Origin: a bacterium
Lineage (GTDB): Bacteria; Myxococcota_A; Bradymonadia; UBA7976; UBA1532
Assembly: GCA_030426085.1 (NCBI GenBank)
Contig: JAUHYW010000015.1
Coordinates: 1 to 64,000 of the forward strand
Length of the DNA stretch: 64,000 bases
Reading direction: 5' to 3'
Shown here: positions 1-64,000 of the stretch, in pieces
How positions within the stretch are numbered: the first letter of the stretch is position 1
Layout: every line of letters starts with the position of its first letter
The notes under the pieces: generated by a model
What the model saw: only the letters and a program-made list of their open reading frames with translations
The model's database searches: none
Told to the model about the DNA's origin: nothing
Program-made: the position numbers and the translations under genes

Positions 1-189
1 AGTTCAGCGCCGACGAGCTCCAGGCCATCTTCGAGAGCGCCCGCAAGAGCCTCGCCGTCGCCGAGCCCCGCACCGCCGACGCCATCCTCCGGGCCATGAC
101 CAAGGTCAAGCAGGTCCTGCCCGACGTGCTGCTCGACGCCCTGCTCGACGGCCCCCTCGCCCTCGACCCGGCCGACGCCGAGCCCGACG
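1..189 (+). repeat. Direct repeat, copy 1 (regulator paralogue)
   Basis: Bases 1-189 match 1175-1363 at 188 of 189 positions by manual alignment. The one difference is silent. Copy 1 probably extends upstream of the window. Repeats of this length and identity in direct orientation, about 1.17 kb apart, could recombine and delete the exported-protein gene between them. Confidence 0.9.
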
Positions 190-218
190 CCGCGCCCGCG
201 CTGAAGGCCGTCGGCTGA
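1..218 (+). CDS. HTH-11 regulator, 3' fragment (cut by window start)
   Basis: This is the last 71 codons of a gene that begins upstream of the window; the reading frame starts at base 3 and stops with TGA at 216-218. Bases 1-189 match 1175-1363 of the complete regulator downstream with a single synonymous difference (base 128). Only the last ten or so codons differ: this copy ends in KAVG and the other in QAAG. By homology it is the helical C-terminal half of a small HTH-11 (YafY-like) DNA-binding protein. The HTH itself is not visible here. The near identity points to a recent tandem duplication or gene conversion. Confidence 0.85.
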   Translation, partial: FSADELQAIFESARKSLAVAEPRTADAILRAMTKVKQVLPDVLLDALLDGPLALDPADAEPDAAPALKAVG

Positions 219-389
219 TCGCGGCAGATCGCGCCGCCCCCCCCCCCGCGAAAAGAAAATCGGACCGACAGCGCAACCTGCGCCGGTCCCTCCGGTTATG
301 GCATCCCGAGCGCCGCGAAAAGGGTCCTGCGGCGCTCACAATCACATCTCGAATCACTCGATGCCATCGGACCCGACCGGAGTACACCC

Positions 390-836
390 ATGCGTTCCAT
401 CATCCGCACCCTCGCCGTCGCCCTCGCCTTCACCGCCACCAGCGGCAGCGCCTTCGCCCGGCTGCCCGGAGGGGCCACCCCCGGCTCGATCGGGATCGAC
501 CCGATCTGCTTCGTGAGCCCCTACGACCCCCGCGACCCCAGCCAGGCGATCGCGTGCTGCACCGCCGACTTCCCCATCTTCGCCATGTGCGACGACGTGC
601 TCGAGGACGCCCTCTACGCCGCCGCCCAGAGCGGCGACCCGGCCGACGCGCTCACCTACGGCCGGCTGGCCAAGGCCAAGGTCGAGGGCGGGCTGTCGAT
701 CGAGGGCACCATCGAGAGCGTCTTCTGGGGCGCGTGCATGGTCGGCAGCACGCTCGGCTGGATCGCTGGCGGCGGGGCGATCGATCAGGCCACCGACGAG
801 GCGGTCGACAACTGCGCGGCGCTCGAAGACGACTGA
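390..836 (+). CDS. Small exported cysteine-containing protein
   Basis: A protein of 148 aa that I do not recognise. Residues 1-23 form a clear Sec signal peptide: Arg near the start, a hydrophobic core, and an SAFA end. The mature part contains about six cysteines, including a CC pair followed by FPIFAMC, so disulfides in the periplasm or outside the cell are likely. A short hydrophobic stretch near residue 115 contains one of the cysteines. The start ATG has a GGAG about 7 bases upstream. The gene sits between two nearly identical HTH regulator copies, so regulator plus exported protein may be a duplicated cassette. Confidence 0.75.
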   Translation: MRSIIRTLAVALAFTATSGSAFARLPGGATPGSIGIDPICFVSPYDPRDPSQAIACCTADFPIFAMCDDVLEDALYAAAQSGDPADALTYGRLAKAKVEGGLSIEGTIESVFWGACMVGSTLGWIAGGGAIDQATDEAVDNCAALEDD

Positions 837-966
837 TCGGGGCGTGGCGCCGGCGGCCGGCGAGAAAAACGCCGGCCCCCGATCCATGCTGACAGAGGGG
901 TGGCAACAGGGGGGGCGTACAACGGGGATGCAACGACGGCGAAGAGCCACCCCGAGGAGGTCCCCG

Positions 967-1392
967 ATGCACCGCAACCACCGCCTGACCGAGATCGTGC
1001 GCATCCTGCGCAGCAGCGCCCGGACCAACGCCGACCAGCTCGCCCACCACTTCCAGGTCTCGCCCCGCACCATCTACCGCGACATCGCGCTGCTGCACCG
1101 GATGAACGTGCCCATCGTCGGCGAGGCCGGCGTCGGCTATCACCTCGACCCCGGCGCGCAGCTCGACGCGGTGCAGTTCAGCGCCGACGAGCTCCAGGCC
1201 ATCTTCGAGAGCGCCCGCAAGAGCCTCGCCGTCGCCGAGCCCCGCACCGCCGACGCCATCCTCCGGGCCATGACCAAGGTCAAGCAGGTCCTGCCCGACG
1301 TCCTGCTCGACGCCCTGCTCGACGGCCCCCTCGCCCTCGACCCGGCCGACGCCGAGCCCGACGACGGACCGCAGATGCAGGCCGCCGGCTGA
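967..1392 (+). CDS. HTH-11 domain regulator lacking a WYL domain
   Basis: A protein of 141 aa. The first 60 residues form a winged HTH of the HTH-11/YafY type: LTEIVRILRSS, a recognition helix with SPRTIYRDIALLHRM, and a wing ending GVGYHLDPG. YafY-like regulators normally continue into a WYL ligand-sensing domain. Here the protein stops after a short helical segment and an acidic tail, so it is probably a DNA-binding protein with little or no sensor. I chose the ATG at 967 because GGAGG lies at 956-960; longer frames starting at 844 or 900 have no comparable site. Its 3' half is almost identical to the fragment at the window start. Confidence 0.88.
   Translation: MHRNHRLTEIVRILRSSARTNADQLAHHFQVSPRTIYRDIALLHRMNVPIVGEAGVGYHLDPGAQLDAVQFSADELQAIFESARKSLAVAEPRTADAILRAMTKVKQVLPDVLLDALLDGPLALDPADAEPDDGPQMQAAG
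1175..1363 (+). repeat. Direct repeat, copy 2 (regulator paralogue)
   Basis: Partner of 1-189 inside the complete regulator gene. Identity breaks off sharply at the last ten codons. Confidence 0.9.
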
Positions 1393-1442
1393 TCCCGATT
1401 CGCCGGGGCCCGCCCGGCGGCGAGTCGATGCAGGCGAACAGG

Positions 1443-1483
1443 GCGTAGACGATCCCGCGGCCCGGTCCGGGGATCGTCTACGC
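1443..1483 (+). terminator. Strong hairpin after the regulator gene, terminator-like
   Basis: A perfect 14-bp stem (1443-1456 with 1470-1483) with a 13-base loop, about 50 bases after the regulator stop. There is no U-run, as is usual in very GC-rich genomes, so intrinsic termination is inferred. The symmetry would also allow an operator. The gap 1393-1769 contains this hairpin, a second inverted repeat at 1636-1723 and a -10-like box before the next gene; I see no gene in it. Confidence 0.5.
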
Positions 1484-1635
1484 GCTGCGGCCTCGCGGCC
1501 GTTCGCCCCGCCGATCGGACGTCGACCGGGCGGGCACCCGCACCAACCCCTCCCCGACCCGCGCCCCGCGGTGGTCGTCCCCCGCCCGGGCCCTGGTTCA
1601 GCGGCCGGACGTTGAAGATGGCCAGGGATCGCGCA

Positions 1636-1723
1636 GGCCGATTCGTCGACTGCAAGGCGCGAGACGCAGACGCTGCTGGGGGCAACGGCAAGTCGAGCAA
1701 CGCCGCAATCGGCGAATCGGGCC
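1636..1723 (+). repeat. Imperfect inverted repeat of REP-like appearance
   Basis: The arms CCGATTCG (1638-1645) and CGAATCGG (1713-1720), extended to GGCCGATTCG and CGAATCGGGCC, are separated by 67 bases. The enclosed segment has visibly lower GC than its surroundings. It lies about 35 bases before the -10-like box of the metallo-hydrolase gene. It may be a dispersed palindromic element or a regulatory stem. Confidence 0.45.
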
Positions 1724-1757
1724 AGCGAGCACGGTCAGATTCAGCGCCCGGTTGCTG

Positions 1758-1763
1758 TAGACT
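1758..1763 (+). promoter_or_regulatory. -10-like box TAGACT, probably a leaderless transcript
   Basis: TAGACT ends seven bases before the ATG at 1770, so a normal transcription start would coincide with the start codon. No Shine-Dalgarno sequence precedes that ATG. The -35 region (TCAGAT) is poor. The same arrangement recurs at 17214 and 51085. Confidence 0.4.
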
Positions 1764-1769
1764 GCCGCC

Positions 1770-2471
1770 ATGGCGCGACTCTACGTGAAGCAGATGCTGG
1801 CCGGCCGCGACTTCGCGGTCGGTGATCCGACCGCGGCCCAGATGCAGAACTTCGTCTACCTCGTGGGCGATCGGGACACCGGCGAGTGTCTGGTCGTCGA
1901 TCCGGCGTGGGCGGTGGCCGACATCGTCCGGGCGGCCGAGGCCGACGGGCTGACGATCACCGGGGCCCTCGTGACCCACTATCACCCCGATCACTGCGGC
2001 GGCTCGATGTTCGGCTTCTCGGTCGAGGGGCTGCCGACGCTGATGGCGGTCAACCCGGTGCCGGTGCACGTACACCGGCTCGAGGCCGACGGGGTGCGCA
2101 CGGTCACCGGGCTGTCGAAGAGCGATCTGACGGTCCACGACTCGGGCGATCGGGTGCAGGTGGGCGGGGTCGAGGTGGAGCTGCTGCACACCCCGGGGCA
2201 TACGCCGGGTTCGCTGTGCTTCCGGGTGCCGGGGGCCCTGATCGCGGGCGATACGCTCTTCTTGCAGGGCTGCGGGCGGGTCGATCTGCCGGGCGGCGAC
2301 CGGGACGAGATGTACTACACGCTCACCCAGCGGCTGGCGAGCCTGCCCGATGAGCTCATCTTGTTCCCGGGGCACGCCTACGGCGGGGAGCACGCGCCGC
2401 TGGGTCAGGTGCGGTCCAGCAATCCATATCTGAGCGTGGCCGATCTGAAGTCCTGGCGACGGATCATGTAG
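1770..2471 (+). CDS. MBL-fold metallo-hydrolase (glyoxalase II-like)
   Basis: A protein of 233 aa with the complete metallo-beta-lactamase metal site: H70-x-H72-x-D74-H75 (THYHPDH), H144 in HTPGHTPGS, D161 in GDTLF and H202 in FPGHAYGG. The order and spacing match the binuclear zinc or iron hydrolases of the glyoxalase II / persulfide dioxygenase group. GHTPGS and the FPGH end favour a thioester hydrolase or a related enzyme. The substrate cannot be read from sequence. There is no signal peptide, so it is cytoplasmic. The acyl-CoA thioesterase gene follows in the same direction, but a hairpin lies between them. Confidence 0.88.
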   Translation: MARLYVKQMLAGRDFAVGDPTAAQMQNFVYLVGDRDTGECLVVDPAWAVADIVRAAEADGLTITGALVTHYHPDHCGGSMFGFSVEGLPTLMAVNPVPVHVHRLEADGVRTVTGLSKSDLTVHDSGDRVQVGGVEVELLHTPGHTPGSLCFRVPGALIAGDTLFLQGCGRVDLPGGDRDEMYYTLTQRLASLPDELILFPGHAYGGEHAPLGQVRSSNPYLSVADLKSWRRIM

Positions 2472-2492
2472 CGCCGGCATCTCTCCCGGCGC
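2471..2492 (+). terminator. Hairpin directly after the metallo-hydrolase stop
   Basis: GCGCCGG (2471-2477) pairs with CCGGCGC (2486-2492) across an 8-base loop and begins on the last base of the stop codon. It lacks a U-run. It may reduce read-through into tesB. Confidence 0.35.
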
Positions 2493-2521
2493 GCGGTGGC
2501 CGACACGAGCCGGGGGATCTC

Positions 2522-3424
2522 TTGAACGACAAACTCACCGAGCTGATCGAGCTGCTCGCCCTCGAGCGCATCGAGGAGAACCTGTTCCGCGGGCCGAGCC
2601 AGGATCTGGGCTGGGGCACCGTCTTCGGGGGGCAGGTGCTGGGGCAGGCGCTGTCGGCGGCGGCCCAGACGGTGCCGCCCGACCGGGTGGTGCACTCGCT
2701 GCACGCGTATTTTCTGCGGCCGGGCGCGGTCGATCGACCGGTGGTCTACGACGTCGACCGCATCCGCGACGGGCGCAGCTTCACGACCCGCCGGGTGGTG
2801 GCCATCCAGAAGGGGCGGCCCATCTTCAACCTCGCCGCGTCGTTCCAGGTCGAGGAGCCGGGGCTGGATCATCAGGCCGAGATGCCCGATGTGCCCCGCC
2901 CCGACGCCCTGAAGTCGGAGCAGGCGCTGGCCCGCCCCTTCGCCGATCGCATCCCGCCCCGCATGCGGGAGCGGCTCTTCGGGCCCCGCCCGATCGAGGC
3001 CCGCCCGGTCGATCCGATCAACCCCTTCGCCCCCGCAGCCCACCCCCCGGTCCGCCGGACGTGGTACCGGGCCAACGGCGAGCTGCCCGATGATCCGGCG
3101 CTGCATCGCTATCTGCTGGCCTACGCCAGCGACTTCGGCCTGCTGACGACCGCCCTGCGGCCCCACGGCATCTCGTGGGTCGCCCGCGATATGCAGGTGG
3201 CCAGCCTGGATCACGCGATGTGGTTCCACCGGCCGCTGCGGGTCGATCGCTGGCTGCTGCACGTCATGGAGAGCCCGTCGGCCAGCGGCGCCCGGGGGCT
3301 GGTGCGGGGGCAGTGGTTCGACGAGGAAGGGCGGCTGGTGGCCTCGACGGTGCAGGAGGGGCTCATCCGGCGGTGGTCGGCCCAGAAGCCGGCCGGGGCG
3401 CCGACCGGGGTGGCCGAGGCGTGA
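2522..3424 (+). CDS. tesB: Acyl-CoA thioesterase II
   Basis: A 300-aa protein matching TesB in length and pattern: two hotdog domains, with FGGQVLGQAL near residue 40 and HSLHAYFLRPG near 63-73. It hydrolyses acyl-CoA to free fatty acid and CoA in the cytoplasm. The catalytic triad of the E. coli enzyme (Asp, Thr, Gln) appears as Asp about 230 in ASLDHAMWFH, a Ser in place of Thr near SPSAS, and Gln in STVQEGLIR. The start is a TTG preceded by a GGGGGA stretch, and no ATG lies close by. The gene follows the metallo-hydrolase after 50 bases; both are hydrolases that may act on thioesters. Confidence 0.92.
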   Translation: MNDKLTELIELLALERIEENLFRGPSQDLGWGTVFGGQVLGQALSAAAQTVPPDRVVHSLHAYFLRPGAVDRPVVYDVDRIRDGRSFTTRRVVAIQKGRPIFNLAASFQVEEPGLDHQAEMPDVPRPDALKSEQALARPFADRIPPRMRERLFGPRPIEARPVDPINPFAPAAHPPVRRTWYRANGELPDDPALHRYLLAYASDFGLLTTALRPHGISWVARDMQVASLDHAMWFHRPLRVDRWLLHVMESPSASGARGLVRGQWFDEEGRLVASTVQEGLIRRWSAQKPAGAPTGVAEA

Positions 3425-3525
3425 GCGGCGTGGAGCGGCGGGACCTCGCGCCGGCCGGCCGCATCGGGTAACGTCTCGCCCGGGGCCGCCGTAGGCCCGC
3501 GTGAGAGGATCCGGAGAGGACACGC

Positions 3526-4050
3526 ATGAAGCGGGACGACGGCGCCGGGCTCGACCGGCGCGGTTTCTTGTGCGGCATGGCCGCCTGCGGCTGCGCGGCG
3601 GCCCTGGGCGCCAGCGGCTGCACCATCGCCGAGGTCTACACCCAGACCGGGGCCGGCGAGCTGGCCTTCGACATCAACAGCGGTGAGTTCGCCGCCTTGC
3701 AGACGGTGGGCGAGACGGTGCCGGTCGATGTCGAGACCAGCGCCGATCCGGCGCCGGTGCTGCTCATCCGCAACGCCGAGGACAGCGTCATCGCCCTCGA
3801 GCGCATCTGCCCCCACACGCTGTGCGACATGACCGCGCCCATCGGGGTGTGGGATCAGCCGGCGCAGCAGCTCATCTGCATCTGCCACACGTCGATCTTC
3901 GCCACCGACGGGGCCCTCGTCTCGGGGCCGTCGCCCCGGGGGGTGGCGGCCTATCCGGTGGTGTTCGACCCGGCGACGGGTCAGGGCGTGGTGCGCATCG
4001 GCGGCGAGGCCGACGCGATGGCGCAGGCCCTGACCGGGGCCGGCCCGTGA
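3526..4050 (+). CDS. Exported Rieske [2Fe-2S] protein
   Basis: A protein of 174 aa. The N-terminus carries a twin-arginine-like sequence (DRRGFLCG, about residue 10) followed by a hydrophobic Ala/Cys-rich stretch. This suggests Tat export of a pre-folded cluster protein; the Cys in GASGC may also be lipidated. The Rieske ligands are present as C95-P-H97 and C118-I-C-H121, with DG and GPSPRG turns behind the second box. The start has a GGAGAGGA site 5-6 bases upstream. The stop overlaps the next ATG by one base, so it is coupled to the haem-motif barrel. An electron-transfer role is likely; no bc1 partner genes are nearby. Confidence 0.87.
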   Translation: MKRDDGAGLDRRGFLCGMAACGCAAALGASGCTIAEVYTQTGAGELAFDINSGEFAALQTVGETVPVDVETSADPAPVLLIRNAEDSVIALERICPHTLCDMTAPIGVWDQPAQQLICICHTSIFATDGALVSGPSPRGVAAYPVVFDPATGQGVVRIGGEADAMAQALTGAGP

Positions 4051-5321
4051 TGGGCCCCCGCTCGGTTCTGGCGTCGGCGCTGCTGGTGATGCTCGGCTTC
4101 TCCTGGCCCGGGTCGGCCGAGGCGGTGCCCCGCTTCTCGGTCACCGCCGGCTCGCCGTGCACGACGTGCCACGTCAACCCCACCGGCGCCGGCCTGCGCA
4201 ACGCGATCGGCTTCGAGTCGATGGACGATGTGGGCTTCGTGGGCTACCCCGGCACGCCGCACAACGCGCTGTTCGACGATCTGCTGTCGCTCGGCGCCGA
4301 TGTGCGCATCCAGGCGGTGCGGCTCGGGGCGCCGGTGAGCTCCACCGACGGGGACGATGTGCTGGTGCCCGATTACGTGGTGCTGCCGATGCAGATCCAG
4401 CCGTATGTCGGGCTCAACCCGGTCGACGGGCTGTGGGTCTACGGCAGCTATACGATGGGGCCCGAGACCATCGAGCGGGGCGAGGTGTGTGATCCGGTCT
4501 ACCCCGGGCAGAGCTGCTTCGACGCGGCGGTGCAGTATCAGCCGGGCGCGGCGTGGCCCACGCTGCGGGCGGGCATGATCCAGCCGAGCGTCGGCGTGCG
4601 CCGGGACGATCACACGATCTACATCCGGGGCGACGCCGCCGATCGCCGGGCCCCGGTCATCCCCCCCAACTACGCCGACTGGGGCGGCGAGCTGAGCTAT
4701 CAGCCGGTGTCGTGGTTCCGCAGCGAGCTGGGCGGGGTGGCGACGGCGAACCTCGAGGACGCCATCGACAACGGCATCCGCGAGGCGGCGCTGTGGCCGG
4801 TGGCGGCCAACGCCCGGGTGATGTTCCTGCCGCAGCTCGTCTTCGGCGGGCCGGACGAGGATCCGGGTGATGAGTTCGGCGACGACGAGTTCGGCGATGA
4901 CTTCGGGGACGACTTCGCCGCCGAGCCGGTCGAGCCGACGGTCATCAACACCTGGATCGGGGCGTCGGCCTTCGTCAGCGGGGACTTCCTGCGGGTCGAC
5001 GGCTTCGCCGCGGTGGGGCTGCACGGCGGCCTCGAGGTGCACGGCGAGGTGTCGTGGACCCGCCTCGACCGGGGCTACAGCATGCTCAACGGCCTGTTCG
5101 GCGCGAGCTGGGCGGTGCTCGAGCCGCTGGCCGTCGCCGCCCGCGTGGAGCGGGCCCACACCGACCTGGGCGATGGCTCCACGGCCACGGCGGTCCAGGT
5201 GGTCGCCGGGCTGGAGGTCTTCCCGGTGCCCTTCGTCGAGATCCGCCCTGAATATCGCCTCGTCCAGACCGACGCGTACCTGTTCGGCCAGCCGACGGTG
5301 CAGCTGCACCTCTTCTATTGA
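4050..5321 (+). CDS. Outer-membrane beta-barrel-like protein with N-terminal CxxCH haem motif
   Basis: A protein of 423 aa. A signal peptide (to about residue 25) precedes C37-T-T-C40-H41, a c-type haem-binding motif, followed by NPTGAGLRN. The rest shows alternating aromatic and glycine-rich segments typical of beta-strands and ends in Phe-Tyr, like an outer-membrane barrel. Residues near 265-290 form a very acidic DEFGDD-type repeat, probably an exposed loop that may bind metal. The ATG was chosen because it overlaps the upstream stop (TGATG). A longer frame starting at 3822 would overlap the Rieske gene. Covalent haem and the barrel are both inferred; neither is proven by sequence. Confidence 0.72.
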   Translation: MGPRSVLASALLVMLGFSWPGSAEAVPRFSVTAGSPCTTCHVNPTGAGLRNAIGFESMDDVGFVGYPGTPHNALFDDLLSLGADVRIQAVRLGAPVSSTDGDDVLVPDYVVLPMQIQPYVGLNPVDGLWVYGSYTMGPETIERGEVCDPVYPGQSCFDAAVQYQPGAAWPTLRAGMIQPSVGVRRDDHTIYIRGDAADRRAPVIPPNYADWGGELSYQPVSWFRSELGGVATANLEDAIDNGIREAALWPVAANARVMFLPQLVFGGPDEDPGDEFGDDEFGDDFGDDFAAEPVEPTVINTWIGASAFVSGDFLRVDGFAAVGLHGGLEVHGEVSWTRLDRGYSMLNGLFGASWAVLEPLAVAARVERAHTDLGDGSTATAVQVVAGLEVFPVPFVEIRPEYRLVQTDAYLFGQPTVQLHLFY

Positions 5322-5356
5322 CCGCCGGACAGCCACCCCATCGAGGAGAGAGTCCC

Positions 5357-5935
5357 GTGAAGCACATCCGCATCGCCCTCGCCGCCGCCGCCCTGCTCGC
5401 CTTCGCCGCGCCGGCCCTCGCCGCCCCCCAGACGCTCAACGTGAAGGGTCAGGCCAAGTGGGTCAGCGAGGCCCCGGTCGAGAAGATCGTGGGCACCGCC
5501 GACGGCGCCGGCGTCCTCACCGTCGATCTGGCCGATCCGAGCACCATCCGGGGCACCATCACGATGCCGGTCGCGTCGATGAAGTCGGGCAACGACCAGC
5601 GCGACGACCACCTCAAGGGCAGCGACTGGCTCGAGGCCGACAAGCACCCCACCATCGACTTCGCGATCGGCTCGGTGAAGGTCGTCGAGGGCCCCAAGGG
5701 CGACGCGGTCAAGGAGGCGAAGGTCGAGGTCACCGGCAAGTTCACCCTGCACGGGGTGACGACCGATCTGACGGCCCCGGCGACGCTCAAGTGGAAGGGC
5801 GACAAGGTCAAGATCGAGACCGCGTTCGTGGTGAAGCTGGCCGATTACAAGGTGGCCGGCAAGCAGGGCGTGGTGGGCGACAAGGTCGGCGAGACCATCG
5901 ACGTGTCGGTGGTGCTCAAGGGGATCGCCAAGTGA
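5357..5935 (+). CDS. YceI family periplasmic lipid-binding protein
   Basis: A protein of 192 aa including a signal peptide of about 22 residues ending ALAA. The mature part is a YceI-like lipocalin barrel: an N-terminal strand, D-P-S-T-I-R-G-T-I, then DDHLKGSDWLEADKHPTI, then FTLHGVTTDLT. YceI proteins bind long isoprenoid or amphipathic ligands, polyprenyl quinone being the classic case. The start is a GTG with GAGGAGAG upstream. The stop overlaps the next GTG by four bases. Its position after a Rieske protein and a haem-motif barrel makes a quinone-related role attractive but unproven. Confidence 0.9.
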   Translation: MKHIRIALAAAALLAFAAPALAAPQTLNVKGQAKWVSEAPVEKIVGTADGAGVLTVDLADPSTIRGTITMPVASMKSGNDQRDDHLKGSDWLEADKHPTIDFAIGSVKVVEGPKGDAVKEAKVEVTGKFTLHGVTTDLTAPATLKWKGDKVKIETAFVVKLADYKVAGKQGVVGDKVGETIDVSVVLKGIAK

Positions 5936-6261
5936 GGGCCGGGGCCGCCGTCTGCGTCGTCCTGGCCCTGGGCATCCTGGGCTATTGGGCCGCGACCGGC
6001 ATGCACTTCGCGACCCGCACGACGTTGCCGCCCGAGCCGCACCTGAGCTGCGCGGCCGCCGCCGATTGCGGCGAGGAGGGCGACGCGTGCGAGCAGGGCA
6101 AGTGCTTCGACGCCTTCGGTGACCCCAAGGCGGGCAAAGAGTGGCGCGAGGGCTACGAGCTGGGGCTGGCCGATCGGGCGGGCCCGGCGGCCGGCGGGCT
6201 GCTGCTGCTGGCGGGCATCCTGTTCTTCGTCGATCGCCGCAAGCGCCGAGCGGCGGGCTGA
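5932..6261 (+). CDS. Small two-span membrane protein with Cys-rich loop
   Basis: A protein of 109 aa with no family I recognise. It has a hydrophobic segment at about residues 4-21, a loop with four cysteines (40, 46, 53, 58; pattern C-x5-C-x6-C-x4-C), and a second hydrophobic segment near 86-100 followed by a DRRKRR tail. The topology would place the Cys loop in the periplasm and both ends in the cytoplasm. It starts with a GTG inside the upstream stop (GTGA overlap) and ends with TGATG into the SUI1-like gene, so it belongs to one coupled operon. Confidence 0.7.
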   Translation: MRAGAAVCVVLALGILGYWAATGMHFATRTTLPPEPHLSCAAAADCGEEGDACEQGKCFDAFGDPKAGKEWREGYELGLADRAGPAAGGLLLLAGILFFVDRRKRRAAG

Positions 6262-6668
6262 TGGGGCGCAAGAAGAAGGGTCGGGTGCAGGCGGACGGGT
6301 CGGGCTTCGGCGGCTCGCTGGGTGATCTGCTGCGGGCGCAGGGGCTGGCCCCGGACGCGGCGCCCACGCCGACCCCGGTGGACGCCGCCCCGTCCCCCGC
6401 CGGCCTCTCGGCGGATGATCTCTCGACGCTGCCCAAGCTGGTCGTGCGCCGCACCCGCAAGGGGCGCGGCGGGCGCACGGTGACTCTGATCGAGGGCATC
6501 GAGCCGCTGCCCGCGCCCGAGCGCGAGGCGCTGGCGGCCGCCGCCCGCAAGGCGCTGGGCGCGGGCGCCCGGGTCGAGGGTGAGTCGGTGGCGGTTCAGG
6601 GCGACCTGCGCGATCGGCTCGCCGACTGGCTGCGCGAACGCGGCGCGCGGCGGGTGGTCGTCGCCTGA
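6261..6668 (+). CDS. SUI1/eIF1-like translation factor (YciH family)
   Basis: A protein of 135 aa. After a basic N-terminus and a Pro/Ala-rich linker, residues about 55-135 match the SUI1 fold: VVRRTRKGRGGRTVTLIEGI, a helix, then a basic AARKALGAGARVEGESVAVQGD strand pair and a final helix ending RRVVV. Bacterial SUI1 proteins resemble eukaryotic eIF1 and may influence start-codon choice, but their physiological role is poorly defined. The ATG overlaps the preceding stop. Its presence in an operon of exported redox proteins is unexpected and may reflect only convenience of transcription. Confidence 0.85.
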   Translation: MGRKKKGRVQADGSGFGGSLGDLLRAQGLAPDAAPTPTPVDAAPSPAGLSADDLSTLPKLVVRRTRKGRGGRTVTLIEGIEPLPAPEREALAAAARKALGAGARVEGESVAVQGDLRDRLADWLRERGARRVVVA

Positions 6669-6719
6669 CCGGGCGGTCGGGCCCCCACAACCGGAACGGG
6701 ACATCGACTCCGAAAGCCG

Positions 6720-6725
6720 TATAAT
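6720..6725 (+). promoter_or_regulatory. Consensus -10 box TATAAT before the kinase gene
   Basis: A perfect TATAAT 37 bases upstream of the GTG at 6763. The -35 position has no clear TTGACA. The gene also has a TGGAG ribosome site at 6753-6757, so a leadered transcript from here is plausible. Confidence 0.5.
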
Positions 6726-6762
6726 CGGCTCGCCGGCCCGTGCCGGTCCGCCTGGAGCCGCC

Positions 6763-9700
6763 GTGCATCGTTTCTGCCCCGTCTGCAATGCCCGCTACGA
6801 CGAAGGGGAGACGTTCTGCGCCCGCGACGGGGCCGAGCTGGTGGGCGCGGGGCACGGGCACGCGGGCAACCTGGTGGGCACGACGATCGCCGATCGCTAC
6901 GAGGTCGTCGCCCAGATCGCCACCGGCGGCATGGGGGTGGTCTACAAGGCCCGCCAGAAGATGCTCGACCGCTACGTCGCGCTCAAGGTGCTGCCCAAGG
7001 AGCTGTCCAACGACTCGGACACCGAGCGGCGCTTCTTCAACGAGGCCCGGGCGATCAGCCAGCTCCGCCACCCGCACATCGTGACGCTGTTCGACTTCGG
7101 GCGCACCGCCGATCGCAAGCTGTTCATCGCGATGGAGTACGTCAACGGCGAGCCGCTCGCGGTGCACATCGAGAACCGCCCCCTGCCGGTGGGCTCGGCG
7201 GTGCGCATCGCCGATCAGGTGCTCGACGCGCTGGCCGAGGCCCACCGGGCGGGCATCGTGCACCGCGACATCAAGCCGGACAACGTGATGCTCGAGGTGC
7301 GCGGGGGGCAGCTCTTCGTGCGCCTGCTCGACTTCGGCATCGCCAAGAGCGACTTCGACACGGCCCGCCTGACGAAGACCGGCATCGTCTTCGGCACCCC
7401 GGAGTACATCTCGCCGGAGCAGGTGCTCGGGCGGCCGTCGGATCATCGGGCCGACCTGTACGCGGTGGGGCTGCTGCTGTTCGAGATGCTGTCCGGGCAC
7501 CGGCCCTACGGGGGCAGCGGCACGGCGATCGCGTACAAGCACGGGCACGACCCGGTGCCGTCGCTCCTGCAGAAGTTCCCCACCCTGGATGTGCCCCCGG
7601 TCCTCGACGCCCTGATCTACCGGCTGATGGCCAAGGATCCGGCGCGGCGCCCGCGCAACGCCGAGCAGGTGCGGCGGCTGCTGCTCGAGGCGTCGCTGGG
7701 GTCCGATCTGACCTTCGGCAGCGGCCCCCTGCCCTCGCTGGATCTGGAGACCCTCGACGGCCTGCCCCCGGCCGGGGCGTCGCTGGGCGAGATCGACGCG
7801 TCGAGCGATCCCTTCGGGCTGGCCGGGCCGGGGGGGCCCCGCTCGCGGGCGATCACGGTGGCCAGCCGGCCCCCGGGGGCGGTGGAGGCGCCGCCGCCGA
7901 GCGCGGACGTCGAGCCCGGCCCGCCGCCGCCGGTCCTGCCGGGGCCCCCCTCGATCGACCGGGCCCTGGGCCCCCGCCCGCCCCAGCTCTCGAGCGAGGC
8001 GCCGGCCACGGTGCAGGTGCCCGCCGAGATGCTCAACCGCGCGCCGGCCTCCCGCCGACCGCTGGTGCTCGGGGCGCTGCTGGCGGTCATCGGCGTCGGC
8101 TCGCTGGCGGCCAACATGTGGCTCGACCGCCCGCTGCCGCCCCAGCCGCTGCCCCCGCGCCCGGTGCCGGCTTCGGTGATGCCCCCGGCCGCGCCGGCCC
8201 CGGAGGACGTGCCCACCTGGGGCCCGGAGGTGCTCGCCGGCCTCACCGGCACCCTGCGCCCCAAGCCGACCCCGCCCCGGCTCAAGAGCGCCTTCGATCC
8301 GGCGATCCTGCCCGGCCCGCTGGACTCGACGGCGCCCGCCGGGGCCGAGTGGCGGCCGCAGATCGCGGAGGCCCGGGCGGCGATGGCCGGGCTCGCCCCG
8401 GACGACCCCGCCCGCCTCGATCTGCTCGCGCGGGTCGGCGATCTGGAGTGGGCGGCGGCCAACGCGGCCTACGCCGAGGAGCTCAACCGCTACGAGCAGG
8501 CCAGCGCGGCCTTCGTCCAAGGCGACCGCCCGCGGGCCCCGGCCCCGCCGGTCCCCGGTTATGGCGACGCGATCCTGGCCTACGAGCAGCTCTTGGAGCG
8601 CGACCCGCAGCGGGCCACGGCGGGCGTCGTCGCCGCGCTGGCCCACGGTCTGATCACGGCCGGGCGGGTCGAGGCCGGCATGCAGCGGTGGCGGTCGCTG
8701 GTCGAGCGCTTCCCCGACGATCCGCTGGCCGCCCGGGCCCACCTGGCGCTGGCCGACCAGGCGTTCGAGGCGGGCGAGCCGGGCGCGGCGCTGGCGCATT
8801 ATCAGGCCCTGGCGGCGGCGGGGGACGACCCCCGGCGGGCCCGCTACGCGCAGTTCCTGCTGGGCTACGTCTACGCCGCGCTGGGTCAGCACGACGCGGC
8901 GGTGGACGCCTTCCAGCGGCTGCTCGAGGCGGTGCGGGGCGTGCCCGAGGCGGCCCGGCACTACCGACGGCAGGCGTTCGACGGGCTCACCCTGGCCTAC
9001 ACCCACGTGCCCGGCGGGCGGCAGCAGGCGCTGAGCTATTTTCGGGGGCTGGGCGGTGAGGCGCTGGCCCGGCGGCAGGCCCGGCTGCTGGCGATGGCCT
9101 ACGCCGCCAAGGGCGAGCCGGCCGAGGCTGCGGCCGCGTGGCGGGTGGCCCTGGCCGACACCCGAGCGCCTGTGGACGGCCCCGGTGACCGGGCCGCGGC
9201 GCTGGTCCGGCTGGCCGAGCAGGAGGCCGCCGCGGGGCACATCGAGCCGGCCCTGGCGGTCATCGAGGGCCCGCTGGCTGGCTGCGCGCCCCTGGGCGAC
9301 GACCCGCTGGCGGTGGACTGCCGGCTGACCCGGGCCAATGTGCTGCTGGTCGGGGCGCGGGTCGACGAGGCGGTGGCGGCGTTCACCCCGATCGCGGCGA
9401 TGGCGGCGGACGGCCCGCTGGCCAGCCCGGTGGCCGAGGCCCGGTTCCGGCTGGCCGAGGTGCGGTTCAAGCGGCTGATGGCCGATCCGCCGGCCGCGGA
9501 CGGCCCGCTGGCCGAGGCGGTGGCGGCGGTGGACGCGGCCTACGCGGCGGTCGAGGCGCCGGCGGTCGATCGCTGGCGGGTGGCGGCCGATTGCCGCCGG
9601 GGGCAGCTCCACGCCCGCCACGCCGAGCTGATCGCGGCGCGGGCGCCGGGGCACCCGCCCGATCCGCGGATCGACGTGGCCCGCAGCCGGGCGATGGATC

Positions 9701-9804
9701 ACTTCGCCGCGGCCGAGCGGCGGGCCACCGAGGCCCGGGTCGAGACCCGCTGGGCCCAGGCGGCCCGGGCTCAGCTCGAGCAGATGCGGGGGGCGGCGCC
9801 CTGA
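6763..9804 (+). CDS. Zinc-ribbon receptor Ser/Thr protein kinase with TPR region
   Basis: A protein of 1013 aa. A short zinc-ribbon-like N-terminus (CPVC at residues 5-8 and FCARDG) leads into a Hanks-type kinase domain at about 45-310: glycine loop ATGGMGVVY, HRDIKPDN catalytic loop, DFG and GTPEYISPEQ. A Pro-rich linker follows, one transmembrane helix at about 433-451, then a long Ala-rich helical region with TPR-like repeats outside the membrane. This is the common myxobacterial layout: cytoplasmic kinase and extracytoplasmic TPR sensor or scaffold. I chose the GTG at 6763 for the TGGAG site and because the CPVC ribbon starts there. A longer frame from 6580 overlaps the SUI1-like gene. 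Confidence 0.9.
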   Translation: MHRFCPVCNARYDEGETFCARDGAELVGAGHGHAGNLVGTTIADRYEVVAQIATGGMGVVYKARQKMLDRYVALKVLPKELSNDSDTERRFFNEARAISQLRHPHIVTLFDFGRTADRKLFIAMEYVNGEPLAVHIENRPLPVGSAVRIADQVLDALAEAHRAGIVHRDIKPDNVMLEVRGGQLFVRLLDFGIAKSDFDTARLTKTGIVFGTPEYISPEQVLGRPSDHRADLYAVGLLLFEMLSGHRPYGGSGTAIAYKHGHDPVPSLLQKFPTLDVPPVLDALIYRLMAKDPARRPRNAEQVRRLLLEASLGSDLTFGSGPLPSLDLETLDGLPPAGASLGEIDASSDPFGLAGPGGPRSRAITVASRPPGAVEAPPPSADVEPGPPPPVLPGPPSIDRALGPRPPQLSSEAPATVQVPAEMLNRAPASRRPLVLGALLAVIGVGSLAANMWLDRPLPPQPLPPRPVPASVMPPAAPAPEDVPTWGPEVLAGLTGTLRPKPTPPRLKSAFDPAILPGPLDSTAPAGAEWRPQIAEARAAMAGLAPDDPARLDLLARVGDLEWAAANAAYAEELNRYEQASAAFVQGDRPRAPAPPVPGYGDAILAYEQLLERDPQRATAGVVAALAHGLITAGRVEAGMQRWRSLVERFPDDPLAARAHLALADQAFEAGEPGAALAHYQALAAAGDDPRRARYAQFLLGYVYAALGQHDAAVDAFQRLLEAVRGVPEAARHYRRQAFDGLTLAYTHVPGGRQQALSYFRGLGGEALARRQARLLAMAYAAKGEPAEAAAAWRVALADTRAPVDGPGDRAAALVRLAEQEAAAGHIEPALAVIEGPLAGCAPLGDDPLAVDCRLTRANVLLVGARVDEAVAAFTPIAAMAADGPLASPVAEARFRLAEVRFKRLMADPPAADGPLAEAVAAVDAAYAAVEAPAVDRWRVAADCRRGQLHARHAELIAARAPGHPPDPRIDVARSRAMDHFAAAERRATEARVETRWAQAARAQLEQMRGAAP

Positions 9805-9882
9805 GCGGCGCGCGGGCGGCATCATCCCGAAACGGACATCGGGGCGCCTGATAGAGTGCTACCGTTCGCGAGGAGGTTGAAC

Positions 9883-10248
9883 GTGTCTCGGTCCAGCTAC
9901 GAAGACGGTATCGCCGAAGACGTGATCGGGCGTATGACTCGCGCCCGGGACGAAGGCGCAGATCCGTGGCGCTGCATCTCGAAGATCACCTACGAGACCG
10001 GCCCGGATCACTCCGGAGACATGTCCATCACGTTCATGATCGAGTTTTCGGCGGAGCCGCTGCCCGGTCGGGCCGAATTGAGCCGGCTGGAGTTTCGGAC
10101 CAAGGACGACGTGTGGAGCCGCGACGAGGAGAACCGGATCGAGTTCGTCTATTTTCGCTACCGCCTCGAGGGCGAGGCAGAGGCGGATGACACGGACGGC
10201 GAGGGTGAGCTGCCCGGTGATGGTGACCTGCGAAGCGCGATGGGGTGA
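9883..10248 (+). CDS. Unknown small protein, first gene of a lower-GC pair
   Basis: A protein of 121 aa without a family I recognise. It reads as a soluble alpha/beta protein with a strand-rich middle (MSITFMIEF, IEFVYFRYRLE) and an acidic C-terminal tail. The GTG at 9883 follows AGGAGG at 9871-9876 with ideal spacing; an upstream GTG at 9856 would put that site inside the gene. Its stop overlaps the HEPN-like gene start (GTGA), so the two are coupled. Third codon positions are visibly less GC-biased than in neighbouring genes, which suggests acquisition from elsewhere. A TAGAGT box at 9852-9857 is a possible -10. Confidence 0.65.
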   Translation: MSRSSYEDGIAEDVIGRMTRARDEGADPWRCISKITYETGPDHSGDMSITFMIEFSAEPLPGRAELSRLEFRTKDDVWSRDEENRIEFVYFRYRLEGEAEADDTDGEGELPGDGDLRSAMG

Positions 10249-10820
10249 CGGGCCGGGGCATGCTGCACGATGACTTCCTGGAGCTCGCCAGACGTCTGGC
10301 AGAGACGGACGCGAGGCGCCCCCGGGCGATCAATCTGAGGCGCGCGACATCGGCGGCGTACTACGCGGTCTTCCATCGCCTCATCAACGACGCGGTGCGC
10401 ACATTGCTCGGGAGCGGAGCGGCCGTCTCCACGACCAATCCGAACAGTCCCCAGGTGTTGCGGATCGATCAGGTCGCTTCGCGCTGGTTCAATCACCGGC
10501 AGATGAAGACGGTCAGCGGGTGGTTCGACAAGCCGCACACAGCGCCCAAGACGGTCAAGAAGCTGCTCGAGATCGGTCAGGACTCGTTCGTGCCGGCCGA
10601 ACTCCGCGGAATCGCAGGGCAGTTCGTCACCCTTCAGACTCAGCGCCACGCGGCCGACTACGATCCGGGCCTCAAGTTGACGCGGACCGAGGTCCGGCAG
10701 GTCGTGCAGCAGGCCGAGGACGTCTTCGGGCTCTGCGACCGTCTGGCCGGGCACCCGATGTATCGGCTCTATCAGCTCCTGCTGTTGGCGGGGAACGGGA
10801 TCGTGACCGACCGGGACTGA
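10245..10820 (+). CDS. HEPN-like domain protein
   Basis: A protein of 191 aa, all helical by appearance. RRATSAAYYAVFHRL near residue 47 and RHAADYD near residue 137 fit the HEPN pattern in which an AYYAxFH helix and a late R-x-x-ADY helix face each other. Many HEPN proteins are RNases of toxin-antitoxin, CRISPR or abortive-infection systems. The strict R-x4-6-H active motif is not obvious, so a non-catalytic HEPN is possible. The start at 10245 is a GTG overlapping the previous stop; the ATG at 10260 is an alternative. Base composition is atypical, as in its partner. Confidence 0.6.
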   Translation: MTGRGMLHDDFLELARRLAETDARRPRAINLRRATSAAYYAVFHRLINDAVRTLLGSGAAVSTTNPNSPQVLRIDQVASRWFNHRQMKTVSGWFDKPHTAPKTVKKLLEIGQDSFVPAELRGIAGQFVTLQTQRHAADYDPGLKLTRTEVRQVVQQAEDVFGLCDRLAGHPMYRLYQLLLLAGNGIVTDRD

Positions 10821-10836
10821 GCGAGGCCCGGAGCCG

Positions 10837-12570
10837 TCAGCCCGCCCGGCGCTCGAACTCGGCCCGCAGCACCCGCAGGTTGGCCTCGGCCTGACGGCGG
10901 GCGTCCTCGGCGACGTCGGTGCGGGTCTCGGCGGCGTGCAGGGCCGCGGTGAGCAGCTCCTCCATGCGCTGGTGGGCCGTGATCATGTCCTCCAGATCGC
11001 GGCTGCGGATGGACCGCTGCTCCAGCTCGGCGCCCAGGCGGCGCAGCTCGTCCTCGGCGGCGGCCCGGCCGAGGGCCTCGGCGGCGGAGCGGCGGCGCAG
11101 CTCGGCGAGGCGGTCGCGCAGGGTGGCGTGCACCGCCTCGGCCTCACGGGCGGCGTCGATGGCCCGGCGGCGCTCGGCGGCCTCGGCGGCCCGCAGGTCG
11201 CGCTCGGCCCGAAGCGCGGCTTCGAGGGCGTCGATCCGCCGCTCCAGCTCGCCCGGCTCGGGGGCGGCGACGAAGGCCCGGGTGACCGGGGCCTCGCGCT
11301 CGGCCTCCAGGACGCTCACCGCCGCCCGCAGCTCGCGGACCCGGGCGCTCAGCGCCTGCCCCCGGTGGATCCAGTCGTCCTCCGAGGCGCGCAGCGTCTC
11401 GAGGTCTTCGGCCACCGCGTCGACCGCGCCCTCGACCGCCTCGAGCCACGCGTCCAGCGCGGCCCCGGCCGCCTCGTCGTCGGCGGGCACCGGGGTCGCC
11501 GGCAGGCGGCGGTCGGGCGCCAGCCGCTCGACGGTGTCGGCCATCCGGGCGATGAGGCGCACCGTCTCGGCCCGAGCCCGATCGCGGGAGGCGACCAGCG
11601 CCTCGGCGTCGGCGGCCGGGCCGTCGAGGTCGCGCAGGCGGGCCCGCAGGCTCTGCACCTCGTCGGTCATCTGGGTCCGGGCGGCCTCGAATCGCGCCCG
11701 CAGCCGCTCGAAGCGGCGGTCGTCCACCCGGCGCTCGGCCAGCTCGGTGCGCACCGCTTCGAACTCGCCCTCCAGCTCGGCCAGCTCGGTCGTGCGCTCG
11801 GCCAGCGCCGCCTCGGCCTTGGACCCGGCGTCGAGCGCGGCGTCCAGCCGGCGCTGGAGCGCGGACGCGGCGGCGCCCGCTTCGGCCACCCGGGCCTCGG
11901 CCGCCTCGGCCCGGGCGGTCTCGACGGCCGTCGCCGCGTGGGCCGCGGCCACCTCGGCCTCCAAGGCGAGGATCCGGACCTCGGCCGCCTCCTGCGCGGC
12001 GCGGGCGCCGTCCCGATCGGCCTCGACCGCGGCCAGCGCCGAGCGGTCGACGCCGGCGGTCAGGCAGGCCGCGGGGGGCAGCGCGGGCGTCAGGTGCCCC
12101 GCGGCGTGGATCGTGGGGCCCGCGGCCGGCGCCTCGGCCCCGACCAGGGCCGGTACGGTGCGGGCGTCGCCCGGCGGCAGCACCAGCGCCCCGAAGAGGC
12201 CGGCTTCGACCGCCACCCGGTGCTCGAGCGCGGCGAGCGCCGGGGCCTCGACCGCGGTGAGGTACACCCCGTGCTTCTTGAGCATCCGCGCCACCTCGTC
12301 CGCCGGGGCCACGCCCGCGGGGTCGAGGATGATGTCTTTCGACCGGGACCGCTCGTTGTAGTCGGGTCGCATGCGCAGGGGGGCCCCGCCGCCGGTCTGC
12401 CCGTCGGGCGCGTCGGGGTCGGCGTCGTCGCTGATGACCACCAGCTCGCGCACGTCGGCGTCGGCGAGCAGCGCCAGGGTCTCGAACGCGGCGCCCACCA
12501 GGAGCACCCGCTGGCCCTCGGCCATCAGGCAGGTGACGGCGCGCAGCAGATCGTCGGCGGAGTGGGACAC
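10837..12570 (-). CDS. Long coiled-coil protein with N-terminal Rossmann-like domain
   Basis: A protein of 577 aa. Residues 1-150 look like a compact alpha/beta domain (VLLVGAAFETLALLAD, then VRELVVISDD), similar to the start of a degenerate methyltransferase or nucleotide-binding fold without recognisable catalytic motifs. From about 180 to the end the protein is an Ala/Glu/Arg-rich coiled coil with heptad character and almost no Pro breaks, apart from a Pro-containing segment near 350. A scaffold or polar-organiser role is possible, as with other myxobacterial coiled-coil proteins, but this is inference. It converges on the HEPN-like gene with 16 bases between stops. Confidence 0.7.
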   Translation of the reverse strand: MSHSADDLLRAVTCLMAEGQRVLLVGAAFETLALLADADVRELVVISDDADPDAPDGQTGGGAPLRMRPDYNERSRSKDIILDPAGVAPADEVARMLKKHGVYLTAVEAPALAALEHRVAVEAGLFGALVLPPGDARTVPALVGAEAPAAGPTIHAAGHLTPALPPAACLTAGVDRSALAAVEADRDGARAAQEAAEVRILALEAEVAAAHAATAVETARAEAAEARVAEAGAAASALQRRLDAALDAGSKAEAALAERTTELAELEGEFEAVRTELAERRVDDRRFERLRARFEAARTQMTDEVQSLRARLRDLDGPAADAEALVASRDRARAETVRLIARMADTVERLAPDRRLPATPVPADDEAAGAALDAWLEAVEGAVDAVAEDLETLRASEDDWIHRGQALSARVRELRAAVSVLEAEREAPVTRAFVAAPEPGELERRIDALEAALRAERDLRAAEAAERRRAIDAAREAEAVHATLRDRLAELRRRSAAEALGRAAAEDELRRLGAELEQRSIRSRDLEDMITAHQRMEELLTAALHAAETRTDVAEDARRQAEANLRVLRAEFERRAG

Positions 12571-12601
12571 GCGGCCTCCGGGGGTCGGGCGTTGCGGGGG
12601 C

Positions 12602-12630
12602 TATATACCGCCGCAGCGCACCGCTGTACA
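12602..12630 (-). promoter_or_regulatory. Promoter of the coiled-coil gene
   Basis: On the minus strand TGTACA (12630-12625) and TATATA (12607-12602) are separated by exactly 17 bases. The expected transcription start lies about 25 bases before the ATG at 12570. The -35 matches TTGACA at four of six positions. In this GC-rich context a TATATA is conspicuous. Confidence 0.6.
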
Positions 12631-12696
12631 GCGTGCCGGGCGGGCGCCCGACGGCCGCGCTTGCGCCGGCCGCCGCGCTGTCCCACCCTGGCGGCC

Positions 12697-13395
12697 ATGC
12701 GCTCTCGAACCGCCTCGCTGGCCTGGTGGCTGGCCCTGTCGCTGGCCGCCTGCGCCGAGGATGGCGCGCTCCGGCTGCTCGACGCCGAGGGGCCCCGGGG
12801 GGTGGGGCCGCCGCCCGGCCCGTGGGGGGTGGCGGTGCTGACCGACGGCGCGCGCCCCCGGGCGTGGTGGGCGGTCGATGACGGCCCGTTCGAGGAGCTG
12901 CCGCTGAGCGCGCTCGGCGGGGGGCAGTTCACCGGGCAGCTCCCGCCGGCGGGGCCGGGCACGGTCTTCGGGTGGTACGTCGAGCTGGGCCCGGAGCGGC
13001 TGCCGCCGGGCGGGGCGCAGGCGCCGTATCGCTTCGCGGTGGTCGACGATCGGATCGCCGACGCCGGCCCGCCGAACACCTGCCGGCTGGTCTTCACCCG
13101 GCCGGTCGACGGGCAGACGGTCTTCGAAGACACCGACGACAACGCGCCCCAGGCGCGGACCCAGATGACGGTCCGGGTCGGGACCGATCTGCCGCCGGGG
13201 CACGGGGTGCGGCTGATGGTCGGCGGCGCCCGCTACACCGGGCGGGTGGGCGTCGGCGAGGTGGAGCCGGGCGAGGTGGCCTTCGCGGATGTGACCCTGG
13301 CCGACGGGCCGCAGACGCTGGTCGCCGACGCGCTCGCGCCCGAGGGCGAGCCGTGCAGCGCCGAGATCGCGGTGGAGGTCGTGCCCCGGCGATGA
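12697..13395 (+). CDS. Lipoprotein of unknown function
   Basis: A protein of 232 aa with a lipoprotein signal (hydrophobic core, then LAAC at residues 16-19). The mature part is beta-rich with Pro/Gly turns. A segment reading NTCRLVFTRPVDGQTVFEDTD is followed by QMTVRVGTDLPPGHGVRL. This resembles Ig-like or fibronectin-like folds on bacterial surface lipoproteins, but I cannot name a family. It is transcribed divergently from the coiled-coil gene across a 126-base gap and converges with the PEGA-protein gene. Confidence 0.7.
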   Translation: MRSRTASLAWWLALSLAACAEDGALRLLDAEGPRGVGPPPGPWGVAVLTDGARPRAWWAVDDGPFEELPLSALGGGQFTGQLPPAGPGTVFGWYVELGPERLPPGGAQAPYRFAVVDDRIADAGPPNTCRLVFTRPVDGQTVFEDTDDNAPQARTQMTVRVGTDLPPGHGVRLMVGGARYTGRVGVGEVEPGEVAFADVTLADGPQTLVADALAPEGEPCSAEIAVEVVPRR

Positions 13396-13411
13396 CCGGG
13401 GTCCGGGTCGC

Positions 13412-14524
13412 TCAGAACGCGCCGGTGATGAAGGCGCCCGCGCCGTCGGGGCTCACGCTGGGGGTGACCGTCGGCCCGTCGTCGGCGTCGTGGAAGACGA
13501 GGAAGTAGACCGCCGCTCCGCCGGCCACCGCCGCGGTGACCACCGCCGCGGTGTGCACCGTCTGCCAGCCCTGGAGGTCGTCCCGCAGGCCGTCGATCTC
13601 GGGGCGGTACTCCTCGTCGTAGATCCGGTCGGCGTCCGCCGCCATGGCGAAGCGCTCAGCGTATTGCGTGGTGAGTGTCTCGGCCTCATCGGCGACCCCG
13701 TTGCCCTCGGCGTAGGCCACCGAGGCGGTGATGATCGCGGCCCCGGCGACGACCCCGGCCCCGACGCCGACCCAGAACGGCCAGTCCGTCTGCTGGTCGA
13801 CCGGCGCCGCCTCGGGCGGCACCACCTTGGGCATGATCGGCAGCCGGATCAGCTCGCGCACCTCGCCCGCGCCGACGTCGACCTCTTTCTTGACCGTGCG
13901 CCGGCCGGGCAGCGACACCTCGACCAGATGCCGCCCCCGGGTCACCCGCTGGGTCACCGGGGTGGTGCCCAGCATGCGCCCGTCGAGGGTGATGTCGGCG
14001 CTGGGCGGGTCGGAGTCGACGATGAGCCGCGAGGTCGGCACCGGCTCGGGCGCGTTGCCCCGGATGATGCCGGCCACGAGCGCCTCGAGCTCCTCCATGC
14101 GGTCGGCCCCGCCGGGCATGGTCCAGGTGCGGTCGAGGATGAACCGCTTCTCGGCGAAGTCGAGCATGCGCACCTGGAGGAACCACGCGCCCTCCTTGCG
14201 ATCGAGCGTGGCCCACACCATGCGGTCGAGGGCGATGCCCGGCGCGGCCATCTGGGAGAGGCACTCGGCGGTGCCCTGGAAGCACGCCAGGGCGGTCTTG
14301 GCCTCGCCGATGGTCATCGAGATCGCGTCGCTCTCGACGAACTCGGGGGCCTCCTCCACCGCCTCCTGCATCGAGCGGCGCAGCGTCTCGCCGAGGTCGC
14401 GGTGATCGGGGTTGGTCAGCTCGGTGGGCAGGACGGCGATCGAGATGACGTCCTGGGCGGCGGCGGGCGCGGCGAGCGCGACACCGAGGGCGAGCAGTAC
14501 GCAGCGCAATACACGTCGACTCAT
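13412..14524 (-). CDS. Exported PEGA-domain protein with C-terminal membrane segments
   Basis: A protein of 370 aa with a signal peptide ending APAAAQ. Residues about 25-155 form a domain beginning ISIAVLPTEL, as in myxobacterial proteins that sum signals before a PEGA module. Residues about 165-235 contain the PEGA repeat (SRLIVDSDPPSADITLDG, then LGTTPVT, GRHLVEVS). Two hydrophobic segments, near 240-265 and 325-347, flank an acidic helical section. PEGA domains are usually envelope-associated and thought to bind surface or protein partners. No enzyme signature is visible. The start is an ATG with GAACCGGGGC upstream and only a weak ribosome site. Confidence 0.78.
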   Translation of the reverse strand: MSRRVLRCVLLALGVALAAPAAAQDVISIAVLPTELTNPDHRDLGETLRRSMQEAVEEAPEFVESDAISMTIGEAKTALACFQGTAECLSQMAAPGIALDRMVWATLDRKEGAWFLQVRMLDFAEKRFILDRTWTMPGGADRMEELEALVAGIIRGNAPEPVPTSRLIVDSDPPSADITLDGRMLGTTPVTQRVTRGRHLVEVSLPGRRTVKKEVDVGAGEVRELIRLPIMPKVVPPEAAPVDQQTDWPFWVGVGAGVVAGAAIITASVAYAEGNGVADEAETLTTQYAERFAMAADADRIYDEEYRPEIDGLRDDLQGWQTVHTAAVVTAAVAGGAAVYFLVFHDADDGPTVTPSVSPDGAGAFITGAF

Positions 14525-14655
14525 GCCCCGGTTCTACCACGCCCCGCGGTCCGAGGCGACGTCTCGCGGCGCGTTCGTGAGTGATGCCCGTCGGCGGGTG
14601 CCCGCCCCGTCGGAGCCGGGGCGGGCCGATGGCGGGCGATGGGCGACGGGGGCCT

Positions 14656-17100
14656 TCAGCGGGGCTCGGGGGCCACGCATTCGGTGATCCAGCCGCAGCG
14701 GCCGGCGGCGTCGGGCTCACACGTCTGGCGGGGCGGGGTGCCGTCGTCGCACGGCAGCGGGCGCGGGGCGGGGCCGCACGCCTCGGCCCCGCACTGCGGA
14801 GCGGGCTCGACGCAGGCCGCCGCGCAGGCCTCGGCGGTCTCGAAGTTGTTGGCGTTGCCCCCGCAGCCGCCGTAGACGAAGACCCGGCACTCGCCGGCCG
14901 CGGCGTCGTAGTACCACCGCCGGAACGCCGCCTGGCAGTCGCCGGCCTCGGGGGGCAGCTCGCAGGCATTCGCCCGGCACTCGCCCTCGTGGGCCACCCG
15001 GACCCCGGCGCAGCCGGCCTCGCAGTCGTTGCCGTAGGTCACCCCATCGACCCCGCACACCGGGGCCCACACATCGGGGCAGACGCAGGGCTCCTCGCAC
15101 TGCCCGATCAGCCAGCCGCACCGCCCGTCGTCGAGCGGCGCGCACTCGACCGTCGGGCCGTTCCCGTCGGGGCACGGCGCCACCGGCGGCGGCGGCCCAC
15201 AGGCGTCGGCGGCGCACTCGCCCGGAGGCGGGCACTCGCCCACCTGCCATCGGCACACCCCGTCGGCCCCCGCCACGCAGACCTGCTCGGGCAGGCTGCC
15301 GTCGGGGCACACCGCGACCAGGAACGGCGCCGCCCCGCAGGCCTCGGGCGCGCACTCGCCCACCTCGCCGCACTCGCCCTCGTGGGCCACCCGGACCCCG
15401 GCGCACTCGGCCTCGCACGCGTTGCCGTAGGTCATGCCGTCGACCCCGCACACCGGGGCCCACAGGTCGAAGCAGGCGCAGTCGCCGGGGCACTCGCGGA
15501 GCTGCCACCCGCACGCGCCGTCCGCGTCCCGCTGGCAGACGGGGCCGCCGACGCTGCCGTCGGGGCACTCGAAGTTGGGCGCGCCGGGCGCCGGACCGCA
15601 CTCGTCGGCGGGGCACGCCGCGGGGCACTCGCCGATCTGCCAGCCGCACATCCCGGCGGCGTCGCGCACACACATCTGCGGCGGGGGCGTCCCGTCGGGG
15701 CAGACCATGGCCTGGAACGGCGACGGCCCGCATTCGTCCTCGGCGCACTCGCCCGGCTCGTCCCGACACGCCCCCTCGTAGGCCACCGCGACCCCGGCGC
15801 AGCGGGCCGAGCACGGGTTGTCGTACGTCCGCCCGTCCACCCCGCACACCGGGGCCCAGATCTCGCCGCACACGCACTCGCCGGGGCACTCGCCCAGCAC
15901 CCAGCCGCACACCCCGTCCGCCGCGCGCACGCACATCTGCGGCGGCGGGGTCCCGTCGGGGCACAGCTCCCGCTGGAACGGCGACGGCCCGCACTCGTCC
16001 TCGGCGCACTCGCCGGGCACATCCCGGCACTCGCCTTCATGGGCCACCTCGACCCCCGCGCAGCGGGCCGAGCACGGGTTGTCGTACGTCCGCCCGTCCA
16101 CCCCGCACACCGGGGACCGGATCTCGCCGCACACGCACTCGCCGGGGCACTCGCCCAGCACCCAGCCGCAGGCGCCGTCCGCCCCGCGCACGCACATCTG
16201 CGGCGGCGGGGTCCCGTCGGGGCACAGCGCCCGCTGGAACGGCGACGGCCCGCACTCGTCCTCGGCGCACTCGCCCGGCGCGTCCCGGCACTCGCCTTCG
16301 TAGGCCGCCTCGACCCCGGCGCAGCGGGCCTCGCAGGCGTTGCCGTAGGTCACCCCGTCGACCCCGCACACCGGCGCGTAGACGTCCTCGCAGACGCAGT
16401 CGTCGGCGCACTCGCCCACCGCCCAGGCGCACACCCCGTCGGCGCCCTGACAGCGCATCGGCGGGGCGTCGCCGTCGGGGCACGGCTCCACCCGCGGGCG
16501 GGGGCCGCAGTCGACCTCCCGGCACTCGCGCGGCGCGTCGCGGCACTCGCCCTCATGAGCCGCCTCGACCCCGGCGCAGCGGGCCTCGCAGGCGTTGCCG
16601 TAGGTCTCCCCGTCGACCCCGCACACCGGCGCGTAGGCGTCGTCGCACGCGCAGACGTCGGGGCACTCGCCGAGGCGCCAGCCACAGGCGCCGTCATCGC
16701 CCCGCTCGCACGACTGCGGCGGCGGGCTGCCGTCGGGGCACGCCTCCCGCTGGAAGGGCGACGGGCCGCACTCGTCCTCGGCGCACTCGCCCGGCGCGTC
16801 CCGGCACTCGCCCTCGTGGGCCACCTCGACCCCGGCGCACCCGGCGGCGCAGGCGCTGGCGTGGGTCACCCCGTCGGCCCCGCACACCGGATCGCCGTCG
16901 GGGCACTCGCAGCCGGCCGCGACGACGCACACGCCGTCCACGCAGCGCTCGCCCTCCGCGCAGGCGTCGTCGCCGCGACACCCCGGCGGGGCGCTGGCGT
17001 CGGGCATGTCGCCGACCTCCTCGTCGTTCTCGAACGGGCAGCCGGTCAGCGTCGCGCCGACGAGCATGCTCAACAGCAGCAGGGATCTCGTCCGGTCCAT
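14656..17100 (-). CDS. Lipoprotein with seven Kazal domains, one Kunitz domain and a repeated Cys module
   Basis: A protein of 814 aa with lipobox LTGC at 18-21. It contains seven Kazal-type protease-inhibitor domains (each close to PVCGVDGxTYxNxC...C...HEGEC; the first at about 64-99, the second at about 150-186) and one Kunitz/BPTI domain near residues 710-765 (FRRWYYD, YGGCGGNANNF). Interleaved are about nine copies of another roughly 37-residue module, CGPxPF...CPDGxPPxxxC...DGxCGWxxGEC, which I do not recognise. The protein is probably displayed on the outer surface and inhibits serine proteases, either the cell's own or those of prey. GGAGG sits five bases before the ATG. The DNA repeats have a period near 260 bp. 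Confidence 0.9.
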   Translation of the reverse strand: MDRTRSLLLLSMLVGATLTGCPFENDEEVGDMPDASAPPGCRGDDACAEGERCVDGVCVVAAGCECPDGDPVCGADGVTHASACAAGCAGVEVAHEGECRDAPGECAEDECGPSPFQREACPDGSPPPQSCERGDDGACGWRLGECPDVCACDDAYAPVCGVDGETYGNACEARCAGVEAAHEGECRDAPRECREVDCGPRPRVEPCPDGDAPPMRCQGADGVCAWAVGECADDCVCEDVYAPVCGVDGVTYGNACEARCAGVEAAYEGECRDAPGECAEDECGPSPFQRALCPDGTPPPQMCVRGADGACGWVLGECPGECVCGEIRSPVCGVDGRTYDNPCSARCAGVEVAHEGECRDVPGECAEDECGPSPFQRELCPDGTPPPQMCVRAADGVCGWVLGECPGECVCGEIWAPVCGVDGRTYDNPCSARCAGVAVAYEGACRDEPGECAEDECGPSPFQAMVCPDGTPPPQMCVRDAAGMCGWQIGECPAACPADECGPAPGAPNFECPDGSVGGPVCQRDADGACGWQLRECPGDCACFDLWAPVCGVDGMTYGNACEAECAGVRVAHEGECGEVGECAPEACGAAPFLVAVCPDGSLPEQVCVAGADGVCRWQVGECPPPGECAADACGPPPPVAPCPDGNGPTVECAPLDDGRCGWLIGQCEEPCVCPDVWAPVCGVDGVTYGNDCEAGCAGVRVAHEGECRANACELPPEAGDCQAAFRRWYYDAAAGECRVFVYGGCGGNANNFETAEACAAACVEPAPQCGAEACGPAPRPLPCDDGTPPRQTCEPDAAGRCGWITECVAPEPR
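15790..16330 (-). repeat. About 260-bp tandem repeats inside the inhibitor gene
   Basis: Two successive units (from about 15810 and about 16070) are almost identical over long stretches, including the segment encoding the GRTYDNPCSAR Kazal core. Each unit encodes one Kazal domain plus one CGPSPF-type module, about 87 codons. Such identity allows expansion or contraction by recombination. Confidence 0.8.
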
Positions 17101-17213
17101 GTCTTCCTCCGGGCCGCGCGGGGTTCGGCGCGCGGTGCACGGGTGATTGCCCGCCCCCGCCGCGATCCGTCACTTTTTCTCGGGCGCGCTCGAAGCCCGG
17201 GGCGGGGGCCGGT

Positions 17214-17219
17214 TATGAT
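17214..17219 (+). promoter_or_regulatory. -10-like box TATGAT before a start codon
   Basis: TATGAT ends eight bases before the ATG at 17227 and there is no Shine-Dalgarno sequence in between. A transcript starting at or near the ATG is likely. The box itself overlaps two in-frame ATGs (17215, 17218) that might be mistaken for the start. Confidence 0.45.
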
Positions 17220-17226
17220 GGCGCCG

Positions 17227-18135
17227 ATGTCGCCCACCGTCCGTCCGTCCATCGCCGCCTGCGCCCTCTCCCTCGCGCTCGCCCCGGCAGCCCCGGCCCT
17301 CGCCGCCGACGCGGTCGATGGGGCGGTGCTCGAGGCGTTCAACGCCGTCGTCCGCGAGGTGGGCGACGCCGAGGCCGACCCCGCCCGGGCCATCGAGCTG
17401 TACGAGCGGGCGTTGCTCGACGGCCCCGCCCGGGGCTTCGGCCGGCTGCACCTGCGCATCGCCCACCTGCACCGCGCCGCCGGGCGCAACGCCGAGGCGG
17501 CCCACCACTTCGACGCGTGCCTCGCCGACGAGCGGGTCGATCCGATCGACCGCCAGTTCATCTGCGAGCGGGGGCTCGAGCAGGTCACCGCCCCCCTGAC
17601 CATCGAGGGGCTGCCCGCGGGCGGCGCCGTCCGGATCATCGAGCCCGCGGCCGCCGCCGGGGTGCACCTCAGCGGGGCCCGGGTCCCGCGGGGCGAGCTG
17701 CGGGTCGTCGTCGAGGCGCCGGGGCGGGTCGCCGAGCGCTCGACGATCACCATCGACGGGCCGACGCTGTGGACCGCCCGGGTCGGGCTCGACGCCCCCG
17801 ACGGCCCGCTGGTGCCCGACGGCTTCGTCGAGTCGCCGGTCGAGCCGGTCGACCCCGACGGCCTGCCCCGCTGGCCGGGCTACGTGGCCGGCGGCCTGGG
17901 GGTCGCGCTGGTCGGCGCCGGACTCATCGTGGGGGTCCAGAACCGGGACACGCTGGCCGACATCCGCGGGCGCCAGTCCGACGGGCTGTGCGGGGCCGAC
18001 CGCTGCGCCGGCGACCTGTCCTCGGCCGAGAGCCGGGCCGGGCTGGCCGACGGCATGTGGATCGGCGGCGCAGCGCTGGCCGCGGGCGGGGTCGTGTGGT
18101 GGCTGCTGACCGGCGACCAGGGCGGCCGCTGGTGA
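17227..18135 (+). CDS. Exported TPR-like protein with C-terminal membrane anchor
   Basis: A protein of 302 aa. A signal peptide ends near APALAAD. Residues about 35-120 form helical repeats (AIELYERALLDGPARGFGRLHLRIAH...RNAEAAHHFDACL) of TPR character. A beta-rich PEGA-like segment follows (LTIEGLPAGGAVRI...RGELRVVVEAPG). Two hydrophobic helices near the C-terminus flank a short loop with two cysteines. This resembles other myxobacterial TPR/PEGA envelope proteins of unknown role. The start at 17227 assumes a leaderless transcript; 17215 is the alternative. It overlaps the following gene by four bases (GTGA). Confidence 0.7.
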   Translation: MSPTVRPSIAACALSLALAPAAPALAADAVDGAVLEAFNAVVREVGDAEADPARAIELYERALLDGPARGFGRLHLRIAHLHRAAGRNAEAAHHFDACLADERVDPIDRQFICERGLEQVTAPLTIEGLPAGGAVRIIEPAAAAGVHLSGARVPRGELRVVVEAPGRVAERSTITIDGPTLWTARVGLDAPDGPLVPDGFVESPVEPVDPDGLPRWPGYVAGGLGVALVGAGLIVGVQNRDTLADIRGRQSDGLCGADRCAGDLSSAESRAGLADGMWIGGAALAAGGVVWWLLTGDQGGRW

Positions 18136-19049
18136 GCCGGACCATCCGCCGGCTCACCGCGTGCCTCGCGCTCTCGCTCATCGGGGGCTGCTTCTCGGGC
18201 GACGACTTCTCGGCCTGCACCGAGATCGGCCAATGCGGGCTCGACGGGGCCGGCCTGGCCCTGATGTGCCTCGACGGGGCCTGCGTGCGCCCGCCGGTCG
18301 ACGGTCGGGAGACGGTGACCCTCACCGGCTCGCTCGGCAGCCAGCACACCCACACCGAGCGGCTGGTGCGCATCGAGGCGGTGACGCTCAACGAGAGCGT
18401 GCTGCGGGTCGACGCCGACGCCATCGTGGTGGCCGATCAGATCCGGGGCGACGGCGCCGGGCTGCCCGGAGGCGACGGCGGCGCGGGCGGGGGCAGCAGC
18501 GGAGACGGGGCCGCAGTGGACGGCGCCCAGGGCCTGCCGTCGCGCTCGGAGACAGCCGGCGGCGGTCTGGGCGGGGTGGCCGGCGCCGACGAAGGCGACG
18601 GGGGTGGAGCGGGCGCGGGCGGCCGGCATCCGGTCGACGAGCCGTGCCGGCTGGCCTTCGAAATGGTCGAGCCCGGCTCCGGCGGCGGAGGCGGCGGCGG
18701 CGGCGGCGGCCCGGCCGGATGCAGCGGAGCCGACGGCGGCCGAGGCGGGGCGGCGATCGTGCTCCGAGCCCGGCGGTTCATCGAGATCCAGGCGCCGTTG
18801 AAGGCGGCGGGGCAGCCGGGCGAGGGGGCCCGCATCGTCGACTGCGCAGGGGCGGGCGGCGCCGGAGGCGGGGGCAGCGGCGGCGTGATCTACCTCGAGG
18901 CGCCGGTGATCCTGTTCAGCGACGGGGCCCGGCTCGACGTGCGCGGCGCCGACGACGCCGGCGGGGGCCTGGTGACGGTCTACGGCGCCATCGAGGGGGC
19001 CTTCCCCGGGGTGCACGGGGCCAAGGAGGCCGGGGTCTGCTTGCGGTGA
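18132..19049 (+). CDS. Glycine-rich surface lipoprotein
   Basis: A protein of 305 aa with lipobox LIGGC (about residues 16-20) and an early C-x-x-x-x-x-C-rich part (CTEIGQCGLD, MCLDGACV). The central third is extremely Gly-rich, including an uninterrupted run of ten Gly. It is followed by a beta-type region (AAIVLRARRFIEIQ, GVIYLEAPVILFSDG). Gly-rich segments between short hydrophobic strands resemble beta-helix or Gly-rich adhesin-like proteins in Myxococcota. It is translationally coupled to the preceding TPR-like gene (GTGA overlap). Function unknown; surface exposure is inferred. Confidence 0.7.
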   Translation: MSRTIRRLTACLALSLIGGCFSGDDFSACTEIGQCGLDGAGLALMCLDGACVRPPVDGRETVTLTGSLGSQHTHTERLVRIEAVTLNESVLRVDADAIVVADQIRGDGAGLPGGDGGAGGGSSGDGAAVDGAQGLPSRSETAGGGLGGVAGADEGDGGGAGAGGRHPVDEPCRLAFEMVEPGSGGGGGGGGGGPAGCSGADGGRGGAAIVLRARRFIEIQAPLKAAGQPGEGARIVDCAGAGGAGGGGSGGVIYLEAPVILFSDGARLDVRGADDAGGGLVTVYGAIEGAFPGVHGAKEAGVCLR

Positions 19050-19149
19050 AGCGGGGCGCCGGCCGCGGTCACCCGGGGGGACCCTGTCAATCGCCCCCCG
19101 TCGTGCGGTTCAATGGGCCGTCGCGCCGCAAAAAAGAGAGCCCGACCCC

Positions 19150-20262
19150 ATGCCTTCGATCCCCACCGACTCGCTGCCGCCGCTCGCCCAGCCGATGCCT
19201 CGGGCGATGGATCCGATGGACTTCGAGGCCACCAACCCGCTGCCCCCGGTCGACGAGCGCGACCGGATGCGCTACGAGCGGCCGTCGTCCATCGAGCCCA
19301 TCGAGCTGCCCCCGGCTCCCTCCCGCCCGCCGGCGACCCTGCCCGCGATCGGCGCGGTGTCGACCGAGGCCGCCCCGCCCGCGGTCGACGTGCCGCCCGA
19401 GCTGCTCCGCAAGCGGCGGATCCTGCTGACGGTCTTCACCGCGGTCTACGGCTTCGCCGCCATCGGCGCGTTCGTGTGGGGTGTATCGTGGCCGGCGCTG
19501 CTCGGCTGCGCGCTCCTGGCCTACGGCGGCATGCTGGCCCACGAGGTCGTGCTGCACCGGCTGCTGGCCCACCGGGCCTTCCGCACCGGCCGGGCGACGC
19601 GCTTCCTGATGACCGCCTTCGCCATGGCCTGGCCCGCCCGCAGCCCCATCTGGTGGGCGGCGACCCACCGCCACCACCACAAGCACGCCGACGACCCGCA
19701 GGACGTGCACAGCCCCCGGCACGGCGCGCTGCGGGCGCTCATCGGCTGGCCGTTCGAGCCCCGGGCCCTCGCCTTCCCCTACCGCGAGGTGGGCGACCTG
19801 ACCCGGCTGCCCGAGATGCGGCTCCTCGACCGGATGGTGATGCTGCCGTTCGCCCTGTCGCTGGCGCTGGCCACCCTGGCCGGCTGGGCCTTCGGGCAGA
19901 TGTTCCCCGCCAGCGGCATGACCGCGATGCAGGGCCTCGTCTGGTGGGGCCTGTGGCGGGCGCTGTACCCGATCGTCGCGATGGGGCTGGTCAACGTCGT
20001 CGCCCACCGCCCGGGCTTCGGCGAGCGGCGCTACCCCACCGACGACGACACCCGCAACGTGCGCTGGCTGAGCTGGCTGACCGCCGGGGCCGGCTGGCAC
20101 AACAACCACCACCACTACGGCCACGCCGCCCGAGCCGGCTTCCGCCCCGGCGAGTTCGACCCCTCGTGGTGGCTCATCGGGCAGCTCGAGAAGATGGGGC
20201 TGGTGTGGGACGTGCGCGACGTGCCGCCGGACGTGGTCGAGGCCACCGACGCCAGGGCGTGA
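19150..20262 (+). CDS. Membrane fatty-acid (acyl-CoA-type) desaturase
   Basis: A protein of 370 aa. After a Pro-rich N-terminal extension of about 80 residues it has four hydrophobic helices and the three histidine boxes of diiron desaturases: H136-RLLA-H141, H173-R-H175-H176 and H317-N-N-H320-H321. The HNNHH form of box three fits the delta-9 (stearoyl) desaturase branch. The enzyme inserts a double bond into acyl chains using O2 and electrons from a ferredoxin or cytochrome b5 type donor. No donor gene is adjacent. It is likely to adjust membrane fluidity. The gene converges on the efflux operon with no gap. Confidence 0.9.
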   Translation: MPSIPTDSLPPLAQPMPRAMDPMDFEATNPLPPVDERDRMRYERPSSIEPIELPPAPSRPPATLPAIGAVSTEAAPPAVDVPPELLRKRRILLTVFTAVYGFAAIGAFVWGVSWPALLGCALLAYGGMLAHEVVLHRLLAHRAFRTGRATRFLMTAFAMAWPARSPIWWAATHRHHHKHADDPQDVHSPRHGALRALIGWPFEPRALAFPYREVGDLTRLPEMRLLDRMVMLPFALSLALATLAGWAFGQMFPASGMTAMQGLVWWGLWRALYPIVAMGLVNVVAHRPGFGERRYPTDDDTRNVRWLSWLTAGAGWHNNHHHYGHAARAGFRPGEFDPSWWLIGQLEKMGLVWDVRDVPPDVVEATDARA

Positions 20263-23397
<3,135 letters not shown>

Positions 23398-24495
23398 CTA
23401 CTCGCCCCCGCCCGGCCCCGACGCCGACGGCGCCTCGGACTCGATGATCTGGAGCGGCTGCCCCGGCCGGATGCGCTCGTTGCCCCGGGTGATGACCCGC
23501 TCGCCGCTGGACAGCCCCTCACCGCGCACGATGGCCAGCGCCTGGGCCGTCTCGCTCACCTGCACCGGCTGGGGCACCGCCTTGCCGTCCACCGCCTTGA
23601 CCACCCGCACCCCGGTCGGACCGCGGACCAGCGCGTCCCGGGGCACCAGCAGGCCGGGCTCGGTGCGCCATTCGAACCGCACGTCCACCGGGCTGCCCGC
23701 CAGCAGCCACGGGGCCTCGCCGGCCGGCGTGAGCCGGACCCGGGCGGTGCGGGTCGTCTCGTCGAGGGCCGGCACCACCCCCTCGACCGTGGCCGCCATC
23801 TCGTCGGGCCCCACCAGCGTCGCCGAGCCGCCCTTGCGCACGTAGCGCAAGATCGCGGCGTCCACATCGACCAGCACCTGGAGCGCGTCGGCCGAGACCA
23901 GCCCCAGCAGCGCCTGCCCCGGGTTGACCCACATGCCCGGCTCGACGCTGCGGGCCCGCACCACGCCGGCGAACGGCGCCTCGACGGTGTGCCGCTTCAG
24001 CTCGGCCCGCAGCCGGGCCGCCTCGGCCGCCCGCGCGCGGACCGCCGCCTCGAGCCCGTCCACCCGGCTCTCGAACCGCTCCCGCTCGGCGTCGGTGATC
24101 ACCGGGTGGGGCAGCTTCGCCGCCCGATCGCGCTCCCGGCGGGCCTGAGCCAGCTCGGCCGCCGCCTGCCGCTCCGCCGCGCGGGCCGCCGCCAGCCGGG
24201 GCTCGATCAGATCGGTGTCCAGCCGCACGAGCACATCGCCCGCCTCGACCCGGTCGCCCACCCGGGGCGCCACCTCGGCGACCGACCCCGACACGCCCGC
24301 CGCCAGCGTCGTCGTCGACAGCGGCGCCGCGTGGCCCAGGAAGGTGCGGCGGGCGGTCAGCGCGCCCTCGCGCACCGGCTCGACCTGCACCCGGGCCGGA
24401 GGCGGGCCGCCGCCCTTGCCGCCGGTCTGCTTGCCGGCCGTCTCGCCGCAACCGGCCGCGGCCAGCAGCGCCATCAGGAGTGTGAAGCGCTTCAC
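23398..24495 (-). CDS. RND periplasmic adaptor lipoprotein (membrane fusion protein)
   Basis: A protein of 365 aa with lipobox AAGC near residues 13-16. It shows the adaptor order: a beta-strand, half of the lipoyl domain, a long helical hairpin (Ala/Glu/Arg-rich, about 95-165), the second lipoyl half (VEAPFAGVVRARSVEPGMWVNPGQ), a barrel domain and a C-terminal membrane-proximal domain. It joins the RND pump to the outer-membrane channel. It overlaps the channel gene by four bases (ATGA) and abuts the pump gene. Confidence 0.93.
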   Translation of the reverse strand: MKRFTLLMALLAAAGCGETAGKQTGGKGGGPPPARVQVEPVREGALTARRTFLGHAAPLSTTTLAAGVSGSVAEVAPRVGDRVEAGDVLVRLDTDLIEPRLAAARAAERQAAAELAQARRERDRAAKLPHPVITDAERERFESRVDGLEAAVRARAAEAARLRAELKRHTVEAPFAGVVRARSVEPGMWVNPGQALLGLVSADALQVLVDVDAAILRYVRKGGSATLVGPDEMAATVEGVVPALDETTRTARVRLTPAGEAPWLLAGSPVDVRFEWRTEPGLLVPRDALVRGPTGVRVVKAVDGKAVPQPVQVSETAQALAIVRGEGLSSGERVITRGNERIRPGQPLQIIESEAPSASGPGGGE

Positions 24496-25934
24496 CGGGC
24501 CTCCTCGGCAGTCTCTTCTGCAGTCTCTTCGGCAGTCTCTCGGTCATCACGGGGGCGGGCCGGCTCGAAGCCCCCGCCCAGCGCCCGGCGCAACGTGACG
24601 TGCAGCCGCAGCAGATCGACCCGGGCCACCAGCAGCGACCGCTCGGCCGCCTGCGCGCTGCGGATCGCCGTCACCACCGGCAGATAGTCGCCCAGCCCGG
24701 CCAGATAGCGGGCCTCGGCCTCCTCGACGAGCTGCGCCGCGCTCTGCCGCTCGGCCTCCAGGATCTCGAGCCGGGTCGCCGACTCGCCGATCGCGACCAG
24801 CGCGCCCTCGACCTCGGCCAGCGCCACCAGCCACGCCTGACCCAGCGCCGCCAGCCCCTCGCGCACCATCGCCCGCTGCTGCTCGACGACCGCCGCCCGC
24901 CGCCCGCCGTCGATCAGGGGCCCGGCGATGCTCGCCGCGATGGACCACAGCCACTGCTCGACCAACGCCGAGGGCGTCGGCCCGCCCACGCCCACCGAGC
25001 CGGTCAGCGCGAAGGTCGGGAACCGATCGGCCAGCGCCGCGGCCACTCGGGCGTCGGCCGCGGCCACCCGGAACCGGGCCGCCCGCAGGTCCGGCCGCTG
25101 GCGCAGCACATCCCCCGGCACCCCGGTCGCCGGCAGGGGCGGCGCGTCGGCCACCGCCGCCGCAGGCAGCGGGATCTCGACCCCCGGCGCCACGCCCGAC
25201 AGCACCCCGAGCCGATTGCGCAGCGCCGCGACCCGGGCCCGCACCGGCGGCAGCAGCCCCTCGGTCGCCAGCAGCGCGCCCCGCTGCTGACCCACCGCCA
25301 CCGCGGTCGCCAGCCCCTGCTCGAAGCGCTGCTCCAGCCGCTCGAGCAGCGTGCGGTTGCGCTCGACGTGGGCCGCGAGCAGCTCGGCCAGCGCCCGCTG
25401 ACCGGCCAGTTCGAACCACGCGTCGCCCACCGAGGCCGACAGCGACATCGCCACCGCCTGCACGTCCAGCGCGCCGGCCGCCGCCTGCCACTCGGCGGCG
25501 TCGGTCAGCGCCGAGACCCGGCCCCACAGATCCAGCTCATAGCGGGCGGCGAGGTTGGCCTGATACAGCGAGAACTCGCGGGCCTGCCCGAACAGCGCGC
25601 TGCGCTGACGGCTGGCCTGCACCGAGGCGTCGAGCGTCGGCCACCACCCGGCGTTCGCCGCGTCGGCCTCGGCCCGGGCTCGGTCGAGCCGGGCCCACGC
25701 CTGCTTCAGATCGAGGTTCTGGGATTCGACCCGGGCCATCATCGCGTCGAGGCCGGGGTCGCCGAAGGCCGTCCACCACCGGGCCTCGACCGCCGCCTCG
25801 CCGCCGCCGGACCACGCCGCGGGCAGCGCCACCGGCGGCGCGACCGACTCGGGGCGGGTGACCGGATGGACCTGGCAGCCGAGGGCGCCGACGAGCGTCA
25901 GGGTGATGAACGGAGCGATGGATCTGGCTGGCAC
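24492..25934 (-). CDS. Outer-membrane efflux lipoprotein (NodT/OprM family)
   Basis: A protein of 480 aa and the first gene of the efflux operon. The lipobox is LGC near residue 20. Two repeats typical of outer-membrane factors are visible: WWTAFGDPGLDAMM and the later RQRPDLRAARFRVAAADARV, with long helical coils between them (periplasmic tunnel). A TAEE tetrapeptide is repeated three times at the extreme C-terminus, encoded by a 12-bp tandem repeat that crosses into the adaptor start region. It forms the exit duct of the tripartite pump. A run of six T occurs on the plus strand just upstream of the start. Confidence 0.92.
   Translation of the reverse strand: MPARSIAPFITLTLVGALGCQVHPVTRPESVAPPVALPAAWSGGGEAAVEARWWTAFGDPGLDAMMARVESQNLDLKQAWARLDRARAEADAANAGWWPTLDASVQASRQRSALFGQAREFSLYQANLAARYELDLWGRVSALTDAAEWQAAAGALDVQAVAMSLSASVGDAWFELAGQRALAELLAAHVERNRTLLERLEQRFEQGLATAVAVGQQRGALLATEGLLPPVRARVAALRNRLGVLSGVAPGVEIPLPAAAVADAPPLPATGVPGDVLRQRPDLRAARFRVAAADARVAAALADRFPTFALTGSVGVGGPTPSALVEQWLWSIAASIAGPLIDGGRRAAVVEQQRAMVREGLAALGQAWLVALAEVEGALVAIGESATRLEILEAERQSAAQLVEEAEARYLAGLGDYLPVVTAIRSAQAAERSLLVARVDLLRLHVTLRRALGGGFEPARPRDDRETAEETAEETAEEAR
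24501..24536 (+). repeat. 12-bp tandem repeat, three units
   Basis: Three units of the type CTCTTCGGCAGT (24501-24512, 24513-24524, 24525-24536). On the minus strand they encode TAEE three times at the C-terminus of the efflux channel. Because the unit is a multiple of three, slippage changes only the tail length. Confidence 0.9.
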
Positions 25935-26048
25935 GCCGGCCCTTTTTTGAACGAGTCGGGATCATGACGTCGCTGGACGCCGCCCAAGAGATGCCGCTGC
26001 GCGCGGACGGTTGCCGCGCTTCGAACCCGGTGTTTTCCGAGCCCCGCG

Positions 26049-26966
26049 CTACTTCAGGTGGGCCTCGAGGAACGGCTCGACCTTCGACCACGCGGCCGAC
26101 GCCGCCGCCTGATCGTAGCGGTCGCTCGACGGGTTGGCGAAGGCGTGCTGCGCGTCGTAGCGGTGGATCGTCGCGGTCTTGCCCGCCGCCGCCAGCGCCT
26201 TTTCGAAGGCGTCCACGCTGTCGGCGGTGATGTGGTCGTCCTGGTCGGCGAAGACGCCGAGCAGCGGCGCCTCGAGCCCCTTCAGCGCCTCGGCCTCGGT
26301 CACCGTGCGCCCGTAGTACATCACCACCGCGTCCAGCCCCTCGACCTTCAGCCCCGCCTGCAGCGACCACGCCCCGCCGAAGCACCACCCGATGACCCCG
26401 GTCTTCGACGCCTTCACCCGGGCGTCGTCAGCCAGGAACTGCGCCGCCGCCTGCAACGTCGCCGTCGCCTTCGCCGGGTCGACCGCCTTCATCGCCGCCA
26501 TCGCCGCGTCGGGGGTCGTCGCCACCGCGCCGCCGTACAGATCGACCGCCAGGGCCGCGTAGCCCTCGGCGGCCAGCCGGTCGGCCCAGTGCTTGATGTG
26601 GTCGTTGAGCCCCCACCACTCGTGGATGACGATCACCGCCGGCGCCGGCGCCTGCGCCCCGGCGGGCAGGCTCAGGTAGTGCTGCCCCCCGCCGATCGCG
26701 ACCATCGACCCCTTCAGGGCCGGCGTCGCGCCCTCCTTGAGGGCATGCAGCGCCTTGAACTCCGCCTCCGACAGCCCGTTGGTGTCCATCGGCTGCGCCG
26801 CCTTCTCCGGGGCTTTCTCGGCCGCCTTCTCCGGGGCCGCCTCGGCCGCTTTCTCCGGGGCTTTCTCGGCCGCCTTCTCCGGCGCGCCCTTCTCCCCGCC
26901 GCCGCTGCACGCGGCGAAGCTCAGCGACAGACCGACGGCGACCAGCAGGCGAAGGGATGCAGACAT
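26049..26966 (-). CDS. Dienelactone-hydrolase-family lipoprotein
   Basis: A protein of 305 aa. Residues 1-20 are a lipoprotein signal ending FAAC20. Residues about 24-60 are a low-complexity linker of PEKAAEKA repeats. The catalytic domain follows with HEWWGLNDH (E116), nucleophile C195 in GWCFGG, an acid in FADQDDH (D241 or D244) and H274 in YDAQHAF. The Cys-His-Asp triad is that of dienelactone hydrolases, which hydrolyse cyclic ester bonds. The lipid anchor and flexible spacer imply periplasmic or surface activity, unlike cytoplasmic DLH enzymes. The natural substrate is unknown. Confidence 0.88.
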   Translation of the reverse strand: MSASLRLLVAVGLSLSFAACSGGGEKGAPEKAAEKAPEKAAEAAPEKAAEKAPEKAAQPMDTNGLSEAEFKALHALKEGATPALKGSMVAIGGGQHYLSLPAGAQAPAPAVIVIHEWWGLNDHIKHWADRLAAEGYAALAVDLYGGAVATTPDAAMAAMKAVDPAKATATLQAAAQFLADDARVKASKTGVIGWCFGGAWSLQAGLKVEGLDAVVMYYGRTVTEAEALKGLEAPLLGVFADQDDHITADSVDAFEKALAAAGKTATIHRYDAQHAFANPSSDRYDQAAASAAWSKVEPFLEAHLK

Positions 26967-27030
26967 GCGCGCGACTCCGAGCGAGAGGTGTGAGGGAGAG
27001 AGTCCCCACCGCCCGCCGACGTCGCGGGGC

Positions 27031-28347
27031 TCACTCCTCGATCGGCCGCTCGGGCTCGATGATCGTGCGCATGCCGGTGCCGATGACCAGCTTGCGGGCC
27101 CGCTTGAGCTTCGCCGGCCGCTCCTTCGTATCGGCGGTCCACCACAGCGCCGACGCCTCCCGGGGCGAGGCGCTCACGACCAGCCGCCCGGCCCGATCGT
27201 AGACCCAGAGCTGCATCGAGCTGCGCGGCTTCGTGCCCTTGCCGCCGACGCACTCCAGGCGGATGACCGCCGCCGGCGAGCCGGGCGTCGGCCGGGCGAA
27301 GTGCAGCCGGTCGATGTCGTAGGTGGCGCACGTCTTGGGGTCGCCGAGCTGGCGCACCGTGGGGATGATCTTCACCGGCCGGGTCGAGACACCCGCCCGG
27401 GTCAGCAGCCCCAGCTTGGGCGGCAGGTACACCCCCCGCCCGCAGGGCCAGGCGTCGATGCCGTCGTCGCTGCACAGCCCGTCGATCGGGGGCACCGGTC
27501 GGTCGTCCTCGATCTTCAGCTCCACCGCCGCCCAGCCGCCCTCGTCCTTCATCATCGCCAGCGCCTGATCCAGCTCGGGCGGCGCCTCGGCCCCCAGCGC
27601 GCCCTTCAGCGCCCGCAGCCCCTCCTCGATGAAGCAGATCTGATCGACCCCGCAGTCGAGGGCCATGTCCTGCCCGTCCGAGCGGGCGACGTAGCGCGGG
27701 GCGAACGGCACCGTCTGCCGCCCCCGCCGCGAGTCGAGCAGCCGCCCCGTCTTGCGCCGGGCTTTCACCCACGCGTCGACCTCCTTCTCCCGCCGCTTCT
27801 GGGCCGCCCCATCCACCGCCGCCGGGGTGTACAGCCGCACGTCGCCCAGGCAGGTGTGCTCGTCGCCCCCGCCCCGGTGCACCCCGTCGATGCGCAGCTC
27901 CACCGCCCGCAGCCGCTCGCCCGCCGGCACCTCGAACGTCTGCCAGCCCTTGTCGTCGGCCAGCTCGATCACCGTCGGCGGCCCGTCGGGCAGCGCGGTC
28001 ACCGTCGCCTGCGCCACCCGGGGATGATCCTTGAACGTGCGCCCCGAGCGCTGGCAGCCGTTCCTGATCTGGAGCGTCACCGCCCCCGGCTGCTTCACCG
28101 GGGTGACGTGGAACCGGATCCACTCCCCCACCCCGTCGCCCTCGGCCCCCTCGACCCAGCCGGTGCGCTTGTCGTCATCGGCGGCGAACAGCGGGTGATG
28201 GTCGCCCTTCGGGTCGTCCCACCCCCGGAACAGCGCGCTGCTCGCCTCGACCGGCGCCGCCACCAGCCGGTCGCCGCTCGGCTTCGCGTCGACCGCCGGG
28301 GCGGCTGTCACGAACGTCAGGAGACTCACCGCAAACATCCGGACCAT
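27031..28347 (-). CDS. Exported protein with discoidin-like N-terminal domain
   Basis: A protein of 438 aa. The ATG at 28347 is preceded by GGAGGTAGG, whereas the longer frame (28365) has no ribosome site. The signal peptide ends near AVDA. Residues about 30-160 resemble the NADase-type glycan-binding or F5/8C-like fold: LFAADDDKRTGWVEG, GVGEWIRFHV, LQIRNGCQ, then LRAVELRIDGVHRG and CLGDVRLY. The C-terminal half contains Cys pairs and a strand-rich part without a recognised family. It probably binds carbohydrate in the periplasm or on the surface; no catalytic site is visible. Confidence 0.7.
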   Translation of the reverse strand: MVRMFAVSLLTFVTAAPAVDAKPSGDRLVAAPVEASSALFRGWDDPKGDHHPLFAADDDKRTGWVEGAEGDGVGEWIRFHVTPVKQPGAVTLQIRNGCQRSGRTFKDHPRVAQATVTALPDGPPTVIELADDKGWQTFEVPAGERLRAVELRIDGVHRGGGDEHTCLGDVRLYTPAAVDGAAQKRREKEVDAWVKARRKTGRLLDSRRGRQTVPFAPRYVARSDGQDMALDCGVDQICFIEEGLRALKGALGAEAPPELDQALAMMKDEGGWAAVELKIEDDRPVPPIDGLCSDDGIDAWPCGRGVYLPPKLGLLTRAGVSTRPVKIIPTVRQLGDPKTCATYDIDRLHFARPTPGSPAAVIRLECVGGKGTKPRSSMQLWVYDRAGRLVVSASPREASALWWTADTKERPAKLKRARKLVIGTGMRTIIEPERPIEE

Positions 28348-28406
28348 CGGGCCTACCTCCACCATGTCGCGTCAGGAGCATGGCCGCCCGCGCCGCCCGG
28401 AATCAA

Positions 28407-28448
28407 GCCTTCGGCAGTGGGTGAGACTCACCATCCACCGCCGAAGGC
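28407..28448. promoter_or_regulatory. Nested palindrome upstream of the ATPase operon
   Basis: The outer arms GCCTTCGGC (28407-28415) and GCCGAAGGC (28440-28448) are perfect 9-bp inverted repeats. They enclose the 13-bp palindrome GGTGAGACTCACC (28420-28432), almost concentric. It lies 58 bases before the ATPase ATG, in the divergent gap. It could be a two-tier operator or an RNA hairpin. Confidence 0.55.
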
Positions 28449-28506
28449 GCCCGTCGGAGAGTGGACCCCCTCCCGGAAAAGCGGTACGACCACCGAGGAG
28501 GCGACG

Positions 28507-29619
28507 ATGCGGATCGAGAGCTTCGAGTTCTGCGACCACGACACCGGCTGGCGGCTGAAGGAGGCGCGCTTCGACGGGCTGAACCTGCTCGTCGGGCTGT
28601 CGGGCGCGGGCAAGAGCAAGGTCTTGCGGGCTCTGGACGACGTCCGTCGGCTGGGGCTCGGCGAAGACGTGGAAGCCGGTCGCTGGTCGTGGGCGCTCGC
28701 ATGCCGACATGGGGGCCGACGCTTCGGATGGTCGGGCGTGCTCGGGCGGGTCGACGGCAGCCGGAGCTTCCTCGTCGAGAGGCTCATCGTCGACGATGCG
28801 CTGGTGATCGAGCGCGCCGATGGGCGCATTCGCTTCCGGGATCAGAAGACCCCCCGGCTCAACCACCGGGAAAGCATCCTGACATTGTTCGCCGACGAAG
28901 AAGAGCCGGAGCTGATCCGCTCGGGGTTGGCGCTGTGCTTCGACGTCGACCGCGAGACGTCGGGCCCCGTGCTGGTGCCCGACACCCTCGACGAGTTGTT
29001 CGACGAGGGGCAGGCTTTCGAGGGCTCTGCCGAGCAGTGGAGACACCGGCCACCCCCCCACGCCCCCGACCTGAAGAGCCCGCTGGCGCTCGGGCTGCTC
29101 ATGCTGCGACGCAAGCTGCCCGAAGTCTACGCTCAGCTCGTGGACAGCTATCGCGATGTCTTCCACACCGTCGAAGACATCGCGGTCGAGACAGTGCGCA
29201 TGCCGAGCGGCAACGTCCTCGAGATCCGACTCAAGGAGCGCGGCGCCGACGGGTGGATCGCGCACCGGGACATCTCCCGGGGCATGCTCAGGACGCTCGC
29301 GGCTTTGCGCGCCCTCCTCATCCTACCCGCCGGATCCCTGCTGACGATCGACGAGTTCGAGAACAGCCTCGGCGTCAACTGCCTGCCCGCGGTGACCCGC
29401 CTCATCGACAGCCGGGCCGACTGCCAGTTCATCCTGACGAGCCACCACCCCTATGTCATCGATCACATCCCCATCGACGCTTGGAAGCTCGTGCGCCGTC
29501 GGGGCTCGCGGGTCGAGCTGCTGCCCGCCCGTGACCTGCCGGCCCTGGTCGGAGAGTCCCAGCTCGACGCCTTCACCCGGCTGATCAACACCCCCGAATA
29601 CGAAGACGGCATCGACTGA
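28507..29619 (+). CDS. AAA (ABC/SMC-like) ATPase, probable defence protein
   Basis: A protein of 370 aa related to the AAA_15/AAA_21 ATPases. It begins IESFEFCD (a short beta-hairpin start), with Walker A GLSGAGKS at about 30-37, a signature-like ISRGMLRTLAALRA, Walker B LLTIDE with D282-E283, and a late TSHHPYVID switch His. The inserted helical lid lies between. Such ATPases power OLD, AriA, AbiLi and similar anti-phage or abortive systems. A GAGGAGG site precedes the ATG by about six bases. The TOPRIM-like gene starts five bases after the stop, which fits the paired architecture of these systems. Confidence 0.85.
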   Translation: MRIESFEFCDHDTGWRLKEARFDGLNLLVGLSGAGKSKVLRALDDVRRLGLGEDVEAGRWSWALACRHGGRRFGWSGVLGRVDGSRSFLVERLIVDDALVIERADGRIRFRDQKTPRLNHRESILTLFADEEEPELIRSGLALCFDVDRETSGPVLVPDTLDELFDEGQAFEGSAEQWRHRPPPHAPDLKSPLALGLLMLRRKLPEVYAQLVDSYRDVFHTVEDIAVETVRMPSGNVLEIRLKERGADGWIAHRDISRGMLRTLAALRALLILPAGSLLTIDEFENSLGVNCLPAVTRLIDSRADCQFILTSHHPYVIDHIPIDAWKLVRRRGSRVELLPARDLPALVGESQLDAFTRLINTPEYEDGID

Positions 29620-29624
29620 CCTCG

Positions 29625-30317
29625 ATGAACCTCTACTTCCTCGTCGAGGGCGATCGCACCGAGAAAGCGGTCTACCGCGCCTGGGTCGGGCACACCTTCC
29701 CCCGACTCACCGAAGCCGCGACCGCCGCCGCGCTCACCACCAACGGCTTCGTCGTCGTGAAGACCGGCGGCTACCCGGCCTACCTCGGCCGAATCCGTCC
29801 GGCGCTGGCCGACATCGCCGCCCACGGCGGCATCGACCACGGGTTCATCTGCGTCGACGCCGAAGAGGTGGGCCGCCCGGCCCGGCTGAGGGAGCTGCGC
29901 GCCGCCGTCGCCGCCGCCCGCGCAGCCCTCGGTGAACCGGTCCTGCCCCCGATCCACCTCGTCGTCGCCGAGTGCTGCATCGAGACCTGGTTCCTCGGCC
30001 ACCGCGACATGATGCGCCCCCAGCCGCAGGATCCGGCGCTGATCGAGTGTCGTCGCTTGTACGACGTGCGGCGGAACGACCCCGAGGCCATGGACGCGCC
30101 CCGTGACCGCTATCGCACCAAGGCCGCCTTCCACTACGACTACCTGCGGGCGATGCTGCGCGACCGCAGCCCGACGCTGCGATACAGCAAGACCCACTGC
30201 GCGCCCGTGCTGAGGCCCGACTACTTCGGCGCCCTGCGCGCCCGGGCCGGGCAGGGGCACCTCGCCAGCCTGAAGCATCTGCTCGACACCTGGCACGCGC
30301 TGGACGAAGCCGGATGA
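29625..30317 (+). CDS. TOPRIM-like protein (DUF4276/RloB-type), partner of the ATPase
   Basis: A protein of 230 aa. It starts with a strand and VEGDRTE (E8, E13), then a helix, and later FICVDAEE (D78, E80, E81) and ECCIETWFLG near 120. A first-strand Glu and a later D-x-E acidic cluster match the TOPRIM-type metal site of DUF4276, DUF4435 and RloB proteins, which act as nuclease effectors next to AAA ATPases. The fold assignment comes from motif order only. It overlaps the methyltransferase gene by four bases (ATGA). Confidence 0.7.
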   Translation: MNLYFLVEGDRTEKAVYRAWVGHTFPRLTEAATAAALTTNGFVVVKTGGYPAYLGRIRPALADIAAHGGIDHGFICVDAEEVGRPARLRELRAAVAAARAALGEPVLPPIHLVVAECCIETWFLGHRDMMRPQPQDPALIECRRLYDVRRNDPEAMDAPRDRYRTKAAFHYDYLRAMLRDRSPTLRYSKTHCAPVLRPDYFGALRARAGQGHLASLKHLLDTWHALDEAG

Positions 30318-30964
30318 GCCCCCTCGACCCCGCCGCCGTCGCCGCGCTCTACGACCGCCACGGCGCGAAGCAGGACGGCGCCGGGTGGTACGAAGACCCG
30401 CCGCTGCGCCGGCTGATGCAGCACCTCGCGCTCGCCGACGCCGGGGCGGTGCTCGAGCTCGGCGCGGGCACCGGGCGCTTCGCCGAGTGGCTGCTCGACG
30501 CGCTGCCCCCCACCGCCACCTACACCGCCGTCGACCTCAGCGGCGAGATGTGCCGCCTCGCCCGGGCCCGCCTCGAGCGCTTCGGGGCCCGCATCACCGT
30601 GCGCCACGCCGCGGCCGACGCCATCGAGCCCCCCGACGGCGCGTTCGACCGGACCGTCTCGGCCTACATGTTCGACATCTGGTCCGAGGATGTCATCCGC
30701 GACACCCTTGATGGCATTCACCGATGGCTCCGACCGGGCGGCGTCCTGGGTCTGGTGAGCCTCACCGAAGGCGAGTCGTGGCTCGGGCGGGCGGTGTCAT
30801 CGACCTGGGCCGCGGTCCACCGGCGCAAGCCCGAGTGGGTCGGCGGCTGCCGCCCGCTGAAGCAGGCGCCGCTGCTCGACGAGACCCGCTGGACGATCAC
30901 CCACCGCAGCGTCGTCCGGGCGTGGGGCATCCCCTCCGAGGTGCTCGTCGCCCGCCGCCGCTGA
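30314..30964 (+). CDS. Class I SAM-dependent methyltransferase
   Basis: A protein of 216 aa. Motif I is VLELGAGTGRFAEWLL (about residues 46-61), motif II YTAVDLSGEM, and motif III lies around FDRTVSAYMFDIWSED, followed by LRPGGVLGLVSL. This is a UbiE/Methyltransf_11-like enzyme using S-adenosylmethionine. The acceptor is unknown; there is no DNA-methylase NPPY motif, so small-molecule or lipid substrates are more likely. Its ATGA overlap places it third in the ATPase/TOPRIM operon. It could be a functional component or a passenger. Confidence 0.8.
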   Translation: MSPLDPAAVAALYDRHGAKQDGAGWYEDPPLRRLMQHLALADAGAVLELGAGTGRFAEWLLDALPPTATYTAVDLSGEMCRLARARLERFGARITVRHAAADAIEPPDGAFDRTVSAYMFDIWSEDVIRDTLDGIHRWLRPGGVLGLVSLTEGESWLGRAVSSTWAAVHRRKPEWVGGCRPLKQAPLLDETRWTITHRSVVRAWGIPSEVLVARRR

Positions 30965-30981
30965 CCCGAGCCGGAGCCCCC

Positions 30982-31230
30982 TCAATCGTCGGTGCGCCCC
31001 GGCTTGGGCTCGGCGCTGTGCTCCACCTCGACCTGCATGTTCTGCATCGCGCCCTTCGCCCCCGGGCGGATGAGCGGCGGGGGCCGGGGCACGCCGACCT
31101 TCTTGAGCACGACCCGCCCGTCGGCCGTGCGGTCGAACTCCACCCGGTCGCCCGAGTGCAGGTCGAGGTAGCGCAGGATGGACTTGGGCAGCGAGATCTG
31201 CCCCGAGCTGTTGATGCGGGACTCGGGCAA
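30982..31230 (-). CDS. AbrB/SpoVT-like small DNA-binding protein
   Basis: A protein of 82 aa. The swapped-hairpin core SRINSSGQISLPKSILRYLDLHSGDRVEF is typical of AbrB/MazE-like transition-state regulators, followed by VVLKKVG. The start is a TTG at 31230 with GGAG eight bases upstream, two bases after the helicase stop; longer frames would run into the helicase gene. The C-terminal 30 residues are basic and Pro-rich. It may regulate its own operon. No toxin partner of MazF or VapC type is visible. Confidence 0.72.
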   Translation of the reverse strand: MPESRINSSGQISLPKSILRYLDLHSGDRVEFDRTADGRVVLKKVGVPRPPPLIRPGAKGAMQNMQVEVEHSAEPKPGRTDD

Positions 31231-31232
31231 CT

Positions 31233-33797
31233 TCAGTTCTCCAGTCGGCTCAGGGCCACCAACGGCCCCGCGGGGTCGGGATCGTCGCGCAGGTCGATCG
31301 TCCCCTCGGCGAACCACATATTATCCCCTTCGTCGTCGCAGAGCACCTGGGTCACCGTCCACTGCCGGGGGCCGGTCTGCTCGAGCCGGGTGAAGCGCGC
31401 GTTGCGGGCCTCGTGGTCGAAGCGGATCCGGGCGTAGACCGCGTAGAACGGCTCGAGGGCCTGCTCCAGCCGCTTCGCGGTCCACGCCGCCTCCTCGTCG
31501 TCCTCCTCGACCCCCGGCGGGGTGCGCAGCATGTCGGCCGCCTCGTCGTAGTCTCCGTCGGACAGCGCCTTGACGAAGCCGTGCAGCTCGGCCCGCAGCC
31601 GGGCCCGGAAGAGCTTGGGGTCGTCGACCAGCGTCGGCACCGCCGCCGGCCCTGGCTCCGAGCCGTCGAGCGGGGTCTCTTCGCCGGCCTTCATCGCCTC
31701 CCAGGTCTGCAACAGGCTCGAGTCGGCCCGCAGCAGCGCCCGCACGAAGCCGATGACGGTGTAGACCCGGTCGTCCTTGACCTGCGATGGCACCGACTGC
31801 ACCAGCGCCTTGTACACCTGGCTGATGTGGCGCAGCAGCACCCCCTCGGCCCGCTTGAGGCCGTAGTGCCGCACGTACTCCCCGAAGGTGGCGTAGCGCT
31901 CGAACATGTCGCGCACCACGCTCTTGGGCCGCAGGTGGTCCCGCCGGACCCAGGGGTGGCTGCGGGCGTAGACATCGAAGATCTCGAAGACGAAGTCGGC
32001 GTCGGGCATCGGCCACGTCACCCGGTCGAGCTTCTCCCGCAGCTCGTCGTACTCGGCGCCCTCCGACTTCAGCCGCACGTACTCCTCGTCGCGCAGCTTC
32101 TTCTGCTGAGCCCGCAGCACCGTGTGGGGGTCCTCGAGGATGGCCTCGACCAGCGTCAGGATCTTGATGGCATAGTGTTCGTCTTCGGGCGAGACCTGAC
32201 CCACCGCGTACAGCAGGAAGAGCGACAGCGAGTGATAGATCGAGAAGTCGTCCTGCAAGTCGGGGCTGACCCGCACCGTCTGCCCCCGGCGGCCGCCCCC
32301 CCGGGGCTGTGTCTCGATGACACCGGCGTCGTGCAGCGAGCGGAAGATCTGCTTCGCGTCCCGCCGCAGGATGCCCTGCTCGGCCTCCCGGGTGTGGCTG
32401 CGGGCGATGAGATCGACCAGCATGCCATAGCCCCCGCGACCCACGGCGGCGTCCCCCCGCTGCAAGAGGTTGACCAGCATGCCGTGATCCACCGCGAACC
32501 GGGGGGTCAGCGCCTCGCTCTCGCCCTCGGCCAGCGCCCGGAAGGTGTCTTCGTCCCAGTGCACGTAGCCCCGGTCGGGCGGCGTCTTCTTGACGATCTT
32601 CTTGCGCTTCTTGGGGTTGGCCTGCGCCTTGCGCTCGAGCTTCTTGTTCTCGATGACGTGCTCCGGTGCCATGCACACCACCCAGCCCTTGTCATCGAAC
32701 CCCTTGCGCCCGGCCCGCCCCGCGATCTGCTTGAAGTCGCGCACGCTCAACAGCCGCGTCTTGCGCCCGTCGTACTTGCACAGCTTGGTGAACAGCACCG
32801 TGCGGATGGGCACGTTGATGCCCACCCCCAGCGTATCGGTGCCGATGATCAGCTTGAGCATGCCCTTCTGCGCCAGCCGCTCGACGAGCAGCCGGTACTT
32901 GGGCAGCAGCCCCGCGTGGTGCACCCCCAGCCCGTGGCGCACGAAGCGGCGCACGACCTTGCCGTAGGGGGTGTCGAAGCGGAAGCCCTGAAGCTCGGCG
33001 GCGATCTCGGCCTTCTCGCCCTTCGAGCAGAAGTTGATCGACATCAGGCTCTGGGCCAGCTCGGCCACGTCGCGGTGGGTGAAGTTCACCACGTAGATCG
33101 GGGCCTGCCCCTTCTCGAGCAGCTCTTGCAGGTGCTCTTGCAGCGGGTCGTCGACGTAGGCGAACTCCAGCGGCACCGGGCGCTGCGCCGAGCGCACGAG
33201 CGCCACCGGCCGCCCGGTGCGCGCCTCGAGCCGCTGGCTGATGTCCCGGGTGTCGCCCAGGGTCGCCGACATCAGCATGAACGTCGTCTGCGTCAGCGTC
33301 AGCAGCGGGATCTGCCACGCCATGCCCCGCTCGCGGTCGGCGTAGTAGTGGAACTCGTCCATGATCGCGTAGTGCACGCTGGCCCCGTCGCCCTGGCTGA
33401 GCGCCATCGCGGCCAGGATCTCGGCGGTGCAGCACAGCACCGACGCCTCGTGGTTGATGCTCGCGTCGCCGGTGAGCATGCCCACGTTCTCGGGGCCGAA
33501 CTGCTTGCACAGGTCGAAGAACTTCTCGCTGACGAGGGCTTTGATCGGCGAGGTGTACACCGAGCGCCGCCCGGTGGCGAACGCCCGAAAGTGCATCGCG
33601 AGCGCGACGAGCGACTTGCCCGAGCCGGTCGGCGTATTCAGCACGACGTGCCGCCCGGCGAAGATCTCGAGGATGGCCTCCTCCTGCGCCTCGTACAGCT
33701 CGATGCCCAGATCGAAGGTCCACTCGACGAAGATCTCGAACAGGGCGTCGTTCGCGATCGGGCCCGAAGGCAGCCTCTGGTACAGCGGGACGGTCAT
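31233..33797 (-). CDS. Ski2-like DExH RNA/DNA helicase with C-terminal DUF3516
   Basis: A protein of 854 aa. Motif I is NTPTGSGKS, motif II is DEFH, motif III is MSATLG, and motif VI is QIAGRAGRKG. This is the Ski2/Mtr4 order of superfamily 2. The second half beyond residue about 400 contains a KKRKK-rich linker and a helical region ending in a DUF3516-type domain. These helicases are widespread in actinobacteria and myxobacteria and probably unwind structured RNA. I chose the ATG at 33797 because homologues typically begin shortly before LPSG; an ATG at 33833 is possible. It is transcribed divergently from malic enzyme. Confidence 0.85.
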   Translation of the reverse strand: MTVPLYQRLPSGPIANDALFEIFVEWTFDLGIELYEAQEEAILEIFAGRHVVLNTPTGSGKSLVALAMHFRAFATGRRSVYTSPIKALVSEKFFDLCKQFGPENVGMLTGDASINHEASVLCCTAEILAAMALSQGDGASVHYAIMDEFHYYADRERGMAWQIPLLTLTQTTFMLMSATLGDTRDISQRLEARTGRPVALVRSAQRPVPLEFAYVDDPLQEHLQELLEKGQAPIYVVNFTHRDVAELAQSLMSINFCSKGEKAEIAAELQGFRFDTPYGKVVRRFVRHGLGVHHAGLLPKYRLLVERLAQKGMLKLIIGTDTLGVGINVPIRTVLFTKLCKYDGRKTRLLSVRDFKQIAGRAGRKGFDDKGWVVCMAPEHVIENKKLERKAQANPKKRKKIVKKTPPDRGYVHWDEDTFRALAEGESEALTPRFAVDHGMLVNLLQRGDAAVGRGGYGMLVDLIARSHTREAEQGILRRDAKQIFRSLHDAGVIETQPRGGGRRGQTVRVSPDLQDDFSIYHSLSLFLLYAVGQVSPEDEHYAIKILTLVEAILEDPHTVLRAQQKKLRDEEYVRLKSEGAEYDELREKLDRVTWPMPDADFVFEIFDVYARSHPWVRRDHLRPKSVVRDMFERYATFGEYVRHYGLKRAEGVLLRHISQVYKALVQSVPSQVKDDRVYTVIGFVRALLRADSSLLQTWEAMKAGEETPLDGSEPGPAAVPTLVDDPKLFRARLRAELHGFVKALSDGDYDEAADMLRTPPGVEEDDEEAAWTAKRLEQALEPFYAVYARIRFDHEARNARFTRLEQTGPRQWTVTQVLCDDEGDNMWFAEGTIDLRDDPDPAGPLVALSRLEN

Positions 33798-33888
33798 CGG
33801 GGGAGCATGGCCGACGCGCGGGGCGATTGGCAACCGCCGGCCCGTCTGCTACCAAAGCGAAACAACCTCCTGCGCACGGAGCCCCGCC

Positions 33889-36153
33889 ATGTCCCGCCGC
33901 CGCGACGCGCTCGACTATCACGCCCAGGGCCGGCCCGGAAAAATCGCCATCCGGCCCACCAAGCCCTTGCAGACCCAGCGCGACCTCTCGCTGGCCTACT
34001 CCCCGGGCGTCGCCGAGCCGTGCCTCGAGATCGCCAAGGAGGTCGAGCGGGTCTTCGACTACACCGCCCGGGGCAACCTCGTCGCGGTGGTCAGCAACGG
34101 CACCGCGGTGCTCGGCCTGGGCGACATCGGCCCCGAAGCCTCCAAGCCGGTCATGGAGGGCAAGGGCGTGCTCTTCAAGCGGTTCGCCGACATCGACGTC
34201 TTCGACATCGAGATCGACGCCAAGGACCCCGAGAAGGTCGTCGAGGTGGTCGCCGCGCTCGCCCCGACGTTCGGCGGCATCAACCTCGAAGACATCAAGG
34301 CCCCCGACTGCTTCTACGTCGAAGAGACCCTGCGCGAGCGGCTCGACATCCCGGTCTTCCACGACGACCAGCACGGCACGGCCATCATCGCCGCGGCGGC
34401 CTTCGTCAACGCGATGGACCTCATCGACAAGAAAGCCGAGGACGTGCGCTGCGTATTCAGCGGGGCCGGGGCGGCGGCCATCGCCTGCGCCCAGCTCCTC
34501 ATCTCGCTGGGGGTGAAGCGGGAGCACCTCGTGATGTGCGACAGCCGGGGGGTCATCTACGAAGGCCGCGAGGCGGGCATGAACCCCTACAAGCAGCGCT
34601 TCGCCCTCGACACCGAGCTGCGCACGCTCGAAGAGGCGCTGGTGGGGGCCGACGTCTTCGTGGGGGTCAGCGTGGCGGGCATGGTCACCCAGGACATGCT
34701 GCGCAGCATGGCCGACGACCCCATCGTGATGGCCATGGCCAACCCCGACCCCGAGATCAGCTACCCCGACGCGGTCGCCGCCCGGGACGACGTGATCATG
34801 GCCACCGGGCGCAGCGACTACCCCAACCAGGTCAACAACGTGCTGGGGTTCCCGTTCATCTTCCGGGGCGCGCTCGACGTACGGGCCACCGGCATCAACG
34901 AAGAGATGAAGCTGGCCGCGGTGCACGCCCTGGCCCGGCTCGCCCGGGAAGAGGTGCCCGAGGACGTGCGCCGGGCCTACGGCGACCAGACCCTGCGCTT
35001 CGGGCGGGAGTACATCATCCCCAAGCCGTTCGACTGGCGGGCGCTCTTGCGGGTGGCCCCGGCGGTGGCCAAGGCGGCGATGGAGTCGGGGGTCGCCCGG
35101 CGGCCCATCGAGGACTGGGACGGCTACCGCAACCGGCTCGAGCGCATCCTCGGCCGCGAGCGGGAGGTCATGCGCAAGATCATCACCAAGGCCGGCCGCG
35201 ACCCCAAGCGGCTGGTCTTCGCCGAGGGCGAGCACCCCAAGATCATGCGCGCCGCCCAGCAGTGCGTCGAGGAAGGCATCGCCACGCCCATCCTCATCGG
35301 TGACGTGCACGCCATCCGCGAGGTGGCGTCGGCCAACGACATCTCGCTGGATGGCATCAAGCTGATCGACAACATCCACGACGATCACTTCCCGCGCTAC
35401 ATCGAGGCCTACCACCAGCGGCGCAACCGCCGGGGGGTCACCCGCGAAGAGGCGAAGCGCATCATGCGCCGGCGCAACTACTACGCGGCGATGATGGTCG
35501 AGATGGGCGAGGCCGACGGCATGATCTCGGGCATGACCCGCAGCTACCCCGACACCGTGCGCCCGGCGCTCGAGATCGTCGGCCCCCGCTCGGGGGTGCG
35601 CAAGGTGGCCGGGGCCTACCTCGTCATCCTCGAGGATCGGGTCAAGATCTTCGCCGACACCACGGTCAACATCGACCCCGGGGCCGAGGATCTGGCCGAG
35701 ATCGCGCTGGCGACTGCGGCGATGGCCCGCCGGCTCGACATCGAGCCCCACGTCGCGATGCTCAGCTTCTCCAACTTCGGCAGCAACGACTCGCCGCAGG
35801 CCACCAAGGTGCGCCGGGCGGTCGAGATCCTGCGCGAGCGGGCGCCCTACCTCGCCGCCGACGGCGAGATGCAGGTCGGCCCGGCCCTCGACGTGGAGCA
35901 GCGCAAGCGCCTCTTCGACTTCTGCACGCTTCAGTCCGAGGCCAACGTGCTGATCTTCCCCGAGTTGAACAGCGCCAACATCGGCTACAAGCTCTTGCGC
36001 CACCTCGGCGACGCCGAGCTGGTGGGGCCGATCCTCATCGGCATGAACCGGGCGGTCAACGTGCTCGAGCGCGATTGCAGCGTGCGGGCGGTGGTCAACA
36101 TGGCCGCGATCACGGTGGTGCAGGCCCAGGAGATGGGGCGCGTCCTGCGCTGA
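33889..36153 (+). CDS. maeB: NADP-dependent malic enzyme fused to a phosphotransacetylase domain
   Basis: A protein of 754 aa, the usual MaeB length. The N-terminal malic-enzyme part has [12 protein letters not shown], the Lys/Asp-containing region [19 protein letters not shown] and the nucleotide-binding [14 protein letters not shown]. It converts malate to pyruvate plus CO2 with NADP reduction. From about residue 430 a phosphate acetyltransferase-like domain follows ([13 protein letters not shown], then [20 protein letters not shown]). In MaeB this domain is thought to be regulatory, binding acetyl-CoA. The enzyme supplies NADPH during growth on C4 acids or lipids. The ATG has ACGGAG upstream. 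Confidence 0.95.
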
Positions 36154-36216
36154 GCCGCATTCCACAGACACAGACAGATCGACAGCGAGTCATCCGTTCT
36201 CATCGGGGGAGTCATC

Positions 36217-38172
36217 ATGGCATTGAATCCGTTGCCCGCGGGCTGGGAAGGCTGGGACGCCGACCGGCTGGCGGCCGAGGTGGCCGAGCACAACCGGCGC
36301 TACTGGGACGACGCCGAGCCGACCATCAGCGATTACGACTACGACCGGCTGGTCGAGGCCCTGCGGCGCGCGGCGCCCGATCATCCGGTGCTCTCGGCGA
36401 TGGGGCCCTCGGCGGACAACAACCCGGGTGATCCGGTGGTGCACGCCCACCCGATGCTGAGCCTGGACAAAGCCTACGACGAGGAGACCCTGCAGAAGTG
36501 GGCCGCCAAGTTCGAGGGTGATCTGGTGATGACCCCGAAGATCGACGGGGTGGCCTGCTCGATCCGCTATGGCGCCGACGGCCGGTTGTCGGTGGCGGCG
36601 ACCCGGGGGTCGGGCACGGTGGGCGAGGACATCACCCAGAACGTGCTGCGCATCGCCAACGTGCCCAAGCGGGTCGAGCTGCCGTCGGACCTCGACGCGC
36701 TCGAGGTCCGGGGCGAGGTCTACCTGCCCCTGACCCGCTTCGCCGAGCTGGCCGGCCAGTTCGCCAACCCCCGCAACACCGCGGCCGGCGCGCTCAAGCA
36801 GAAGGATCCCGATCGCTCCGCGGCGATGGGGCTGCGCTTCTTCGCCTACGACGTGGTCGGCGGCACCGCGGCGACCGAGCTGGACAAGTTCCAGAACGCG
36901 ACCCGCTGGGGCTTCGAGCCGGTCGAGCACCGCCTGGTGACCCGGGAGGAGGTTCAGTCGGGCTATGAGGAGTACGTCGCCCGGCGGGACGCCCTCGACT
37001 TCGAGATCGACGGGGTGGTCTTCAAGGCCAACGATCTGGCCGAGCAGGACCGCCTCGGCGCCACCGCCCACCACCCGCGCTACGCCATCGCCTACAAGCT
37101 CCAGGGCGACAGCGCGACGACGACCCTCGAGGATGTCGAGTGGAGCGTCAGCCGCACCGGCGCCCTGACCCCGGTGGGCATCGTGGCCCCGGTGAGCCTC
37201 AGCGGCGCGACGGTGACCCGCATCAGCCTGCACAACTGGGGGCTGGTGCAGCAGAAGGAGCTGACGATCGGCGCGACGGTGGCCGCGATGCGTCGGGGCG
37301 GGGTCATCCCGTATCTCGAGGCGGTGGTCGAGCCGGGCGAGGGCGCGATCACCCCGCCCGAGCGCTGCCCGTCATGCGGGACCGCCGTCGAGATCCAGGG
37401 CGACTTCGTGGTGTGCCCCAACAGCCTGGGCTGCCCGGCGCAGTCGGTGGGCATCCTGGGGCACTACGCCAAGGTGACCGACATCGAGGGCTTCGGTCAG
37501 GTGTGGCTCGATACGCTGGTCGAGGGCGGCGTGCTCCAGAGCCCGGTGGACTATTACACGCTGTCGGCGGACGCCCTGATGCGGTTCGATCGCATGGGTG
37601 AGACGTTGGCCAGCAAGCTGGTGGCCCAGGTCGACGCGACCCGCACCCAGCCCCTGGCGACGTTCCTGCGCGCCCTGGGGGTGCCCGATCTGGGCAAGAC
37701 GGCGTCGAAGACGCTGGCCGAGCACTTCCTGTCGCTGGAGAAGGTCCGCGCGGCGACCCCGGCCGAGCTGGTGCCGCTGCCGAAGTTCGGTGATCTGCTC
37801 GCGGCCCGGGTGGTCGACGGTCTGGCGCAGCGGGCCGAGCTGATCGACGGCCTGCTGGCGCATGTGACGGTGGAGGACGCCGAGCCGCCGCCGGATACGG
37901 CGGGCCTGCCGTGGGTGGGGCAGTCGTTCTTGTTCACCGGCACGCTCGAGGCGATGAAGCGGGGCGACGCCCAGGCGATCGTCAAGGAGCTGGGCGGGAT
38001 CGCGGCGAGCGGCGTGAGCCGGTCGCTGAGCTATCTGGTGGTCGGGAACAAGGGCAAGGCGGGCAGCAAGCTGACGAAGGCCGAGAAGCTGGGGGTGCCG
38101 GTGATCAGCGAGGATGAGTTCCTGGACAAGGTCGACGAAGCCCGGGGGGCGATCCCGGGGGATGTGGAGTGA
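36217..38172 (+). CDS. ligA: NAD-dependent DNA ligase
   Basis: A protein of 651 aa, slightly shorter than E. coli LigA (671). It has the Ia domain that binds NMN, the adenylation motif K108-x-D-G (PKIDGVACS), an OB domain, a zinc site CPSC...CPNSLGCPAQ, helix-hairpin-helix repeats, and a C-terminal BRCT domain that starts near GQSFLFTGTLEAMKRGDAQ. It seals nicks in replication and repair using NAD. A GGGGGAG lies about 6 bases before the ATG. After its stop begins the long repeat-rich gap. Confidence 0.96.
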   Translation: MALNPLPAGWEGWDADRLAAEVAEHNRRYWDDAEPTISDYDYDRLVEALRRAAPDHPVLSAMGPSADNNPGDPVVHAHPMLSLDKAYDEETLQKWAAKFEGDLVMTPKIDGVACSIRYGADGRLSVAATRGSGTVGEDITQNVLRIANVPKRVELPSDLDALEVRGEVYLPLTRFAELAGQFANPRNTAAGALKQKDPDRSAAMGLRFFAYDVVGGTAATELDKFQNATRWGFEPVEHRLVTREEVQSGYEEYVARRDALDFEIDGVVFKANDLAEQDRLGATAHHPRYAIAYKLQGDSATTTLEDVEWSVSRTGALTPVGIVAPVSLSGATVTRISLHNWGLVQQKELTIGATVAAMRRGGVIPYLEAVVEPGEGAITPPERCPSCGTAVEIQGDFVVCPNSLGCPAQSVGILGHYAKVTDIEGFGQVWLDTLVEGGVLQSPVDYYTLSADALMRFDRMGETLASKLVAQVDATRTQPLATFLRALGVPDLGKTASKTLAEHFLSLEKVRAATPAELVPLPKFGDLLAARVVDGLAQRAELIDGLLAHVTVEDAEPPPDTAGLPWVGQSFLFTGTLEAMKRGDAQAIVKELGGIAASGVSRSLSYLVVGNKGKAGSKLTKAEKLGVPVISEDEFLDKVDEARGAIPGDVE

Positions 38173-38244
38173 GGGTCTGGGACTTCTGAGTCTTTGCAGC
38201 CGACTGACCGAGCAGAGGTCGGACTGACCGGGCACAGGGCGGGC

Positions 38245-38670
38245 TGGGCGAGGGTCTGGGTGGAGTGAAGGCGGGGCGGGGCTCCGGGGCGAGCCCTCGC
38301 CGCCCTGCTTCGCTGTCCGGGGTGGCGGTGGGTGCCATCCCGCGTCGGCAGTTCGACATGGCATACGGCTTCGATGGGGGCTCAGACGGGCTCTGCGAGG
38401 GCCCGCCCCTCCGCCATGACGCCCCGCGGGCACAGGCACGCGCTGGTCGATGCACGGGGTCTGGCCGGGCGGGGGGTGGAGTGGTCCCGAATGAGAGGGG
38501 GGACAGGGGGATGAATGGACCTGAGACGGTGATGCGGATCGCGACGGCAGAGGCGTCGGGCCGCTCCTGGTGATAGGGCGCTGGGCAACGCGGAGTCTTC
38601 GGCGCAGCGATGAATGGACCTACGAAGCTGACGCGGATCACGGAGGCAGGTGCGTCGAGGCGCATGGGTG
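38245..38670 (+). repeat. Left arm of a giant inverted repeat
   Basis: This arm is the reverse complement of 38943-39372. Two blocks are near-identical by manual alignment: block A (38251-38433, roughly six mismatches or small gaps) and block B (38501-38665, three mismatches seen). About 65 bases between them are diverged. The outer end lies about 75 bases after the ligA stop. Confidence 0.88.
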
Positions 38671-38718
38671 CTCGGGTGTCGGGACAGGCAGCACAACGAG
38701 TTGGGGGAGATCGGAGAA

Positions 38719-38813
38719 CGTGGGGCCGTGGGGCCGTGGGGCCGTGGGGCCGTGGGCCGCGGGGCCGTGGGGCCGTGGGGCCGTGGGGCCGTGGGGCCGT
38801 GGGGCCGTGGGGT
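38719..38813 (+). repeat. 8-bp tandem array (CGTGGGGC), 12 units
   Basis: Twelve consecutive units. Units 1-4 and 7-11 are perfect, unit 5 lacks one base, unit 6 has a C in place of T, and unit 12 ends in T. The array lies in the loop between the giant inverted-repeat arms. The G4 runs every eight bases would allow G-quadruplex formation on the plus strand. Confidence 0.95.
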
Positions 38814-38942
38814 ACGCGCTGATCCCAGCCGAGGCACGCCTGCCAACGGATGCGATGCCCGGGAGCCGGCCGCTCCCCGACCACGCCCCCGCCCACAGCC
38901 TACCAATGCGTCCGCAGCCTCCGCAGGCCAGCGCGCCCTATC

Positions 38943-39372
38943 CCCCACGCGCTTCGACGCACCTGCCTCCGTGATCCGCGTCAGCTTCGTAGGTCCATTC
39001 ATCGCTGCGCCGAAGACTCCGCGTTGCCCAGCGCCCTATCACCACGAGCGGCCCGACGCCCCTGCCGTCGCGATCCGCATCACCGTCTCAGGTCCATTCA
39101 TCCCCCTGTCCTCTATCTTACTGGTGTCCATTCCCACTCATGCCCGGTCAGCCACCCCCACCCACCAGTGTGTGCCTGTGCCCGCGGGGCGTCATGGCGG
39201 AGGGGCGGGCCCTCGCAGAGCCCGTCTGAGCCCCCATCGAAGCCGTATGCCATGTCGAACTGCCGACGCGGGATGGCACCCACCGTCACCCCAGACAGCG
39301 AAGCAGGGCGGCGAGGGCTCGCCCCGGAGCCCCGCCCCGCCCCCACTCCACCCACACCCTCGCCCGGCCAGC
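38943..39372 (-). repeat. Right arm of the giant inverted repeat
   Basis: Reverse-complement partner of 38245-38670, with block B at about 38950-39111 and block A at about 39172-39360. The loop between the arms is about 270 bases and contains the tandem array. Confidence 0.88.
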
Positions 39373-39500
39373 CCCCCCCGACTGCGCGCCCATCCAGCCC
39401 ACCCCGACCGCTAAGGGCTCGCCCCGGAGCCCCGGCCAGCCCCCCGACTGCGCGCCCATCCAGCCCACCCCGACCGCCAAGGGCTCGCCCCGGAGCCCCG
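39317..39500 (+). repeat. Direct repeats flanking the right arm
   Basis: GCTCGCCCCGGAGCCCCG occurs at 39317, 39417 and 39483. Between them a second unit, CCGACTGCGCGCCCATCCAG and its continuation, occurs twice (about 39370-39412 and 39438-39478). The same GCTCGCC motif occurs inverted in the left arm near 38274. This indicates repeated local duplication. Confidence 0.85.
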
Positions 39501-39651
39501 CCCCGCCCCCACTCCACCCACACCCTCGCTCGGCCAGCCCCCCGACTGCCCGCCCCCACCCACCCCCGACCCGGGGGGCGAAGAATCTTTCGCTCCACCG
39601 CCCCCCGACCCCCCCTGCATACTGGCCTCCCCGCAACGGCAGGAGCCCCCG

Positions 39652-40647
39652 TTGAACGTCACCCTGCTCATCGACGCGATCGTCCGCCAGACCACGGTCC
39701 TGATCGCCCACCTCGCCACCTCGGCCGGCATGCGGGCGCCGCTGGCCCATCTGGCCAATCAAGTGTTCTACGACCTCGTGCGCGAACTCGAAGCCCAGGG
39801 CCTCGGGCGGCGGGTCGTGGCCGACATGTTCGGCATCGCGCTGCGCTCCTACCAACTCAAAGTGCGGCGCATCTCCGAGAGCATCTCCATCCGCGACCGA
39901 TCGCTGTGGGAGGCGGTGTACGGCTTCATCCAAGGCGAAGGCGCCGTGCGCCGAGTGCGCATCCTCGAGCGCTTCGCCCGGGACGACGGCGGGCAGGTCA
40001 AGGCCGTGCTGCACGACCTCGTCGAATCGGGGCTCGTCTTCCGCGCCGGGCGGGGGCTCGAGGCGATGTACCGGGCCGTCGACCCCGACGACGAGCTCGC
40101 GCTCGAGCCGGCCGACCCCGAGTCGCTGTCCACCTTCATCTGGGCCCTCATCTACCTCGAGGGCCCGCTCGACCGGGAGACGCTCGCCGAGCGGCTCTCG
40201 GCCGACGCCGACGCGCTCGACGACACGCTCGATCGGCTGATCGCCGACGGGCGCATCGAAGCCCACGACGAGGGCTATCGGGCCAGCGGGTTCGTCGTGC
40301 CGCTCGGATCCGAAGTCGGCTACGAAGCCGCGCTGTTCGATCACTTCCAAGCCATGGTCAGCGCCATGTGCGCCAAGCTCGGCCAGGGGCGGACCCGCAG
40401 CGTGCCCGACGACACCACCGGGGGCAGCACCTGGTCGTTCGACATCTGGCCCGGCCACCCCCACGAAGCCGAGGTCTACGACCTGCTGAGCCGGCTGCGG
40501 GCCGAGGTCGCCCCGGTGCGGGCGGCGGTCGCGGCCCACAACGCGGAGCACGGCGAGCCGCCCGACGCCACCCGGGTGACCCTGTACCTGGGGCAGGGCG
40601 TCGTGCCCGGAGACGACGACCCCGACGCGGAGGAGACCCCCCGATGA
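39652..40647 (+). CDS. Winged-helix-like protein of unknown function
   Basis: A protein of 331 aa. The first 60 residues contain ELEAQGLGRRVVADMFGIALRSYQLKVRRI, an HTH-like helical segment. Two later segments, at about 85-135 and 160-205, read as winged helices (VRRVRILERFARDDGGQVKAVLHDLVESGLV and STFIWALIYLEGPLDRETLAERL...LDRLIADGRIEA). The C-terminal part contains SFDIWPGHPHEAEVYDLLSRLRAEV. It is probably a DNA-binding or regulatory protein seen in myxobacteria, but I cannot name its family. It starts with a TTG after AGGAG (39641-39645). It overlaps the downstream lipoprotein gene by four bases (ATGA). Confidence 0.65.
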   Translation: MNVTLLIDAIVRQTTVLIAHLATSAGMRAPLAHLANQVFYDLVRELEAQGLGRRVVADMFGIALRSYQLKVRRISESISIRDRSLWEAVYGFIQGEGAVRRVRILERFARDDGGQVKAVLHDLVESGLVFRAGRGLEAMYRAVDPDDELALEPADPESLSTFIWALIYLEGPLDRETLAERLSADADALDDTLDRLIADGRIEAHDEGYRASGFVVPLGSEVGYEAALFDHFQAMVSAMCAKLGQGRTRSVPDDTTGGSTWSFDIWPGHPHEAEVYDLLSRLRAEVAPVRAAVAAHNAEHGEPPDATRVTLYLGQGVVPGDDDPDAEETPR

Positions 40648-41732
40648 TGCGCCTGCTGCTTCTGATCCTGCTGCTGCCCGGGTGCATCGAGCGCAACAAC
40701 GGCCCCGGACCCATCGGCAACGTCGACAGCGAGAGCCACTGGCTGCGCCCGTGCGCCGACGACACCCAGTGCGGCGCGCTGGCGTGCATCTGCGGGGTGT
40801 GCTCCCGGAGCTGCCGGGACGTCGAGTGCGGCGGCGAGGCCACCTGCGCCCCGCTGGGGGCCGACACCTGCGACGCGGTGCCGGCGTGCACCGCCGAGTG
40901 CGCCGCCGACGACGACTGCCCGGGGGCGATGCGCTGCATCGACGGCGTCTGCGACGCGCCCGCCGGCTGCGCGGGCGACGGCGAGTGCCCCGACGACGCG
41001 GCGTGCCGCGACGCGCAGTGCGTGCCGCTCGAGATCTGCGGCGACGGGGTCGATCAAGACGGAGACGGCGGGGACTGCGACGACGCCGACTGCCTGTCGG
41101 ACGCCGCCTGCGCCGAGACCGCCGCGGCGTTCGAACCGCCGCCGGACGTCGTCGCCTGCGGCGCGCCGGACCCGCTGCCGGAAGGGCTCGCTCCGGCCGC
41201 CGCGCTCGCCGCCACCGCCCAGGCCGAAGCCGACGCCCTCGCCGCGCTGGCGCAGGTCGCCGACGCCCTCGCCGCCCAGGGGGGCGCGCTCGAGTCGCCG
41301 ACACTCCAGCCCCGGCTCGACGCCGTGGTCGCCGCGCTCGACGCCGCCCGGGCCGCGCTCGCCGACCGGGTCGAGGCCTGCGCCGCGCCCGCGTGCGACC
41401 CCACCGCGCTGCTCGCCGCCGAGCTGGCTCTGCTCGGCGCCGTCATGGACGCCATCGACCGCCTCGACCGCGCCGGCGTGACCCTGCTGCCCTACACCGA
41501 CTGCGTCCTGGCCACCGCCCGCCTGCGCCTGTGGCGCCGCAGCCGGCACATGGCGGCGCAGTGCCCGGCCCACGACCCGGAGACCTACGAGGCGCCGCTC
41601 GCCTTCTGGCAGGGCTGGGCCCACGACGGGTCGCTGCGGCTGCGAGCCCGATGCGTCGCCCGCGCGGGGCACGATGTCTGTGCCGCGTCGCTCGGGGCGG
41701 ATGCCATCGGCAGCGAGGCCGGGTGCGAGTAG
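40644..41732 (+). CDS. Cysteine-rich lipoprotein
   Basis: A protein of 362 aa with a signal peptide and lipobox LPGC (about residues 11-14). Residues about 35-165 hold over twenty cysteines in short repeats of the type C-x-D-D-x-x-C-x-x-x-x-x-C-x-x-G-x-C, ending in ICGDGVDQDGDGGDCDDADC. This pattern is characteristic of myxobacterial surface proteins and may bind Ca2+. The C-terminal half is Ala-rich and helical with a few paired Cys. Its ATG lies within the upstream stop (ATGATG), so the two genes are coupled. The surface role is inferred. Confidence 0.75.
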   Translation: MMRLLLLILLLPGCIERNNGPGPIGNVDSESHWLRPCADDTQCGALACICGVCSRSCRDVECGGEATCAPLGADTCDAVPACTAECAADDDCPGAMRCIDGVCDAPAGCAGDGECPDDAACRDAQCVPLEICGDGVDQDGDGGDCDDADCLSDAACAETAAAFEPPPDVVACGAPDPLPEGLAPAAALAATAQAEADALAALAQVADALAAQGGALESPTLQPRLDAVVAALDAARAALADRVEACAAPACDPTALLAAELALLGAVMDAIDRLDRAGVTLLPYTDCVLATARLRLWRRSRHMAAQCPAHDPETYEAPLAFWQGWAHDGSLRLRARCVARAGHDVCAASLGADAIGSEAGCE

Positions 41733-41748
41733 AGCGTTCGGAGGGGGC

Positions 41749-42942
41749 TCAGGTGTGTGTCGGCAGCGTCGCCGGAAACAGCCCCAGCGGCGCGTCGGGC
41801 CACGCCTCGGCTTCGAGGGGCCACGAGATGCCCGTGCTCTCGCGGAGCATGTTCTTCGGCGCGTCGCCCCGCCCGCGCATCGCTTTGATGAAGTAGCGCC
41901 AGCCCGGCCGGCGGGCGGGGCGGCAGGTGTGGAAGTCGCCGAAGCCGAAGGCCACCCGCTCGCCCACCGGCGCCTGGACCGCCTTCATCGAGCCATCGGC
42001 CATGGCATCCCGCAGGATGCGTTGCCAGACCCCGCGGCCGTCGGCGCCCTCCGGTGTGATGGGCAGCGCCACCGGGCCGAGCAGGAAGCCGGTCTGCCCC
42101 GCGGGGCCCACGTTGCATGCGATCTGCTCGATGCCTTTGCCCGGGTTCAGCAGGTCGGGGGTGCCATCGCTGCGTTTGTTGATCCGGCTGGTGCCGTCGA
42201 TGTGATACCCGACGAGGCACGACGACCAGCCGGGTTCGAACTCGTTGATCTTGGCGTTGACGATGACATCGGCGTCGGGGGTGCGCCAGTCATCGGGCAA
42301 CGCAGCGACGAAGGCCCGGGCGATGGGGCCCCCGTGCTCGGCGATCCAGGTGGGGTGGGACGCGGCGAAGATCGGCTCCTCGGCGATCACCGCGAAGGGC
42401 GCGTCGACGAAGCCTTCGAGCGGGCCGAGCGGTTGATACTTCGAGTCGAAGCGCAGCGGGCGGTCGGCGGCCCAGTCGGGCAGCGTGTCGACGCTCACCC
42501 CCGGCCGCGGGCGGAAGACCCGCCCCGAGCGGCGGCGGCGGTCGAGCACCTCGCCGGGCGCGGCCCGCCGGGCCATGACGAGGGTCGCCTCCCCCGCGTC
42601 GCCGGCGGGCCAGGGCAGCCCCCGGGCGAGGCTCGAAGCGGGCACCGCGCGAGGTACGCCGTCCGCGGGCAGCGCCCGGCCGTCGAGGCTCAGCAGCGGG
42701 TGATCGGCCCGCGTCGCCAGCACAACCGGGTCGTGGGGCCCGGTCGCCTGCCACCGGCCGTCGCAGAGCGCGCGCTCGCCGGGCGAGACGGCGAACCAGC
42801 CCGGCTCCAGGCGGGTCCGGATGACGTCGACGGCGACCGCGTCCCACGGCGCCGCGTCGAGCACCCGCCGGGCGAGCGGGCCGCCGTCGGCCTTCACCGT
42901 GGCGGGCGACGCGCCGTACCACATCGACTCTGCGTCCTGCAT
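41749..42942 (-). CDS. 2-oxoglutarate/Fe(II) dioxygenase-like protein
   Basis: A protein of 397 aa. The C-terminal half contains an H-x-D motif in VGYHIDGTSR, a distal His in GFGDFHTCRPARRPGWRYF and an Arg about ten residues later. This is the ligand order of the double-stranded beta-helix 2OG oxygenases. Residues 1-200 have no recognised motif, although EPGW occurs both there and just before the H-x-D site. An oxygenase or hydroxylase role is therefore tentative. The ATG at 42942 is used because upstream residues are Pro/Arg/Gly-rich non-coding-like sequence. A poly-C/G run precedes the start. Confidence 0.5.
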   Translation of the reverse strand: MQDAESMWYGASPATVKADGGPLARRVLDAAPWDAVAVDVIRTRLEPGWFAVSPGERALCDGRWQATGPHDPVVLATRADHPLLSLDGRALPADGVPRAVPASSLARGLPWPAGDAGEATLVMARRAAPGEVLDRRRRSGRVFRPRPGVSVDTLPDWAADRPLRFDSKYQPLGPLEGFVDAPFAVIAEEPIFAASHPTWIAEHGGPIARAFVAALPDDWRTPDADVIVNAKINEFEPGWSSCLVGYHIDGTSRINKRSDGTPDLLNPGKGIEQIACNVGPAGQTGFLLGPVALPITPEGADGRGVWQRILRDAMADGSMKAVQAPVGERVAFGFGDFHTCRPARRPGWRYFIKAMRGRGDAPKNMLRESTGISWPLEAEAWPDAPLGLFPATLPTHT

Positions 42943-43059
42943 GGCATCCCCCCCCCGGCCGGACGCCGGATCCCTGTGCGGGCAGGGTAGGCCCCGACCG
43001 GCGGCCCCCGCGATGGGTGCTTCTGCCCCGCCCGGCGCCGATGACCCCCGATGATCCCC

Positions 43060-43089
43060 TTGCGCCGCCGCCGGGCCCCGGCGCATGAT
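43060..43089 (+). promoter_or_regulatory. Putative promoter of the hflX leader
   Basis: TTGCGC (43060-43065) and CATGAT (43084-43089) are 18 bases apart. The ATG of the leader peptide follows the -10 box after eight bases, so the leader would be translated from a leaderless or almost leaderless transcript. Confidence 0.45.
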
Positions 43090-43097
43090 GGGGCGCG

Positions 43098-43124
43098 ATG
43101 ATCTTCTACACCCGCCTGCGCTGA
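43098..43124 (+). CDS. Leader peptide MIFYTRLR upstream of hflX (putative attenuator)
   Basis: An open frame of eight codons followed by TGA, located directly after a promoter-like sequence and 161 bases before the hflX ATG. It ends in Arg-Leu-Arg and then the stop. Arg/Lys-x-Arg/Lys is the known sequence context at which macrolide-bound ribosomes stall, for example in the ErmD leader (MRLR). HflX proteins split stalled ribosomes and some are induced by antibiotics through leader attenuation. The function here is inferred; translation is not shown by sequence alone. A small CGGATC-ACT-GATCCG hairpin follows at 43137-43151. Confidence 0.5.
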   Translation: MIFYTRLR

Positions 43125-43285
43125 ACCCACGCCGCTCGGATCACTGATCCGGTCGCCGTCGCCCACGCGCTCTCCACCCGGAGGGCCGCGCGCAGGGGTC
43201 GTCTTCAATCGCCACCGCCGGCCCCCTCGTGGCTCTCCTCCGCTCGTGTACACCCGCGCCCCGCGCGCATCGAAAGGAGGCCCTC

Positions 43286-44638
43286 ATGCCGGCTCCGCTG
43301 CCCCCCCGCCCCGAGACCACCGCCCGCCACGCCATCCTCGTGGCCGTCCAGACCCCCGGCGTGACCGACGCCGCGCTCGACCGCTCGCTCGACGAGCTGC
43401 GCCGCCTCGCCGAAGGGCTGGGGGTCGTCGCGCTCGACACCGTCGTCCAGAAGCGGGACACCGCCCGCGCGGCCCATCTGCTCGGTCAGGGCAAGCTCGA
43501 CGCCCTCGCCGCCCGCCTCGCGCCCCCCGATGATCCGCCCCCCGAGGGCGCCCCGCCGCGCCCCGACACCGTGGTCGTGAACAACGAGCTGGCCCCGGGG
43601 CAGCAGTTCGCGCTCGAGAAGGCGCTGGGCGTGGAGGTGCTCGATCGGACCGCGGTCATCCTCGAGGTCTTCGAGACCCGGGCCCGGACCCACATCGCCC
43701 GCCTCGAGCTGGAGATCGCCCGCCTCGAGTACGCCCTGCCCCGCATGCGCGACCTCGACGAGCCCGACCGGGAGGGCGGCGGCGGGCGCGGCGAGCGGGG
43801 CCACACCCAAGCCGAGCTGCGCCGTCAGCAGATCCGGCGGCGCATCCCGGTCCTGCGCGAGCAGATCGAGGGCGCCCGCGCGGCCGACGACATGGCCCGC
43901 GCTCGGCGGGCGGCCCTGCCGGTGGCGGCGATCGTGGGCTACACCAACGCCGGCAAGTCGTCGCTGATGCGGGCCCTGACCGGCGAGGCGATCTATGTCG
44001 CCGACAAGCTGTTCGCCACCCTCGGCTCGACGGTGCGGGCCATCGCCCCCGAGACCGACCCCAAGGCGCTCGTCGTCGATACGGTCGGCTTCATCGAGGA
44101 TCTGCCGCACGCCCTCGTCGCCTCGTTCCGCTCGACGCTCGAAGAGGTCCGCGAGGCCGATCTGCTCGTCTTCGTCGTCGACGCCGGCGACCCCCACCGG
44201 GCGGAGCAGCTCGCCGTCAGCCGGCGCACGGTCGCCGAGCTGGCCGCCGAGGGCCCCGCCCCGCGCCCCCTGCCCCCCGAGCTGCTGGTCTTCAACAAGG
44301 TCGACCTGCTCGACGCCGAGGCCCGCGAGGCGCTGCGGGCCGCGCACCCCGACGCGCTTCAGATCTCGGCGTTCGACCCGGCCGATGTCGCCCGCCTGCG
44401 CGGCGAGATCGAGCGCCACATGCGCCGGGATCATGTGCGGGTCCGGCTCCGGGTGCCGTTCAGCGCAGGGCACCTCATCGGCGAGGTGCACGGCGCGGCT
44501 CGGGTCGTCGACGAGCGCTACGACGCGAGCGGGACGGTGCTCGAGGTCGACATCGACCCGGCCGAGCTGACCCGGCTGGAGAGCCGGGGGGTGAAGCGGG
44601 CCGCAGCGCTGCGAGAGGCGCCGTCCGAGTCGACCTGA
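43286..44638 (+). CDS. hflX: Ribosome-splitting GTPase HflX
   Basis: A protein of 450 aa. The N-terminal HflX domain contains DTVVQKRDTARAAHLLGQGKLD and VVVNNELAPGQQFALEKAL, then a helical coiled coil with a Gly-rich GGGGRGERG-type insertion. The G domain shows G1 GYTNAGKSS, G3 DTVGFIEDLPHAL and G4 NKVD. HflX binds the 50S E-site region and dissociates stalled 70S ribosomes after heat or antibiotic stress. The ATG has AAAGGAGG upstream with good spacing. The 5' leader is about 160 bases long and preceded by the MIFYTRLR frame. Confidence 0.93.
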   Translation: MPAPLPPRPETTARHAILVAVQTPGVTDAALDRSLDELRRLAEGLGVVALDTVVQKRDTARAAHLLGQGKLDALAARLAPPDDPPPEGAPPRPDTVVVNNELAPGQQFALEKALGVEVLDRTAVILEVFETRARTHIARLELEIARLEYALPRMRDLDEPDREGGGGRGERGHTQAELRRQQIRRRIPVLREQIEGARAADDMARARRAALPVAAIVGYTNAGKSSLMRALTGEAIYVADKLFATLGSTVRAIAPETDPKALVVDTVGFIEDLPHALVASFRSTLEEVREADLLVFVVDAGDPHRAEQLAVSRRTVAELAAEGPAPRPLPPELLVFNKVDLLDAEAREALRAAHPDALQISAFDPADVARLRGEIERHMRRDHVRVRLRVPFSAGHLIGEVHGAARVVDERYDASGTVLEVDIDPAELTRLESRGVKRAAALREAPSEST

Positions 44639-44669
44639 GGAGCGCCCGATCGCCCGGAGCGGCGTGGTG

Positions 44670-44707
44670 GTCGCTGTCGCCGCGTCGCTGTCGCCGCGTC
44701 GCTGTCG
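44670..44707 (+). repeat. 14-bp tandem repeat, 2.7 units
   Basis: The unit GTCGCTGTCGCCGC occurs at 44670-44683 and 44684-44697, and partially at 44698-44707, in the gap between convergent hflX and the SurA-like gene. Confidence 0.9.
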
Positions 44708-44737
44708 ACCGCGCCCCGCATCCGAAGGGGGGCGGGG

Positions 44738-45700
44738 TCAGAGGCGGATGTCGACGAACGCCTTCTTCTCCAGCTCGTCGATCCACTTGCTCAGCTCTTC
44801 TTCGAGGCGCTTGTTGTGCAGCTCGCGCTGCAGCTCGCCCTTGACCTCGTCGAACGGCTGGGGGGGCAGGGTCTTGCGGGCGATGGCCTTGACGACGTGG
44901 TAGCCGAAGTGGGTGCGCACCGGGCCGCCGACCTGCCCCGGGGGGGTGTCGAACAGCGCCTGCTCGAGCGCGCCGTCCAGGCTGCCCCGGCGGATGGTGC
45001 CCAGGTAGCCTCCGTTGTCGGCGCCGGGGCCCTGGCTGTACTGCTGCGCGAGCGCGGCGAAGTCCTCGCCGGCCCGGGCTCGCTGGAGCAGCTCGGTGGC
45101 CTTCTGGCGGGCGGCCGACTCCTCGGCCTGGCTGGCCTGGGGGGGCAGGGTCAGCACGATGTGGGCCGCCTCGACCTCGTACTCGGTGTTGGCCCGGGTC
45201 AGCTTCTCTTTGTAGTAGTCGCGCAGGTCGCTCTCGCCGATGCGCACCTTGGCCCCGAGCACCGCCCCGATGACCCGCTGGCGCAGCAGGTTCTCCCGCA
45301 CGTCGGCCCGGAAGTCGGCGACGGTCATGCCCTGGCTCGACAGGTAGAGCTTGAGCTGGTCTTCGGTCCAGCCCTGGCGGCCCATGACCCGCTCGATGTG
45401 GGCGTCGACGTCGTTCTTGTCGACCCCCAGGTTGCGCCGGGCGGCCTCCTGGGCGACGAGCTTCTTGCCCACCAGCGCGTCGAGCGCGGTGCGGAGCTGG
45501 CGCTCGCGGAGCTGGGCCCGGGTGACCGGATCGGCGACCTGCTCGACCTGGGCCAGCAGCGGGCGGGCGACCTCCTCCAGCTCGGAGAGGGTGATGATCT
45601 CGCTGTCGACGACCGCCACGATGCGGTCGATGATCTCGGCGGCGGCCGGCCCGGCCCACAGCAGGGCGAGGGCGGCGACGAGGGGGGCGAGGCGGGTCAT
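44738..45700 (-). CDS. SurA-like periplasmic peptidyl-prolyl isomerase
   Basis: A protein of 320 aa with a signal peptide ending AGPAAA. The SurA N-terminal helical chaperone part starts with DRIVAVVDSEIITLSELEE. It is followed by one PpiC/parvulin domain at about 175-275 (AAHIVLTLPP, FAALAQQYSQGPGADNGGYLG, VGGPVRTHFGYHVVKAI). E. coli SurA has two parvulin domains, so this is the one-domain form. It helps outer-membrane proteins fold. Its ATG overlaps the upstream isomerase by four bases, and it is the last gene of the mfd operon. Confidence 0.9.
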   Translation of the reverse strand: MTRLAPLVAALALLWAGPAAAEIIDRIVAVVDSEIITLSELEEVARPLLAQVEQVADPVTRAQLRERQLRTALDALVGKKLVAQEAARRNLGVDKNDVDAHIERVMGRQGWTEDQLKLYLSSQGMTVADFRADVRENLLRQRVIGAVLGAKVRIGESDLRDYYKEKLTRANTEYEVEAAHIVLTLPPQASQAEESAARQKATELLQRARAGEDFAALAQQYSQGPGADNGGYLGTIRRGSLDGALEQALFDTPPGQVGGPVRTHFGYHVVKAIARKTLPPQPFDEVKGELQRELHNKRLEEELSKWIDELEKKAFVDIRL

Positions 45701-46815
45701 GGGGAGCCTCCGGCGGGCTTCGGGTCGGGCGCGGGTCGCGGGGGCCGGGCGCCGGGGGGCGGCAGGCCGGGGATGCGGCGGCGGGCGGGGCGCTGCGCCG
45801 GGCCGTCGGCGGGGTCGACGCCCGGGGGCAGGAAGCCCCGCTTCGGGGGCGCAGGCGAGACCTTCACCGCCTCGAGGGCCGCGTCGTCGATGGTGATCGT
45901 GGCCTTGCCCCGCAGGTCCTGCACGAAGGCCTCCATGGCCTCGGCCTTGCGCTGGCGGAAGAGCGTATTGCGGATGCGGGTCGCCGCGTCGGACAGCTCA
46001 CGGCGGTAGGGCCGGCGGAAGCCGGTCTTCTGCACGAGGTGCCAGCCGGCGCTGCTCTTCACCGGCGCGGGGGCCAGATCGCCGACCGCCTTCAGGTCGA
46101 AGGCGGCCCTGGCGACCGCGGGCGGGGCCTTGGCCTGATTGTCGGTCTTGGAGACCCCCGGCTCACCGACGAAGCCGATGTCGCCGGCGTCGAGCCGGGC
46201 CTGCTCGTCGGTGGCCCGCAGCCGCACGAACTCGGCGAAGATCGCCCGCGCCTTGAGCGGGTCGGCGGCGATGAGCCCCCGCACTTCGGCCAGCAGCGCT
46301 TGCGCCTGGGCCTCGTCGGGCACGACCAGGTGCGCGATGCGGACCTGCGCCGGGCGCACGAACTCGCCCTCGTTGGCTGTGTAGTAGGCCTCGATGTCGG
46401 CGTCGGTGATGTCGGACAGGCTCACCAGATCGCGCAGCTCGCCGGTGGTGAACGCCCGGACCATGGCCTGCTTCTTCGCCAGCTTCACGTCGGGGTCGTC
46501 GCCGTAGCCCTGCCGCTCGGCCTCGGCGGCGATCAGCTCGAAGCGCACCAGCGAGTCGAGGAAGTCCTTCTTGCGCTGGGGGCTGTCGTAGCGCGAGCGC
46601 ACGAACGGGGACTGCTGGTTCAGCCGGGCTTCGAACTCTTCGACGGTGATGGCCTCGTCCCCGATGCGGGCGACCACCCGGCCCTTCTCGCCGTCCTTCA
46701 GGTCGCCGGCGGCCAGGGTCAGGTCGGCCCCCTTCTTCGCGTCGTCCCCGCAGCCGGCGAGCGCGGCGAGCGCGGTGAGCGCGGTGAGCGCGGCGACGGT
46801 CAGCGTCCGGCGCAT
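45697..46815 (-). CDS. PpiC-type isomerase lipoprotein with Pro-rich tail
   Basis: A protein of 372 aa with a lipoprotein signal ending LAGC (about residues 18-21). It has an N-terminal SurA-like helical part (GDEAITVEEFEARLNQQ), then a parvulin domain at about 145-250 (IAHLVVPDE, ARLDAGDIGFVGEPG, SSAGWHLVQKTGF), and a final Pro/Arg-rich tail of about 55 residues. The canonical GG of the parvulin loop is altered to DIGFVG. It is probably an envelope foldase or chaperone working with the SurA-like protein. It overlaps mfd by one base (TGATG) upstream and the SurA-like gene by four bases downstream. Confidence 0.88.
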   Translation of the reverse strand: MRRTLTVAALTALTALAALAGCGDDAKKGADLTLAAGDLKDGEKGRVVARIGDEAITVEEFEARLNQQSPFVRSRYDSPQRKKDFLDSLVRFELIAAEAERQGYGDDPDVKLAKKQAMVRAFTTGELRDLVSLSDITDADIEAYYTANEGEFVRPAQVRIAHLVVPDEAQAQALLAEVRGLIAADPLKARAIFAEFVRLRATDEQARLDAGDIGFVGEPGVSKTDNQAKAPPAVARAAFDLKAVGDLAPAPVKSSAGWHLVQKTGFRRPYRRELSDAATRIRNTLFRQRKAEAMEAFVQDLRGKATITIDDAALEAVKVSPAPPKRGFLPPGVDPADGPAQRPARRRIPGLPPPGARPPRPAPDPKPAGGSP

Positions 46816-49800
46816 CAGCCCTCCTCCGGGTCGTCTTCGGGCAGCAGCTCGGCCAGCCGCTGGAGCGTATTGCGCACCGCGGCGACGGTGTGCCGCTGCT
46901 CCCGGGCGTCGAACATATACACCAGCTTGAAGTCGGCCGGGGCGTAGAAACGGGTGTTCGGCGCGGTGACCAGCCCGATGATCGCGCTGACCGGCAGCGG
47001 GCTGTCGGGGTGGAAGACGAGCTGCACCCGGTCGGGCGCGTGGTCGACGCTGCGCAGGCCGAGGGCCCGGGCCAGGGTGCGGATGCGCATCACCTCGATG
47101 AGGTTCTCCACCGGGCCGGGCAGCTCGCCGAAGCGGTCGAGCATCTCGTCGGACGCGCCGAGCACCTGCTCCTCGTCGGTGGCGTTGGCCAGCCGCTTGT
47201 AGAGCACCAGCCGCAGGTGCTCGTCGGGCACGTAGTCCTCGGGGATGCGGGCGTTGACCTGGAGGTTGATGTCGGGGTCGAACTCGACCTTGGGCGGCTG
47301 GCCCCGCAGGGTGCGCACCGCCTCGTCGAGGAGCTGGGCGTAGAGGTCGATGCCCACCGCCTGCACGTGGCCCTTCTGCTGGGTGCCGAGCAGCTCGCCG
47401 GCCCCGCGCAGCTCCATGTCGTGGCTGGCGACGTGGAAGCCCGACCCCAGCTCGGTGAACTTCTGGATGACCGCCAGCCGGGTGCGGGCCTCGGGGCGCA
47501 GCGTCGCCTGGCTGTTGACGAGCAGGTAGCAGTAGCCCCGGTCCTTCGCCCGGCCGACCCGCCCCCGGAGCTGGTAGAGCTGGGCCAGCCCGTAGCGGTC
47601 GGCGTTGTCGACCAGCATCGTATTGGCGGTGGGGATGTCGATGCCCGACTCGATGATGGTCGTCGAGAGCAGCACGTTGTACCGCCCCTCGGTGAAGTCG
47701 ACCATGACCCGCTCGAGCTTCTTGGGGTCCATCTGCCCGTGGCCGACGACGATGCGCGCCTCGGGCACCAGCGAGGTCAGCCACGCCTTGCGGGCGTCGA
47801 TGCTCTGCACCCGGTTGTGCACGAAGAAGACCTGCCCCCCCCGGCCCAGCTCGCGGGTGATCGCCTCGCGCACCACCTCGTCGGTCGCCCGGCAGACGTA
47901 GGTCCGCACGCTGAGGCGGTCGTTGGGCGGGGTCGTGATCACGCTGAGGTCGCGGATGCCGCTGAGGCTGAGCTGGAGCGTGCGGGGGATGGGGGTCGCG
48001 GTCATCGCCAGCACGTCGACGTCGGTGCGCAGCTCCTTGAGGCGCTCCTTGTGGCGCACGCCGAAGCGGTGCTCTTCGTCGAGCACCATCAGGCCCAGGT
48101 CGGCGAACTTCACGTCCTTGCTGAGCAGCCGGTGGGTGCCGACGGCGATGTCGACCCGCCCGCTCTTGAGGTCGGCGAGCTGCTGCTTCGTATCGGCGGC
48201 GCTCGTCAGCCGGCTGAAGAGCGCGATCTTCACCGGGTAGTCGGCGAACCGGTCGCGGAAGGTCTTGAAGTGCTGGAGCGCCAGCACGGTGGTCGGCACC
48301 AGCACCGCGACCTGCTTGGCGTCGACGACCGCCTTCATCGCCGCCCGCAGCGCGACCTCGGTCTTGCCGAAGCCGACGTCGCCGCACAGCAGGCGGTCCA
48401 TCGGGCGGGTGCGGGCCATGTCGTCGATGACCTCGTCGATGGCCCGGGCCTGATCCGGGGTCTCTTCGTAGGGGAAGGTCGCCTCGAACGAGCGGAAGTA
48501 GTCGTCGGGCCCGGTGAACGCGTAGCCGCTCGCCATCTCGCGGCGGGCGTAGAGGTCGAGCAGCGCGAGGGCGTCCTCCTCGGCCTGCTTCTTCGCCTTG
48601 GAGCGCACCTTCTGCCACGCGGTGCCTCCCAGCTTGTCGATGCGGGGCGAGGCCTGGCTGGCCCCGGCGTACTTCTGCAGCCGGCCGAGCTTGTAGACCG
48701 GCAGGTACAGCTTGTCCTGGCCGGCGAACTCGACGACGAGGAAGTCGCTCTCCGAGCCGGCGACGGCCAGCTTCTTGAGCCCGACGTACTTGCCGACGCC
48801 GTGGTCGGCGTGCACCACGAAGTCGCCCGGCTCGAGCTCCTTGAAGCTCTGCACGAACGGGCTGCCGGCGTCCTCGAGCTTGCGCGCCCGCCGCTTGGGC
48901 GCCTTGCGGCCGAAGATCTCCTCTTCGGTGATCAGCGCGAAGCCGTGGGTCAGCAGCCGGAAGCCGCCGCCGACGTCGCCCTGCACCAGCACCGCCCCGG
49001 CCTCGTCGGCGGTCGGCGGGTGCAGGTAGGTCGCCGGGGCCTCGCCGCCCCGGGCCACGGCGACGCCGTAGTTGCGCAGCAGCCGCTCGATGCGGTCGAG
49101 CTGGGTCACCTGCCGGCTGGCGATCACCACCCGGGCCCCCTCGGCGACCTGGGCCCGGACCCACTCGGCGAGCGGGGCGAGCGGCTGGCGGGCGCCGCGG
49201 TGCTGCACGAGCTGGGTGCTGAGCAGGTGGTTGTCGGGCACCTGGAACCGGATGGCGGCCTCGGGGCCTTCGACCGCGCCGAGCTCGTCGACCATCTGGA
49301 GGACGTGGGCCCGCACCTGCGGCCGGCCGTCGAGCAGCCGCTGCACCGCGTGGGGGGTCAGCGCGTGGGCCTCGGGGGGCAGCGTGGGGCGCTTCTCGGC
49401 CTGCGCCTCTTCGTGGCCCCGGGCGAGGTGGTCGAAGTGGTCCCGCAGCCGCTCGCCGACGCCGAGGGGGTCGAGCAGCACGAAGAGGGCCTGCTCGGGC
49501 AGGTAGTCGAAGACCGGCGCCGGCTGGTCGTAGAAGGCCGGGCGGAAGCCCTCGATACCCATGAACGGGATGCCGTTGGCCAGATCGTCGAGCAGCGGCT
49601 GGAGCGCGCGGGTGGGCACCCCGACCTCGGCCGCGGCGTCGAGGATGCCGCCCCGGGCCCGCTGGGCGAACGGGTCGATGAGCAGCTCTTCGCGCACCGG
49701 CGGCACGAGCAGGCTGGCCCCGGCGTCGCCCTTGGTGCGCTGGGTGTCGGGGTCGAAGAAGCGGATGCTCTCGACGGTGTCGCCCCACAGTTCGACGCGC

Positions 49801-50405
49801 ACCGGCAGCGGCAGGTGGGGGGGGTAGACGTCGAGGATGGCCCCCCGGATGGCGAAGGTGCCCGGGTCCTCGACGGTGCTGACCGCGTGGTAGCCGCCGT
49901 CGGCCAGCGCCCGCAGGAAGGCCGGGCGGTCGAGGTCGGTCTCCCGGGCGACGAGCGCGCTGTGCTCGACGAGCACCGCCGGCGGCATCATGCGCCGGGC
50001 GAGGGTCGCCGCCGAGAGCACGACCACCGGGCCGGCGTCGTCCCACACGAGGCGGGCGAGCTGAGCGAGCAGCGCCATGACCGCGCCCCGGTCGGGGCTG
50101 AGGTGGCCGTAGGGGCTCTGGTCGATGTCGGGCAGCAGGCTCACCGCGGCGTCGCTGCCGGCGAAGAAGCGCAGATCGGCGGCGATCCGCCGGGCCTCGG
50201 AGGCGCCGGGCGCGACGACGACCACCGGGCGGTCGAGGCGCCCTTGCAGGCCGGCGGCGAGGTAGGCGAGCAGGTCGGCGTCGACCCCGCTGACGTCGAC
50301 CCGGGCGTCGGGGTGGGCGACGGCGGCGGCGACCTCGTCGATGGGGTACCGCTCGGCGGCGGCGGGGGCGAGGTCGGCCGCCGCGGGCGCGGGCGTCTGC
50401 TGCAC
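46815..50405 (-). CDS. mfd: Transcription-repair coupling factor
   Basis: A protein of 1196 aa, close to the usual Mfd length. It has an N-terminal UvrB-homology module, the RNA-polymerase interaction (CarD-like) domain starting near LEPGDFVVHADHGVGKYVGL, RecG-like translocase motifs including LLCGDVGFGKTEVALRAA (motif I), DEEHRFGVRHKE (II), MTATPIPRTL (III), QLRGRVGR (VI), and a C-terminal TRCF domain. Mfd removes stalled RNA polymerase and recruits UvrA. The start is a GTG with GAGGAG upstream; the longer frame (50441) has no site. It is the first gene of an operon with two envelope isomerases. Confidence 0.96.
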   Translation of the reverse strand: MQQTPAPAAADLAPAAAERYPIDEVAAAVAHPDARVDVSGVDADLLAYLAAGLQGRLDRPVVVVAPGASEARRIAADLRFFAGSDAAVSLLPDIDQSPYGHLSPDRGAVMALLAQLARLVWDDAGPVVVLSAATLARRMMPPAVLVEHSALVARETDLDRPAFLRALADGGYHAVSTVEDPGTFAIRGAILDVYPPHLPLPVRVELWGDTVESIRFFDPDTQRTKGDAGASLLVPPVREELLIDPFAQRARGGILDAAAEVGVPTRALQPLLDDLANGIPFMGIEGFRPAFYDQPAPVFDYLPEQALFVLLDPLGVGERLRDHFDHLARGHEEAQAEKRPTLPPEAHALTPHAVQRLLDGRPQVRAHVLQMVDELGAVEGPEAAIRFQVPDNHLLSTQLVQHRGARQPLAPLAEWVRAQVAEGARVVIASRQVTQLDRIERLLRNYGVAVARGGEAPATYLHPPTADEAGAVLVQGDVGGGFRLLTHGFALITEEEIFGRKAPKRRARKLEDAGSPFVQSFKELEPGDFVVHADHGVGKYVGLKKLAVAGSESDFLVVEFAGQDKLYLPVYKLGRLQKYAGASQASPRIDKLGGTAWQKVRSKAKKQAEEDALALLDLYARREMASGYAFTGPDDYFRSFEATFPYEETPDQARAIDEVIDDMARTRPMDRLLCGDVGFGKTEVALRAAMKAVVDAKQVAVLVPTTVLALQHFKTFRDRFADYPVKIALFSRLTSAADTKQQLADLKSGRVDIAVGTHRLLSKDVKFADLGLMVLDEEHRFGVRHKERLKELRTDVDVLAMTATPIPRTLQLSLSGIRDLSVITTPPNDRLSVRTYVCRATDEVVREAITRELGRGGQVFFVHNRVQSIDARKAWLTSLVPEARIVVGHGQMDPKKLERVMVDFTEGRYNVLLSTTIIESGIDIPTANTMLVDNADRYGLAQLYQLRGRVGRAKDRGYCYLLVNSQATLRPEARTRLAVIQKFTELGSGFHVASHDMELRGAGELLGTQQKGHVQAVGIDLYAQLLDEAVRTLRGQPPKVEFDPDINLQVNARIPEDYVPDEHLRLVLYKRLANATDEEQVLGASDEMLDRFGELPGPVENLIEVMRIRTLARALGLRSVDHAPDRVQLVFHPDSPLPVSAIIGLVTAPNTRFYAPADFKLVYMFDAREQRHTVAAVRNTLQRLAELLPEDDPEEG

Positions 50406-50552
50406 GAGCGCTCCTCGGTGAAAGGTCGGGCAATACACCACCTCGGGCGGTGCCAGATCAACCGCCCGGAGACCCCGGCGCGCGAGCCGGGCGACGCCCG
50501 CCCCCCGCGGCGCATCGTTGTGGCCCCGACCCGTTCAGGAGGAGAGACGCCC

Positions 50553-51023
50553 GTGCGCTACTGGCTGATGAAGTCCGAGCCCGACGAGTACAGCTACGAC
50601 GACCTGGTGGCCGACGGCCGCACGCACTGGGACGGCGTGCGCAACTATCAGGCCCGCAACATGCTGCGCGACGACTTCGCGGTCGGCGACCGGGTGCTCT
50701 ACTACCACTCCCGCAGCAAGCCGCCCCACGTCGTGGGGGTGGCCGAGGTGGTCCGGGCGGGCTACCCCGACCCGACGCAGTTCGACCCCGAGGAGAAGTA
50801 CTTCGACCCCAAGGCGACCCCCGACGAGCCCCGGTGGTACGTGGTCGATATCACCCCGGTGGGCAAGCTGGCCCGCGCCGTGCCGCTGGCCGAGCTGAAG
50901 CAGAGCCCGGCGCTCGAGGGCATGCTGGTGATCAAGCGCGGCATGCGGCTGAGCGTGCAGCCGGTCGACGAAGCGCACTTCGAGGCGGTGGTCGAGATGG
51001 GCGGCGGGCTGGCCACCGGGTGA
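50553..51023 (+). CDS. EVE domain protein
   Basis: A protein of 156 aa, matching the EVE (PUA-like) domain over its whole length: YWLMKSEPDEYSYDDL at the start, WDGVRNYQARNMLRD, VGDRVLYYHS and a C-terminal RLSVQPVDEAHFEAV. EVE domains bind modified bases in DNA or RNA and are common in restriction and RNA-modification contexts, also as single proteins of unknown role. The GTG follows AGGAGGAGAG (50538-50546). It is divergent from mfd. Confidence 0.9.
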   Translation: MRYWLMKSEPDEYSYDDLVADGRTHWDGVRNYQARNMLRDDFAVGDRVLYYHSRSKPPHVVGVAEVVRAGYPDPTQFDPEEKYFDPKATPDEPRWYVVDITPVGKLARAVPLAELKQSPALEGMLVIKRGMRLSVQPVDEAHFEAVVEMGGGLATG

Positions 51024-51084
51024 GCGCCGACGGGCGGATCCGGCCGATGCCCGTAGAGCGACATCGGCGGCCTCCTCGTCGGGG

Positions 51085-51090
51085 TAACCT
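51085..51090 (+). promoter_or_regulatory. -10-like box TAACCT before the TIR gene
   Basis: TAACCT ends seven bases before the ATG at 51097, and no Shine-Dalgarno sequence lies between them. This suggests a leaderless transcript, as at 1758 and 17214. Confidence 0.4.
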
Positions 51091-51096
51091 CCCCAT

Positions 51097-51518
51097 ATGG
51101 GTGATCCAGTCGACGGCTACCGGGTCTTCATCTCGCACGCATCGGAGGATCGGTGGGTCGCCGAGCAGTTGGCGCGGCACGCCCGGGAATCCGGCGCGCG
51201 CACCTTCCTCGACGCGGCCGATGTCGACGACGGGGACGACTTCGAAGAGCGGATCCGCGAGGCGGCAGAGGACTGCTCGGAGATGCTTGTGCTGATGACG
51301 CCGTGGGCCCTGGCGCGCAGCCGCTACATCTGGCTCGAGATCGGCGCCTTCTGGATCCAGCGCAAGCGCATCGTCGCGCTCTTGCACGGCGTGACGACTG
51401 ATGAATCCTCAAAGACCGCAACCTGCCCATCAAGCTGAAGCGGACGCACCTGCGCCGCCTCAACGATGCGAGAGGCTACTTCGAGCGGCTGAAGCGGCGG
51501 ATCGAGGAGGACCGATGA
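51097..51518 (+). pseudogene. TIR-domain protein, frameshifted
   Basis: The intact part has YRVFISHASEDRWVAEQLARH and a TIR core through SRYIWLEIGAFW, where the Glu matches the catalytic Glu of TIR NADases. The frame stops after 113 codons at 51438. From base 51411 another frame continues smoothly: ILKDRNLPIKLKRTHLRRL, then a helix ending RRIEEDR, stopping at 51518 with ATGA overlap into the next TIR gene. One missing A at about 51409-51410 (GATGAAATC to GATGAATC) explains this. It may be a real mutation, an assembly error or a phase-variable site. I do not know whether the 113-aa product is active. Confidence 0.75.
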
Positions 51519-51961
51519 CGGCTCGCGAGACCTTCGACGTCTTCATCTCCGCCGCGCGGGAGGACGAGGCGCTCGCTCGGGAGCTGCGCGAGGCGCTCGT
51601 CGCCCGGGGCCTCTCCGTCTGGAGCGAGGGCGGGCTCAAGCCCGGTGACCGGTGGGACGACGCGCTGGAGAACGGGCTGCGCGACAGCCGGGTCATCGTC
51701 CTCCTGGTGAGCCGGCGCTGGCAGCACAGCGCGTGGACCGCGTTCGAGTTGGGCGCGGCGCTGAGCATCTCCCAGGCGACGCCCGGCCGACGGCTGATCC
51801 CCATCCTCGCCGAGGGCGTCGAGCACGATGATCTGCCCAAGAGCCTGGGGCACATCCGGTCGCTCAGCCTGGACGCGGGCCTGGAGACGGTCGCGTCCGG
51901 CATCGCCGAGGTCATCGCGACCGACGTGGCCGATGCCGGCGCGATGGCCCGTCCGGGGTAG
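51515..51961 (+). CDS. Second TIR-domain protein
   Basis: A protein of 148 aa, a complete stand-alone TIR domain: FDVFISAAREDEALARELREAL (betaA-alphaA), SVWSEGGLKPGDRWDDALENGL (BB-loop region), VIVLLVSRRW, then the catalytic-Glu helix AWTAFELGAAL. Bacterial TIR proteins often consume NAD or make cyclic ADP-ribose signals in anti-phage defence. No ThsA, SIR2 or other effector is adjacent. The ATG overlaps the corrected end of the first TIR gene (ATGA). It converges on the membrane phosphatase-like gene. Confidence 0.85.
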   Translation: MTARETFDVFISAAREDEALARELREALVARGLSVWSEGGLKPGDRWDDALENGLRDSRVIVLLVSRRWQHSAWTAFELGAALSISQATPGRRLIPILAEGVEHDDLPKSLGHIRSLSLDAGLETVASGIAEVIATDVADAGAMARPG

Positions 51962-51991
51962 GCCCCGGGCGGGGCACGGGTCGATCCCGGC

Positions 51992-53965
51992 TCACTCGAC
52001 GCCCAGCAGCGGGCGCGGCGGGCCGGGGGCGGCCGGCGGGGTCTGGAGGCCGGCGGTGCGGCGCAGGGCCGCGCACAGGGCGGCGGTCATCGCCTCGGCC
52101 CGAGCCGGCTCGGCGACGATCCGGTCGTCGAGCTGGTCCGGATCGGCCCGCACGTCGAAGAGCTGGCGGAAACCGCGGCCCCAATCCCAGATGAGCGTCC
52201 AGTCGCCGTCCCGCAGCAGATACTGGCGGTGGATGTCCTCGTAGGCCACCTCGGCCAGCACCGGGGCCGGGGCCGGGGCGCCGCGCATCAGCGGCCGCAG
52301 GTCGCGGCCCTGCCACGTCGGCGCGGGCGCGATCCCCAGGAGGCCGGCCAGCGTCGGGGCCACGTCGACCAGCGAGACCGGGGTGTCGATCCGGCTCGGG
52401 GGCAGGCCCGGCGCGCGGATGATCAGGGGCACGGTCACCAGCTCGTCGCCCAGCCCGGTCGAGTGGTAGCCCGCGCCCCGCTCGCCGAACGCCTCCCCGT
52501 GGTCGGCGGTGAAGGCGACCACCGTGCGCCGCTCGAGGCCGGTCCGGCGCAGCACGGTCAGCAGGCGGGCCACCTGGAGGTCGGTGTAGAGCACCTCGGC
52601 CCGGTAGCGGGCGAGGTCGGTGTCGGCGGTGGTGTCGGTGCCCGGGGGCCAGTGGTAGGGGGAGTGGGGGTCGAAGAGGTGCACCCAGGCGAAGAACGGC
52701 GCCTCGGGGTGGGCGGCCCGCTCGGTGAGGAACGCCGCGGCGAGGTTGGTGGCCGCGTGGCCGGTGATCGAGACCCCGTTGACGTTGAGGTCGCGCACGA
52801 TGTCCGGGGGGTAGGTCGCGAAGCCCCGCGCCAGCCCGAAGGGGGCCAGCAGGGTCTCGTGCGGGGGCCAGCCGGCGGTGGCGTAGCCCGCGGCGCGCAG
52901 GCCCTCGGCCAGCGTGGGGTGGCGGTCGAGCGCGGGGGTGCCGACCCGCGGATCGCCGGGCCACGCCCGGGGCCACGGGGCGGGGCGGCGGCCGGGGTCG
53001 AGCGGGTGGCGCACCGACTCGTCCTCGGCGACCACGGTCGGGGCCCAGGCCAGGGCCCACGGGTAGCGGCCGGCGTGCAGCGCGGCGATCGAGGGCAGGG
53101 TCATCGCCGCCGGGGCGTAGGCCGCGGTGAAGACCGCCGACTGCCCGGCCAGCGTCGCGACCGCCGGCATGTGGCGGGCCCCGGCGCCGCCGGGGTCGCT
53201 GGGGGTGTGATCCCGGCGCAGGGCGTCGACGGTGATCAGGAGCAGGCTCAGCGGCTCGGCGGGCGCGGTCGGGGTCCAGGCCGGGGCGGGCGGTGGGGCG
53301 GCGTCGAGGCAGCCGGGCGTCGCCCGGGCGCTGTCGAGCGGGGCCGGATCGGCGGCGGTGAAGAGCCAGCCGGCGCCGTCCCGATCCAGGTCCGAGAGCC
53401 GATCGCCGAGCCATGCAACGTCGGCGGCGAGCACCCCCCGCCCGAGCGCCGCGGCCTTGGCGTCCTCCCGCATCTGCAGGGCGAGGTGGGCCACCGGCAG
53501 CGCCAGCAGCCCGGCGAGCGGCGCGATCCAGCGGCGGGCGGGCGGCGGCCCGACGCGGGCGACGGCGAGGCGCAGGGCCAGGGTGAAGGCCAGCAGCGCG
53601 GCGACGCCCAGGGCGAGGTGGTAGCCGGGGTACAGCCGCACGTAGAGGGTCAGATCGGCGGTCCAGGCGGCGAGGCCGGCGATCAGCAGCAGGGCGAAGA
53701 GCGGCCAGCCGAAGCGCCCGGTGGCGAGCCGGCGGGCGGGCGGGGCGAGCGGGCGCAGCGCGGAGAGCAGGCCGTCGATCAGGCCGGCGGCGGCGAAGAG
53801 CAGCGCCCCGGCGGCCAGCCCGGTGGCCAGCAGCGCCGCCGGAGCGGCCGGCAGCGCCTCGCGCCACGTCAGGCCGCTGAGCTCGAGCAGCAGCGCCAGC
53901 CCGGCGGCCAGCGCCGGGGCGAGCAGCGCCGGGGGGCGTGGAGTCGGCGTATCGTCGTCGGGCAT
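51992..53965 (-). CDS. Alkaline-phosphatase-superfamily membrane protein (sulfatase-like)
   Basis: A protein of 657 aa. Four to five hydrophobic helices occupy residues about 10-170. The catalytic domain begins LLLITVDALRRDH with metal-binding Asp residues. The nucleophile position in APAAMTLPSIAALHAGR is Thr, not the Cys or Ser of true sulfatases. Then come WVHLFDPHSPYHWPPG and FTADHGEAFGE (metal Asp-His). A Thr nucleophile is typical of phosphoethanolamine transferases and LtaS-like enzymes, so a phosphotransfer role is more likely than sulfate hydrolysis. The ATG at 53965 is preferred; an upstream start at 54001 is possible. Confidence 0.8.
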   Translation of the reverse strand: MPDDDTPTPRPPALLAPALAAGLALLLELSGLTWREALPAAPAALLATGLAAGALLFAAAGLIDGLLSALRPLAPPARRLATGRFGWPLFALLLIAGLAAWTADLTLYVRLYPGYHLALGVAALLAFTLALRLAVARVGPPPARRWIAPLAGLLALPVAHLALQMREDAKAAALGRGVLAADVAWLGDRLSDLDRDGAGWLFTAADPAPLDSARATPGCLDAAPPPAPAWTPTAPAEPLSLLLITVDALRRDHTPSDPGGAGARHMPAVATLAGQSAVFTAAYAPAAMTLPSIAALHAGRYPWALAWAPTVVAEDESVRHPLDPGRRPAPWPRAWPGDPRVGTPALDRHPTLAEGLRAAGYATAGWPPHETLLAPFGLARGFATYPPDIVRDLNVNGVSITGHAATNLAAAFLTERAAHPEAPFFAWVHLFDPHSPYHWPPGTDTTADTDLARYRAEVLYTDLQVARLLTVLRRTGLERRTVVAFTADHGEAFGERGAGYHSTGLGDELVTVPLIIRAPGLPPSRIDTPVSLVDVAPTLAGLLGIAPAPTWQGRDLRPLMRGAPAPAPVLAEVAYEDIHRQYLLRDGDWTLIWDWGRGFRQLFDVRADPDQLDDRIVAEPARAEAMTAALCAALRRTAGLQTPPAAPGPPRPLLGVE

Positions 53966-54005
53966 CGGCCGCAGCGTCGGACACCGCCGGCCGGCAGTCA
54001 ACGCG

Positions 54006-54740
54006 TCAGGCGGGCACGGTCGCGAGCTGGGTGTCGAGCTGGGCCGGGGTCAGCCCGAAGCGGCGCTGGCGGCCGGCGTAGGTCTCGAAGGCCCGGTCGA
54101 GGTCGGCCTCCTCGAAGTCGGGCCACAGCTTGTCGACGAAGTACAGCTCGGCGTAGCACGCCTCGAGCGGCAGGAACCCCGACAGCCGCTGCTCGCCCGA
54201 GGTGCGCACGAGCAGGTCCACGTCGGGCAGGCGGCGGGTCGACAGGGCGCCCATGATCTGCTGCTCGGTGACGTCGGCCGGCAGGAGCTGGCCCCGGCAG
54301 GCCATGTCGGTCAGCCGGCGCACCGCCTCGACCATGTCCCGGCGGCCGTCGTAGCTGACGGCGAGCACCAGGGTCATCGTGCGGCAGCGGGCGGTGGCCA
54401 GCTCGACGTCGGCCAGCGCGGTGCGCACGGCGGGGGGCAGGTAGTCCCGCTCGCCGATGGCGGTCAGGCGGATGTCGCGGTCGAGCATCTCCTGCTTCTC
54501 TTCGTCGAGGAAGCGCAGGAGCAGGTCCATGAGATCGGCGACTTCGTCCGAGGGGCGGCCCCAGTTGAGGCTGGAGAACGCGAAGAGGGTGAGGGTCTCG
54601 ACGCCCGACTTCCGGGCGTAGCGCACGACGCGGCGGACGGCCTCGGCGCCTTCTTTGTGGCCGCTGCCCCGGGGCAGGCCGCGTTGTTCGGCCCAGCGGC
54701 CGTTGCCATCCATGATGATCGCGAGGTGGGCGGGCTTCAT
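54006..54740 (-). CDS. uppS: Isoprenyl transferase (undecaprenyl diphosphate synthase)
   Basis: A protein of 244 aa. The start is the ATG at 54740, which has GGAG seven bases upstream. HLAIIMDGNGRWA (with D11), then GHKEGAEAVRRVV, LTLFAFSSLNW, and RTSGEQRLSGFLPLEACYAELYF match cis-prenyltransferases. The enzyme adds isopentenyl units to farnesyl diphosphate to make the C55 carrier for peptidoglycan and O-antigen. The usual neighbours cdsA and dxr are not in the window. Confidence 0.94.
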   Translation of the reverse strand: MKPAHLAIIMDGNGRWAEQRGLPRGSGHKEGAEAVRRVVRYARKSGVETLTLFAFSSLNWGRPSDEVADLMDLLLRFLDEEKQEMLDRDIRLTAIGERDYLPPAVRTALADVELATARCRTMTLVLAVSYDGRRDMVEAVRRLTDMACRGQLLPADVTEQQIMGALSTRRLPDVDLLVRTSGEQRLSGFLPLEACYAELYFVDKLWPDFEEADLDRAFETYAGRQRRFGLTPAQLDTQLATVPA

Positions 54741-54925
54741 CGGCATTCTCCGTCGACGGTGACACGGCCGTTGTCTCATGGCCGGATGAAGGGCGTGTGA
54801 AACGCCGATGAAATCACGCCGGGGACTGGATTCGGCGCGCGGCGGTCGGCGCGGATCGACGCGCGCGCTCCCGATCGTGGATGTCGCGCCGGCCCCCGAG
54901 GTGACGCCCTCGACGCCGCGGGGAG

Positions 54926-54954
54926 TTGGCGGTCCGCGGGCGGACCGTTATAAG
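54926..54954 (+). promoter_or_regulatory. Promoter of the GIDE-domain gene
   Basis: TTGGCG (54926-54931) and TATAAG (54949-54954) are 17 bases apart, one of the best sigma70-like promoters in the window. The transcription start would lie near 54961, about 30 bases before the ATG. Confidence 0.65.
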
Positions 54955-54991
54955 TGGGGGGTCTGCACCGCTCAGTCCTCGGGGGCCCGCC

Positions 54992-55777
54992 ATGCTCGTC
55001 GCCGGAATCATCCTGCTGGTCCTGACCGCGATCTTCGCCGTCGTGCACGTCGTGCAACGGCGCAAGATCGGCCACCTGCTCACCGCGAAGCAGAGCACCA
55101 TCGGCGAGCTGGCCAACAGCGCCCAGGCGGTGGCCGGCGAGCTGGGCGGCGGCGGCTTCGAAGAGATGGCCGCCCTGACCGGGGCCGCGCAGTGCGAGAC
55201 CCCGCTGGTGGCCCCGCTCAGCGGCCGCCCGTGCCTCTACTATCGGATGAGCGTCAAGCGGCGCTACGAGGAGGACGTCGAGCGGCGGGACTCGGAGGGC
55301 AACGTCACCCACAGCACCAACCGGGGCACCGAGACCATGTCGACCCAGTCCGAGGGCATCGGCTTCGCGCTCGTCGACGCCTCGGGCACGCTGCCGGTCG
55401 AGGCCGACGGGCTGGACTGGAACGCCCAGATCGAGACCGTCGACCGCTTCGAGCCGCAGCAGGGCGGGCTGAACATCGGCTTCGGGCGGTTCTCGATGAC
55501 CGTCTCGAGCCCCGTCGGGCGCCGGCGCACGCTGGGCTACGAATACGAGGAGCACATCGTGCCGGTCGACGGGCGGTTCACCGTCGTCGGCCGGGTCAGC
55601 GACCGCAACGGCGCGCTGGCCATGGGCCGGGGCGGGCCCATCTTCACCCTGTCGCGGCAGACCCGGGACGAGCAGATCGGCAGCGCCAAGGGCACCGCTC
55701 AGTGGACCGGCATCGCCAGCGGCATCGGGCTGATCGTGGGGGCCATCCTGACGATCGTCGGCGCGATCGTCGGCTGA
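54992..55777 (+). CDS. GIDE-domain membrane protein (MULAN/E3-like)
   Basis: A protein of 261 aa. A single helix at residues 3-20 is followed by a cytoplasmic or periplasmic GIDE-like domain: SGRPCLYYRMSVKRRYEED at about 78-95, strands around IGFALVDASGTLPVEADG, and VDGRFTVVGRVSDRNG. A second hydrophobic segment at 240-259 anchors the C-terminus. GIDE is shared with mitochondrial MUL1 but has no RING here. Bacterial and archaeal versions are of unknown function. There is no strong Shine-Dalgarno sequence. Confidence 0.8.
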   Translation: MLVAGIILLVLTAIFAVVHVVQRRKIGHLLTAKQSTIGELANSAQAVAGELGGGGFEEMAALTGAAQCETPLVAPLSGRPCLYYRMSVKRRYEEDVERRDSEGNVTHSTNRGTETMSTQSEGIGFALVDASGTLPVEADGLDWNAQIETVDRFEPQQGGLNIGFGRFSMTVSSPVGRRRTLGYEYEEHIVPVDGRFTVVGRVSDRNGALAMGRGGPIFTLSRQTRDEQIGSAKGTAQWTGIASGIGLIVGAILTIVGAIVG

Positions 55778-55815
55778 GTTCGTCGGCTGAGTTCGACGGC
55801 TGAACGCGTCGGCTG
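55769..55815 (+). repeat. 13-bp tandem repeat over a stop codon
   Basis: GTCGGCTGAGTTC occurs at 55769-55781 and 55782-55794, followed by two degenerate copies. Each copy carries an in-register TGA, so the stop codon of the GIDE gene has been duplicated downstream. Confidence 0.85.
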
Positions 55816-55822
55816 ACGGGCG

Positions 55823-58800
55823 TCAGCGGGCCCGGCCCACCATCCGCCGCAGGTCGCGCAGGATGCCCGGGGTGTCCAGGTCGGCCCCCAGCCGCAGCCC
55901 CGGGTCGCGCTCGCCCAGCTCGACGAGGAAGTGGGCCTGCCGCCAGCGGCCGCTCTCCAGCAGCGCCAGCCGCACCTGCTTCTGCAGCAGCCCCCGCATC
56001 TGATCGGGCTCGAGCAGCCCCGCCTCGAGCGCCAGCCGCCCCAGCGGCATCCACCGCTCGCGGGCGAACTGGCGGGCGACGAGGGCCTCGATCTGATCCG
56101 ACGTCATGATCGACGAGGCCCGCATCAGATCACCGAGGCGGGCGGTGTTGGAGTTGGTGGCCCCGGCCAGCTCGCCCCCGCTCAGGTCGACCTCGGCCAG
56201 CCCCTCGTGGGCCATCAGCCGCACCGTGCCGGTCACCCGCTCCTGGTTGAGCATGTCGAGGAGCTGCACCAGCCCCACCCGACCCAGCCGGCCGCAGAGG
56301 GCGATGCGCAGGTGCTGCTCGCTGCCCCGGCGGGGGCCGTGGCGGGCCAGACCCTCGATCGCCAGCCCGATGAGCTTGACGTAGCGCTGGTCCACCGAGC
56401 CCGACAGGCCGGTCATGAAGACGTCGATCGCCTGCACATAGTGCTCGGCCCGCATCAGGAGCTGACCGAGCTGCAGCCGGGCCCGGTCGTCGTCGGGGGC
56501 CCGCTCGACCCGCTGCCGCTGGGCCCGGATGCGGGCCTCGAGGCGCCCGTCGAGGCTGCTCTCGGCCGCCGCCGGGCGCAGGTGGCCGGCGCCCATCGAG
56601 CCCGGCGGCGGGCGGTCGTCCTCCACCCCGCTGAGCAGCGCCGCGAGCGGCAGCTTGACCATGCGCCCGCCGCGGGTCGGGGGGTCGGGGTGGGCCACGA
56701 GCGTGAACCAGCCCGCGTGCCAGCCGAGCATCTCGGAGATGGTGGCGAAGACCTGGTCGATGACCGTCGCGTTGACGTTGGGCGCCTCGAACAGCCCGGT
56801 CTCGACCAGCCGGTCGAGCAGCGACTCGCCGTCCTGGGCGGTCCAGGTCAGATCACCGAGCTGCCCCCGCTGCTCGGGGCGCAGGCGCTCGGGGGCCTGG
56901 AGCATCTGGGCCAGCGTGGGGCGGTTGCTGGCCGAGGCCCCGGTCAGCCGCCCCGCGCGGAACTGCACCTCGCCCTGGCCCCGGGGCGCGCTCAGGCCCA
57001 CCGCGCCGCTGAGGTGACCCGCCTCCATGAAGCGCAGGACCCGCGGGATCCAGAAGACGCGCTGGCTGCCGGCGATGAGGGCCGTCTGGCTGCGCAGCGA
57101 CGGGCTCGCCCGGCCGAGGCGATCCCCGGGCGGCGCCTCGCGGCCCGGCTCGGAGGACGGCGGGCGGCGCACCGGGCCCGGGGGCGGCGTGGGCAGCTCA
57201 ACCTCGGACCGGGCCGGGGGCCGCCAGCGCTGGAGCGCGTCGGAGGTCGTCAGCAGCGGGTCGGTGCGGGGGGCCGCGCCCCAGCCGATGTCGGGCGGGG
57301 GCATCGGGCCGCCGGGGGCCGTGCGCGGGCGGTCGCCCCGCCGGCTGCGCCCGCCGCGGGGGATCTCCTCGGCCGAACCGCCCCGGTGGGCCAGCCCCTG
57401 ACCCACCGTCATCTCGGCGAACGGCTGCCGCCGGGGCAGCGAGGGCAGCGGGCCAGTTGGGCCGGCGCCCGGGGGGGCGTCGAAGCGCCGATGGCCGCCG
57501 GTGGGCGGGCGGCTGCGGCGCACGCCGCTCACCGATCCCGACGCCGAGCGGTCGGTCGAGCCCGCCCCCATCGAGCTGGCCCCGGGGCCGCTCACCGAGC
57601 CGACCGACCCCATCGAGCCGCCCACCGAGTCCCCCGGACGGCTGCGGGCCGGCGGCGGGGTGCGCTCGGACGGGCCGCGCTCCGGCGGGCTGCGATCGGG
57701 CGGCGCGCTCGACGGGCGGGGGGCGAGCAGCGGCATCGAGCCCGTGCTGCGCCGGGAGCGGCGCTTGGGCGGCGTGCGGCGGGTCTCGAACGGCGGGTCG
57801 GGCTCGTCGATGCCGGCCGTCGACAGGTCGCCCGAGAGCGAGCCGAAGGCCATCAGCGGGGGCAGCGCGGCGTCGGTCGGCAGCGGGCCGGTCGGGCGGC
57901 GCTTACCGGGCGGCGGGCCGAGCAGGGCGAAGGCCGAGGGGGCCCGGGGCGCGGGGGTCTCGTGAGACTCACCCGGACGGGCCGAGGGGATGTCGGCGTG
58001 CAGCCGCGGCGGCTCATCGGGGCGGGCCGGCCGGGCGGGCGTCGGCGGGTTCGGCGGCGGCGCGGCCTCGGGGGGTCGGGTGGGGACCACGAGCGGAGCC
58101 GCGGCGGCGTCCGGCGCGTCGCTGACCAGCGCGTCGAACGCCCGCTCCACCGAGTCGCCGGCGGCGGGCGGCGGCGGGGCGGGCACCGCCGCCGGCGGCG
58201 GGGCGAGCAGGGCCGCCGACGATGGGGGCGGCTCGACCCGGGGCGCCTGGGGCGGGGTCACCGGCTCGGGGGGCGCGCTCGGCGGGGGCCCGTCGTCCGC
58301 CGCCTCGGCCCCGCTCGACGCGCCGTGCGCCCCGTCGGACCCGTCGGCGCCCGAGGAGCCGTCCGGCTCGTCGGCCAGCGGCGGCGGGATCGGGGGCGCC
58401 GACGGCGGCTCGGCGTGCAGCGGCGGCGGGATCGAGCCCTCGTCGTCGAAGCTGCCGAAGTCGTCCATCGAGATGTCGAGGTCCAGCGTGCCGAGGGCCG
58501 CCTCGACGTCGCCGGTCGTCATCTGGTCCAGCCGACGGGCCTTGGCCGGCACCGGCACCAGCTCGGCGAAGCCGTCGGGCACCGCGCCCGGCTCGGCGGG
58601 GGGCAGCGAGCCGTCGATCGAGACGATGTCGTCCTCGTCCAGCTCGATGGAGGCCCCGGCCGCCGCCGCCTCGTCGATGGCCGCGGTCAGCCGCCGGGCG
58701 TCGTCGGTGCGCCGGGGGTGGGTCGCCTCCAGCCGCTCGAGGCAGTCCCGGGCCGCGTCCAGCCGCCCTCCACGGGCGAAGGCCAGCCCGCAGGCGCCGA

Positions 58801-59479
58801 GCACCTCGTGGGCCCCCGGGTGCTGGGCCAGCGCGTGCTCGTAGAGCGGCATCGCCTCGTCGCTCCGCCGGGCCCGCATCCACAGCCCGGCGATGGCCAG
58901 GGTGTTGCGCCGGTCGTCGGGGTCGATGCGCCACGCCCGGTACAGCGCCACCCGGGCGTCCTCCACCGCGCCGAGGCGCAGCGCGAGGCGCCCCAGCTCG
59001 ATGAGCATGTCGGGCCAGTCGGGGGCCACCTGCCGGGCCCGGCGCAGGGCGGCCACCGCGTCGTCGTCCCGCCCGCTGCGGGCGAAGCACTGCCCCAGCC
59101 GCAGGTGGGCCTCGGCGTCGTCGGGGCGCTGGTCGACGAGGAAGCGCAGCGGCTCGACCGCCTCGTCGTAGCGCCCGAGCACCATCAGCAGCGCCGCCCG
59201 CACCGCCGCCCGGTCGACCGAGTCCCGGGCCTGACGCAGCAGCGTGTGGAAGAGGTCGACGGCCGCCTGGGTCTCGTCGAGCAGGTGCAGGAGCCGCCCC
59301 ACCTCGAGCCCTTCGGGCAGGCTCATCTCGGTCAGCAGCGTCTCTTTGACCATGCGCCGGGCCCGGTCGCGGTGGTCCCGGCCGAGGTGGCGGTGGGCCT
59401 CGACGAGCAGGGCGTCGGTCTCGCTCGGCCGCCGCTCGGCGCGCCACCGGGCGGCGCCGCTGTTCACCGGACGGGTCAT
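55823..59479 (-). CDS. TPR protein with DUF4388 domains
   Basis: A protein of 1218 aa. Residues about 30-260 are TPR-like helical repeats (for example YDEAVEPLRFLVDQRPDDAEAHLRLGQ). The central part, about 300-780, is disordered, rich in Pro/Ala/Ser and acidic segments. Two DUF4388-like regions follow: one around 790-950 (LSGAVGLSAPRGQGEVQFRAGRLTGA) and one near 1080-1210 (VTGTVRLMAHEGLAEVDLSGGELAGA). DUF4388 (PATAN-like) domains are frequent in myxobacterial signalling proteins. It is probably a cytoplasmic scaffold. The ATG has only a weak GGGG upstream. Confidence 0.8.
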   Translation of the reverse strand: MTRPVNSGAARWRAERRPSETDALLVEAHRHLGRDHRDRARRMVKETLLTEMSLPEGLEVGRLLHLLDETQAAVDLFHTLLRQARDSVDRAAVRAALLMVLGRYDEAVEPLRFLVDQRPDDAEAHLRLGQCFARSGRDDDAVAALRRARQVAPDWPDMLIELGRLALRLGAVEDARVALYRAWRIDPDDRRNTLAIAGLWMRARRSDEAMPLYEHALAQHPGAHEVLGACGLAFARGGRLDAARDCLERLEATHPRRTDDARRLTAAIDEAAAAGASIELDEDDIVSIDGSLPPAEPGAVPDGFAELVPVPAKARRLDQMTTGDVEAALGTLDLDISMDDFGSFDDEGSIPPPLHAEPPSAPPIPPPLADEPDGSSGADGSDGAHGASSGAEAADDGPPPSAPPEPVTPPQAPRVEPPPSSAALLAPPPAAVPAPPPPAAGDSVERAFDALVSDAPDAAAAPLVVPTRPPEAAPPPNPPTPARPARPDEPPRLHADIPSARPGESHETPAPRAPSAFALLGPPPGKRRPTGPLPTDAALPPLMAFGSLSGDLSTAGIDEPDPPFETRRTPPKRRSRRSTGSMPLLAPRPSSAPPDRSPPERGPSERTPPPARSRPGDSVGGSMGSVGSVSGPGASSMGAGSTDRSASGSVSGVRRSRPPTGGHRRFDAPPGAGPTGPLPSLPRRQPFAEMTVGQGLAHRGGSAEEIPRGGRSRRGDRPRTAPGGPMPPPDIGWGAAPRTDPLLTTSDALQRWRPPARSEVELPTPPPGPVRRPPSSEPGREAPPGDRLGRASPSLRSQTALIAGSQRVFWIPRVLRFMEAGHLSGAVGLSAPRGQGEVQFRAGRLTGASASNRPTLAQMLQAPERLRPEQRGQLGDLTWTAQDGESLLDRLVETGLFEAPNVNATVIDQVFATISEMLGWHAGWFTLVAHPDPPTRGGRMVKLPLAALLSGVEDDRPPPGSMGAGHLRPAAAESSLDGRLEARIRAQRQRVERAPDDDRARLQLGQLLMRAEHYVQAIDVFMTGLSGSVDQRYVKLIGLAIEGLARHGPRRGSEQHLRIALCGRLGRVGLVQLLDMLNQERVTGTVRLMAHEGLAEVDLSGGELAGATNSNTARLGDLMRASSIMTSDQIEALVARQFARERWMPLGRLALEAGLLEPDQMRGLLQKQVRLALLESGRWRQAHFLVELGERDPGLRLGADLDTPGILRDLRRMVGRAR

Positions 59480-59571
59480 GGACGGACCCCTCCCGTGGTG
59501 GGCGAAGGGGCGGGGCGGGGCGCTCGGCGGGTCATGCCGACGCGGTCTCCACGGCAGAGAAGTCCGACAGA

Positions 59572-59604
59572 CGCGATGCGGTCTCCGGGCATCGCGCAGA
59601 GACC
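59572..59604. promoter_or_regulatory. Two mutually exclusive hairpins upstream of the TPR/DUF4388 gene
   Basis: CGCGATGC (59572-59579) pairs with GCATCGCG (59589-59596). Alternatively, GGTCTC (59580-59585) in its loop pairs with GAGACC (59599-59604). The rest of 59480-59714 shows nothing else I can name. Confidence 0.35.
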
Positions 59605-59714
59605 AAATTACTGCACAAGCGCCCGGGGTAGAAAGGGGGTCCTCGGAGCCGCCCGGCCCCCGCCCGCTCGGCGGGGCGCGTGATCGGCGGCCCCGGGGCG
59701 TCCGGCGGCGGCGA

Positions 59715-60197
59715 TCACCGGCCCGGGGTGCAGGTCGCCTCGGGGTCCCGGTCGACGATCGTGAACTCGACCCGCCGGCTCTGCGCCCGGCCGGGCGCGG
59801 TCTCGTTCGACGCCCGGGGCGCCGCCTCCCCCCGGGCGACGAGCGCCTGACGCACGGTCCACGCCCGCTGCCGCGACAGCCGCTCGTTGTACGCGGCCGG
59901 GCGGTGGCGTCGGCGAAGCCGATCACCCGGACCCGGCGCACGTCGGGGCGCGCCTTCATCGTGCGGGCGATCTCGCCGAGCAGCGACGACGGTCCACCGG
60001 ACCCGCGCGGCGAAGTCGAGGCCGTCGTTGGTCTCGGTCGAAGCGTCGAACGGCAGGTGCGCCGCGCTCACCTCGACGGCCCACACCGGGCTCAGGTCGA
60101 CCCCGAAGCGCAGCGCGCTGATCAGGCCGCTTTGATCCACTGCGCCATCGGCGTGCGCCGGAACGGCGCAGGTGACGCCCGCCGCCCACGGCGCCAT
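59715..60197 (-). pseudogene. Decayed OmpA-family outer-membrane protein
   Basis: Three pieces remain in different frames. The first is a short signal-like start (MAPWAAGVTC...AHAD) plus barrel strands ending AARVRWT. The second reads SSLLGEIARTMKARP and VRRVRVIGFADATAR, the middle of an OmpA peptidoglycan-binding domain. The third is YNERLSRQRAWTVRQALVARG to RVEFTIVD, its end. The rest of the barrel and the first OmpA strand are missing, so an internal deletion is likely. A single-base frameshift sits near 59901. The final stop is at 59715-59717. The first piece's frame runs through the third but not through the second. Confidence 0.75.
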
Positions 60198-60267
60198 GCG
60201 GGCTCGGGCGCGGCACGGCGGTTGCGATGGCCGATCACGCCCGATCCACCGCCGAAGGAGGCGCCCC

Positions 60268-61587
<1,320 letters not shown>

Positions 61588-63207
61588 TCACCGCCGCCAG
61601 AACGCGGGGGTCACCAGCATCAGCAGGGTGTAGATCTCGAGGCGCCCGAAGACCATCAGCGTCATGCTGACCCACTTGGACTGGGTCGAGAGCACGGCGT
61701 AGTTGTCGTGCGGCCCCACGTCGCCGAGGCCGGGGCCCACGTTGCCCAGGCTGGCGGCGGCGGCGGTGAAGGCGGTCTGCACGTCCTGGCCGTCGAGGCT
61801 GAAGAAGATCGTGCCCAGGACGAGCAGCGCGATGTAGGCCCCCGCGAAGCCGGCGACCGAGCGGATGACCGCCGGCTCGACCGCCCGCCCGCCGAGGCGC
61901 ACCGGGCGCACGGCGCGGGGGTGGTTGAGGAAGAACAGCTCCCGCATCCACATCTTGGCCAGCAGCAGGTGGCGCACGACCTTGAACCCGCCGCTGGTGC
62001 TGCCCGCGCAGCCGCCGACGAACTTGAGCAGGGTGATGAAGAGCAGCGCGGTGGGGGCATAGGTCCACTGCTCGTAGTCGACGCTGGCGAAGCCGCTGGT
62101 GGTGATGATCGCCACCGTCTGGAACGCCGCCATGCGCAGCGCCTCGCCGAAGCCGAAGCCCTGGTCGGCGGCGAGCAGGGACCACGCGATGACCGTGATC
62201 GCCACGAGGCAGATGCCGCAATAGGCCCGCCACTCGGGGTCCTTCCAGTAGGCCCGCAGCCGGCCCTGCAGCGCGAGGAAGTGCAGGGTGAAGCTCATGC
62301 CGCCGATCCACATGAAGGCGGTGATGACCCACTCGAAGTAGGCGCTGCCGAAGCCGCCGACCGACAAGGCCCGGGTGGAGAAGCCACCGGTGGCCATGGT
62401 CGACATCGCGTGGCAGATGGCTTCGAACGCGTCCATGCCGCCGGCCGACAGCAGCATGAACAGCACCGCCGAGAAGAGCAGGTAGACCTTCCACAGGATG
62501 GCCGCCGTCTCGCCCACCCGGGGGGCGAGCTTGTCCGGCGAGGGGCCGGGCAGCTCGGCCTTGAGGAGCTGCATGCCGCCCACCCCCAGCAGCGGCAGGA
62601 TGGCGACCCCCAGCACGATCATGCCCATGCCGCCCAGGTAGTGGGTCATCGCCCGCCACAGCAGGATGCCCCGGGGCAGGCCGGCCCGGCCGTCGGGGGT
62701 CTCGCCGGGGGTGTCGCCCCACAGGCCGTCGGTGATATTGCTCGCCCCGGTGGTGGTGATGCCGCTGATCGACTCGAACGCGGCGGCGGTGTAGCTGCAG
62801 AAGTCGCTGCCCACCGCCATGACCTCGGGCAGGCACAGGCCGCCCGGCGCGAGGTGGGCGTAGAGCCAGTAGGGCAGCGCCCCGATCAGCCCCGAGGCCA
62901 GCCAGCCGATGCCGACGATGAGGAAGCCCTCCCGGTGGCCGACCGGGGTCCGCCGGGCCCAGCGGTAGGTGGGCACGAAGAGCAGCAGCCCCAGCCCCGC
63001 CGAGAGCCCGGTGGCCCAGGCGTGGCCCAGCAGGTCGGGCGCGTCGTCGTAGGCGGCGATGGCGACCGAGGGCAGCATGGCCCCGGCGAGCAGGACCATC
63101 AGGCCACCGACGAGGTTGAGCACGAGGCCCAGCCGCAGCAGCCAGCTCGTCCGGCGGCGCATGCCCCGGGCCGCCGCGCGGTCGTCGGCGGGCCGCTGCT
63201 CTCTCAT
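61588..63207 (-). CDS. TrkH/KtrB-type potassium channel subunit
   Basis: A protein of 539 aa. It has the four pore-loop repeats of Trk/Ktr channels: AFESISGITTTGASN, CHAMSTMATGGFST, FQTVAIITTSGFAS and AAAASLGNVGPG. Each contains the selectivity Gly (GITTTG, ATGGF, TSGF, LGNVGP). About ten helices surround them. The regulatory NAD-binding subunit TrkA/KtrA is not seen in the window. GGGGAGG is correctly spaced before the ATG at 63207. It takes up K+ coupled to H+ or Na+ gradients. Confidence 0.92.
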   Translation of the reverse strand: MREQRPADDRAAARGMRRRTSWLLRLGLVLNLVGGLMVLLAGAMLPSVAIAAYDDAPDLLGHAWATGLSAGLGLLLFVPTYRWARRTPVGHREGFLIVGIGWLASGLIGALPYWLYAHLAPGGLCLPEVMAVGSDFCSYTAAAFESISGITTTGASNITDGLWGDTPGETPDGRAGLPRGILLWRAMTHYLGGMGMIVLGVAILPLLGVGGMQLLKAELPGPSPDKLAPRVGETAAILWKVYLLFSAVLFMLLSAGGMDAFEAICHAMSTMATGGFSTRALSVGGFGSAYFEWVITAFMWIGGMSFTLHFLALQGRLRAYWKDPEWRAYCGICLVAITVIAWSLLAADQGFGFGEALRMAAFQTVAIITTSGFASVDYEQWTYAPTALLFITLLKFVGGCAGSTSGGFKVVRHLLLAKMWMRELFFLNHPRAVRPVRLGGRAVEPAVIRSVAGFAGAYIALLVLGTIFFSLDGQDVQTAFTAAAASLGNVGPGLGDVGPHDNYAVLSTQSKWVSMTLMVFGRLEIYTLLMLVTPAFWRR

Positions 63208-63342
63208 CGCGCCTCCCCCTCGACCGGGTCGTCCGCACGCTACCGCACGAACTCCCCGGGGGGAAGGCGGCCCGCGCGGGTCAACCCGGTCGCCTCGCGC
63301 GCGTCAGGCGCCCTGCGGCGGATGGGACCGACCGGCGAGCGC

Positions 63343-64000
63343 TCACGACTCCGGGGGGGCCTCGTGGCCCGCCGATACGATCGGCAGGCGGACGTCGAAC
63401 GTCGTGCCCTGCCCCGGCGTCGAGCGCACCTCGATCGATCCCCCGGCGGTCTCGACGGCGACCCGGGCCCGTGACAGCCCGACGCCGAGCCCCGGGTAGT
63501 CCGGGCCGTGGACCCGGTAGAACGCCTGGAAGATCAGCTCGTGATGCTCCGGCGCGATCCCGATCCCCGCGTCGGCCACCGAGATCGACACCTCGTCGGC
63601 CGCCGCGACCACCCGCAGCGCGACCTGCGTCCCGGGGTCGGAGAACTTGAGCCCGTTGTCCACGAGCTGCCCGACCGCCGCGCGCAGGGCCCGCCGAGAC
63701 ATCGTGATCCGCTCGGGCAGCTCGACCGCGACCGCGAGCCTGCCCGCCCCGCCCTCCCTGCGAGCGCGGACCACCGCCACGACCTCGTCGACCTCCTGCC
63801 GGGGGTCGAAGGTCGCGATCACGTCGTGGTGGCCGGCCTCGGTGTAGTCGAGCAACCCGGCCAGGCGCCCGTTGATCAGGCGCGCCGCCTCGTGGATGAG
63901 CTCCAGGGTGTCCGGGTCGTCGTCGGGGTCATCGGGGTCGGACAGCATGAGGACGTGCCGCACCGGCGTCTGGAGATCGTGCGCCGCCGCGTAGGTGACC
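63343..64000 (-). CDS. Sensor histidine kinase, C-terminal part (cut by window end)
   Basis: This is the 3' end of a histidine kinase whose start lies beyond the window. The frame runs on to the last base. Within the final 40 bases lies an H-box-like AHDLQTPVR containing the phosphoacceptor His. The HATPase part follows with the N box QLVDNGLKFSD, the G1 box DAGIGIAPEHHELIFQAF and the G2 box GLGVGLSRARVAVE. The GTG at 63963 (MRHV-) is not the true start. No response-regulator gene lies immediately downstream; the potassium-channel gene is 135 bases further on. Confidence 0.9.
   Translation of the reverse strand, partial: VTYAAAHDLQTPVRHVLMLSDPDDPDDDPDTLELIHEAARLINGRLAGLLDYTEAGHHDVIATFDPRQEVDEVVAVVRARREGGAGRLAVAVELPERITMSRRALRAAVGQLVDNGLKFSDPGTQVALRVVAAADEVSISVADAGIGIAPEHHELIFQAFYRVHGPDYPGLGVGLSRARVAVETAGGSIEVRSTPGQGTTFDVRLPIVSAGHEAPPES

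Follow-up and report, generated by a model that had tools for sequence, protein, structure and literature searches.

The window, which is the whole 64,000-nucleotide stretch of DNA analysed here, carries four adjoining forward-strand genes that probably encode an outer-membrane electron-transfer module in which a single-haem cytochrome-porin is coupled to a Rieske protein. The first gene (3526..4050) encodes a Rieske [2Fe-2S] protein of 174 aa with a twin-arginine signal and a lipobox-like cysteine (Pfam PF00355, E 3e-10), and its TGA stop codon overlaps by 1 nt, at position 4050, the ATG of the gene for a putative single-haem cytochrome-porin (4050..5321). This second protein, a putative barrel of 423 aa, has a signal peptide and a CxxCH haem-c motif at residues 37-41 (C37-H41, codons at 4158..4172). 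After a 35-nt gap follow the genes for a YceI-family periplasmic lipocalin-like protein (5357..5935, GTG start, 192 aa; Pfam PF04264, E 3e-27) and, overlapping it by 4 nt, for a small membrane protein of 109 aa (5932..6261, GTG start) with two hydrophobic segments flanking a loop and no Pfam family. A scan for promoters and terminators returned weak consensus matches only. Coordinates, frames and the overlapping or nearly abutting arrangement of the genes at 3526-6668 were as given in the original prediction, which had also counted an unnamed last gene (6261..6668, forward strand, ATG start, 135 aa) as part of the module. This gene overlaps the membrane protein gene by 1 nt and encodes a SUI1/YciH-type translation factor (Pfam PF01253, E 3e-11); as it adjoins the module only within the same genus (L038/L035), we judged it to lie outside.

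Comparison of relatives' loci showed that the association of the four genes is real and conserved. At a threshold of E 1e-10, barrel matches were found in 52 of 377 and 65 of 395 genomes, and neighbourhoods were fetched for part of them, yielding 57 loci from two phyla, selected on their barrel score and not independent of one another (some stem from sister genera and two from one genome). The Rieske gene adjoined the barrel gene in 49/57 loci, the membrane protein gene, located in relatives with an HMM built in this analysis, in 45/57, and the YceI gene in 39/57; all four occurred together in 34 loci, and the next commonest neighbour cluster reached 8. In three loci truncated by contig ends (L076, L077, L081), genes not seen were scored as absent; L102 and L103 were excluded as repeats of L037 and L036, and G183 as well as the contig-edge or unfetched Myxococcota-side hits G015, G038, G045, G049, G050 and G073 were left out of the neighbour counts. 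Gene order within the module varied among loci. Because the same genes recur across the 57 loci and all 142 partner HMM matches have the same orientation as the barrel gene closest to them, their adjacency exceeds what chance would produce. As negative controls, no partner genes were found beside four distant barrel relatives (L054, L085, L086, L123) or in 20 Cyc2 loci of roughly 3 kb. Barrel and partner distance matrices correlated with r of about 0.8, which plain vertical descent would likewise give. The gene-neighbour analysis thus bore out the predicted grouping of Rieske, barrel, YceI and membrane protein genes as a redox-looking module. Exceptions were L109, L110, L123 and L073, in which the barrel gene lacked a Rieske neighbour, and L044 and L045, in which it had none of the partners.

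The barrel protein itself contains an acidic DEFGDDEFGDD insert and ends in QLHLFY. Alignment of 57 barrel sequences, among them the window's own and two L121 copies, and omitting L054, L085, L086, L102, L103, L077, L081 and the second L049 barrel, revealed that C37, C40, H41, M114, H188 and H420 are invariant in 57/57, as is Asp187. The haem motif, whose loss from orthologues had been named beforehand as grounds for rejecting the idea, was thus retained in all aligned members. In the larger set of barrel rows CxxCH was found in 64/65, the single miss (L081) being cut by a contig end, so that the motif is invariant in every relative whose N-terminus is present. A histidine at position -3 from the C-terminus was found in 64/64 relatives, and the C-terminus resembles an OMP beta-signal. 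Although the window protein matched no Pfam family, 6 of 19 orthologues matched OMP_b-brl (best 8e-7) and BBP2 was also matched. Two AlphaFold models built from four input sequences were poor (mean pLDDT 39 and 40); Foldseek with the second, low-confidence model returned porins as best matches at a TM of about 0.3, lending weak support. PDB sequence searches with the barrel protein gave nothing useful, and a scan of viral contigs yielded no further usable relatives. Hydropathy autocorrelation of the barrel profile showed weak alternation (lag 1, -0.15; lag 2, +0.17; shuffle sd 0.05-0.06) and the single window sequence none at lag 2; this measure was dropped as a barrel marker, as the soluble beta protein YceI alternates more strongly. 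The outer-membrane barrel of the original prediction is hence favoured by the OMP matches, the C-terminus and the Foldseek result, but did not receive a confident AlphaFold model, and we infer the location of the barrel, its strand number and the position and ligation of its haem.

These data also bear on whether the protein might be a substrate porin of the ordinary kind, with a disulfide or a metal at its CxxCH, whose gene is kept near unrelated envelope genes. Such a reading could draw on the solitary barrel genes of L044 and L045 and on the motif-based assignment of a haem to the barrel. Yet the motif is invariant including its histidine, homologues of the c-type cytochrome maturation genes are present in the genome, a Rieske gene is co-located at most loci, and cytochromes occur as fusions or neighbours, which together make an ordinary porin very unlikely.

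The published precedent for a haem-bearing porin is Cyc2, described in the available text of PMC8406198 as a fused cytochrome-porin, with a motif upstream of CxxCH, AxPxFAR[QK][TY], that is stated there to be unique to it. Haem on a barrel is indeed uncommon, as had been proposed, but Cyc2 thus sets a precedent and Cyc2-motif proteins are frequent (71/395 genomes of one phylum). Cyc2 and the window barrel share a signal peptide, one N-terminal CxxCH, a porin-like remainder and a similar length; with one CxxCH and 423 aa, the window protein has the single motif and the at least 365 aa expected of Cyc2. Moreover, the barrel family matched a profile of 20 Cyc2-motif proteins with a probability of 97.7 (E 2.5e-12), and its barrel part alone did so with a probability of 76.7 (E 2.1e-5; reversed controls, E 0.3-0.4). 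With regard to the 16-stranded porin domain of Cyc2, this barrel-part match and the OMP matches in 6 of 19 orthologues stand beside the two poor AlphaFold models. Like Cyc2, the family has an N-terminal AxPxF ahead of the haem motif, but it lacks AR[QK][TY], so that the full motif occurs in 0/65 rows, and also the Cyc2 PxL motif four residues after CxxCH (the window reads CHVNPTGAGL, with P at three residues, then T-G). Conversely, the invariant histidine at -3, found in 0/20 Cyc2-motif proteins, and a DDHT motif likewise not seen in them set the barrel family apart, and its partners are a Rieske protein, YceI and a small membrane protein instead of the Cyc1-type cytochromes of Cyc2. Filing the barrel as Cyc2 was dropped on account of the missing motif and the distinct C-terminal histidine; judged from sequence, the family is remotely related to the iron oxidase Cyc2 and is without its defining motif. 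It could nevertheless act as a Cyc2-type oxidase of iron or another dissolved metal, with Fe(II) entering the pore and reducing the haem, and electrons passing to the Rieske protein instead of Cyc1. The shared architecture and profile match fit this, and the invariant Asp187, His188 and His420 could bind metal; however, no iron-oxidation partner genes were recognised and the opposite electron flow is as plausible, Rieske proteins being quinol oxidants elsewhere. Together with the motif differences, this renders metal oxidation unlikely.

The partner proteins were assigned with differing clarity. The Rieske domain scored 40.2 bits (gathering cut-off 20.3) and has ligand boxes of the bc1/b6f type, CPH..C and CxCH (CICH in the window). 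Its nearest solved relatives are b6f Rieske subunits (E 1e-6). In contrast to the signal anchor of the bc1/b6f subunit, the window protein has a lipobox-bearing signal, and it scored far below the cut-offs of the NCBIfam bc1/b6f equivalogs (29.7 bits, cut-off 250; 21.9 bits, cut-off 97.4). The Rieske copy of L107 lacks the ligands and that of L106 is altered. The YceI protein scored 96.3 bits (gathering cut-off 23.7), and its solved relatives are YceI and polyisoprenoid-binding proteins. The small membrane protein had nothing above Pfam cut-offs; its four loop cysteines, highlighted in the original prediction, are present in the window but not conserved among relatives, and a cofactor site in this loop was dropped.

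Rieske proteins serve elsewhere as high-potential quinol oxidants. The module could be a quinone-linked outer-membrane redox enzyme, in which YceI carries quinol across the periplasm, a Rieske protein anchored in the outer membrane oxidises this quinol in the manner of bc1, and the barrel haem, with the CxxCH and C-terminal histidines as ligands, passes electrons outside. We consider such a stripped-down bc1-like chain at the outer membrane rather unlikely. Of the original prediction, the conserved redox-looking module stands; flow from quinone to the outside is still a hypothesis, with YceI as the least constant partner. According to the available text of PMC9113575, YceI lipocalins are ubiquinone-8 binders that, together with a co-transcribed cytochrome b561, guard against lipid peroxidation. 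In an envelope antioxidant system, as proposed for BcnA and the b561 LcoA in Burkholderia, YceI quinol would quench peroxyl radicals of lipids, and its electrons would be recycled by the Rieske protein, the haem barrel and the membrane protein. Both systems tie a YceI-family protein to a redox membrane partner, and a di-haem peroxidase gene (CCP_MauG, 4e-50) lies inside the L037 module. However, the BcnA partner is a b561, with no Rieske protein or haem barrel, whereas no b561 was recognised by Pfam among the window module genes and one appears only near L122; YceI is absent from 18/57 loci compared with 8/57 for Rieske, and multihaem neighbours suggest respiration-like electron flow. An antioxidant role is thus improbable.

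A redox role of the Rieske-barrel pair is further indicated by cytochromes at several loci. In L040 and L041 the Rieske protein carries a fused cytochrome c domain (Cytochrom_C, 8e-12 and 5e-12). Immediately upstream of the barrel gene, L120, L121 and L122 encode a multihaem lipoprotein with an MtrC/MtrF-like domain, which scores above the Pfam cut-off in L120 and L122 but below it in L121; L120 and L122 additionally have a gene for a small cytochrome c on the far side of the Rieske gene. Among the loci inspected for CxxCH counts, multihaem lipoproteins adjoined the barrel only in L120-L122; the window module contains no multihaem gene. The combination of an outer-membrane barrel with c-type haem, and at L120-L122 with an adjoining lipoprotein, recalls Pcc and MtrCAB, but the barrel of about 400 aa bears its own single haem motif, and a Rieske protein takes the place of their periplasmic multihaem cytochrome, so that the window departs from the Pcc/Mtr arrangement. 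The available text of the Pcc paper (PMC4245776) does not mention Rieske. In the Geobacter ext cluster (extHIJKLMNOPQS), a Rieske protein (ExtO), the porin-like ExtI and c-type cytochromes occur together, yet, as far as the available text of PMC5877670 goes, ExtI has a single cysteine and hence no CxxCH, unlike the window barrel, ExtO pairs with an inner-membrane cytochrome b, and no YceI is named. No cytochrome b gene lies beside the window Rieske gene. Our literature search found no description of a Rieske protein paired with a haem-bearing outer-membrane barrel.

In the Rieske-coupled cytochrome-porin module that we favour, the Rieske protein would be Tat-exported and lipid-anchored and would, on the periplasmic side, exchange electrons with the one c-type haem that the outer-membrane beta-barrel carries at its N-terminus. 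This haem would lie where the pore opens to the periplasm, and the invariant C-terminal His420 may serve as its second axial ligand. Since one haem cannot span the membrane, a substrate or an unseen partner must be able to enter the pore. The donor or acceptor that the haem meets would either come into the pore or be held at the outer face, where some lineages have a multihaem surface lipoprotein. Accessory roles would fall to the two-helix membrane protein and to YceI, the latter perhaps as a quinone carrier supplying or withdrawing electrons.

To our knowledge, the routes by which electrons cross the outer membrane are of two kinds, Cyc2 and long multihaem wires. A conserved pair of a Rieske protein and a single-haem porin in two phyla would extend the suspicion of electron exchange with the environment to more organisms, and the C-terminal histidine at -3, the N-terminal CxxCH and a Rieske neighbour would together provide a marker with which to search for them. 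The module would also allow a clear-cut test of how a barrel can work with one haem.

The five open reading frames of the original prediction were all present where it had placed them on the forward strand (Rieske protein, 3526-4050; 423-aa protein, 4050-5321; YceI protein, 5357-5935; small membrane protein, 5932-6261; SUI1 protein, 6261-6668), with overlaps at three of the four junctions between them. Pfam identified the Rieske, YceI and SUI1 products, with NCBIfam in accord, and matched no family to the 423-aa protein and none over any cut-off to the small membrane protein. The NCBIfam cut-offs excluded the Rieske protein as a bc1 or b6f subunit. An acyl-CoA thioesterase gene adjoins the module in the window (2522-3424) and in a relative's locus, L039 (5269-6147; 60% identity), on opposite sides and on differing strands.

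Homologues of the 423-aa protein turned up in 28 of 57 genomes related to the window's. Within the window's phylum, which the original prediction took to be Myxococcota, 52 of 377 genomes carried one, as did 65 of 395 in the phylum of a Kapaibacterium record (Bacteroidota), which comparison of the genome set showed to be a different phylum. Scanning the neighbourhoods of 57 barrel loci with HMMs made from our own alignments revealed an adjoining Rieske gene in 49, the membrane protein in 45 and YceI in 39; 34 loci held the complete four-gene set and 12 held three of the four. The proposed partners recur, all 142 matches sharing the barrel's strand, in varying gene orders (Rieske-barrel-YceI-TM, YceI-TM-Rieske-barrel, YceI-Rieske-barrel-TM and barrel-TM-YceI-Rieske, TM being the membrane protein). 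HMM-free clustering of all neighbours gave a next commonest cluster in just 8 loci. Because the window's genome has only 8 Rieske-family matches in 10.1 Mb, chance is a very unlikely reason for Rieske and barrel genes standing side by side. SUI1, whose gene lies in the originally predicted span, was dropped from the set, since SUI1 and a kinase gene lie near the module only within the same genus. Counting against a module are two loci with a partnerless barrel (L044, L045) and four without Rieske despite both flanks being sequenced (L073, L109, L110, L123). The genome of locus L036, titled Bradyrhizobiaceae, groups in the Kapaibacterium phylum, so that its record title looks misassigned.

The haem motif CxxCH, predicted as a feature of the barrel, was conserved in all but one of 65 barrel rows, that one being truncated by a contig end. 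Alignment of 57 sequences left just six of the window protein's His, Met and Cys positions invariant: C37, C40, H41, M114, H188 and H420. The window's genome encodes cytochrome c maturation homologues. All 64 sequences, even those of distant relatives, have His fourth from the C-terminal end (-3); the last residue is nearly always aromatic (Y 41, F 18, L 4, H 1), hydrophobic residues fill positions -2, -4 and -6 almost throughout, and Gln occupies -5 in 60 of 64. Such alternation, the beta-signal, is expected for the final strand of an outer-membrane barrel, which would place the His at -3 in the pore near the periplasmic rim. In the published model of the cytochrome-porin Cyc2, an N-terminal haem plug is expected near that same rim (PMC8406198), and we infer that His420 is the second haem ligand. 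OMP_b-brl matched 6 of 19 orthologues (best 8e-7). AlphaFold models, built from only four sequences, were of poor quality; the second had about 18 strands, meandering in the C-terminal half, and Foldseek matched it best to general porins (E 1.7e-5), but with a TM-score of only about 0.33. The barrel insert (4866-4920) shares an acidic DxFGD motif with the loop of many small membrane proteins, where it reads DDFGD (6115-6130 in the window).

In order to compare the family with Cyc2, we ran the published Cyc2 motif in DNA form over the 395 genomes of the Kapaibacterium phylum set, matching 71, often with two or three genes per genome. Twenty inspected proteins had 410-458 aa and one CxxCH each; none had His at -3, and none of their loci (about 3 kb each) had Rieske, YceI or TM matches. 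Profile comparison with the barrel family gave a probability of 97.7 (E 2.5e-12) at full length and 76.7 (E 2.1e-5) for the barrel part alone, against E 0.3-0.4 for reversed controls. Together, these sequence comparisons indicate only a remote Cyc2 relative, which fails Cyc2's defining motif. A second barrel-like protein in the window's genome (contig C15, about 16400-17990) combines two CxxCH with DDHT and with a C-terminal His in position -3, pointing to a wider superfamily. Another two-CxxCH relative lies directly downstream of the four-gene module in locus L049 (7696-9048).

By our own patterns, 50 of 56 Rieske ORFs carry RR, 47 of them with a lipobox-like cysteine, suggesting mostly Tat lipoproteins. 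Five failed the ligand pattern; on reading, three had intact ligands, the exceptions being L106 (altered) and one L107 copy (none). L040 and L041 encode fusions of Rieske with a cytochrome c domain, and Rieske is doubled, as domains or genes, in L043 and L082-L084. Further redox genes surround the barrel: single-haem lipoproteins in several Bacteroidota-side loci (a cluster of 8), a di-haem peroxidase between YceI and Rieske in L037, and, in L120, L121 and L122, a 5-6-CxxCH lipoprotein directly upstream with Rieske directly downstream. This lipoprotein exceeds the cut-off for an MtrC/MtrF-like Pfam domain in L120 and L122 and falls under it in L121. A small cytochrome c gene follows Rieske in L120 and L122, and L122 further encodes a 13-CxxCH protein and a b561-type cytochrome. 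The L122 genes, 6-CxxCH lipoprotein included, form one run (3318-9057), possibly a complete extracellular electron route.

We found no published description of the four-gene set in a search of mostly non-subscription journals. The Geobacter ext cluster likewise has a Rieske and a porin-like protein, but the latter, ExtI, contains just one cysteine (PMC5877670). Relatives of YceI bind ubiquinone-8, and lipids are guarded against peroxidation by one system of this kind (PMC9113575); from this come the idea of YceI as a quinone carrier and the main rival, namely that the set may be an envelope antioxidant system. Our best reading is electron exchange between the Rieske protein and the barrel haem: the lipid-anchored Rieske protein would exchange electrons with a haem at the barrel's periplasmic mouth, whose other partner would either come into the pore as a substrate or stand outside as a surface cytochrome.

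Follow-up and report, generated by a model that had tools for sequence, protein, structure and literature searches.

An 8-codon open reading frame, MIFYTRLR-stop, precedes a gene for an HflX paralogue in the window (the whole 64,000-nucleotide stretch of DNA analyzed here) and is very likely a translated regulatory leader peptide, on which ribosomes would arrest to control that paralogue. The Arg-Leu-Arg (RLR) leader holds its place in ten related bacteria in which nearly all of the surrounding sequence has diverged, and it therefore very probably serves as a switch that turns hflX on when macrolide-type antibiotics stall ribosomes. Read directly on the forward strand, the frame is ATG ATC TTC TAC ACC CGC CTG CGC TGA; its stop codon (43122-43124) is followed by a gap of 161 nt up to the hflX ATG at 43286. 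An earlier note on this DNA had described the frame, a promoter-like TTGCGC-N18-CATGAT with the leader ATG eight bases on, a leader of about 160 bases, a CGGATC-ACT-GATCCG hairpin and two GCGCGC segments. All of these were recovered: the frame was exact, letters and spacing of the promoter-like site agreed throughout 43060-43098, and the GCGCGC segments were located at 43188-43193 and 43263-43268.

Features of the hflX leader region (positions within the window)
Feature	Position	Strand	Basis or remark
Promoter-like TTGCGC-N18-CATGAT	43060..43089	+	Direct read; TTGCGC 43060-43065, CATGAT 43084-43089, 8 nt to leader ATG
Leader ORF MIFYTRLR-stop	43098..43124	+	RLR-stop frames at the orthologous place in nine other leaders
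Arg6-Leu7-Arg8 codons CGC CTG CGC	43113..43121	+	Predicted arrest site; synonymous changes only across ten leaders; ErmDL geometry (PMC8298421)
Hairpin CGGATC-ACT-GATCCG directly past leader stop	43137..43151	+	Direct read
GCGCGCAGGGG segment, possible switch strand	43188..43198	+	Kept in sister species; complementary to RLR codons 43115-43121
hflX Shine-Dalgarno AAAGGAGG, good, 5 nt ahead of ATG	43273..43280	+	Direct read
hflX paralogue, HflX-II clade, 450 aa	43286..44638	+	TIGR03156; Pfam GTP-bdg_N/GTP-bdg_M/MMR_HSR1; tree

The downstream gene was correctly named in the earlier note: its product matched the GTPase HflX family TIGR03156 with 305 bits (cutoff, 217), and by family this HflX-II paralogue would be a ribosome-splitting factor. 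A further HflX, of the housekeeping type, is encoded on a different contig of the window genome, and a second HflX was present in every genome carrying an RLR leader. In a tree of 80 HflX proteins, the window gene fell within a phylum-wide clade of second HflX proteins (SH-aLRT 99), separate from the housekeeping copies; a fuller tree, in which some rows were misplaced by very long branches, gave the same two-kind split. All ten genes with RLR leaders belonged to a single 14-row sub-clade (SH-aLRT 99), four members of which (L012, L013, L018, and L148) were without the RLR frame. The simplest reading of this distribution is one gain followed by a few losses, with separate gains as a possible alternative. 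The paralogues studied here form an HflX clade of their own in this phylum. Listeria HflXr, which we take to be chain 8a57_D, came out as its sister with weak support (SH-aLRT 75) and on a long branch; the two lineages may or may not share ancestry. One genome (G006) contained three HflX genes (C99, C56, and C11); of the second-type copies C99 and C56, only C99 had an RLR leader.

In ten hflX leaders of this one clade, a frame of 8-11 codons that starts with ATG and closes with RLR-stop lies 161-298 nt ahead of hflX. Conservation of RLR among related hflX leaders, on which the earlier note had staked its proposal, was thereby borne out, as ten relatives keep RLR-stop. The encoded peptides were MIFYTRLR, MHIYIRLR, MWTLLYARLR, MWISHYIRLR, MIDLFHIRLR (in two species), MIDCFHIRLR, MATASLRLR, MRKFCFYIRLR, and MFILCLVRLR, with Arg-Leu-Arg at residues 6-8 (window and sister species), 7-9, 8-10, or 9-11. 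In the sister species (G001, L004/L038; HflX 75% identical), the frame ATG CAC ATC TAC ATC CGC CTG CGC TGA occupies the same place. A short ATG frame with the C-terminal tripeptide RLR was found in 10/10 carriers, and any other tripeptide in at most one. Since the ten leaders were chosen for carrying the frame, 10/14 of the sub-clade and 10/20 of the HflX-II-like genes of the class are the fairer denominators. For comparison, the frame was absent from all 45 leaders taken from other HflX-II genes and from all 12 housekeeping hflX leaders. The motif CGNCTGCGCTGA occurred 12 times in the window genome, and only the occurrence before hflX closed a short ATG frame; among 57 genomes of the class, no short ATG frame ended in [HY]IRLR-stop other than before hflX. 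HflX loci of other phyla (L039-L083) yielded chance-like frames only. A CYIRFR-stop frame (L223/L227) was considered as a further leader and rejected, both adjoining genes being on the other strand.

That the short RLR frame arose by chance is extremely improbable. Shuffling of each 500-nt upstream region did produce an RLR-stop ATG frame of up to ~15 codons now and then (0-3 of 2,000 shuffles), but recurrence in ten leaders of one clade, with diverged N-termini and at least eight distinct peptide sequences, refutes this explanation. The conserved stretch might instead be a binding site in DNA or RNA, and the letters TTGCGC or CTGCGC do repeat in most leaders. However, the codons behind them differ: the arginines are written CGC, CGA, CGG, or CGT, the leucine CTG, TTG, or TTA, and all three stop codons (TGA, TAA, and TAG) are in use, with the frame and its ATG kept in every case. 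Among the 12 RLR-stop positions, all 6 readily silent-changing sites varied and all 6 others were fixed (Fisher p 0.001). Silent variation combined with fixed coding sites indicates that selection acts on the peptide and its end rather than on DNA letters, and we regard a binding site as very unlikely.

Promoter-like sites were found upstream of the RLR frame in 8 of the 10 leaders, and transcription should therefore include the frame. Five family-6 loci showed TTGACA-18-TATTTT, TACCTT (two), TACATT, and TATCGT, 77-115 nt upstream of the frame; G006 showed TTGCCA-17-CAGACT, 7 nt ahead of the frame, and the sister species TTGCGC-N17-CATCAT, 9 nt ahead of the leader ATG. The window hexamers match the consensus weakly (3/6 and 4/6, or 7/12) but have been retained in the sister species, and a promoter scan of the window returned no match at TTGCGC-N18-CATGAT. 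With these spacings, the window, the sister species, and G006 would have a leaderless or almost leaderless frame; the window leader ORF is without a Shine-Dalgarno sequence of note.

The arrangement has precedents in Firmicutes. In Listeria monocytogenes, hflXr (lmo0762) follows the rli80 leader, which contains an RLR short ORF for a 14-aa peptide and an intrinsic terminator/antiterminator; the gene is induced by lincomycin and erythromycin, as shown experimentally, and its product, a second HflX, recycles drug-stalled ribosomes (PMC6310831). As in Listeria, an HflX paralogue stands here behind an RLR short ORF while a housekeeping HflX is encoded elsewhere in the genome; in contrast to the 14-aa Listeria leader, the peptides here have 8-11 aa with RLR immediately before the stop, and an intrinsic terminator/antiterminator was not found (PMC6310831). 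The uORFC-6-1 family of Bacillales, predicted by comparative genomics, likewise has a conserved Arg-Leu-Arg in a leader ORF upstream of hflX, but its Firmicutes members share a strongly covarying RNA structure, whereas the leaders studied here have no supported structure (PMC8632094). RLR is an instance of the +X+ motif, a site of ribosome arrest by ketolides and, with less strictness, by macrolides; on ErmDL these drugs arrest the ribosome while its P site holds Leu7 and its A site Arg8 (PMC8298421). Arg6-Leu7-Arg8 occupy identical positions in the window and sister peptides, although ErmDL extends past the motif and controls an rRNA methylase, whereas here the stop follows RLR directly and the target is hflX (PMC8298421). 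Features of +X+ arrest leaders were found together, namely a short RLR ORF upstream of a rescue gene and a motif near the N-terminus. The leader also resembles MsrDL (MYLIFM) in being a very short peptide with a C-terminal arrest site beside the stop, but MsrDL arrests at termination with the stop codon in the A site, has an intrinsic terminator, and controls an ABC-F gene (PMC10314930). A Gram-negative precedent is Escherichia coli toiL-topAI, where a drug-sensing leader ORF is combined with ribosome-site occlusion and Rho, without an intrinsic terminator; its target gene and stall sites differ from those of the leader described here (PMC12121999).

By analogy to these families, a macrolide- or ketolide-bound ribosome would arrest on the leader, its P site occupied by Leu and its A site by Arg; this would allow expression of the distal leader and of hflX, and HflX would then split and recycle drug-stalled ribosomes like Listeria HflXr. 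Coupling could come about by refolding that exposes the hflX ribosome site, by a block to Rho termination, or by both. The earlier note had gone further, proposing that stalling at RLR flips the leader between two exclusive folds involving the GCGCGC segments. Its central claim, an RLR leader controlling hflX, stands on strong ground given the conservation in ten leaders and the Listeria and Bacillales precedents; the RNA switch between two folds found no statistical support. The overall fold of the window leader showed no excess stability over shuffles (z 0.05), the RLR codons paired with RNA further downstream no better than in shuffles (mean z -0.14 over 10 leaders), and hairpins past the stop, similar in most relatives, were not beyond chance (Fisher p 0.086). 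RNAalifold gave no clear or consistent covariation in three subgroups of few sequences each, and Rfam gave no match up to E 1, uORFC-6-1 itself being possibly absent from Rfam 15. Nothing terminator-like was found in the window leader, and there was one weak candidate intrinsic terminator among the ten leaders. The absence of an intrinsic terminator from 9/10 leaders, together with an excess of C over G, therefore favors refolding and/or a Rho block over a terminator of the Listeria type.

Two versions of the coupling fall within the arrest-leader explanation. In the first, ErmC/ErmD-like translation attenuation, the RLR strand would pair downstream with the hflX ribosome site closed, and arrest would free it; we give this version slightly less than even odds. 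It draws on GCGCGCAGGGG, complementary to the RLR codons in the window and the sister species, and on calculations of the energy needed to open the hflX ribosome site: with a ribosome held at RLR, this cost fell from 10.8 to 8.0 kcal/mol in the window and from 9.2 to 6.6 kcal/mol in the sister species (~2.7 kcal/mol each), and in L014 and L011 it fell by 4.5-7 kcal/mol. The computed cost was lower in five of the ten leaders (window, sister, L010, L011, and L014) but higher in the other five; this rise counts against the version, as do an RLR duplex strength that did not surpass that of shuffles and the lack of consistent covariation in small alignments. Rho attenuation, which we consider possible though somewhat doubtful, would have the ribosome leave at the stop and Rho load on the C-rich leader when no drug is present. 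A ribosome under arrest would either keep Rho from loading (as in tnaC) or act via hflX translation (as in toiL-topAI). The nine leaders without an intrinsic terminator agree with this version, as does the drug-sensing E. coli leader ORF whose action is linked to Rho termination (PMC12121999). C/(C+G) was 0.58 in leaders versus 0.52 in controls (p 0.0017, a generous value because the rows are related), a bias that fits Rho loading but is modest and present in some control leaders too. Whichever coupling applies, the cue itself might not be a macrolide, e.g., another tunnel-binding drug or a general slowing of elongation. Listeria hflXr responds to lincomycin (PMC6310831) and toiL senses several drug classes (PMC12121999), but RLR is the +X+ motif of ketolide and macrolide arrest (PMC8298421), and we judge a non-macrolide cue unlikely.

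An RLR sensor with hflX as its target is known from Firmicutes; the leaders described here come from a distant lineage, encode a shorter peptide, and have no intrinsic terminator that could be found. No earlier report outside Firmicutes was found in the open literature (titles and abstracts, HflX with Myxococc*). We propose tentatively, at slightly less than even confidence, that a Myxococcota-type lineage placed an RLR-stop macrolide/ketolide sensor on its own HflX paralogue independently of Firmicutes, with a near-leaderless start in the lineage of the window and a coupling that works without an intrinsic terminator, by Rho or by translation. Drug-sensing control of an HflX ribosome-splitting factor, known in Firmicutes, would also operate in a distant Gram-negative lineage, and the combination of HflX duplication with an RLR sensor may have had more than one origin. 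A short ATG frame ending in RLR-stop before hflX would provide a simple sequence mark for antibiotic-response HflX paralogues, and the lack of an intrinsic terminator makes these loci suited to testing how leaders of this kind function in GC-rich bacteria.

Several further observations concern individual loci. The leaders L005, L006, and L011 (family-6) share a GGTGYGGYGC element ~45-80 nt past the leader stop, which is possibly part of the switch. In L012/L124 (G026:C153, minus strand), a clade member without RLR, TTGACG-N17-TAATTC lies ~126 nt upstream of hflX and is followed after ~12 nt by a frame that starts MPFVLTMNRASR and extends into the hflX start; this frame may encode a different leader peptide. 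In L126 (G020:C1), also a clade member without RLR, the hflX leader contains a promoter-like site (TTGACA) and a hairpin of 13 perfectly paired bp, GCCCATTTCAACG-aagca-CGTTGAAATGGGC, which has no T run. In the window, the divergent neighbor of hflX (41749-42942, minus strand, ~397 aa) had no Pfam match, and the region downstream of hflX on the opposite strand (44738-50441, minus strand) encodes a SurA/PPIC-type chaperone and the transcription-repair coupling factor Mfd, as assigned by Pfam.
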